A DNA stretch of 28,254 bases, taken from a virus. A program made the translations under genes and the position numbers. The stretch is taken from IMG/VR virus record IMGVR_UViG_3300023272_000010, positions 1 through 28,254 of that record. One strand, given 5' to 3'. Shown here in pieces: positions 1-28,254 of this stretch. How positions within the stretch are numbered: the stretch's first letter is position 1; each line of letters starts with the position of its first letter. The notes under the pieces were generated by a model, which worked only from the letters and a program-made list of their open reading frames with translations, did no database searches and was not told where the DNA came from.

Positions 1-348
1 CTTTTTTATAATCAACAGATTGTTTTCAGACCTTGTCCCATGCAAGTATATCAAGTTGAATTCCAGATAAGCCAACAGCCAATGGATTTGATTGCTGATA
101 GTGATTCTCCAGAACTTGATGAATGGTATTTGTTCATTTGTTCAATAGCCGCCAAATTGATCTATACAGACTTTCCCGATCCAGAAGGAATGGCGTATCT
201 GATGCCAATCTATCAAGATCAACTGCAAATGGCCCAAAGAAGAACGCTGAGGCAAATGGGAAGTCAGAGGGCAGCGACTATATTTAGCCAACCAGGAAGG
301 CCATTGGCTAGCTGGTTCTGGGGAACTGAGTACAGCGGGACAAGTTAA
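1..348 (+). CDS. C-terminal part of a phage head-tail/structural protein (5' end outside window)
   Basis: The reading frame is open from base 1, so this is most likely the tail end of a longer gene rather than a 102-residue protein starting at the ATG at 40. That ATG has no Shine-Dalgarno (it follows CCTTGTCCC). The visible part has a beta-rich start, then an Asp/Glu-rich segment and a helical stretch that ends with QMAQRRTLRQ, a pattern I associate with podovirus head-completion or tail-adaptor proteins. It joins the next gene by a TAATG overlap at 346-350, so the two are probably translationally coupled. The exact family is not recognised; position just before the tail genes is the main argument for a virion role. 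Confidence 0.6.
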   Translation, partial: LFYNQQIVFRPCPMQVYQVEFQISQQPMDLIADSDSPELDEWYLFICSIAAKLIYTDFPDPEGMAYLMPIYQDQLQMAQRRTLRQMGSQRAATIFSQPGRPLASWFWGTEYSGTS

Positions 349-926
349 TGAGCTATAATCCAAATATTCCTCAATCCACAAGTAAAAGAGCTATATCGCA
401 AAGACAGATTCTTGCTAATTATCAGGCTATTTTCAATACATTTGCAGAAAATCATGCAGCATTGGGCACTGCAAATCAGGGCAGGCACAATGTTTTGATA
501 TTAAGATCACAAGGATCAGATCCAGCAACAGGCGCCACACAGACAGCTTTATACAATAAACTTGTTGCTAGCGTTCCTAACCTGTTTTTTAGGCCCAACA
601 GCAGCCAAACTCCTATACAGCTGACCTATCCCTCCATTAGCACATCCCCAAGCGCCACAAGTCAATATAGCTTTGTTGCCGGACCATTCATTGTTTATGG
701 AGGAAGGGTGAATGGAGTTACGAATGGTCAAGTAATTGGTCCATTATCTCCTGGAGCAAATTTGAGATATGTTGGCATAGCAACAGAAAGAGGCCCAAGC
801 GACTTAGACATCGATTTGAATTATGCTATTCCCACTAATATATCAGGCACTTCCTTTACTGTTAGATTCCAAGGTACTATTACTCCCGCAACCAGAAATA
901 TTACATATTTGGCAATAGGTCAATAA
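348..926 (+). CDS. Phage virion protein, paralogue 1 of 3
   Basis: 192 residues. The N-terminus carries a motif shared with the next two genes: an IPQS-type start, a Gln-rich SQRQILANYQ helix, then NHAALG and a NQGRH box, followed by a beta-rich, Thr/Ser/Gly-rich body and a C-terminal ITYLAI strand. There is no signal peptide or membrane segment. The gene starts inside the stop codon of the preceding gene (TAATG) and ends in the same way against the next one. Position between a head-tail gene and the tail hub gene suggests a tail or neck decoration or adaptor protein. That function is inferred from context; the biochemical role is unknown. Confidence 0.7.
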   Translation: MSYNPNIPQSTSKRAISQRQILANYQAIFNTFAENHAALGTANQGRHNVLILRSQGSDPATGATQTALYNKLVASVPNLFFRPNSSQTPIQLTYPSISTSPSATSQYSFVAGPFIVYGGRVNGVTNGQVIGPLSPGANLRYVGIATERGPSDLDIDLNYAIPTNISGTSFTVRFQGTITPATRNITYLAIGQ

Positions 927-1543
927 TGACAATTCCTCCAGAAGAAAACACTCCCTATAACGCAAATATTCCTAGGCCAACTGATGATCTAGCATCAACA
1001 CAACCTAATTTTTTAAATAACTTCTTTCAGCTATACGAAGCTTTTAAAAAAAATCATGGAGCATTAGATGCTGGAGCGACAAATGAAGGAAATCATACAG
1101 TCGTTGAGATGCTTGAACAGCCTGGATCTTTTCAGACAGATGTAGGAGAAATATCCGTATATTCGAAAATAGTTGAAGGACAGACTGACCAGTTATTCCT
1201 AAGATTTCAAGGGAATGGCACAGAAGTTCAAGTGACAAATTATCAAATATATGGCCCTGTAGCATTAGCAGGACAAATTATTTATATGTCTTTTCTTCCA
1301 GGGAAACTACTTTGTTTATTTGGTTCTTTTTTTCCGCCTAACCTTCCAGATGGAAAGACGATCCAACTATCGCCATACATAATGAACAACATCATGGCAT
1401 TTAACATATGTGCTTCAGATGTAGTAGGACATGTAATTCCTACATATAAAATATTGCAAAATATACCAGGAATAAATACATCTATTCAATTTTTTCAATT
1501 AAGCCCAGTGGGATATTTCTATTTCTGCATAGGTAATATATGA
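926..1543 (+). CDS. Phage virion protein, paralogue 2 of 3
   Basis: 205 residues, diverged from its neighbours but with the same architecture: ANIPRPTDDLAS, a helix around QPNFLNNFFQLYEAF, the KNHGALD box and NEGNH, then a beta-rich domain with SFLPGKLLCLFGSF, which matches SFLPGGYLLYFGAV in paralogue 3. It opens with a TAATG overlap at 924-928 and closes with an ATGA overlap at 1540-1543. It is richer in Phe, Ile and Asn than the flanking copies and lacks the QLTY segment seen in the other two, so it may be the most specialised copy. A tail-associated structural role is inferred from neighbours. Confidence 0.7.
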   Translation: MTIPPEENTPYNANIPRPTDDLASTQPNFLNNFFQLYEAFKKNHGALDAGATNEGNHTVVEMLEQPGSFQTDVGEISVYSKIVEGQTDQLFLRFQGNGTEVQVTNYQIYGPVALAGQIIYMSFLPGKLLCLFGSFFPPNLPDGKTIQLSPYIMNNIMAFNICASDVVGHVIPTYKILQNIPGINTSIQFFQLSPVGYFYFCIGNI

Positions 1544-2187
1544 CATTTTCTCCTACAACTCCACAATCACAGCCATCGCCTGCTGCTACACAAGCTCAAA
1601 TACAAACCAATTTCGCAGAATATGCCCGAATATTTGCTTTGAATCATAGTGCGGTTAACACCTCTAATCAAGGGGATCATGAAGGTGTAATTCTTACAAG
1701 ACAGACTGTAGACCCAGGAGTTACAGAAGATCTAGTGGCAGTATATTGTAAAGATGCAACATCAAAAGCAGGAACTCAACCGCAGTTATTTGCGAAAATA
1801 AAGAAATTTCTTCCTAATTCCAAAGACACGCAGAATGCTCCGAATATTCCAATGCAATTAACTTATAACGCGGTTAACGTTGCTGGCCCGCAATATCAAA
1901 GCTTCTTGCCGGGTGGGTATCTTTTGTATTTTGGCGCTGTTTCGGGAGTAACTGTTCCCAATGTTACTATCGCAAACACTGTTATTTTATCTCCAGCACC
2001 AACAGAAATCGTAGTTGCAATAGCTATTCCTAACACAATGACATCAGTAGGCACTCCTATTCCATTTACAGTGTCCACACTCGTAAATACTACGACAAAT
2101 GATAGGTTTACTATTTATTCAGGGGGGAATTTTAGTGGTCCACCAATTGCCTACAGTTTCACGTATTTAGCAATAGCAAGGGCGTAA
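1540..2187 (+). CDS. Phage virion protein, paralogue 3 of 3
   Basis: 215 residues. It has the same N-terminal module (TPQSQPSPAATQAQIQTNF, then NHSAVN and NQGDH), the internal MQLTYNAV segment matching IQLTYPSI in paralogue 1, the LPGGYLLYFGAV strand and the C-terminal YSFTYLAIA strand. Its ATG overlaps the stop of paralogue 2 (ATGA), and the tail hub gene begins one base after its stop. The three copies in a row look like tandem duplication followed by divergence; they could build a hetero-oligomeric ring or alternative decoration. The function is inferred only from genomic position. Confidence 0.7.
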   Translation: MTFSPTTPQSQPSPAATQAQIQTNFAEYARIFALNHSAVNTSNQGDHEGVILTRQTVDPGVTEDLVAVYCKDATSKAGTQPQLFAKIKKFLPNSKDTQNAPNIPMQLTYNAVNVAGPQYQSFLPGGYLLYFGAVSGVTVPNVTIANTVILSPAPTEIVVAIAIPNTMTSVGTPIPFTVSTLVNTTTNDRFTIYSGGNFSGPPIAYSFTYLAIARA

Positions 2188-2188
2188 T

Positions 2189-4705
2189 ATGTCAACATCT
2201 AGCTTCTTAATAGGTCCAGTTAAAGATGGTGTTCGGAAAGACGTTAAACCCTGGGCTACACCGGAAGATTCCTTTGAATCACTTATAAACGCCTATCAAT
2301 TCAGGGGCAGAGTAGTGAGGCGACAAGGATATACAGCTCTAGGAAGACTTGCTAATGGAACTCCTGTAATGGGATTGAAGACTTGGGAGCAATTAGGCAT
2401 CAATGTTCAGACACTAATTGCTTTCGACACAACGACCGCATATGAATATAATGGCACAACATTTGTCACCCTACCATCCGTAATGCCAGTTGTATGGAGC
2501 GGAACAGACTATCAATTCTTTTATACTGCAAATTATGCAAATGCCTTTTGGGCTACTAATTCAAAACCTGGATTAAATGGGTGGGCAATATCTAATTTTG
2601 CAGGATCGGCAGGCGTTGGGAATACTGCAACTGTAAATGTAACATCTGCTGGAAATGCCGTGGCGATAGGTGATTATGTATATTTTATAAATTTATCCAA
2701 TGCGGTTGCTGCTAATGCTGCTGTTTTAGCAAGAGTAACAGTTGCAGGTAATCCATTTACGGTAACTGCTGTAAATCAACCTACGACCTCAACATTTACT
2801 TGGACTAATGGAGCGACAGCAACAGGATTTGTTTTTGATTCCATGAAAACTATTACAGGGCAAGACGGCATAAGATATTATGGGGTTCTTCGCAATGGTA
2901 CGGGATGGGCAAATTACAATCCTCCTATTGATATAAATAATGCTTTACTTGGCGCCCTTTTAATCTTTCCTTATCGTGGATATCTTGTATTTTTGAGTAC
3001 AACTGAAGGAAATGAGCAAGCACAATCAAATTATCCCAATAGGGCCAGATGGACACAGATCGGAACACCATATTATTCTGAACCCGTTCCAGTCTTTCCC
3101 AACATACAAGGAGTAGATGTCAATGCGGCGCGTGATGATCTTTTTGGAAGAGGTGGCGCTAATGATGCTCCTACTAATGAAAGTATTGTGGGCGCTGCTT
3201 TCATTCGTGATATTCTTGTTGTTTATTTTACCCGTAGCACTTGGCGTTTACGTTTTGTCAATAATGCACAAAATCCTTTCGTATGGGAAAGAGTAAACAT
3301 AGAATTAGGAAGTGATTGTACAGGCAGCACTATTCCATTTGATAAGGGATTAATGGCAATTGGAAATAGGGGTATTGTGATCAGTGATGGTAATGATACA
3401 ATACGGTTCGATGAAAAAATCCCTGATGAAATCTTTAATATTCGGCAGAGTAATTTTGGGTTTAACCGGGTGCAGGGTATTAGAACATTCAGATCAAGAC
3501 TCAGCTACTGGACGATACCGATTGATGAGAATTCGGATGGCACTTACCCAGATCAAGTGCTAGTTTTTAACTATGAGACGAAAACTTGGGCATTATTTGA
3601 TGATGTGTTCACCTGTTTTGGGTACTTTTATCCAGGAGCATCTGGAGAAACATGGGCAGATCTTACTGATTCATGGTCATCATATGGGTCCTTATCCTGG
3701 AATAGTGGTAATTCATCGGATGGATTTGAAACTATAATTGCAGGTAATCAGCAAGGGTATGTATTCAAATTAGAACAAACAGATGGGCAGAACTCTCCAT
3801 CACTAAGCATTTCGGCAATTACAGCAGGTAATCCCGGAGTATTCACCAGCGTTAACAACAACATGCCTGATGGGACATGGATTTACTTGACAGGCATTAC
3901 CGGAACGACAAGTGCTGATGGTGTGTCATTAAACGTAAGGAACTTTAAGGTTTCAAAGGCATTAACCACTGACAATACCTTTATCTTAAACGAATATAAG
4001 CCAATTCCAGCTGGAAATGCTACAGGAGCATCTTTTACTTATGATATTGATTATACTCCTATAATTCCTGGTTCAGTGCAAATAAACGTTGGGACCACCA
4101 TTGTTTTCAGAGATGTGGCATTGAATGGGATTCTAGTGGAAGATTCGGGATTAGGAAGCGGAACCATTAATTATCAAACGGGAGTGGTAACTCTGACTTT
4201 TACTCCCATAATAGTTGCTTCTGCCGTAAATATTAGAGTGGTTACATATGACCCAGATCAAGGGCTTTCCCCTGTTCAAACAATAGGAGTATATGGTGGA
4301 GGAGGAGAAATTACCAAAATTAGCAATATTGACATATCAACTAAGTATTTTAACTTCTTTGGGAATGATCAACGCGCAAGGCTTAGCAAAATTGATTTTT
4401 ATGTTGATAAAACAGATTCAGGACAATTTACTTGTAACCTTTTTGGTGACTCCAGCGACGTTCCTGTTAATACACCGCTGTCTGATAATCCTGAGAGCAA
4501 TGTTGTGTTAACAACGATTAGTCCATATCAAGTAGGATCAGGAGATGAAGTTATTTATAGACTGTACGCTGATTGTATAGCACAGACACTACAGACGCAA
4601 ATAACATTTTCTGATCAACAAATGGCGGTAACTGCTATCAATAGAGCAGATGTTGAACTACTGGCAATGATGTTTACAATGCGTCCTGGGGGAAGGGTAA
4701 TATGA
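2189..4705 (+). CDS. Tail hub/nozzle protein, P22 gp10-like beta-propeller
   Basis: 838 residues, one of the largest genes here. The core has blades typical of podovirus tail hub or stabilisation proteins. The N-terminal GPVKDGVRKDV and YTALGRL region is followed by repeated segments such as GAAFIRDILVVYFTRSTWRL, KGLMAIGNRGIVIS, and YPDQVLVFNYETKTWALFDD, the last a classic propeller strand pair. Two Thr/Asn/Gly-rich blocks look inserted, at about residues 133-222 and 531-690; the second contains AITAGNPGVFT, which resembles FCCH-type beta domains found in other phage nozzle proteins. In such phages this protein forms the hexameric lower tail tube. The family-level call is good, but the domain borders are estimates. 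Confidence 0.75.
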   Translation: MSTSSFLIGPVKDGVRKDVKPWATPEDSFESLINAYQFRGRVVRRQGYTALGRLANGTPVMGLKTWEQLGINVQTLIAFDTTTAYEYNGTTFVTLPSVMPVVWSGTDYQFFYTANYANAFWATNSKPGLNGWAISNFAGSAGVGNTATVNVTSAGNAVAIGDYVYFINLSNAVAANAAVLARVTVAGNPFTVTAVNQPTTSTFTWTNGATATGFVFDSMKTITGQDGIRYYGVLRNGTGWANYNPPIDINNALLGALLIFPYRGYLVFLSTTEGNEQAQSNYPNRARWTQIGTPYYSEPVPVFPNIQGVDVNAARDDLFGRGGANDAPTNESIVGAAFIRDILVVYFTRSTWRLRFVNNAQNPFVWERVNIELGSDCTGSTIPFDKGLMAIGNRGIVISDGNDTIRFDEKIPDEIFNIRQSNFGFNRVQGIRTFRSRLSYWTIPIDENSDGTYPDQVLVFNYETKTWALFDDVFTCFGYFYPGASGETWADLTDSWSSYGSLSWNSGNSSDGFETIIAGNQQGYVFKLEQTDGQNSPSLSISAITAGNPGVFTSVNNNMPDGTWIYLTGITGTTSADGVSLNVRNFKVSKALTTDNTFILNEYKPIPAGNATGASFTYDIDYTPIIPGSVQINVGTTIVFRDVALNGILVEDSGLGSGTINYQTGVVTLTFTPIIVASAVNIRVVTYDPDQGLSPVQTIGVYGGGGEITKISNIDISTKYFNFFGNDQRARLSKIDFYVDKTDSGQFTCNLFGDSSDVPVNTPLSDNPESNVVLTTISPYQVGSGDEVIYRLYADCIAQTLQTQITFSDQQMAVTAINRADVELLAMMFTMRPGGRVI

Positions 4706-5241
4706 CGCTTCCTACAAATCCAAGAGAACCATTTACGCCTTTCCTTCCGACTACTTATAATATTCCCGAAGAAGATGACCGTGGTAAAACGTTCTTGCAA
4801 GATCAGCTAGCGCAGCATTCTGATGTAATTAATGATAAGAAAGTTGGTGTATATGTCGAGGAAACATCGCTTTTAAACGGAAATAAGCATTGGTATGCAA
4901 ATACTCAGATTACTCGAAATGGGTACCAAAGCTTTGTGTTTATTAGAAGCCTTCCTAATGCAGGGGTGATGGTCATTGATGCAAATAGTGATCCTGCATT
5001 TCCCATTGAAGATATACAGCCTGAATTTCTCATGTGGCATGTATGGGGCACAGCATCACTTCCTCCTTCAGCAACTTTGGCAGGAGATGGAGATTTCTTT
5101 AGTTTTATGGCTCAAGGGGATACTAGGATAAGCTTTACCATGACAGACATGGTGTTGACTATTACCACAACTGTTGATTTATCTTCTTATTATGGATTCA
5201 TTGTGTGTGAATTCATTCGCGCAGGAACAAACGGGATTTAA
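4702..5241 (+). CDS. Phage structural protein, unknown
   Basis: 179 residues. It starts inside the stop of the tail hub gene (ATGA), so it is very likely co-translated with it. It begins with a Pro-rich stretch (TNPREPFTPFLPTTYNIPEEDD), then a helix and a beta-rich domain with many aromatic residues. There are no catalytic motifs, signal peptide or membrane segments. It is the last gene of the first structural block and ends two bases from the end of a convergent minus-strand gene. A tail-completion role is likely by position only. Confidence 0.65.
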   Translation: MTLPTNPREPFTPFLPTTYNIPEEDDRGKTFLQDQLAQHSDVINDKKVGVYVEETSLLNGNKHWYANTQITRNGYQSFVFIRSLPNAGVMVIDANSDPAFPIEDIQPEFLMWHVWGTASLPPSATLAGDGDFFSFMAQGDTRISFTMTDMVLTITTTVDLSSYYGFIVCEFIRAGTNGI

Positions 5242-5242
5242 T

Positions 5243-5497
5243 CTATTCTATTCTTTGCTTTATTCGTGAATCAGATAACATGCAGCACTCTTTACTATTG
5301 AGAGATCCTTCAATTCGGCATACTCTACGGTCAATATCGGTAAGTTTTTCGTCTACCTTTTCTATCCTAGAAGAAAGTTTCTCGTCGAGTTTTTCTATTT
5401 TTCGATCTAGTCTAGAATAGAAAAACCATAACATTATTCCCATAACAATCAATTGAGCTATATCAAGAGTTTTTGCAATTTCTATTATTGATTCCAT
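5243..5497 (-). CDS. Small single-pass membrane protein with coiled coil
   Basis: 84 residues. Residues about 14-28 (LDIAQLIVMGIMLWFF) form one membrane helix. They are followed by a strongly charged coiled coil with a near-repeating KIEKLDEKLSSRIEKVDEKL unit, then IDRRVCRIE and a short Cys-containing tail. The start is supported by AGGAAAT about seven bases upstream on the minus strand. It lies downstream of, and in the same orientation as, another membrane/coiled-coil gene, and convergent to the structural gene. Candidate roles are spanin-like or holin-accessory, superinfection exclusion, or a virion membrane-penetration factor; none is proven. Confidence 0.65.
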   Translation of the reverse strand: MESIIEIAKTLDIAQLIVMGIMLWFFYSRLDRKIEKLDEKLSSRIEKVDEKLTDIDRRVCRIEGSLNSKECCMLSDSRIKQRIE

Positions 5498-5500
5498 ATT

Positions 5501-5710
5501 TTATTTCCTATTTCTTTCTTCAATAGCGCAAAGCCTTCCATGAAAATCTCTCATATCTTCTCTTATAGCATCGACTGTATGATGAATTGCGTCAATTTTA
5601 GCATCGGTATGTAGATATAATGGAATGGTGCTTCCTAATATTGTAAAAAGAACAATAGAAAGCTCGATGATGGGCTGCCATTGGATATTGTTTTTTTGAT
5701 TATCTTGCAT
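5501..5710 (-). CDS. Small single-pass membrane protein with C-terminal coiled coil
   Basis: 69 residues from the ATG at 5710, chosen because GGAG lies about six bases upstream; ATGs at 5737 and 5734 would add nine and eight residues but have no Shine-Dalgarno. A membrane helix (IIELSIVLFTILGSTIPLYL) is followed by a heptad-like amphipathic helix with AKIDAIHHTVDAIREDMRD and HGRLCAIEER. The architecture matches the adjacent gene at 5243-5497 and the gene at 9453-9641, which suggests one family of membrane-anchored coiled coils. It is the first gene of a two-gene minus-strand unit inserted between two blocks of structural genes. Confidence 0.65.
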   Translation of the reverse strand: MQDNQKNNIQWQPIIELSIVLFTILGSTIPLYLHTDAKIDAIHHTVDAIREDMRDFHGRLCAIEERNRK

Positions 5711-5834
5711 TTTATCTCCAAGGGTTTCACTCATCATAGCACACTTTATTCGTACATGGAATGTAAAACAATTTGTAAATATATTCTTAAAATTTCAATT
5801 TATGTTATTGTGAAAATAAAATTATGAGGTCGAT
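5711..5834. promoter_or_regulatory. Divergent intergenic region between membrane-protein pair and ejection genes
   Basis: This AT-rich stretch separates a minus-strand gene starting at 5710 from a plus-strand gene starting at 5835, so it must carry signals for the minus unit and probably for the plus unit. The plus side has a clear GAGGT Shine-Dalgarno at 5826-5830. I could not single out convincing -35/-10 hexamers. Confidence 0.35.
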
Positions 5835-6506
5835 ATGAATCCAATGATGATGATGGCAATACCCTCGATATTGTCTGCAATAGGTGGACTCACCGGGGAT
5901 AAAGCAAAGCAAGGGTCTACTTACACAAAAGGCCAAAGAAATACTATTGATGATGTATTAAATAGCATCAGAGATATGAGGGGGGGAGCCCAGGACGTTA
6001 CGCAAAACCAGAATTATCAAACTGGTCAAGACTGGCTCCAAGGCATGTTTAATGATCCTCAATTCTTTGACCAATTCGAAGCACCATTGCAAAGGCAATT
6101 TCAAGAACAAACCGTTCCAGAACTAGCAAATAGATTCGCAGGAATGGGTTCTGGTGGTTCTACAGGTTCAACTGGTTTTAGAAACCAACTTGCAAGAGAG
6201 GGAAGCAACTTAAGTACAAACTTAGCGGCTCTCCGTGGTGGGATGCAACAACAAGCGATCCCTCAATTGCAATCTTATGCACAACAGCCATTCAGCAACT
6301 TGATGAATCTATATCAACAAGCTCTACAGCCGACTATGAATCAATACACTCCTGCATCTTCTGGATTTGGAGGAAATATAGGGGCTTCTCTGTTTAGCGG
6401 TCTATCTCAAGGTTATGGACAGCAATTTGGACAGGGAATGGCTGGATCAGGACAAGCGCCTGGAATGTCAAGAGGATATCCAGGACAATTTCCGGGAACT
6501 TATTAA
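5835..6506 (+). CDS. Putative DNA ejection/internal virion protein 1 (small, Gly/Gln-rich)
   Basis: 223 residues. It has a Met-rich hydrophobic start (MNPMMMMAIPSILSAIGGLTG), a middle part with many Gln and aromatic residues (QDWLQGMFNDPQFFDQF, EQTVPELANRFAG), and a Gly/Gln/Ser-rich C-terminus. This layout (hydrophobic N-terminus, Gln-rich helices, glycine-rich tail) is typical of the small ejection protein of podoviruses, the counterpart of P22 gp7 or T7 gp14, which enters the cell envelope during DNA injection. It starts after a GAGGT Shine-Dalgarno and is followed 12 bases later by the next putative ejection gene. The role is inferred from composition and order. Confidence 0.6.
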   Translation: MNPMMMMAIPSILSAIGGLTGDKAKQGSTYTKGQRNTIDDVLNSIRDMRGGAQDVTQNQNYQTGQDWLQGMFNDPQFFDQFEAPLQRQFQEQTVPELANRFAGMGSGGSTGSTGFRNQLAREGSNLSTNLAALRGGMQQQAIPQLQSYAQQPFSNLMNLYQQALQPTMNQYTPASSGFGGNIGASLFSGLSQGYGQQFGQGMAGSGQAPGMSRGYPGQFPGTY

Positions 6507-6518
6507 TACGAGAGAACT

Positions 6519-7853
6519 ATGACAACAATACTTCCTGCAGAAACCTCACCATGGCAAGTGATAGATAAGGCAATAGGTAATCAGATTAGCCATAATCTTC
6601 CTGGTGCCGTACAACAGGGATATCAAAGGCAATTAGGACTAAATGCGCTTGATCAAGCTCAGGCAGATATAGCACAAGCTGGTGGAGATCCTTACAAGAT
6701 TGCGATGGCCTTTGCAAAAGCGGGAGCACAGAATCCTAATTTAGAGCGCTCATTAGGTCCTTTAATGCAAACTGCTATGCAAGCAGGACGAGTACAGAAT
6801 GCCTTTGGTCCTGGGCAAGCAGGAAGAGGCCCAGGCGGACAACCAGGACAGCCAGGACAAATGGGACAATTAGCAGTTTCTGGTGCAATGGGAAGATCTC
6901 CTATGCAACAAGAACAACGTCCTTTTCCTACGCCTTCACCATTTAACATCATGACTCCTCAAGATATGGTTGAAGAATCTAAAAGATATGCGGGCTCAGT
7001 TAACGATCCTAATGCATATCAAACAAGATTTGCTAGTCTACAAGATCAAAATGCAACGGCAACGGCCCAAAGGCAAGCTCTTGAAGAAGGCGCTTTAAAT
7101 GCAGGGATTACTCCAGGAGAGCTTCCTAGATTTATGGTGGTTAATCAACATTTAGATCCCAGAAATCCGGCAGAATGGCTACAACAAGCGAAAAGAAATT
7201 ATGCGGACGTAAAAAACAATGATGACATGCTTCGTAGAGCGTTTATACCAGGATTAGGAAATGGTTTGCTTGGACAAAATAGATCTGAATCTTTGAAAAG
7301 ACTTGAAAAACCTGTTCAAGAAAATGCTAAGAGGGGATTAGAACAAGAGGATAGGAAATATTTAGCTGATAACTATCTAACTCCTACAGAAATAGAAACA
7401 CTCTATCATCCTCCAACACCCAAGTTAGAAAAAGCCATTGAATCTATGCCTAAAGGAATATTCCCTGCGCAAAAGAAAAAGACATGGGGTGATGTAGCAG
7501 ATGTATATAGGGGAAGAATGGACAAGAATCCATTTGTTTCATATGAAGAAGCCTTAGAAAGAGATCCAGCAGGAATGAAAGTTATGCAAGATAATCTAGC
7601 TAATTTCTTCTTAAAAAACGTAGACAAGAACACCTCTTTATTAGGTATTAGAGATCAGGCATGGGATAAGAAAGATTACGATTGGAGACAATTTGGTCCC
7701 GCATTAAGACAAGCACAGGAAATGGGTTTAAAATTGGAACCATTTCAAATAAGAGAAATGTCTACAATTGAAACACAGCCTCCGATTCAATCACTTCCTG
7801 ATATATTTAAAGACATGTCAAGAATTCCAGCATTCCTAAGAGGTGCAAAGTGA
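6519..7853 (+). CDS. Putative DNA ejection/internal virion protein 2
   Basis: 444 residues. The N-terminal third is Gln/Ala-rich and helical (RQLGLNALDQAQADIAQAGG). A collagen-like, Gly-Pro-Gln-rich linker follows at about residues 104-116 (AGRGPGGQPGQPGQMGQ). The rest is helical and charged with no enzymatic motif. It is the second of three co-directional genes with similar composition and overlaps the start of the third (GTGAA at 7850). Podoviruses usually carry three ejection proteins in a row, and this one fits the middle position. It has no signal sequence, as expected for a protein packaged in the capsid. Confidence 0.55.
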   Translation: MTTILPAETSPWQVIDKAIGNQISHNLPGAVQQGYQRQLGLNALDQAQADIAQAGGDPYKIAMAFAKAGAQNPNLERSLGPLMQTAMQAGRVQNAFGPGQAGRGPGGQPGQPGQMGQLAVSGAMGRSPMQQEQRPFPTPSPFNIMTPQDMVEESKRYAGSVNDPNAYQTRFASLQDQNATATAQRQALEEGALNAGITPGELPRFMVVNQHLDPRNPAEWLQQAKRNYADVKNNDDMLRRAFIPGLGNGLLGQNRSESLKRLEKPVQENAKRGLEQEDRKYLADNYLTPTEIETLYHPPTPKLEKAIESMPKGIFPAQKKKTWGDVADVYRGRMDKNPFVSYEEALERDPAGMKVMQDNLANFFLKNVDKNTSLLGIRDQAWDKKDYDWRQFGPALRQAQEMGLKLEPFQIREMSTIETQPPIQSLPDIFKDMSRIPAFLRGAK

Positions 7854-9367
7854 ATCCAATTTTCCAAGCTCTTGAAGAAGGTTATTCCGCAGAAGATGTT
7901 ATTGGGTATATATCAAAAGCCATTCCCAAAATGGCTCCTGCAATAAAGAAGGCAACCAGTTCAGGATACACACTTCAACAAGTGCTTGGGTATATTTCAA
8001 AGGTCATGACGCCTCAAGAAAGCACAGGATTATCAGAAAGCCAAATCCATGAGAAAAACAGAAGAGCGGATTCTCAAATGGTGAAGCATGGCCTTGCTAT
8101 GATCGCCTCTGCTGCTGCTGCTCCAGCTGTTGCATCAGGTCTAAAGAGCGCGTTGTCAAGAGCCTTACCGAACCCTCTAAAGTCTGGGTTAAATCCCACA
8201 TCTTTGCCAGGCGGTCATACAAGTCCACTTCCTTTGCAGCAAACTTCTCCTTCTCCTGTTTCAACTGGAACGAATATATCTCCTCCATCGCCTGGTAACG
8301 TCCCTGCATCGGCGCCCATGCAACAAACAGGCCAATCACAAAACCAATTATCAAATCCCTTATCGACACAATTACCTCCTGGTCAAGGAGATAGTATATC
8401 ACAAATAGAACAAAAACCTCAAATTGAACTATTTGGTAATGCTAAAAAGTATTTAGAATCATTAGGTATATTAGATACAGTTAAAGAAAGGTTATCAAGG
8501 GGTAATACTCCTGAAGCAGTTGCGGCATCCCTGAATATCAAAAGAAGCGGCGAAGCAAAGGTAGACAAAGAGCTATTAAAAAACATAGAAGAGTATGCTC
8601 AAAACATTCCAGAATCCACAAAAGAAAATGAAAATCAGCAACAAAAAGTTCCGGATTTGGGGGGAATGGCTAAGGGAATCTCAGATAATCTATATAGTGG
8701 ATTATTTGAATCGTTGAAAAAAGGTTCTACTAAATTCGCAGGAATAGAAGATCCTATTCTAAAAAGAGCCAAAGAGCCTTTTGAAAAAGGATTAATAAAA
8801 AATGCAGAAGATTTGAGAAAATTTGCAAATGAAAAGCCCTCCATTGAAAAAACATCTATTGTATCTACTCCTCAAGGCATAGGAGAGGTCAAAGAGATAA
8901 GGAATGGCAAAGCCTTAGTGGCTGTAAATGGGAAAATCCATAAAGTTGATGAACAGGATTTAGAGCAAGAGCCTGAAGAAATAAGAACCCTTGATTTAGA
9001 TTCAGCTGTAGAGGATTATTTATCACGCATTCCTGAATCACAAAAGTCATCTGTGATTGATGTTTCCTTATATGATCCAGAGAACCAAGAATTACAAGTC
9101 AGGTTTCCTAATGGTGATCAGTGGGTTTATGGACCTATTCCAGAGGAGATTTTCGAAAAAATTAATTCCATGACAGGCATCCCGGTATCTTCAGGTGAGA
9201 GTAAACTACGAGGTACTATTTGGGAAAAAGGCGTCGAGAACTCGGCTGGAGCAGACTTCTATAAGTTAATCAAGAAGATGGTTCGAGAAGGAAAAGTCAA
9301 AGAACGTAAATTAAAAACAGGCATAGATCTATTTAAAGGATTCACACGTGTCAAAAAAAGAAAGTAA
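7850..9367 (+). CDS. Putative DNA ejection/internal virion protein 3 with KTSC-like domain
   Basis: 505 residues from a GTG start overlapping the previous stop. The N-terminus has two similar helices (YSAEDVIGYISKAIPKM and YTLQQVLGYISKVMTPQ), an internal duplication. A hydrophobic Ala-rich helix (LAMIASAAAAPAVASGL) and a long Pro/Ser/Gln low-complexity linker follow. A small KOW/SH3-like strand set lies at about 336-370 (TPQGIGEVKEIRNGKALVAV). At about 399-450 is a KTSC-like domain (SSVIDVSLYDPENQELQVRF), a small module known from phage and bacterial proteins. Together with the two upstream genes it makes a three-gene ejection-protein set. The linker region also holds an antisense reading frame (see 8097-8369). 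Confidence 0.6.
   Translation: MNPIFQALEEGYSAEDVIGYISKAIPKMAPAIKKATSSGYTLQQVLGYISKVMTPQESTGLSESQIHEKNRRADSQMVKHGLAMIASAAAAPAVASGLKSALSRALPNPLKSGLNPTSLPGGHTSPLPLQQTSPSPVSTGTNISPPSPGNVPASAPMQQTGQSQNQLSNPLSTQLPPGQGDSISQIEQKPQIELFGNAKKYLESLGILDTVKERLSRGNTPEAVAASLNIKRSGEAKVDKELLKNIEEYAQNIPESTKENENQQQKVPDLGGMAKGISDNLYSGLFESLKKGSTKFAGIEDPILKRAKEPFEKGLIKNAEDLRKFANEKPSIEKTSIVSTPQGIGEVKEIRNGKALVAVNGKIHKVDEQDLEQEPEEIRTLDLDSAVEDYLSRIPESQKSSVIDVSLYDPENQELQVRFPNGDQWVYGPIPEEIFEKINSMTGIPVSSGESKLRGTIWEKGVENSAGADFYKLIKKMVREGKVKERKLKTGIDLFKGFTRVKKRK
8097..8369 (-). CDS. Candidate i-spanin-like membrane protein encoded antisense within an ejection-protein gene
   Basis: 90 residues if begun at the GTG at 8369, which is preceded on the minus strand by a perfect AGGAGGT four bases upstream. 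The product starts with a short basic segment, one membrane helix (LIIGFVIGLFVAWAPM), then a long charged amphipathic helix (YQAMEEIYSFQLKQEKEKFA onward) and a Gln-rich, Arg-ending tail. That is the architecture of inner-membrane spanins: N-in anchor plus periplasmic coiled coil. The sense gene encodes a Pro/Gln linker here, so part of the AGGAGG signal comes from two Pro codons (CCTCCT) and could be chance. No minus-strand promoter or co-directional neighbour was found nearby. Confidence 0.4.
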   Translation of the reverse strand: MSIRDLIIGFVIGLFVAWAPMQGRYQAMEEIYSFQLKQEKEKFAAKEVDLYDRLAKMWDLTQTLEGSVRLLTTRSLDLMQQLEQQQQRRS

Positions 9368-9452
9368 AGATGCAGATCGAGCCAAACTTCTGGAATTCAT
9401 GCATAAAAAAATACAAAAGACAATCAAAGAAAAGAAAAAAAAGAAATCATGA
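9348..9452 (+). CDS. Very small Lys-rich protein
   Basis: 34 residues from a GTG at 9348 that lies inside the end of the 505-residue gene, with AAGGA about nine bases upstream. The product is almost entirely basic and helical (SKKESKDADRAKLLEF, ending in KEKKKKKS). It ends exactly one base before the stop of the convergent minus-strand gene. A DNA- or RNA-binding peptide is possible from its charge, but nothing specific is recognised, and it could be a non-coding A-rich tail. Confidence 0.4.
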   Translation: MSKKESKDADRAKLLEFMHKKIQKTIKEKKKKKS

Positions 9453-9470
9453 TTATTTTTTTATTTCTTT
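9431..9470. terminator. Candidate bidirectional A/T-rich terminator between convergent genes
   Basis: AAAGAAA at 9431-9437 pairs with TTTCTTT at 9464-9470, followed inward by a further run of A:T pairs with one G:T pair and one mismatch. The T-tract at 9456-9462 serves the plus strand and the A-tract serves the minus strand. It lies at the tail-to-tail junction of two convergent genes, where a bidirectional terminator is expected. The stem has almost no GC, so its strength is doubtful. Confidence 0.35.
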
Positions 9471-9641
9471 CAATAAATCATAGAACATAGTGTGAAGGGT
9501 GTCGATACGAGAATTAGTAGCATCAATTCTATGAGAATTTGAAATGAACATGGTCACTAGAATCGCAGCAATTGCCAAGTTAACGCCAATAATTGCTAAT
9601 GTATCGGCATGATCTCTTAGAAATGAAGGTTTTGTATCCAT
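9453..9641 (-). CDS. Small single-pass membrane protein with short coiled coil
   Basis: 62 residues, preceded by GAGGT at a good spacing on the minus strand. After a short polar N-terminus there is one membrane helix (LAIIGVNLAIAAILVTMFI), then a short heptad segment (HRIDATNSRIDTLHTMF) ending in Lys. It is the last gene of a three-gene minus-strand unit headed by an HTH protein. It shares the membrane-helix-plus-coiled-coil plan with the products of 5243-5497 and 5501-5710. Its function is unknown; a lysis-accessory or immunity role is conceivable. Confidence 0.65.
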   Translation of the reverse strand: MDTKPSFLRDHADTLAIIGVNLAIAAILVTMFISNSHRIDATNSRIDTLHTMFYDLLKEIKK

Positions 9642-9644
9642 GAT

Positions 9645-9884
9645 TTACCTCACTCCGTTATTTTTCAAATCTTTATGGCCTTGATCCATTAACCTCAAAG
9701 CATAACCAGCAGAAAGACCAATTACGGGATCTTTCATTATCCTATTGAATTCTTCTTCGTCAACATTTTCAGATAAATGCTTAATAGCATTTCCAAGACT
9801 CATTAGAAATAATGCGATAGCCCTTTTTGCCCCATGCGTTGCAATGATTTCATCCATTAATTTATCGCTATTTGGGCATTTCAT
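9645..9884 (-). CDS. Unknown small helical protein
   Basis: 79 residues, supported by AGGAATAAAA before the ATG at 9884. The product is helical and amphipathic (AKRAIALFLMSLGNAIKHL, then EFNRIMKDPVIGLSAGYALRLM) without a recognised motif. It overlaps the end of the upstream HTH gene by 17 bases and is three bases from the downstream membrane protein, so the three are surely one transcript. Confidence 0.6.
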   Translation of the reverse strand: MKCPNSDKLMDEIIATHGAKRAIALFLMSLGNAIKHLSENVDEEEFNRIMKDPVIGLSAGYALRLMDQGHKDLKNNGVR

Positions 9885-10095
9885 TTTTATTCCTGGATTT
9901 TGTTGCTAATTCGTTAATAAGAGACTGGTGAATTGCATCAATCTCCTTCCTGGATATTCTGTAAGGGCTTCTAGGGCCATTTCCAACACGTATGGCGATT
10001 AGAAATCCTTTCTTAATTGCCCTTCTAATCGTTGTCTGGTGGACAGAGAATATAGCAGCAGTTTCCTTAATTGTCAAAAACTCGGAGCGCATCAT
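9868..10095 (-). CDS. Excisionase/MerR-type helix-turn-helix DNA-binding protein
   Basis: 75 residues. Residues 7-30 form the winged-helix pattern typical of excisionase (Xis)-like proteins: LTIKETAAIFSVHQTTIRRA, followed by the wing IKKGFLIAIRVG and SPYRISRKEID. A second ATG lies at 10092. It heads a minus-strand unit inserted between structural genes, an unusual place for an excisionase, so it may instead regulate the flanking late genes or the membrane protein downstream. The DNA-binding fold call is strong; the biological role is open. Confidence 0.75.
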   Translation of the reverse strand: MMRSEFLTIKETAAIFSVHQTTIRRAIKKGFLIAIRVGNGPRSPYRISRKEIDAIHQSLINELATKSRNKNEMPK

Positions 10096-10106
10096 AGAGC
10101 ATAACC

Positions 10107-10136
10107 TTGCATAATCATGTGCATTTAAAATTTAAT
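10107..10136 (+). promoter_or_regulatory. Weak candidate promoter for the tail-fibre block
   Basis: TTGCAT at 10107-10112 and TTTAAT at 10131-10136, spaced by 18 bases, lie in the divergent gap before the tail-fibre gene. If used, transcription would start near 10143, downstream of the ATG at 10135. That supports the later start at 10177. The hexamers are imperfect. Confidence 0.3.
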
Positions 10137-10176
10137 GTTATTAAGCCATAATCCGGTCAAATCAACAAGAGGTTTT

Positions 10177-11928
10177 ATGACATCCCCATTTATCCCTTCA
10201 AGCTTTGTATATTCAGATGCCCCTCAAGGGGGTTCCGTAATGCCAATGGTGATTGCTCCCCGCAATCCATCTAACACAATAGATACACAATATGCGGCCG
10301 GATATTTCTGGCTCTCTAGCCTGGATATGAAGGATGCCGCAGGTAATGCTGGCTCCGGAAACATGTACTATCAAGGAGGGAATGTAGCAGGGATCCCAAG
10401 TTGGACTCTTGTTTCAAACTCAGCTGGAGCATTGAATACTTTATCTGATGGATCAACCACAGTGGCTCCTATTGGTGGTAATATTGCATTATTAGGAACC
10501 GCCAATCAAATTACCATGACAGGCAGTGCGCCAGGCCATAGTATAACTTCTTCAATTCCTTCAAACTTTGTAGCCCCAGGGTCAATTACTTCTACAACCA
10601 CTATGACAGTGGGTACCGATTTAGTTGTTAATGGAACATCTACATTTACAGGAGGCATTACCTTTGCAGGAAACGTCACTGTAGGCGGCACATTAACTGT
10701 AGTAGGTGCCACAACATTGGCAGCTTTAACGCAAGTTGGCACTACATTAATTAACGCATCAGGAGCGGCAAATACAACAATTGGTACAGGTGGCACAGGT
10801 ACTCTATCTTTAGGTAATGCTACCGGGAACACAGCACTTACAGGAAGTTTCTCTACGCTTACTGCGGCAGGAACATTCGTAGTTGGAACAGCTGCTCAAA
10901 CAGGAACGACAACTATTGTCTCAAGTACAGCAGCAAATAGTGTATTGATTCAAAATGGCGTAAACGTTGGCGCTCAAATTACAAGCATTAACAATGGCGC
11001 AACAGCAGCTGACAGCACAGTAAATATTCTATCAGGGTCAGGATCAGCTGGAACTGCAAGCTTGCTAATGGCAGATAACCCAAGAGTTGCAACTATTGAT
11101 TTGGGTAACGTAGCACCCGCTGCTGCTAGATTAACTACAATTGCAGGTGGAAACCAAGCACAAAACGATACCGTAACAATTTTAGGTGGAGCTGCATCTG
11201 CAGGTACACAAACCTTCAATCTTTTCTCTGGAAACTCAGCTGGAGCAACTCAAAACGTCAACATTGGCACAGGAACCGGGGCTGTAGGAATCAACATTGG
11301 AACAGGCGCTACTGGCGTTAAAACTATTGCAATAGGCGGTACTGCAGCAAACGTAATTACAGTTGGAAATACGCAAACAGGTGGTTCAATTTCAATTGGT
11401 GCTGCCTTAACTACTGGTACAATAACTCTAGGCTCTACTGGTGCTGGAACTGGCACTGCAACATTATTTGGTGGAACAGGAGCTCAGACAATTAACCTGG
11501 CCAACTCTACAGGCGGTAAAACTGTAGCAATAGCCACAGGGGCTGGAGCTAATTCCGTTACTATTGGTTCTACTAATACAACATCAGCTACAACAATTCA
11601 GGCAGGTTCAGGTGGCGTTAACCTTACTGGTGATGTAAATCTTACAGCTGTTGCAACAAAGATTAGTATGAATGGTGGTGCAGCAACAGACTTCATAGGA
11701 ACCGCAACATTGATTGGTGGTCAAGCAACCATATTGAACACAAATATTGCAGCTGGTGACCGCATCATGATCAGCCGATCAGCATTAAATGCGTCTCCTG
11801 CTCTTGGATTCTTGATTTATACAATTACTCCAGCTACAAGCTTCTTAGTAGAGTCAATTAGTGCAGCTGGCGCAGCTGTTGCGACAGATGTATCTAGCTT
11901 TTCATATGTAATTGTTAGACAGACCTAA
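10177..11928 (+). CDS. Tail fibre/receptor-binding protein with Gly-Thr-Ala-rich repeats
   Basis: 583 residues from the ATG at 10177, preceded by AGAGGT five bases upstream; an in-frame ATG at 10135 lacks such a site. The N-terminus (about residues 1-75) looks like a virion-attachment domain with YSDAPQGG and AAGYFWLSSL. The long middle is built of imperfect beta repeats of the kind TTIGTGGTGTLSLGNATGN and NVNIGTGTGAVGINIG, typical of fibrous trimeric phage tail appendages. The C-terminus (about 500-583) is a more varied, compact domain and is the likely receptor-contacting tip. There is no enzyme motif. It starts a new plus-strand structural block after the minus-strand unit. Confidence 0.7.
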   Translation: MTSPFIPSSFVYSDAPQGGSVMPMVIAPRNPSNTIDTQYAAGYFWLSSLDMKDAAGNAGSGNMYYQGGNVAGIPSWTLVSNSAGALNTLSDGSTTVAPIGGNIALLGTANQITMTGSAPGHSITSSIPSNFVAPGSITSTTTMTVGTDLVVNGTSTFTGGITFAGNVTVGGTLTVVGATTLAALTQVGTTLINASGAANTTIGTGGTGTLSLGNATGNTALTGSFSTLTAAGTFVVGTAAQTGTTTIVSSTAANSVLIQNGVNVGAQITSINNGATAADSTVNILSGSGSAGTASLLMADNPRVATIDLGNVAPAAARLTTIAGGNQAQNDTVTILGGAASAGTQTFNLFSGNSAGATQNVNIGTGTGAVGINIGTGATGVKTIAIGGTAANVITVGNTQTGGSISIGAALTTGTITLGSTGAGTGTATLFGGTGAQTINLANSTGGKTVAIATGAGANSVTIGSTNTTSATTIQAGSGGVNLTGDVNLTAVATKISMNGGAATDFIGTATLIGGQATILNTNIAAGDRIMISRSALNASPALGFLIYTITPATSFLVESISAAGAAVATDVSSFSYVIVRQT

Positions 11929-11937
11929 GAGGGAATT

Positions 11938-12138
11938 ATGTTAAAATTAAAGTCATTTATATGTGTCGAAGTAAATGGGAAAGAATATGAGTTTTCATGC
12001 GCTCCAGATGCAGCATTACCGGATGCAATTGAAGCAAGCTCCCAAATTAATGCTTTTTTAATAGGAAGAATGGAGCAAGCAAAACTTGCTAATGAAAAAA
12101 ACAAACCTCAAGAAACACCTGAAGTAAAAAGCGAGTAG
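11938..12138 (+). CDS. Small phage protein, unknown (virion or chaperone)
   Basis: 66 residues with GAGGG six bases before the ATG. The N-terminal half is beta-rich (LKSFICVEVNGKEYEFSC), followed by a helix (DAIEASSQINAFLIGRMEQA) and a charged Lys/Glu/Pro tail. Proteins of this size between a tail fibre and small virion genes are common in podoviruses, often as fibre chaperones or accessory factors, but I recognise no named family. Confidence 0.6.
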   Translation: MLKLKSFICVEVNGKEYEFSCAPDAALPDAIEASSQINAFLIGRMEQAKLANEKNKPQETPEVKSE

Positions 12139-12140
12139 AT

Positions 12141-12455
12141 ATGTCAAATTACTGGAATAATCAATTGATGCTTCCTGCTCCAGAACTCATAGAAACTATG
12201 ACGGGCAGCAATGTTCTAATAGGTACCCTTTTGTTTAATCCAGTAAAACTCATATTAGACAATCAATCCACTGTTTCAATTGTTATCTCTATATCTTTTG
12301 ATGGAGGGACAACATTGATTCAGTGGCATACATTTCCTGCTGGTGAGGCTTTAATTCTAGATGAAGATCTTTACAGCTTCCCAAAAGGCACTTCTTTTTA
12401 TGGGAATGGCGCATCTGGTGATTTTTCGGTTTCATACTGTTATCTAAAACAATAG
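12141..12455 (+). CDS. Small beta-sandwich virion protein, unknown
   Basis: 104 residues starting two bases after the previous stop. The sequence alternates short hydrophobic strands: VLIGTLLFNPVKLILDNQS, VSIVISISFDGGTTLIQWHT, FPAGEALILDEDL, then FPKGTSFYGNG and FSVSYCYLK. Phage structural loci often carry such a protein (a single beta-sandwich with a TFPAGEALIL-like loop). A tail decoration or adaptor role is inferred. No signal peptide is present. Confidence 0.6.
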   Translation: MSNYWNNQLMLPAPELIETMTGSNVLIGTLLFNPVKLILDNQSTVSIVISISFDGGTTLIQWHTFPAGEALILDEDLYSFPKGTSFYGNGASGDFSVSYCYLKQ

Positions 12456-12464
12456 AGGTGTAAC

Positions 12465-13013
12465 TTGAGCCAAATTATAAAAAATTTACTATCTGGCCCA
12501 GTCCCACCTGCGGTTCCTACATCCTTTGTAACAGATGTTAACTCTCCTTCAGTACCAGTAGCAAATATAGAAAACGTGATTGGCGGGGTTACGAATGCCA
12601 ATACAACCGCTGGTATTAGAACAGATGGATCTTCTGGAGGAAATACTTTAACAGTCCAATTAACAAATACACAGAACGACACTGTAACTACTACTGATGC
12701 AACGCCAACGGTATTATCTACCTTTACAATGCCAGCAGTTCCTGCAGTGCAAAATTATGAGTATAAGATTTCTGCATTTAATGCTACAGATTCACTTGGG
12801 GCCATCTATCTTATAATTGCAGGAGCTAGAACTTCAGGGGTAGCAGCTTCTTCATTGAATACTGCAGATATCACTACCATTGAAGAAGGCGCAATGTCTG
12901 CATGCGTGGTTTCTTTTGGAGTAGCAGGAAATACAGTGACAGTAACAGTCACAGGAATTGCAGCTAAGACCATTCGTTGGGCTTCTCAACTCAGATATAC
13001 ACAGGTGATCTAA
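12465..13013 (+). CDS. Beta-rich virion protein, probably fibre-associated
   Basis: 182 residues using a TTG start, supported by AGAGGTG just upstream. The N-terminal half is Thr/Asn/Val-rich (TAGIRTDGSSGGNTLTVQLT). The C-terminal half resembles a small beta-jelly-roll: an FTMPAVPAVQNYEYKISAF strand pair, then GAIYLIIAGARTS and VVSFGVAGNTVTVTVTGI. This second part is seen in many phage tail or capsid decoration proteins. Its stop codon overlaps the ATG of the following large tailspike-like gene (TAATG), so the two are probably made together. Confidence 0.6.
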   Translation: MSQIIKNLLSGPVPPAVPTSFVTDVNSPSVPVANIENVIGGVTNANTTAGIRTDGSSGGNTLTVQLTNTQNDTVTTTDATPTVLSTFTMPAVPAVQNYEYKISAFNATDSLGAIYLIIAGARTSGVAASSLNTADITTIEEGAMSACVVSFGVAGNTVTVTVTGIAAKTIRWASQLRYTQVI

Positions 13014-14995
13014 TGCCAGGTTTTGATAATAATACAATGTATGCGGATAACGTGGATTTTAGAGGCGTTAGTCCTGTTGTGCCACAAGTTACAACTGACG
13101 GTCAATTATTGATAGGTTCTACTGCAACTCCACATATAAAAGTTGGGACATTAGGATCGTCTGATAGCAGCATCACTTGGACTGTAGGAAGCGGAACGAT
13201 TACCGGACAGGTAACAGGGGGAACAACATCGCTAAAGACACTTACACCTGACAGCGGTGGAGCCCAATCGCCAACAGCTGGTAATATAAACACTCTTGGT
13301 TCTGGAAGCATAACTACAGTAGGAAGCGGAAGCACAGTAACCACTCAGCTAACTGGGCTTACCAATCATGCGGTTTTAGTGGGAGCTGGCACAACAACAA
13401 TCACGAAGCTAGGAGTAGGAACTAACGGTCAGGTACTTCTAGGAGCAACAGCTGCCGATCCTGCATTTGCAACATTAACTAGTTCAGATGGATCAATTGC
13501 ATTTACAACTGGCGCGAATTCTCTTAGTTTACAAGTGGCAAGCGGAACCGCCGTCGGGAAAACAATTACAGGAGATACTGGCGGAGCTCTTAGTCCTACT
13601 GCTGGAAATTGGAATATCCAAGGCGGAGCAGCATTATCAGCAGGAACAAATGCAAGCGTAACAAGCGGCTCAGGAAGCACCTTAACCGTAACCTCAATAA
13701 ATACCGCAAAATGGATTGTTGACGCTACTGCGAATAGAGGAACCCAAACAACAATTCAAGCGGCAATTACAGCGGCATCTTCAGGAGAAACTGTATTTAT
13801 CAGGCCGGGAACATATACAGAAAATATTACCTTGAAAGCAGGGGTTAACTTAACAGCATTCGGATGTGATGCGTCATTAAACGGTACTGGGCACGTTATC
13901 ATTTCCGGCACATGTACGCTTACTGCTGCAGGTACGGTTACCATTTCAGGGATTCAGTTGCAAACCAATTCCGCTGCTTTGTTGGCGGTAACAGGAACCG
14001 CGGCTTCCGTGGTTACTTTGAATAACTGCTACTTGAACTGCACAAATAATACGGGCATTACCTTCTCATCTTCAGATGCCAATGCTCAAATAAACATTTT
14101 CAATTGCAAGTGTGATACAGGAACTACAGGTATAGCTTACTTTTCGGACAGCTCCGCAGGGACGTTATCGATTTTGCAGAGTGAATTTTTAAATACTGGT
14201 GCATCATCTACAGCAAACACGAAATCAGCGGGTCAGCTCTTAATAAAAACATCCACATTTAGATTGCCGATAACTTATTCATCTTCTAATACAGGAACCA
14301 ATTTCCAAGGATGTGCATTTAATACAGCAAGTACTAACACTGCATTCTTGACGACCTCGGGAACTGGAATTGTAACAATTGCACAGTCATCAATTTCTTG
14401 CGGAACAGCTTCATGCGCATCAGTGGGAACCGGAACTGTTTTAGGCATCAATCAATGTATCATTAACACCTCGAACACGAACGCACTCGATGGCGCAGGC
14501 ACAATAAACTACTCGGACTTGTCGTTTACGGGCACATCATTCAAGATAAATGTTACCACTCAAAATGGTGGGCTTTTAAAGGGAGGACAGGTCCAGGCCC
14601 CAACTGCGGGCTTTATTGGTGAGCAACTAAGAGCAACTCTTGCATTAGGATCGGCCACTTCCGTAACCAACAATACGGCAAAAAACGTTACAAGCGTTAG
14701 CTTAACTGCTGGAATATGGGATGTAACAGGAATAGTTTGTCTTCGCAATGCCACGACTGGAACTGGATTGAGCATGGGTATATCAACAACCAGTGCTACC
14801 TTGCAAAACAACTATGGTGACGATACGATATTGACGCCAACCTTTTCAACAGCGACAAGTGACAGCTGCATGACTTGCCCGGCCTTACGGATAACATTAA
14901 CAGCAACTACAACCGTTTACTTAGTCGTATTTGCTCTGTTTACTGTAGGAACTCCGGTAGCTTACGGCAGAATCTCAGCGACAAGGGTGGGTTAA
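13013..14995 (+). CDS. Tailspike-like protein with parallel beta-helix
   Basis: 660 residues from the ATG that overlaps the preceding stop (TAATG at 13011-13015); a further upstream in-frame start would overlap the previous gene and lacks support. Residues about 1-245 are Gly/Thr/Ser-rich repeats that bind to the virion or extend the fibre. From about residue 247 it has the pectin-lyase-fold signature: TIQAAITAASSGETVFIRPG, TYTENITLKAGVNL, then stacked short strands such as VTISGIQLQTN and VVTLNNCYLNC to about residue 512. The last 120 residues form a beta-rich end domain. Such proteins recognise and often cleave surface polysaccharide; no catalytic residue can be assigned by eye. Confidence 0.7.
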   Translation: MPGFDNNTMYADNVDFRGVSPVVPQVTTDGQLLIGSTATPHIKVGTLGSSDSSITWTVGSGTITGQVTGGTTSLKTLTPDSGGAQSPTAGNINTLGSGSITTVGSGSTVTTQLTGLTNHAVLVGAGTTTITKLGVGTNGQVLLGATAADPAFATLTSSDGSIAFTTGANSLSLQVASGTAVGKTITGDTGGALSPTAGNWNIQGGAALSAGTNASVTSGSGSTLTVTSINTAKWIVDATANRGTQTTIQAAITAASSGETVFIRPGTYTENITLKAGVNLTAFGCDASLNGTGHVIISGTCTLTAAGTVTISGIQLQTNSAALLAVTGTAASVVTLNNCYLNCTNNTGITFSSSDANAQINIFNCKCDTGTTGIAYFSDSSAGTLSILQSEFLNTGASSTANTKSAGQLLIKTSTFRLPITYSSSNTGTNFQGCAFNTASTNTAFLTTSGTGIVTIAQSSISCGTASCASVGTGTVLGINQCIINTSNTNALDGAGTINYSDLSFTGTSFKINVTTQNGGLLKGGQVQAPTAGFIGEQLRATLALGSATSVTNNTAKNVTSVSLTAGIWDVTGIVCLRNATTGTGLSMGISTTSATLQNNYGDDTILTPTFSTATSDSCMTCPALRITLTATTTVYLVVFALFTVGTPVAYGRISATRVG

Positions 14996-15007
14996 TTAAA
15001 ATATAGC

Positions 15008-15139
15008 CTACCATGGACCTGGGAAATTCTGAATAGTATATTCATTATCCTTTGGGGTCCCGCTTTCAGGCTCAATTTTAGTTTCATCTTGCAAGAAAAG
15101 AAAGCAATGCGTAAAAAATATAGTTAATAAATATTTCAT
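15008..15139 (-). CDS. Small exported peptide candidate
   Basis: 43 residues from the ATG at 15139, preceded by AGAGGT four bases upstream. A short basic start and a hydrophobic stretch (MKYLLTIFFTHCFLFLQ) look like a signal peptide or a short anchor, followed by a polar tail ending in QNFPGPW. A Cys lies in the hydrophobic part, but the lipobox is not canonical. It is divergent from the plus-strand gene at 15167 with only 27 bases between the two starts. That leaves little space for its promoter, so the call is tentative. Confidence 0.4.
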   Translation of the reverse strand: MKYLLTIFFTHCFLFLQDETKIEPESGTPKDNEYTIQNFPGPW

Positions 15140-15166
15140 ATAACCTCTCTTTTGGAGAATTGTATA

Positions 15167-15340
15167 ATGCCTATTAAGGGAAAAAGCAAGAAAGAAATAG
15201 TCAAAACGGAAATGCATAAATTCAAAGAAGGCAAGTTACATAGTGGAGCAAAGAAAGGCCCTGTAGTTACTAATCCCAAACAAGCAATTGCAATTTCAAT
15301 GAGTGAAAGCGGTCAATCTAAAAAGAAAAAGGCAAAGTAA
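15167..15340 (+). CDS. DUF6496-like small basic protein
   Basis: 57 residues. The start at 15167 is supported by GGAGA upstream and by loss of homology-like sequence before it. It is Lys-rich with the pattern EMHKFKEGKLHSGAKKGPVV followed by NPKQAIAISMSE, which matches what I know of the DUF6496 family, small basic proteins frequent in bacterial and phage genomes. The function of the family is unknown; the charge suggests nucleic-acid contact. Its stop overlaps the next small gene (TAATG). Confidence 0.65.
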   Translation: MPIKGKSKKEIVKTEMHKFKEGKLHSGAKKGPVVTNPKQAIAISMSESGQSKKKKAK

Positions 15341-15465
15341 TGGACAAAAAGATAAAGAAAATCGAGAAAAAAGAAAAATCAGTTTTGAAAGACACTAAGA
15401 GTCTTTTGAAAGCTGATAAGAAACAAGATGCCAAAATGGCCAAAATGAAGAAAAAAGGCTGTTGA
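15340..15465 (+). CDS. Very small Lys-rich coiled protein
   Basis: 41 residues. It starts in the preceding stop (TAATG), so it is translationally coupled. The product is helical and very basic (KKIKKIEKKEKSVLKDTKSL, ending in AKMKKKGC) with a single C-terminal Cys. It is followed one base after its stop by the start of a lipoprotein gene. The function is unknown; it may be a condensing or packaging peptide. Confidence 0.5.
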   Translation: MDKKIKKIEKKEKSVLKDTKSLLKADKKQDAKMAKMKKKGC

Positions 15466-15466
15466 T

Positions 15467-15622
15467 ATGAGGTGTGTGTGGATTTTAAGTTTATTACTCA
15501 CCAGCTGCACCATAAGTTTTCAAAATGTGAGCACTCATGGAACAGCTGATGATTTAATAGATGAAACATCCACACCAAATGTGGATGCCTCAGTTAGCTT
15601 GCCGATAATTCCAAGGGTGTAG
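15467..15622 (+). CDS. Small lipoprotein, possible o-spanin
   Basis: 51 residues, too short for most gene finders. The N-terminus MRCVWILSLLLTSC has a basic start, hydrophobic core and a lipobox LTSC, so signal peptidase II cleavage before Cys14 is expected. The mature part would be about 38 residues (TISFQNVSTHGTADDLIDE, then a Pro-containing end). The start lies one base after the preceding stop. Short outer-membrane lipoproteins of phages are often o-spanins, the partners of membrane-anchored i-spanins in Gram-negative lysis. Alternative roles are superinfection exclusion or a host-envelope lipoprotein. Its end overlaps 29 bases of a convergent gene. Confidence 0.55.
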   Translation: MRCVWILSLLLTSCTISFQNVSTHGTADDLIDETSTPNVDASVSLPIIPRV

Positions 15623-15935
15623 GTCGAGGAGTTCTACTAGTCATTGCTCCGGATTCATGTTCTGGGGCGAATCTAACCGTTGCTCTTTCATCTACTTTTT
15701 CTAAAGTCCTTCCAAATATTCTATCAGATTCTGCATCAGAGATTTTAGAATGAGTAATGACCACTCTACCATCCTTTATATGCATAGTAGAAAGAACTCT
15801 TTCATGCCTAGCAGCTATGGGAATTACTGGCTGCACGGTTATAGATTTATTTTCCGAATATTTCGCAGGGACTTCTTTAGCTTGTGGAGGAGCAGTTTTA
15901 GGCTTACACCAAGATAAACACGAACAGCAGCTCAT
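15594..15935 (-). CDS. Cys-rich unknown protein at the end of the recombination operon
   Basis: 113 residues from the ATG at 15935, which overlaps the exonuclease stop (ATGA) and has GAGGT upstream; an alternative GTG lies at 15941. The N-terminus is remarkable: MSCCSCLSWCKPK has four Cys in ten residues, like a metal-binding knuckle or a palmitoylation-like tag. The rest is polar and basic with no recognised domain. Tight coupling to the YqaJ nuclease suggests a DNA-processing accessory role, but this is inference. The 3' end overlaps the convergent lipoprotein gene. Confidence 0.6.
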   Translation of the reverse strand: MSCCSCLSWCKPKTAPPQAKEVPAKYSENKSITVQPVIPIAARHERVLSTMHIKDGRVVITHSKISDAESDRIFGRTLEKVDERATVRFAPEHESGAMTSRTPRPTPLELSAS

Positions 15936-16606
15936 ATACACCTCAAAGAAATTTTAGTATTACTTAACAGCATTCTAAACTTATCGGTAATATTTTTATC
16001 GACAATTTCACTAGGAAAATTTAATTTGCAGTAATCTGACCAAAATTGAAACTCAATTTCCTCAAGTTCTTTTATGAATTCCTTATTTGGATAGACATCC
16101 AATATAATGAAATCTTCTTTATGTATTTCCAACGATTGTCTTTTCTTGGGTCTATATGAGAAATAAATGGCCTGAGATGCATTTGTTACGGAAATTTGAT
16201 GCTGTAATTGGCAAATATAGTATTCTGGAATTTCACAAACGGAAGCAGCATCGTGGACAGCTTTATTCGGACATTTTATTTCTAATACCACATTATTAGT
16301 TATATTTATTCCATCCAACGATGCTGCTTGCCAATAGAACCGATCGCTTTGATAAACGCAGGGGTCAAACTGAGTTTTTAAAACTTCACAAGCGATATCT
16401 CTAGCTTCAGGTTCTAACGTTACTCCTCTTTGCATGGCCTTATTCATAATGATGGGCCTTGACATACACATCATTTCTTCCCATACGTCTAAGGATGTTT
16501 TATAAGGATTTAATCCTACTAGACAAGAGGCTGTCGTAGCCATTACGTGTCGTTCACGGTATAAATGCCATTCAGGAGTGCCTTGAACTAAGTTTAATCT
16601 AGGCAT
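15932..16606 (-). CDS. YqaJ-like (lambda exonuclease superfamily) recombination nuclease
   Basis: 224 residues, the usual size for the family. The PD-(D/E)XK core is visible: E65 and E67 in GVTLEPEARDIA, then ASLDGI with Asp98, LEIKCP with Glu109 and Lys111, and the QLQHQ motif at 133-137. It would resect double-stranded DNA 5' to 3' to make single strands for the annealing protein encoded immediately upstream. The start overlaps the end of the recT-like gene by eight bases, the classic pairing of exonuclease and annealase. It is part of a minus-strand operon comparable to the lambda pL red genes. Confidence 0.85.
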   Translation of the reverse strand: MPRLNLVQGTPEWHLYRERHVMATTASCLVGLNPYKTSLDVWEEMMCMSRPIIMNKAMQRGVTLEPEARDIACEVLKTQFDPCVYQSDRFYWQAASLDGINITNNVVLEIKCPNKAVHDAASVCEIPEYYICQLQHQISVTNASQAIYFSYRPKKRQSLEIHKEDFIILDVYPNKEFIKELEEIEFQFWSDYCKLNFPSEIVDKNITDKFRMLLSNTKISLRCI

Positions 16607-17495
16607 TTACCACCGCATGGTCTTCCACATCCCTTTTTATTTTCTCTAAATTTACTTCTATCCATTTTGTAACTAAAGCAGCTTGACTCTCTTTCAACTG
16701 TGAAAAATCAGACACATTCCATTTCTCTAAAATATATTTTTTACAATTATTTTTGAAAGCTTCTTCTGTTAATTCATACTTTGAATTCAATTCAGACAGA
16801 AGATTGGCGGCTATTATGGGATCAGAAGAGTTATTTTCCAAGGGATTTCTAGGTTTTATATCTTGAATTTGAATATTTATTTGTGGTTTTTTCTGAGATC
16901 TTGGAGAAATATCTTCATGTTCTACAGTAACAACATCTGCTTGATCCATTTCTTCTTTTATATATAACCCAGCAAGTTGGTGAGGGAATGCTTTTCTAAG
17001 AGCAGCAGCTTCTGCTACTTTTGCAAGCATAACTTTAGGCATTTTAGCCCAAAATTGTGTAAGCTCTTGTTTCCCTGTTTTTTTGTTATGAAATTTCTGA
17101 CAGTACTCCGAAAAGTCTGCCTCATACGAAACTTCATGCCAAGTTCCATCCTTTGTATATTTCTTTACAAAAGAGGTCGCGGAAAGAAGATTGCCTTGAG
17201 AGTCATATTTATATTCAGAAGCCCTTCCAGGAGCATAACATTCCGTTCTTTCAGCCACCAATCTAAGACCATCGATAGAGGTCTGTGTTGTCATGGAATC
17301 TCTACCAAGTTTGCTATCCCATCTAAATACAGCATAAATCTGCTTGCTGATAGGACATAGATTAGTTTTAGCGCAAATTGATTTAAACAGCTTAAATTCA
17401 GACGGTGTCGCCCCTTTGCAGTAAGTGTCAATGATCAATTGCTCATCTTCTGGTGTCCAAACGGACAGCGTATTTTGTTGTGATACTAGCCCCAT
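16599..17495 (-). CDS. bet: RecT/Bet-family single-strand annealing protein
   Basis: 298 residues. The N-terminal 190 residues match the Bet/RecT annealase family: CKGATPSEFKLFKSICAKTN and LCPISKQIYAVFRWDSK, then TQTSIDGLRLVAERTE, and a final WAKMPKVMLAKVAEAAALRK region. In this family the protein coats single-stranded DNA and anneals complementary strands. The C-terminal 100 residues are variable and charged. The neighbouring nuclease completes a two-component recombination system for phage replication or repair. The start at 17495 overlaps the upstream small gene by ten bases. Confidence 0.85.
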   Translation of the reverse strand: MGLVSQQNTLSVWTPEDEQLIIDTYCKGATPSEFKLFKSICAKTNLCPISKQIYAVFRWDSKLGRDSMTTQTSIDGLRLVAERTECYAPGRASEYKYDSQGNLLSATSFVKKYTKDGTWHEVSYEADFSEYCQKFHNKKTGKQELTQFWAKMPKVMLAKVAEAAALRKAFPHQLAGLYIKEEMDQADVVTVEHEDISPRSQKKPQINIQIQDIKPRNPLENNSSDPIIAANLLSELNSKYELTEEAFKNNCKKYILEKWNVSDFSQLKESQAALVTKWIEVNLEKIKRDVEDHAVVNA

Positions 17496-17680
17496 ATAAT
17501 TCCACTCCCTTTTGTTTCTATAAATTTTTTTCCAATTCTTAATGTCTTTACTAATTCCGTCTTACGTTCTGTAACCACGTAGCAATCACTCCACCAATAT
17601 TTTTCATAAAAAATAACATTGTCAGCTAGGTCTATGAAAAGCAACTCATACCAATCACTTTTTTTAAATCTATAGATCAT
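17486..17680 (-). CDS. Unknown small protein of the recombination operon
   Basis: 64 residues from the ATG at 17680, preferred over an in-frame start at 17746 because GAGGTGG lies directly upstream at 17682-17690 and the longer form would sit inside the preceding gene. It is rich in aromatic residues (DWYELLFIDLADNVIFYEKY, then WWSDCYVV). It ends inside the start of recT. No family is recognised; a RecBCD or host-nuclease inhibitor like lambda Gam would be in the right place but cannot be shown. Confidence 0.55.
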   Translation of the reverse strand: MIYRFKKSDWYELLFIDLADNVIFYEKYWWSDCYVVTERKTELVKTLRIGKKFIETKGSGIIWG

Positions 17681-17942
17681 AAACCACCTCACAGAACCAT
17701 TCTTCGTCAGCAACAAGAGCTGCCATTTCGCGCTCTCCGATACCAATAGAGCGGCAAATTATCTCTGCTTCATCCATACCATTTCTCAAGGCCTCTGCAA
17801 GTATTGGCCCGAACTCTGAAACGAAAAAGGAAGAGCAAACTGTGCTTAATGCTTCTCGTGCTTTCATTGAGTCCTTGTCCATTGCCATCTGAAGCTTAAG
17901 GTCAGAAGCATAAGAAGGGACATCACATGGTGACATATACAT
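17670..17942 (-). CDS. Unknown acidic helical protein, first gene of the minus-strand operon
   Basis: 90 residues, with AAGGA upstream of the ATG at 17942; a second ATG lies two codons in. The product is helical and acidic (KLQMAMDKDSMKAREAL, then EALRNGMDEAEIICRSIGIG). It is transcribed from the divergent regulatory region shared with the repressor, so it would be one of the first proteins made from this promoter. That position is typical for anti-host or regulatory phage proteins. The function is unknown. Confidence 0.6.
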   Translation of the reverse strand: MYMSPCDVPSYASDLKLQMAMDKDSMKAREALSTVCSSFFVSEFGPILAEALRNGMDEAEIICRSIGIGEREMAALVADEEWFCEVVYDL

Positions 17943-17989
17943 TTTAAATTCCTTGTGTTAAAACCGTAAAACCGTTACGATCAATACTC

Positions 17990-18019
17990 ATTATCACAAA
18001 AGAATGTGATTTGTTGCAA
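17990..18019 (-). promoter_or_regulatory. Promoter for the minus-strand recombination operon (pL-like)
   Basis: On the minus strand, TTGCAA (18019-18014) and an extended -10 TGTGATAAT (GATAAT at 17995-17990) are separated by 18 bases. The start of transcription would be near 17983, about 40 bases before the first ATG. Two palindromes cover the -35 and spacer/-10, so a repressor bound there would block it. Confidence 0.5.
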
Positions 18020-18022
18020 CAA
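17993..18022. promoter_or_regulatory. Two candidate operator palindromes
   Basis: ATCACA at 17993-17998 and TGTGAT at 18005-18010 form an 18-base inverted repeat with a six-base spacer, a typical size for a dimeric HTH repressor. Directly beside it TTGTTGCAACAA at 18011-18022 is a perfect 12-base palindrome. Both lie in the divergent gap between the repressor gene and the recombination operon. Two AAACCGT copies occur in the same gap at about 17961-17975. Binding by the product of 18047-18292 is inferred. Confidence 0.5.
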
Positions 18023-18046
18023 AAAACGAAAACTGGGTAAAGAAAA

Positions 18047-18292
18047 ATGAAGCTAAAAGAATATGTTGATGACACTGGCATTACATTAGCGAAGTTGGCA
18101 AAGAGAGCGGGAGTGTCCCATTCAACAATAAAGAATGCTTTTTTACAAAAGAACTTGACGCTTGAAAACGCATATAGAATTCACCTTGCTACAAAGAAAA
18201 AATGCACACTACCAGAGTTATTGTCAGAGCAAGTAATAGAAGCCATAAATCGGGATTTTGTTGATCAGGCTGCTGGCGAAAGTAGCTCATAA
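18047..18292 (+). CDS. Cro/CI-like helix-turn-helix repressor
   Basis: 81 residues. Residues 12-33 give a lambda-type HTH: ITLAKLAKRAGVSHSTIKNA, with the ALAKRAGVS-like turn, followed by a helix with LENAYRIHLATKKKC. There is no second (cleavable) domain, so it is a small Cro- or immunity-type repressor rather than a LexA-like CI. It is divergent from the minus-strand operon and lies next to two palindromes that are its probable operators. It would control the choice between the recombination operon and the replication genes. Confidence 0.8.
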   Translation: MKLKEYVDDTGITLAKLAKRAGVSHSTIKNAFLQKNLTLENAYRIHLATKKKCTLPELLSEQVIEAINRDFVDQAAGESSS

Positions 18293-18538
18293 ATAACTCC
18301 TAATAATAGGAGTATTAGCACCAAGAATAAAAAAGCGCAAATCCTATAATCAGGATCCGATTCAAAACTTACGAGAAACTTATTAATAAGTGCCCTCATA
18401 TATGCTCCAAGAAATGATATTCAGCCCCGAAGGAACATATATGAAATTTGAAATTATATAAAGATAAAAATAAAAACATTTGACAAACCAAAATTTTTTA
18501 TGCAGATAAGAGCATTCACTTTTACCAGAGAAAATGTC
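18293..18538 (+). other. Non-coding leader/intergenic region with two inverted repeats
   Basis: A 7-bp stem with a 4-base loop (ACTCCTA/TAGGAGT, 18296-18313) directly follows the repressor stop and may protect or end that transcript, though no T-tract follows. Further on, CATATATGCTCC at 18397-18408 and GGAACATATATG at 18432-18443 form an 11-of-12 inverted repeat. TTGACA at 18480-18485 is a good -35 for the downstream gene, with GATAAG at 18505-18510 as a possible -10. No convincing gene is seen here. Confidence 0.45.
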
Positions 18539-18823
18539 ATGCATATTAAATTTTGTTCTTGTTGCACTAAAAATTTGAAAACTTTGGACGTCGTTTTTGA
18601 CCTTTATAAAAATATTTGTGAATGCTATTTATTTGAACGAAAACCTTTTTCGTTGCCAAATATAGGGCTCATAGAATTTTCTCTATCCATCTTAGAAAAG
18701 AAGGGATTGGTTTTGAGTGTCGAGGATGAAAACTCGGATTTCATAGTCAAACCTTTAGGAATCTATTTAGAAGAGACGTTTATCTGTGCAGGCATATGCG
18801 AAGGGAAGGGGATAATGAAATAA
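18539..18823 (+). CDS. Unknown Cys-containing early protein
   Basis: 94 residues from the ATG at 18539. A start at 18500 is possible but would lie upstream of the transcription start predicted from TTGACA at 18480. The N-terminus has a CSCC knuckle and further Cys (ICEC), then a helix and a winged-like segment (LIEFSLSILEKKGLVLSV) ending with ICAGIC. The Cys spacing could bind a metal. It sits between the repressor and the replication genes, where phages keep regulators. No family is recognised. Confidence 0.5.
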   Translation: MHIKFCSCCTKNLKTLDVVFDLYKNICECYLFERKPFSLPNIGLIEFSLSILEKKGLVLSVEDENSDFIVKPLGIYLEETFICAGICEGKGIMK

Positions 18824-18861
18824 TCTGGTAAACTATGCGCCGTTATGGCACAGTGCAGAAA

Positions 18862-18894
18862 CGAAAAAACCCACTTGGCGGTGGGTTAATTTCG
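18862..18894 (+). terminator. Terminator-like hairpin
   Basis: AACCCAC at 18868-18874 and GTGGGTT at 18881-18887 form a stem with a TTGGCG loop. The outer CGAAA (18862-18866) pairs with TTTCG (18890-18894) across a small bulge. An A-tract precedes and only TTAATTT follows, so it may act as a terminator or attenuator of the early transcript before the replication genes. Confidence 0.5.
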
Positions 18895-18895
18895 C

Positions 18896-18984
18896 GGATA
18901 GCGTTTGAAAAACGATATCTAAGATGGGAACGTCTGAATAACACCTATCTTAGTATATTTCTCCATTTTATTCAAACGTTATCC
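18896..18984 (+). ncRNA. Long nested hairpin, structured RNA element upstream of the replication initiator
   Basis: GGATAGCGTTTGAA at 18896-18909 pairs with TTCAAACGTTATCC at 18971-18984 over 14 bases with a single G:T. Inside, CTAAGATGGG at 18919-18928 pairs with CCTATCTTAG at 18944-18953, again with a single G:T. Both non-Watson-Crick positions become G:U pairs if the plus strand is transcribed, which favours an RNA structure over a DNA cruciform. It ends 31 bases before the GTG of the initiator gene, so it could be a leader element, antitermination site or small RNA. A 62-codon reading frame across it looks non-coding. Confidence 0.55.
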
Positions 18985-19015
18985 CCGATAAAAAAATCAT
19001 TTATAGGGGCTACCC

Positions 19016-19804
19016 GTGTCTGAAAGATTTATAAAGTTTATCCCATCCGAAGAAGCATTCTGGTTAATGCAATATAAACCAAATGCATATCTACTACTTG
19101 CGCACATAGCCAACACAGCCCGCAGATATAATGGCCATCCTGATGGATTACTCATTGGACAATGTCATTTGCAGTCATGGACGTTTTATGGTTTAACGGA
19201 ACGCCAATATCGAACCGCCAAAGAAATTCTAGTAAAACGCAAACATATAATAATTATTCAAACTAACAGAACACGTCAAAAATCGACGACCGGAACGACG
19301 ACCAATTCTACACTTGTACAACTCTTAGAATCAACGTTTTGGGACATAAATCCAGAAACTAACGACGACCGAAAAGACGACCGAGCGACGACCGAGCGAC
19401 GACCGAGCGACGACAAACAAGAAAGAATAAGAAAGAATAAGAAAGAAAAAGAAGTAACCACCACCAAACCTCCTCCACCAAAAAATGCTGATGATGATGG
19501 TGGTGAAAAAATATCTTTCTGTTTTGAAGTTGGAGAATTCGAAAACATCACAGCAGATGACATGTCATCATGGAAATTAACATATCCCGACGTGGATGTT
19601 AGCCTTTGCATTAGGCAAATGCAGGAGTGGGTCATGGCAGATCCCAAGGCACGAGCCAAAAAACAGTGGAAGCGGTTCATTGTGACTTGGCTTGGTAAAA
19701 ATCAAGAAAGAATGTCTATCGCTATGAAAACAACAGAAAATAAAAATCCTTCAAGGGCATATATCAACGGTAAAAGACTAACGGAGTACGACACAGCATG
19801 GTAA
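19016..19804 (+). CDS. Phage replication initiator (lambda O-like, DnaD/winged-helix type)
   Basis: 262 residues from a GTG with AGGGG six bases upstream. The N-terminal 95 residues resemble a winged-helix replication domain (WLMQYKPNAYLLLAHIANTA, FYGLTERQYRTAKEILVKRK). The middle (about 90-160) is low-complexity, Asp/Arg/Lys-rich, and encoded by short DNA repeats that look like origin iterons. The C-terminus has a helix with YPDVDVSLCIRQMQEWVMAD and WKRFIVTWLGK, a pattern common to phage initiators. The helicase-loader gene overlaps its last bases, the usual O-P gene order. It would bind the repeats and recruit the loader. Confidence 0.75.
   Translation: MSERFIKFIPSEEAFWLMQYKPNAYLLLAHIANTARRYNGHPDGLLIGQCHLQSWTFYGLTERQYRTAKEILVKRKHIIIIQTNRTRQKSTTGTTTNSTLVQLLESTFWDINPETNDDRKDDRATTERRPSDDKQERIRKNKKEKEVTTTKPPPPKNADDDGGEKISFCFEVGEFENITADDMSSWKLTYPDVDVSLCIRQMQEWVMADPKARAKKQWKRFIVTWLGKNQERMSIAMKTTENKNPSRAYINGKRLTEYDTAW
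19284..19455 (+). other. Probable replication origin: iterons plus A-rich tract inside the initiator gene
   Basis: The motif CGACGACC occurs at 19284-19291, 19296-19303, 19363-19370, 19386-19393 and 19397-19404, with one-mismatch copies at 19375-19382 and 19408-19415. The last four follow at exactly 11-base steps. Immediately downstream are three tandem decamers GAAAGAATAA/GAAAGAATAA/GAAAGAAAAA at 19421-19450, an asymmetric purine A-rich stretch. Iterons followed by an A-rich melting region inside the initiator gene is the arrangement of lambda ori. Confidence 0.65.
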
Positions 19805-20394
19805 CTACACCACTATGCATTGGCATACCAAAAGACCTAAATGAAGCAGCTTTAAATGCAAAAATCACGTTCTCACATGATCCTGAGAAAGATTCTAAAT
19901 GCAGGATTAATATACTAAGATGGCTTAAAAACCTTGAGGGATTTCTTATTCTACATGGGGAGCCTGGACGTGGAAAGTCTTTATCCTCAGTTATTTGCAT
20001 GCACTATCTGCATAATAAATTACATATTCCATGGCATGAAATGAGATTCATAAACATTTCAGACCTATACCAGGAATGGATTATGGCAATGGACGATAGA
20101 GTTGAAATGCACCATAAGTCATACGTTCTTAGAGATGTAAAGGTATTAGTATTGGATGACATGGGAGTAAAAAAGCCCACAGAAGCATTCCTAGACTATA
20201 TTTATTACATTATCAACGAAAGAGGAAATGACAGAAAAAAAATGACCATAATCACTACAAACCTATCTGGAAAAGCATTTTCAGACATTTTGGGCCCTCG
20301 ACTTGTTAGTCGCGTTGGTTCCGGGGTTACCATCCAATTTGATTGCGAAGACCATAGGCTCAAAAGAAAGCAATTAGAGCCTATAGGAGCTTAA
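19798..20394 (+). CDS. DnaC/IstB-like AAA+ helicase loader
   Basis: 198 residues, starting inside the initiator gene (seven-base overlap). Walker A is GEPGRGKS at 54-61, Walker B is VLVLDDMG with Asp120 and Asp121, sensor-1 is TTNLS with Asn155, and arginines at 168 and 172 fit the arginine-finger region (GPRLVSRVGSG). The family loads the replicative DnaB-type helicase onto single-stranded DNA at the origin. The N-terminal helicase-binding part is short, so it probably works together with the O-like protein. No helicase gene is seen in this window, implying use of the host helicase. Confidence 0.85.
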   Translation: MVTTPLCIGIPKDLNEAALNAKITFSHDPEKDSKCRINILRWLKNLEGFLILHGEPGRGKSLSSVICMHYLHNKLHIPWHEMRFINISDLYQEWIMAMDDRVEMHHKSYVLRDVKVLVLDDMGVKKPTEAFLDYIYYIINERGNDRKKMTIITTNLSGKAFSDILGPRLVSRVGSGVTIQFDCEDHRLKRKQLEPIGA

Positions 20395-20449
20395 AAAAAC
20401 TATTCAAGCTACCTAGAGTCAAAAAATAAAAAATAGAACGTCCAAAGGC

Positions 20450-20479
20450 TTGTAATGAAGTTTTAAGGCCATTTATAAT
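20450..20479 (+). promoter_or_regulatory. Promoter upstream of the SSB-like gene
   Basis: TTGTAA at 20450-20455 and a consensus TATAAT at 20474-20479, separated by 18 bases, lie 35 bases before the ATG of the SSB-like gene. This 119-base gap between the helicase loader and the SSB-like gene holds no gene, and the promoter would drive strong separate expression. Confidence 0.6.
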
Positions 20480-20513
20480 AGTAAACATAAAACAAAATAA
20501 GGAAAAACAGGAA

Positions 20514-20939
20514 ATGAACCCAAAAATCGTAAGCTTCACACCAATCAAAGACGCTAAGAACTTTTTAGGATTCTGCGGATTGCAATTAACCGTTCTTCTC
20601 AACGGTCAGCAAATGCCAATAGTTGTTAAAGCTAAAGTGATGAGAAATAGCAATAACGGTCATGTCTTTATCACTATGCATCAGGAGTCTTATCAGAAGC
20701 AAGATGGAACCACAGGATATGCAAATGTCGTTAGAATCCCGGAAGAAAAGTTCCAAGAATTCAATAAGGCAACAGCTAAGGCATGGGATGAATATATCGC
20801 AGAAAAACATGGTACTAACAATCAAATGTCCGCTCCCACTCAGCAGCAACCAATCTATCCGCATGGGATGGTCCAAAACCAATCAAAACCACAGCAACAA
20901 TACCAACAAAAACAATACTCAGAGGAGTTACCTTTCTAA
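20514..20939 (+). CDS. SSB-like single-strand DNA-binding protein with acidic C-terminal tip
   Basis: 141 residues. The first 100 residues are beta-rich with basic and aromatic positions (FLGFCGLQLTVLLNG, VFITMHQESYQKQDGTTGY). A Gln/Pro/Asn-rich disordered linker follows (about 105-135), and it ends EELPF. The last feature is the hallmark of bacterial SSB (acidic residues then Pro-Phe), used to dock DNA-repair and replication partners. The N-terminal domain does not look like E. coli SSB, so it may be a distinct phage OB-fold. Its own promoter and its place after the helicase loader fit a replication role. Confidence 0.6.
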   Translation: MNPKIVSFTPIKDAKNFLGFCGLQLTVLLNGQQMPIVVKAKVMRNSNNGHVFITMHQESYQKQDGTTGYANVVRIPEEKFQEFNKATAKAWDEYIAEKHGTNNQMSAPTQQQPIYPHGMVQNQSKPQQQYQQKQYSEELPF

Positions 20940-20940
20940 T

Positions 20941-21123
20941 ATGGAAAATAGACATCTTTATTTTAAATTAAAAAAAATATATGAATTTCTTTCTAATCCA
21001 GAAACGATGCATCAAGGTTTTTATGAGCTTGGGCAGCTTACGCAAGATGTTTTGATTGAAGTTTTGAATACCGATAACATCGAAGAAAAAACAAGCTGCG
21101 ATTGCGATTGTCACGAGGAATAA
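20941..21123 (+). CDS. Small acidic protein between SSB-like and RusA-like genes
   Basis: 60 residues starting one base after the previous stop; an upstream in-frame start would lie inside the SSB-like gene. It is helical (YFKLKKIYEFLSNPETM, then YELGQLTQDVLIEVL) and ends with a CDCDCHEE tail whose Cys and His could bind a metal. Its stop overlaps the RusA-like start (TAATG). Function unknown. Confidence 0.55.
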   Translation: MENRHLYFKLKKIYEFLSNPETMHQGFYELGQLTQDVLIEVLNTDNIEEKTSCDCDCHEE

Positions 21124-21491
21124 TGGAAAACATTGAGATTATTGTGCCTATGACTTTGAAGTCAGAATCAAATTGCTCAGAGCATTGGACAAAGAAATCT
21201 CAACGGCATAAAGAGCAGAAAAAACTGATTTGGTGGCAATTGAAGGACAAAAAACCACCAAAGCAGACTCCAGTTGAAATCACATTAACTCGGATTGCCC
21301 CACGGTTCATGGATAAAGGCAATTTGGTGTCGAGTTTCAAGTGGGTAGAAGACGCCATAGCAGAATATTTTCATCCGGGATTAGCTCCTGGAAGAGCTGA
21401 TGGATTGGGAGACATTGAGTTTTTTCATTCCCAAGAAAAAGGGAATGCAAGAGAAAATAAAATAAGAATTGCCATTAAATATTTGAGTTGA
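21123..21491 (+). CDS. RusA-like Holliday-junction resolvase
   Basis: 122 residues from the ATG that overlaps the preceding stop; this is the usual length of RusA. Key family features are visible: a basic N-terminal half, the LTRIAP strand, Asp64 and Asn67 in MDKGNLVSS, Lys73 and Asp77 in FKWVEDAIAEYF, and Asp93/Asp97 in DGLGDIEF. RusA-type enzymes cut four-way junctions that arise in recombination and replication, and would clear branched DNA before packaging. It is the last gene before an intrinsic terminator. Sequence is diverged from E. coli RusA, so the call is family-level. Confidence 0.65.
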   Translation: MENIEIIVPMTLKSESNCSEHWTKKSQRHKEQKKLIWWQLKDKKPPKQTPVEITLTRIAPRFMDKGNLVSSFKWVEDAIAEYFHPGLAPGRADGLGDIEFFHSQEKGNARENKIRIAIKYLS

Positions 21492-21509
21492 TAGAAATCA
21501 AAGTGAAAT

Positions 21510-21525
21510 CCAGGCCCTCTCCTGG
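21510..21525 (+). other. Short inverted repeat after the resolvase gene
   Basis: CCAGG (21510-21514) and CCTGG (21521-21525) form a 5-bp stem with a six-base loop, 25 bases before a stronger terminator hairpin. It may be an ancillary part of that terminator. Confidence 0.3.
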
Positions 21526-21549
21526 AAGGTTTTCATGTTATCGTCCAAT

Positions 21550-21580
21550 AAGGCGGCTCTTTCCGGGCCGCCTTTTCTAT
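21550..21580 (+). terminator. Rho-independent terminator ending the replication/recombination unit
   Basis: AAGGCGGC at 21550-21557 pairs perfectly with GCCGCCTT at 21567-21574, with a nine-base loop and a following TTCTATTT tract. The GC-rich stem stands out from the AT-rich surroundings. It closes the transcript that ends with the RusA-like gene and separates it from the partition genes. Confidence 0.85.
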
Positions 21581-21601
21581 TTCCAAATCACTTTTGAGTT
21601 A

Positions 21602-21720
21602 TCCGGAAATCCCGGACAGTTGGGAATGAAATGTAGACAAATATGTGTAAAATATGTATCTTATATGTGAAATATATATATAAAATACATATTCATAAAA
21701 CTAAAACACATAAGAAATAT
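21602..21720 (+). repeat. AT-rich repeat region upstream of parA, centromere/operator candidate
   Basis: After a small inverted repeat TCCGG/CCGGA (21602-21616), the motif ATATGTG recurs as ATATGTGTAA (21641), ATATGTATC (21652) and ATATGTGAA (21663), and inverted forms appear (ATACATAT near 21685, AACACATAAG near 21706). A possible promoter is TAGACA at about 21633 with TATCTT 17 bases on. Ribbon-helix-helix partition proteins bind such short repeats both to segregate DNA and to repress the par operon. Confidence 0.5.
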
Positions 21721-22356
21721 ATGAAAATTGTAGTAGGGGGAATTAAGGGGGGAAGCGGTAAAACCACAATCGCTACCAACTTAACAGCTATGAGAGCTTC
21801 AACTGGTAAGAAAATATTACTGGTTGATTCTGATGAGCAAAAATCATCATCAGATTGGGCCTCTCAAAGAGATTCAATGGGTATAAAAACGAATTGGACC
21901 ACCACCCAAATGTACGGGGAAACCGTACACTTGGAAGTTTCCAAAATTGAATCGGATTACGATGACATCATTATAGATGTTGGAGGCAGAAATACAAGAA
22001 GCCAAAGATCAGCGCTTTTCTGTGCGGATATATTCATTATTCCATTAAAGCCAAGATCATTAGATATTTGGACCGTTTCGGCGGTGAATGAAATGATAGC
22101 AGAAATCATCATCTTGAACCCTAACATGAAATGCTATGCAGTCATCAATCAAGCAGACTTTAAAGGGTCGGACAACAAAGAAGCAATGGATATCATTGCA
22201 AAATATTCAAATATTAAATGTTTAGGAGTTTCTATTGGAAATCGTAAATCATTCGGTAATGCTATTGCTGAAGGATTAGCGGTATTTGAGATGAAAAGTA
22301 AAGATTTGAAAGCAATTGAAGAAATGGATTTATTGTATAGAAATATATTCGCATAG
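21721..22356 (+). CDS. parA: ParA-family partition ATPase
   Basis: 211 residues, the short (type Ib-like) form without an N-terminal HTH. The deviant Walker A is KGGSGKTT at 9-16 with the signature lysine at 9, then LLVDSDEQ (A'), Walker B IIIDVGG, and the IIPLKPRSLDIW segment typical of ParA/MipZ. The start at 21721 begins directly with the first beta strand; an upstream in-frame start would add 26 unusual residues. The next gene encodes an RHH protein, the usual centromere-binding partner. A partition module in a phage genome implies low-copy plasmid-like maintenance. Confidence 0.85.
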   Translation: MKIVVGGIKGGSGKTTIATNLTAMRASTGKKILLVDSDEQKSSSDWASQRDSMGIKTNWTTTQMYGETVHLEVSKIESDYDDIIIDVGGRNTRSQRSALFCADIFIIPLKPRSLDIWTVSAVNEMIAEIIILNPNMKCYAVINQADFKGSDNKEAMDIIAKYSNIKCLGVSIGNRKSFGNAIAEGLAVFEMKSKDLKAIEEMDLLYRNIFA

Positions 22357-22453
22357 ATGCATATGATAAATATATACACAATATATGAAAAATGTGGTAA
22401 AAATACACATTAGGCATATAAAATAATTGCAAAAATATACGACAAAGGTGCAT
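22357..22453 (+). repeat. AT-rich gap between parA and its RHH partner with related repeats
   Basis: Copies of ATATACACA-, AATACACAT- and GCATATRA-type motifs occur here (around 22372, 22401 and 22412, and at both ends). They look like inverted versions of the ATATGTG repeats before parA. The two gaps together would make parC-like binding arrays flanking the ATPase gene. Confidence 0.4.
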
Positions 22454-22699
22454 ATGATTAGAGATAAACAAAATCCTAAGACGAATAAAGAGTTGGAAGA
22501 ATTGAAAATAAAGATAATACAAAAAGGAAGTGATTCTGAACTGTTAGATAAAAATTTAAATAATAAGTTTAAAGTATTCAATGTTCGAATTCCATATGAC
22601 CTATATGAAGACTTGGAAAGAGCAGTAAAAAATAGAGTGGGAATTACAAAAACTGGTTGGATTTTGGAATGTATTTCGGAAAGATTAAAAGCCCTATAA
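22454..22699 (+). CDS. Ribbon-helix-helix DNA-binding protein, likely ParB/ParG-type partition partner
   Basis: 81 residues from the ATG at 22454 with AAAGGTG just upstream. The first 38 residues are charged and probably flexible, as in ParG-like proteins. Residues 39-80 form an RHH domain: a beta strand FKVFNVRIP, helix YDLYEDLERAVKNR, turn GITKTGW and helix ILECISERL. In type Ib systems the flexible N-terminal arm stimulates the ATPase and the RHH fold binds the centromere. Its place after parA strongly supports a pair. It may also autoregulate the operon. Confidence 0.7.
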   Translation: MIRDKQNPKTNKELEELKIKIIQKGSDSELLDKNLNNKFKVFNVRIPYDLYEDLERAVKNRVGITKTGWILECISERLKAL

Positions 22700-22710
22700 A
22701 AGGAAAAAAA

Positions 22711-22968
22711 ATGAACATCACACCTGTTGGAAGCTATGTATTATTGAAGAAAAGAAAAGAGCAGGATAAGCCTGGAAAGATTATCATCACAAATTCATCT
22801 ATAGATCCATACCCTCATCAAGGAATTGTAATAAGCAATGGTTCGGACTGCAAAAAGACGTGGTGTCCCAATACAATTGTAAGACATCAGGCTCATGCAG
22901 CACAAACAGTCAATGAGGAATATCTTCTAGTAAACGAGGAACAGATTATAGCTATAATAGGTGAGTAA
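22711..22968 (+). CDS. GroES/Cpn10-like co-chaperonin
   Basis: 85 residues, slightly shorter than bacterial GroES (about 97). The start (22711) follows AAAAGGAAA. It keeps the GroES frame: NITPVGSYVLLKKRKEQ matching the N-terminal strand, a GKIIIT segment in the place of the mobile-loop GGIVL that docks on GroEL, HQGIVISNG in the place of RGEVLAVGNG, and a C-terminal LLVNEEQIIAIIGE nearly identical in pattern to the bacterial end. The roof region is reduced and contains CKKTWCPN. Phage co-chaperonins such as T4 gp31 let GroEL fold large capsid proteins. Stop overlaps the alpha-CTD-like gene (TAATG). Confidence 0.75.
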   Translation: MNITPVGSYVLLKKRKEQDKPGKIIITNSSIDPYPHQGIVISNGSDCKKTWCPNTIVRHQAHAAQTVNEEYLLVNEEQIIAIIGE

Positions 22969-23333
22969 TGACTGAAGAAGAAAGAATAGAAATTGAATGG
23001 GAACATCTTCCGTATAGAGTGGAAAATGTATTAAAACTTCACGGAATACAAAATATAGATCAACTTGTGAAACTCTCGACAAGAGAGCTTTTGCAATGGA
23101 GGAACTTTGGTAAGAAATCAATTAATGATATTCGTCGATATCTTGCTAAGTATGATCTTAGCTTAAAAGACGAAACTGTAAATCCAGACGTGCAGAAGAT
23201 GATATTGAAAGATATCCCGGCAATATTGGATAAAATAAGGACGCAAGTAGAAGATTCATGCAGAGAATTGCGATACCTTAGCTTTAAGTTAGAGCAGATT
23301 TCAACAGAAGCTAGGAATTTGGATAAAAGATGA
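22968..23333 (+). CDS. Stand-alone RNA polymerase alpha-CTD-like DNA-binding protein
   Basis: 121 residues. Residues about 13-67 resemble the C-terminal domain of bacterial RNA polymerase alpha: LPYRVENVLKLHGIQNIDQL, STRELLQWRNFGKKSINDI, RRYLAKYDLSL. By hand alignment without gaps, the E. coli DNA-contact residues Arg265, Asn268, Asn294, Gly296, Lys298 and Ser299 correspond to Arg17, Asn20, Asn46, Gly48, Lys50 and Ser51; Glu302 is Asp54. The alpha assembly domain is absent. The last 50 residues are a charged helix with ILDKIRTQVEDSCRELRYL, which may form a coiled coil or bind a partner. It could bind UP elements or block and redirect host polymerase. Function is inferred. Confidence 0.7.
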   Translation: MTEEERIEIEWEHLPYRVENVLKLHGIQNIDQLVKLSTRELLQWRNFGKKSINDIRRYLAKYDLSLKDETVNPDVQKMILKDIPAILDKIRTQVEDSCRELRYLSFKLEQISTEARNLDKR

Positions 23334-23707
23334 ATGAAGAAACATTAGAAAATTTCAAATCCCGAATGAATTCAGAATATGCAAAACAAGGATCAATATA
23401 TTTTGATAGGCAAGGAAGAGAGCTGCAATTGATGGATTGGGCGAGTAAATTCGAGGATAAGGAATATCAAATCGTTAAACAAGACAGAATTGGAAAATAC
23501 TTTGTAAGTACAGTATGGCTTGGCATAAACCATAGGTTTATGAGAGGAGGCCCTCCTTTGATTTTCGAGACAATGGTTTTTGTAGACGATGAAAAAGATC
23601 CATTAAATGAATATCAAGAAAGATACTCAACAGAAGAAGAAGCGGTAAACGGACATGAAGATACGATCGCGATTGTAAAAGCCTATATGAATTTGGAGAA
23701 GAGATGA
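23330..23707 (+). CDS. Conserved phage protein of unknown function
   Basis: 125 residues, overlapping both neighbours by four bases (ATGA). The N-terminal third is helical and charged; the centre contains GKYFVSTVWLGINHRFMRGG and LIFETMVF, a block I recognise as recurrent in small uncharacterised proteins of many phages. The C-terminus is a helix with EEAVNGHEDTIAIVKAYM. No catalytic residues are obvious. It is part of the early/accessory operon downstream of the co-chaperonin and alpha-CTD-like genes. Confidence 0.65.
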   Translation: MNEETLENFKSRMNSEYAKQGSIYFDRQGRELQLMDWASKFEDKEYQIVKQDRIGKYFVSTVWLGINHRFMRGGPPLIFETMVFVDDEKDPLNEYQERYSTEEEAVNGHEDTIAIVKAYMNLEKR

Positions 23708-23955
23708 AATTCGAAGGAACTAAAAAATTGAATATAGAATTGCGTGATCTTTTTGAACGCGACTTAAAGAACGTGCTTGTCACTCTTGAAAAGTTGTGCC
23801 AAGGGAAAGTAGATCATGTCGATTACGTTAAGGCGTACAAATATTTTGTAGACACATGGAATCCAGATGAGCCAGTTTTGAAAAGATTTCCCGGGTCGAT
23901 GGGTTATAAGTTTGGTACGCCACCGCCCGGTACCGTAACAACTTTAAAAGAATAA
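23704..23955 (+). CDS. Unknown small protein
   Basis: 83 residues, starting in the stop of the previous gene (ATGA). It is helical with alternating charge (NIELRDLFERDLKNVLVTL) and has a Gly/Pro-rich end (GSMGYKFGTPPPG). No motif is recognised. Co-translation with the preceding gene suggests related use. Confidence 0.6.
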   Translation: MKFEGTKKLNIELRDLFERDLKNVLVTLEKLCQGKVDHVDYVKAYKYFVDTWNPDEPVLKRFPGSMGYKFGTPPPGTVTTLKE

Positions 23956-23960
23956 ATATA

Positions 23961-24161
23961 ATGAAAGTCGATGTGAATCAAGAAGAATTAGAATTCTTAA
24001 TGCGTTTCTGCAAACGCGCCATTCAGTTGGCTACTCAACTTGGAGATAAGGGCGGCACAATATTTGACCCGGAAAGAGGTGAGAATATTGAGAAGGCAAC
24101 AAAGCTCTACATTAAGCTTGAAAGAGCTTACCATACAAGGAATGAAAATGGAATGGATTAG
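23961..24161 (+). CDS. Unknown small helical protein, ends in NGMD
   Basis: 66 residues. Helical, with EELEFLMRFCKRAIQLATQL and an IEKATKLYIKLERAY helix. Its last codons (Met-Asp-stop, ATGGATTAG) lie inside the next gene, where the same bases in another frame encode Trp-Ile-Ser. The same arrangement recurs 431 bases later, indicating a duplicated gene junction. Confidence 0.6.
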   Translation: MKVDVNQEELEFLMRFCKRAIQLATQLGDKGGTIFDPERGENIEKATKLYIKLERAYHTRNENGMD

Positions 24162-24402
24162 CGTTAAAGATAAACTCCCAGAATTATATGATTTTGTTTT
24201 GGTTTTTGCAGATAATCAAGGAACCAATGAGCCTAAACCATTTTCTATTGCTAGGTGGGAATCTGAAAAGTGGGAATTTATTAATCATTCCCCTCTTATG
24301 CCGAATTATGGAGCATATATGGAAATGGAATATAATATGGATTCTGAAGATGTAACCCATTGGATGCCTCTACCACAACCACCAAACCGTAACAGAGAGT
24401 GA
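24148..24402 (+). CDS. DUF551-like protein, copy 1
   Basis: 84 residues from the ATG at 24148, seven bases after AAGG; an ATG at 24142 is also possible. The family signature is clear: EWISVKDKLPE at the start, VLVFADNQ, a central W (ARWESEKWEF), and THWMPLPQPP at the end. DUF551 proteins are small, widespread in phages and prophages, and functionally unknown. The start overlaps the preceding stop by 14 bases. Confidence 0.75.
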   Translation: MEWISVKDKLPELYDFVLVFADNQGTNEPKPFSIARWESEKWEFINHSPLMPNYGAYMEMEYNMDSEDVTHWMPLPQPPNRNRE

Positions 24403-24409
24403 GGAATAA

Positions 24410-24592
24410 ATGATCAGTCTTTTCCCAATATGCACAGTATGCAAAGAGAAATGCGGGAACTCTCAAATTATAAGCTATTTTAAACAATCTCCTAATGGGG
24501 GAATGACAACAAAAGCTTGCTGCATGCCGTGTTCTAATATCACCAATGATAAATGGTTAGAAAATGGATGGAAGAAAAATGCAATGGATTAG
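24410..24592 (+). CDS. Small zinc-ribbon-like protein, ends in NAMD
   Basis: 60 residues with a GTGAGGAATAA Shine-Dalgarno region. Two Cys pairs (CTVCKEKC and CCMPC) are spaced like a small zinc ribbon. The C-terminus (KKNAMD) overlaps the following DUF551-like gene exactly as in the upstream pair. Function unknown; a nucleic-acid or protein-binding zinc knuckle is plausible. Confidence 0.6.
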   Translation: MISLFPICTVCKEKCGNSQIISYFKQSPNGGMTTKACCMPCSNITNDKWLENGWKKNAMD

Positions 24593-24788
24593 CGTTAAAG
24601 ATCAATTACCGAAATTGGGAATCCAATATCGTTATCTTTTTCTGAATGGGAAAAAGGATGTGACGTTTGGCTATGCATATGATTGGCCTCCTGAAGATGA
24701 TCGGCGCATTTGGATTAACGACATGGATAATGAGACAAATGAGATAGCCACTCACTGGATGCCACTACCACAACCACCAGAGAAATAA
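24579..24788 (+). CDS. DUF551-like protein, copy 2
   Basis: 69 residues from the ATG at 24579; a start at 24564 would add five residues. It opens with QWISVKDQLPK and ends with THWMPLPQPPEK, the same borders as copy 1, while the middle (YRYLFLNGKKDVTFGYAYDW) differs. The first 20 bases of the overlap are identical to copy 1. The serine recombinase gene follows one base after its stop codon. Function unknown. Confidence 0.7.
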   Translation: MQWISVKDQLPKLGIQYRYLFLNGKKDVTFGYAYDWPPEDDRRIWINDMDNETNEIATHWMPLPQPPEK

Positions 24789-25460
24789 ATGAAATACGTA
24801 ATCTATTTAAGAGTTAGTACAGATCAGCAAGCTCAATCGGGACATGGTTTAGAAGCACAAAGAGCCATGTGCTATCAATATATTGCTAATAAAGGGCAAG
24901 GATGCAGCGTTCTAGAGTTTAGCGACGAAGGGATTAGCGGATCTAAAACTTTGGAAAAGCGTCCTCAGCTATTTGCAGCAATTAATTCTCTTGAGAAAGG
25001 GGATATATTGCTTATCTCAAAGAGAGATAGAATAGGCCGTGATCCTATTGTGAATGCCATGATTGAAAGAGCAGTACAAAGAAAGAATGCCAGACTAATA
25101 AGCGCAAGTGGGGACGTGAGCGATAGTAATGATCCTACATCAATTCTTATGAAAAGAATGATAGATGCCTTTGCAGAATATGAGCGATTAATCATTGGAG
25201 AAAGGACTAAAGCATCTTTACAAGCAAAGAAGAAAAAGAACGAAAGAGTGGGATATATTCCTTTTGGATATAAGCTTTCTGAAGACAAAATCCATCTTGA
25301 GAGAAATGAAGGAGAACAACAGATTTTAGACATGATCAGAATGGGTAGAAAAGATGGGGCTTCATTTAGAAAAATAGCTCAAGATTTCAATGAAATGCAA
25401 ATTACCAATAGATTTCTAAGACCTTGGAACCATGTATCAATAATAAGGGTGATGAAATGA
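24789..25460 (+). CDS. Serine recombinase (resolvase/invertase family)
   Basis: 223 residues. The catalytic domain is complete: RVSTDQQ with nucleophile Ser10 and Arg8, the GLEAQR segment, and SKRDRIGRD at 77-85 with Arg81 and Arg84 matching the active-site arginines of gamma-delta resolvase. Then comes helix E (MKRMIDAFAEYERLIIGERT). A short C-terminal DNA-binding part follows (GYIPFGYKL, then FRKIAQDFNEMQITNR and WNHVSIIRVMK), resembling a small recombinase-type HTH. The size is between resolvases and large integrases. It could integrate the prophage, or resolve dimers of a plasmid prophage next to the par genes. No flanking crossover repeats were seen. Confidence 0.85.
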   Translation: MKYVIYLRVSTDQQAQSGHGLEAQRAMCYQYIANKGQGCSVLEFSDEGISGSKTLEKRPQLFAAINSLEKGDILLISKRDRIGRDPIVNAMIERAVQRKNARLISASGDVSDSNDPTSILMKRMIDAFAEYERLIIGERTKASLQAKKKKNERVGYIPFGYKLSEDKIHLERNEGEQQILDMIRMGRKDGASFRKIAQDFNEMQITNRFLRPWNHVSIIRVMK

Positions 25461-25669
25461 CTTGGAGACTTTGGTGCAATCGACACATAGACAAAATTGA
25501 AGATGATGAAAATTATCTAGTCTCCTATAAAGACTCAGATGGCAACTACTCACATCCTATCAGAGCATATTATATAGCGGAAGATGATGCTATGTTTCCT
25601 ACTGATTCAAGCTTTGCTTTTCCCCTGAAACCTGATATTTATATGCCAATGCCAAAGGTGCCGAAATGA
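25457..25669 (+). CDS. DUF551-related small protein
   Basis: 70 residues, starting inside the recombinase stop (ATGA). It lacks the WISV start but has a similar overall plan: YLVSYKDSDGNYSHPIRAYY in the middle and PDIYMPMPKVP at the end, recalling HWMPLPQPP. It is most likely a diverged member of the same group. Function unknown. Confidence 0.55.
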   Translation: MTWRLWCNRHIDKIEDDENYLVSYKDSDGNYSHPIRAYYIAEDDAMFPTDSSFAFPLKPDIYMPMPKVPK

Positions 25670-25761
25670 TTTTAGAAATTATATTATGTGTAATATTCGG
25701 TAATTTTCTCTGGTCTATTATAAATGCAATAATACAAAAAATTTGGGACAGGTATGAATGA
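25666..25761 (+). CDS. Tiny membrane peptide
   Basis: 31 residues, starting within the preceding stop (ATGA). Nearly the whole peptide is one hydrophobic helix (ILEIILCVIFGNFLWSIINA) followed by a short charged end (KIWDRYE). Too short for the usual gene-calling limit, but the coupled start supports translation. It could be a membrane-active or regulatory peptide. Confidence 0.45.
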   Translation: MILEIILCVIFGNFLWSIINAIIQKIWDRYE

Positions 25762-25853
25762 TTATCTTCGATTCAGACGCAAACTCTATTGCTATGTGGC
25801 GCAGAAGAGGAATATTCGTTTTTGATGTGAATCAATCTGGAAAGGAGTTTTAA
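25758..25853 (+). CDS. Tiny protein of unknown function
   Basis: 31 residues, starting in the stop of the tiny membrane peptide (ATGA). It contains an FDSDANSIAMWRRRGIFVFD pattern with alternating hydrophobic and charged residues. The coupled start on both sides suggests it is real, but there is no known family. Confidence 0.4.
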   Translation: MIIFDSDANSIAMWRRRGIFVFDVNQSGKEF

Positions 25854-25855
25854 AC

Positions 25856-26149
25856 GTGCAAGAAGTTGATTGTTCTGAACGCATGCCAATTAAAAAAAAG
25901 AAATATAAGGTTTTCTATACCACTCAGAATTTAAATGGAGGATTGAGTAGTTCTGGGCATATATTAGAATTTGACGGTACTAAATTTTTTGATCCTAGGT
26001 CTGTTGGAAAGTACCCTTGCTCTAACTTTCATTCATGGGATTATTGGGAAGATTGGGATTGCCCTAAATGTAAAAACGAAATGTTTTTATGCGAAAACCC
26101 TAATGAAACAACCTTTAGATGCGTCCATTGCGATCATAAGGAGTTTTAG
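25856..26149 (+). CDS. DUF551-like/zinc-ribbon fusion protein
   Basis: 97 residues with a GTG start, AAAGGAG eight bases upstream. The first half resembles DUF551 (CSERMPIKKKKYKVFY, then FHSWDYWEDW); the second half is a zinc ribbon with CPKC, a further CEN and CVHCDH. The two Cys pairs are spaced to bind one zinc. The combination suggests a small protein- or nucleic-acid-binding adapter. Function unknown. Confidence 0.6.
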   Translation: MQEVDCSERMPIKKKKYKVFYTTQNLNGGLSSSGHILEFDGTKFFDPRSVGKYPCSNFHSWDYWEDWDCPKCKNEMFLCENPNETTFRCVHCDHKEF

Positions 26150-26326
26150 ATGTTAAGGGAAGATATAATTATCAGAATAACTGCTGAAGAATTCCAAAAG
26201 TTACGGACATGTAAAGATTGGTTAGAAGTTTGTCATTATCCACGAATTGATCTGGCAGATAAAGATGAAGCTGGAAGGATTGAAGATGTTCGATTCTTTT
26301 TTAAATCATGGCAGAAAGATAAATAG
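26150..26326 (+). CDS. Unknown small acidic protein
   Basis: 58 residues with AAGGAG before the ATG, which directly follows the preceding stop. It is charged and helical (ITAEEFQKLRTCKDWLEVC), followed by DEAGRIEDVRFFFKSW. No motif is recognised. It is below the usual length limit of gene finders, yet its Shine-Dalgarno and tight spacing are convincing. Confidence 0.55.
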   Translation: MLREDIIIRITAEEFQKLRTCKDWLEVCHYPRIDLADKDEAGRIEDVRFFFKSWQKDK

Positions 26327-26328
26327 AA

Positions 26329-26505
26329 ATGCAATGCACCATAGAAGACCTACAGGAAGCCTTAGTGGATGAAAGAATTACAATTCAGCAATTCATTGAG
26401 GTGTTGGTAGATAATTTCGGTGCAAAGAGAACTAAGAAGATCATTAAGCATAATGTGCGATTGGCCATGAAACAGGAAAGGAAAAATGGACACATCAAAA
26501 AGTGA
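26329..26505 (+). CDS. Unknown small basic helical protein
   Basis: 58 residues, starting two bases after the previous stop. An acidic helix (TIEDLQEALVDERITIQQF) is followed by a basic one (GAKRTKKIIKHNVRLAMKQE), so it may bind nucleic acid. It overlaps the next gene by 20 bases. No family known to me. Confidence 0.5.
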   Translation: MQCTIEDLQEALVDERITIQQFIEVLVDNFGAKRTKKIIKHNVRLAMKQERKNGHIKK

Positions 26506-26737
26506 ATTCTTCCACTTTGGCATTCTACCCGAAGTTTGTATTCATTCTTTAGATGAAGATGAATATTCTAAAATGTATATACCAAGAGAAAAGTGCGATT
26601 GTGGAAATGATAAATGGATTGATTCAACAATGAAAATCGTTAAAGATTTTATGGGTTATGAATTTCCAAAAAAGTTAGTGCATAGATGCTCACATTGCAA
26701 TGAAGTTCGATTGGCTGATCATATAGGAAAAAAATAA
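26486..26737 (+). CDS. Small zinc-binding protein
   Basis: 83 residues with GGAAAGGAAAA upstream. Two Cys pairs, CDCGNDKW and CSHCNEVR, lie about 30 residues apart and fit a zinc ribbon. The N-terminus is acidic and aromatic. Its stop overlaps the start of the next gene (TAATGG). A regulatory adapter role is possible. Confidence 0.6.
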   Translation: MDTSKSEFFHFGILPEVCIHSLDEDEYSKMYIPREKCDCGNDKWIDSTMKIVKDFMGYEFPKKLVHRCSHCNEVRLADHIGKK

Positions 26738-26985
26738 TGGAAAAAAGAGAATTAGAAATTGGAGACGTTCTTCAAATTACTCCAGAAGGAGATCAAGGCC
26801 ATTGGGGAGGAATGCTTATTGTATGTACTGAACCTAAATCATGGGGATGCCAGGGATATATCTTACATACCGGAGATTTTCCTGCAGTAAGATTTGATGG
26901 CGTGGCATACAGACGAGTTAAATTCGAAGACATGGAATATGTAGGGCAATTGCCTTGGATAAGACAGGAAAAAGAAGATGAATGA
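26737..26985 (+). CDS. Conserved small phage protein of unknown function
   Basis: 82 residues, TAATG overlap with the preceding gene. It is beta-rich with a characteristic block: LEIGDVLQITPEGDQGHWGG, then MLIVCTEPKSWGCQGYIL, and EYVGQLPW at the end. I recognise this WGGMLIVCTEPKSWG pattern as recurrent in small uncharacterised proteins of phage accessory operons. The function is unknown. Confidence 0.65.
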   Translation: MEKRELEIGDVLQITPEGDQGHWGGMLIVCTEPKSWGCQGYILHTGDFPAVRFDGVAYRRVKFEDMEYVGQLPWIRQEKEDE

Positions 26986-27169
26986 TTCATTTGGAAAAAG
27001 AGTGAAACAAAATATTGATAAAAAAGAACATCCTTTCCCTAATGAAGAATTGAATCTCATTATGAAGTTAAATAAAGAAGGCAAAATTCCTGTTGAAGAA
27101 GTGGCCATCCTTTCAAATTTGATCCATAAATATCTTAATCTAAGAGCGGATGTTTTTCATGATTATTGA
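26978..27169 (+). CDS. Unknown small helical protein
   Basis: 63 residues overlapping both neighbours. Helical (NEELNLIMKLNKEGKIPVEE), ending in LIHKYLNLRADVFHDY. The start lies within the end of the previous gene, and the following metallophosphoesterase begins within its last codons. Function unknown. Confidence 0.55.
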   Translation: MNDSFGKRVKQNIDKKEHPFPNEELNLIMKLNKEGKIPVEEVAILSNLIHKYLNLRADVFHDY

Positions 27170-27890
27170 CTGTATTTCAGACCTTCACGGATTTTACCCT
27201 AAGCTAGAAGGCGGAGATTTGCTTATTGTGGCTGGGGATTTGACTGGTAGAGATAGAAGAGACGAATATATATATTTCTGCTCATGGATAAGAAATTCAG
27301 GGTATAAAAAAATAGTGGTTATTGCGGGAAATCATGATAACTTAATGGAAAAAGAACCTGAATTTTTCTTAAGCAATGATCAGGTTTCATATCTTTGTGA
27401 CTCTGTGACAGAATTTGAATATGAAGAGCAAATTGATCATCCTGCTTCTACAGAACATGTTTCCATCGATGTTCTCATGTATCAAACAAAGAAACTAAAA
27501 ATCTGGGGCTCACCCTGGTCCTTAACATTCCCCGGCATGAATCCGCACTGCAAGGCTTTCACATGCGATACTGAAGAAGAATTAGCAGAGAAATGGGCTT
27601 TGATTCCTCATGATACTGAAATTCTTATATGCCATACACCAAGCTGGGGGCTTCATGATTCAGTAGATGGTAAACGATGTGGTTCACAATCCCTTACCTC
27701 TTGGATTTCTAATCATGTAAATACTCTTAAATTATTCATTTGTGGACATATTCATGAGGGATATGGAATATATGATATTCGGAATTTACAGGATCATTTT
27801 GATGATATGTATACTACTATTCATGTGAACGCCAGCCATGTAAACGAACGATATCAGCCAGTCAATAAACCTATTAGAGTGATTTTATGA
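27159..27890 (+). CDS. Calcineurin-like metallophosphoesterase
   Basis: 243 residues from the ATG at 27159, where the first beta strand (MIIDCISDLHG) begins; an ATG at 27150 would add three residues. All five metal-binding motifs are present: SDLHG (Asp8, His10), GDLTG (Asp27), GNHD (Asn58, His59, Asp60), ICHTPSWG and CGHIHEG. These enzymes use two metal ions to hydrolyse phosphodi- or monoesters, including nucleotides and RNA/DNA ends. The size and order fit small single-domain members of the family common in phages. The substrate cannot be told from sequence. The next gene starts in its stop codon. Confidence 0.85.
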   Translation: MIIDCISDLHGFYPKLEGGDLLIVAGDLTGRDRRDEYIYFCSWIRNSGYKKIVVIAGNHDNLMEKEPEFFLSNDQVSYLCDSVTEFEYEEQIDHPASTEHVSIDVLMYQTKKLKIWGSPWSLTFPGMNPHCKAFTCDTEEELAEKWALIPHDTEILICHTPSWGLHDSVDGKRCGSQSLTSWISNHVNTLKLFICGHIHEGYGIYDIRNLQDHFDDMYTTIHVNASHVNERYQPVNKPIRVIL

Positions 27891-28099
27891 ATTCTGTAGA
27901 TAATCCTTCTCATTATTTAGGGAAAAAGCTATCCGCAATAGATATTATAGAAGATTTTGAGCTAAATTTTCATCTAGGAAATGTAGTAAAATATTCTCTA
28001 CGCGCAGGAAAAAAAATAGATGAACTTGAGGATTTAAATAAAGCGCTGTGGTATTTAAAACGACATATAACAAATGTTGAAAAAGAGAATAGAAAATGA
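27887..28099 (+). CDS. DUF3310 protein
   Basis: 70 residues, ATGA overlap with the phosphoesterase. The family signature is present: NPSHY near the start, then FHLGNVVKYSLRAGKK, and the C-terminal LEDLNKALWYLKRHI helix. DUF3310 proteins occur in many phages and are sometimes annotated as nucleotide kinase-like, but no kinase motif is present; the function is unknown. Its stop overlaps the start of the next gene. Confidence 0.8.
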   Translation: MNSVDNPSHYLGKKLSAIDIIEDFELNFHLGNVVKYSLRAGKKIDELEDLNKALWYLKRHITNVEKENRK

Positions 28100-28254
28100 G
28101 CGGTGAATGTCTATCTTGTAGCGAACATGCGCTTGAATGTAAGTGTAAACCATTTTGTTGGCCTCAACAAAATGGTTGGATTTCAGTTTTAGAAGGAAAA
28201 CCTATTGTGGGAAGGATATGTCTTCTATATCAAACATATCCTCCACGAACACTG
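28096..28254 (+). CDS. Cys-rich N-terminus with DUF551-like part, truncated by window end
   Basis: 53 codons are visible and the frame is still open at 28254. It starts in the stop of the DUF3310 gene (ATGA). The first 20 residues hold five Cys and a His (CLSCSEHALECKCKPFC), then NGWISVLEGKPIVGRICLLY, which resembles the DUF551 start. It is probably another zinc-binding DUF551-type protein like the one at 25856. Confidence 0.5.
   Translation, partial: MSGECLSCSEHALECKCKPFCWPQQNGWISVLEGKPIVGRICLLYQTYPPRTL

Follow-up and report, generated by a model that had tools for sequence, protein, structure and literature searches.

A stand-alone RNA polymerase alpha C-terminal domain with a probable coiled-coil tail, encoded in a variable region of a phage

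The 28,254-base stretch of viral DNA analysed here (referred to as the window; an IMG/VR virus record, apparently a fragment) contains an open reading frame at 22968-23333 whose product carries a true C-terminal domain of the RNA polymerase alpha subunit (alpha-CTD). The domain stands alone in a protein of 121 amino acids. Its likeness to the bacterial domain lies far beyond chance, as shown by its score against the Pfam family PF03118 (RNA_pol_A_CTD), its matches to alpha subunits in the PDB and the match of its predicted fold to alpha-CTD crystal structures. We infer from these features that the protein may bind DNA, dimerise and affect transcription. The explanation that we favour, with a probability of roughly 0.4, is that it would act as a minor-groove binder, paired by a coiled coil, which occupies AT-rich promoter DNA in competition with the host alpha-CTD or in its place.

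The gene runs from ATG to TGA on the plus strand and is preceded by a Shine-Dalgarno-like AGGTGAG (22959-22965, plus strand), read directly from the sequence. Its start overlaps the preceding gene, which is GroES/Cpn10-like (22711-22968, plus strand; PF00166, E=2e-7; phrog_3188), in the sequence TAATG, and its stop overlaps the next gene in ATGA. An RBS-like motif combined with overlaps at both ends looks typical of a translated operon gene, and the minus strand across the same interval is closed by many stops.

The alpha-CTD spans residues 5-67 (22980-23168, plus strand), as placed by Pfam, alignment with RpoA and Foldseek. PF03118 matched residues 5-60 with 50.2 bits (cut-off 23.8) and E=2.2e-13. 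An earlier, sequence-only reading of this DNA had proposed such a profile search and named a match to generic HhH domains alone as an outcome that would refute it; this was not what was seen, as no HhH family reached E<=1 in the Pfam scan, and a generic HhH domain was rejected as the identity of the region since PF03118 alone matches it. Sequence matches in the PDB were all RNA polymerase alpha subunits up to E ~0.14 (best E=5.7e-7), while those in NCBIfam were mostly to the C-terminal part of rpoA models. The N-terminal dimerisation and assembly domain of RpoA is absent from the 121 residues, and its loss, which had been deduced from the letters alone, is borne out by the restriction of the matches to the C-terminal part of these models.

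Alignment with E. coli RpoA (reference L049, with its real residue numbering) is gapless, as had been claimed, over residues about 14-67 of the window protein, with 23/55 positions identical. R17, N20, K23, N46, G48, K49, K50 and S51 match R265, N268, K271, N294, G296, K297, K298 and S299, respectively, and position 302 is D54 in the window protein versus E302 in E. coli. The six contacts named earlier (R265, N268, N294, G296, K298 and S299, at R17, N20, N46, G48, K50 and S51) are all identical, so that the residue claims were exact. Host alpha-CTDs hold on to UP elements by means of R265 and nearby residues. In our contact table all of the DNA contacts are kept in the window protein, and some of them are lost in several other phage alpha-CTDs. 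The 121-residue protein probably binds DNA.

The surfaces that face other proteins have changed. In E. coli alpha, D259 and E261 contact sigma region 4, and the surface around V287 contacts activators. In the window protein the sigma-contacting 261 determinant, which belongs to the function of the domain and is dispensable for its fold, is absent, D259 being replaced by W11 and E261 by H13, and the activator-facing 287 determinant is altered (V287 to R39). The W11 and H13 replacements fit a protein that would bind DNA without helping sigma. They also bear on the possibility that the protein is a recruiter, its alpha-CTD binding upstream of phage promoters while the tail, or some partner, attracts host polymerase or sigma and so activates phage transcription. 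Other phages do pair an alpha-CTD with a sigma-region-4 helix-turn-helix by fusion, a promoter-recognition pairing that would suit a recruiter. However, with W and H at the sigma-contacting positions, no match to a polymerase-binding domain in the C-terminal tail (Pfam, PHROGs and NCBIfam) and none of the scanned window proteins recognisable as a sigma-like partner, we regard recruitment as unlikely. The altered 287 determinant weighs against another idea, that the free alpha-CTD is a decoy which soaks up host activators that dock on this domain, or else the enzymes with which rival phages modify R265 of alpha or take the alpha-CTD off. Phage enzymes that attack this domain exist, in that T4 Alt and ModA ADP-ribosylate alpha R265 (PMC2988021) and LUZ19 Rac causes the alpha-CTD to be cleaved from polymerase (PMC7552054). 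The window protein also retains R265 and the residues around it; but the loss of the activator-facing residue, together with no sign of superinfection exclusion among the nearby genes, makes a decoy function very improbable. The T4 and LUZ19 proteins target the same polymerase domain, but they are enzymes or inducers of cleavage and none of them is a copy of the alpha-CTD.

AlphaFold2, given an alignment of nine phage alpha-CTDs, modelled the 121-residue protein with a mean pLDDT of 89.5, and with about 92-94 over residues 11-60, which make up most of the domain. The top Foldseek matches in the PDB were alpha-CTDs. Over 53-66 residues most of them superposed at 0.8-1.6 Angstrom rmsd, and a few chains less well. 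Chains of the DNA-bound structures 1lb2, 3n97 and 9zum are among these matches, with best superpositions at ~0.8-1.4 Angstrom. By superposition the aligned contacts lie on the DNA-binding face, and not on a wrong face, an outcome that the sequence-only reading had named as refuting its proposal.

Beyond the domain, residues 73-120 (48 residues; 23184-23327, plus strand) are predicted as a single continuous helix. Its hydrophobic residues alternate in a 3/4 spacing (I83, L87, I90, V94, S97, L101, L104, L108, I111, A115 and L118), with S97 as the exception among the a/d positions of the heptad, and the heptad score of the tail was reached by only 4-6 of 5000 shuffles. Model and sequence together suggest that this helix is probably a coiled-coil dimeriser, through which two copies of the protein would pair. 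The tail had previously been described as a charged helix, of which the helix stands and the merely charged character gives way to an a/d heptad repeat. The only relatives of the tail were phrog_14271 (E=6e-4) and a weak match in Brevibacillus phage Davies (E=0.8), in both of which a coiled-coil bias is possible.

The combination of kept DNA contacts and lost sigma contacts, in a domain that is free and probably paired, is best explained by a protein that would compete with, or stand in for, the host domain on AT-rich promoter DNA. The C-terminal helices would pair two copies of the protein by a coiled coil, and the pair would set two alpha-CTDs on AT-rich minor grooves in the manner of the polymerase's own two, but free of polymerase. 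Most likely the pair would compete locally with the host alpha-CTD, at UP elements or on other A-tract DNA, and would thereby weaken strong host promoters or adjust phage ones, either during infection or during maintenance. A lone alpha-CTD binds DNA weakly, so competition would need dimerisation or high levels of the protein, both of which are predictions here. Also in favour of this explanation are the probable use of host polymerase by these phages, the known targeting of the alpha-CTD by T4 Alt and ModA and by LUZ19 Rac, and the sigma-4 fusions of unrelated phages, which tie phage alpha-CTDs to promoters. Two considerations tell against competition: the gene lies in a cluster led by parA, where a DNA role outside transcription is possible, and a phage that depends, as this one probably does, on the host polymerase would risk inhibiting itself. 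A stronger form, in which the free, coiled-coil-paired alpha-CTD occupies UP elements and shuts the strongest host promoters as an encoded dominant-negative alpha-CTD, seems doubtful to us; such a protein would be distinct from the enzymes that act on the host domain by modifying or cutting it. A free alpha-CTD carried by a phage would be a third route, besides ADP-ribosylation and cleavage, to disabling the host alpha-CTD. A free phage alpha-CTD would also offer a simple way to test the action of this domain unhooked from polymerase.

The cluster is headed by a ParA-like partition ATPase (21643-22356, plus strand; phrog_164, E=1.6e-42; NF041546, E=2.1e-45 although below the curated cut-off), followed by a small conserved gene (22427-22699, plus strand; phrog_949, E=5.1e-5) that probably encodes its centromere-binding partner and is also present in most parA relatives. 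A strong terminator-like hairpin of 10 pairs, seven of them G-C, lies just upstream of parA (21550-21574, plus strand) and separates the cluster from the genes before it, and the cluster may therefore be its own transcription unit. The sequence strongly suggests that the alpha-CTD gene is co-transcribed with parA and groES, and promoter-like matches in the region did not exceed shuffled expectation. On the 3' side of the alpha-CTD gene are small unknown ORFs, two DUF551 genes (24040-24402 and 24564-24788) and a serine recombinase or resolvase (24789-25460, plus strand; PF00239, E=3.8e-30). DUF551-like copies were also seen scattered among related phages.

This setting raises the possibility that the alpha-CTD fold serves as a general DNA-binding adaptor, a minor-groove or HhH clamp employed not in transcription but in replication, genome handling or partition of a plasmid-like kind. 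Its place behind parA and a probable partition partner, which head the cluster, would agree with this, as would two alpha-CTDs of other phages (L056 and L057) that sit within replication or recombination gene blocks. However, the parA relatives mostly keep the small gene after parA but have no alpha-CTD, and it follows that partition does not need one; moreover the promoter-DNA contacts are kept as a full set. We consider an adaptor role rather unlikely.

Comparison with related phages was based on 12 records found by the 838-aa tail protein of the window and 14 found by ParA, with one in common, giving 25 distinct records of which several are fragments. PF03118 was above the Pfam cut-off in 0/25 of these, and none contained a match to the whole 121-aa protein, while the same search picked up PF03118 in the window and in two phages unrelated to it. 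The nearest relative, G001, keeps the order parA, small gene and GroES and then continues directly with the homologue of the window gene at 25424-25669. It is without the whole 22968-25423 stretch (plus strand), a 2.4-kb cassette comprising the alpha-CTD gene, the small ORFs, the two DUF551 genes and the serine recombinase. The alpha-CTD gene thus belongs to the accessory content of a variable region and does not serve as a core function. The GroES-like copy of G001 at the same place is only 30% identical to that of the window.

Matches to PF03118 below the cut-off in two relatives, G026 and G034, were not counted as alpha-CTDs: one lies inside a ParB-like protein, and the other, in a 100-aa ORF of a parA relative (L084:1384-1683), is without R265 and N294, the ORF itself overlapping a longer one on the antisense strand. 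Among the ORFs of at least 170 aa in G001, which is near full-length, only the tail protein has the size of a single-subunit RNA polymerase and none was a candidate for one by size and position, and for this reason the phages of this group probably rely on the host polymerase. Matches to ParA and the recombinase were spread over many phyla. One distant relative of the tail protein (L040, 32%) comes from a contig assigned to a Candidatus Lokiarchaeota bin; the contig is probably that of a phage and misassigned.

No close relatives of the whole 121-aa protein were found in IMG/VR, and its matches in annotated phages were all below 60% identity and covered at most half of the query. Its domain, in turn, is less singular than had been claimed, as alpha-CTD proteins recur in phages and are already annotated automatically. 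Three scans turned up PF03118 in phage contigs that have no relation to the window, and in several architectures: on its own, with an apparent membrane anchor or joined to sigma region 4. An 82-aa protein (L067:3944-4189), encoded upstream of a terminase-like gene, is an alpha-CTD and almost nothing else; L057 and L068 have short N-terminal parts; a 106-aa protein (L056:2429-2746) has a membrane-like N-terminal segment before an alpha-CTD in which N268 and K298 are not kept; and L059 combines the domain with a coiled-coil-like region. In BFVD and UniProt there are ~10 phage proteins, mostly of 98-139 aa, with the automatic name 'RNA polymerase, alpha subunit, C-terminal' or similar. The window protein shares with these entries and with L056, L057, L067 and L068 the presence of PF03118, a short length and no assembly domain, and its gene belongs to a recurring kind of phage protein that is automatically annotated yet uncharacterised. 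Among the automatically named proteins, A0A6J5NZM6 (111 aa), A0A6J5QDR9 (133 aa) and A0A2P1JY10 (Rhodococcus phage Finch) are examples of phage-encoded, mostly short proteins with the same fold. A0A6J5NZM6 aligns with the window protein over 102 columns, but identity among the best matches is only 23-33%. No named alpha-CTD family was found in PHROGs for any of the phage alpha-CTDs scanned, the window protein included, and in the open-access literature we found no description or functional study of phage-encoded alpha-CTD homologues.

Fusion to a sigma-region-4-like helix-turn-helix was seen in L051, L052, L053/L054, L055, L058, L066 and L069. The strongest sigma-4 matches were in L066 (E=6.5e-19) and L069 (E=4.1e-13), those of L053 and L058 being below the Pfam cut-off. 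As in the window protein, PF03118 is matched and most DNA contacts are kept in L051, L052, L053, L055, L058, L066 and L069, but these proteins are longer (219-332 aa) and have the sigma-4-like helix-turn-helix that the window protein lacks. They could form a phage family for promoter recognition; no dedicated PHROG was found among the members scanned. Some of the fusions carry an extra N-terminal HTH, and L003 likewise combines an alpha-CTD with a helix-turn-helix resembling sigma-70 region 4.

The alpha-CTD of RpoA itself (PF03118, E. coli residues 249-329) shares with the window protein its fold, a gapless alignment and the DNA contacts, but the window protein differs from RpoA in having no N-terminal assembly domain, in its changed sigma and activator contacts and in its added, probably coiled-coil, helix. 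NF005841 (PRK07758), a 95-aa NCBIfam family named 'hypothetical protein', is similarly short with an alpha-CTD-like region, but the window protein scores 26.2 bits, below the curated cut-off of 115, and is no member. That the window protein is itself a contaminating rpoA was rejected, since the N-terminal domain is missing and the genes around it are of phage or plasmid type. The Streptomyces plasmid matches labelled as alpha subunit that were inspected proved to be full-length rpoA copies and not stand-alone domains. Four inspected tblastn matches in 'phage' records (MT839982, MT839913, MT836419 and MT837142; L004, L005, L047 and L048) looked like bacterial rpoA, either full-length or cut by the record end, and were set aside. 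These records were deposited as human-gut bacteriophage and represent contamination; in L004 and L005, other bacterial-looking genes lie beside rpoA.
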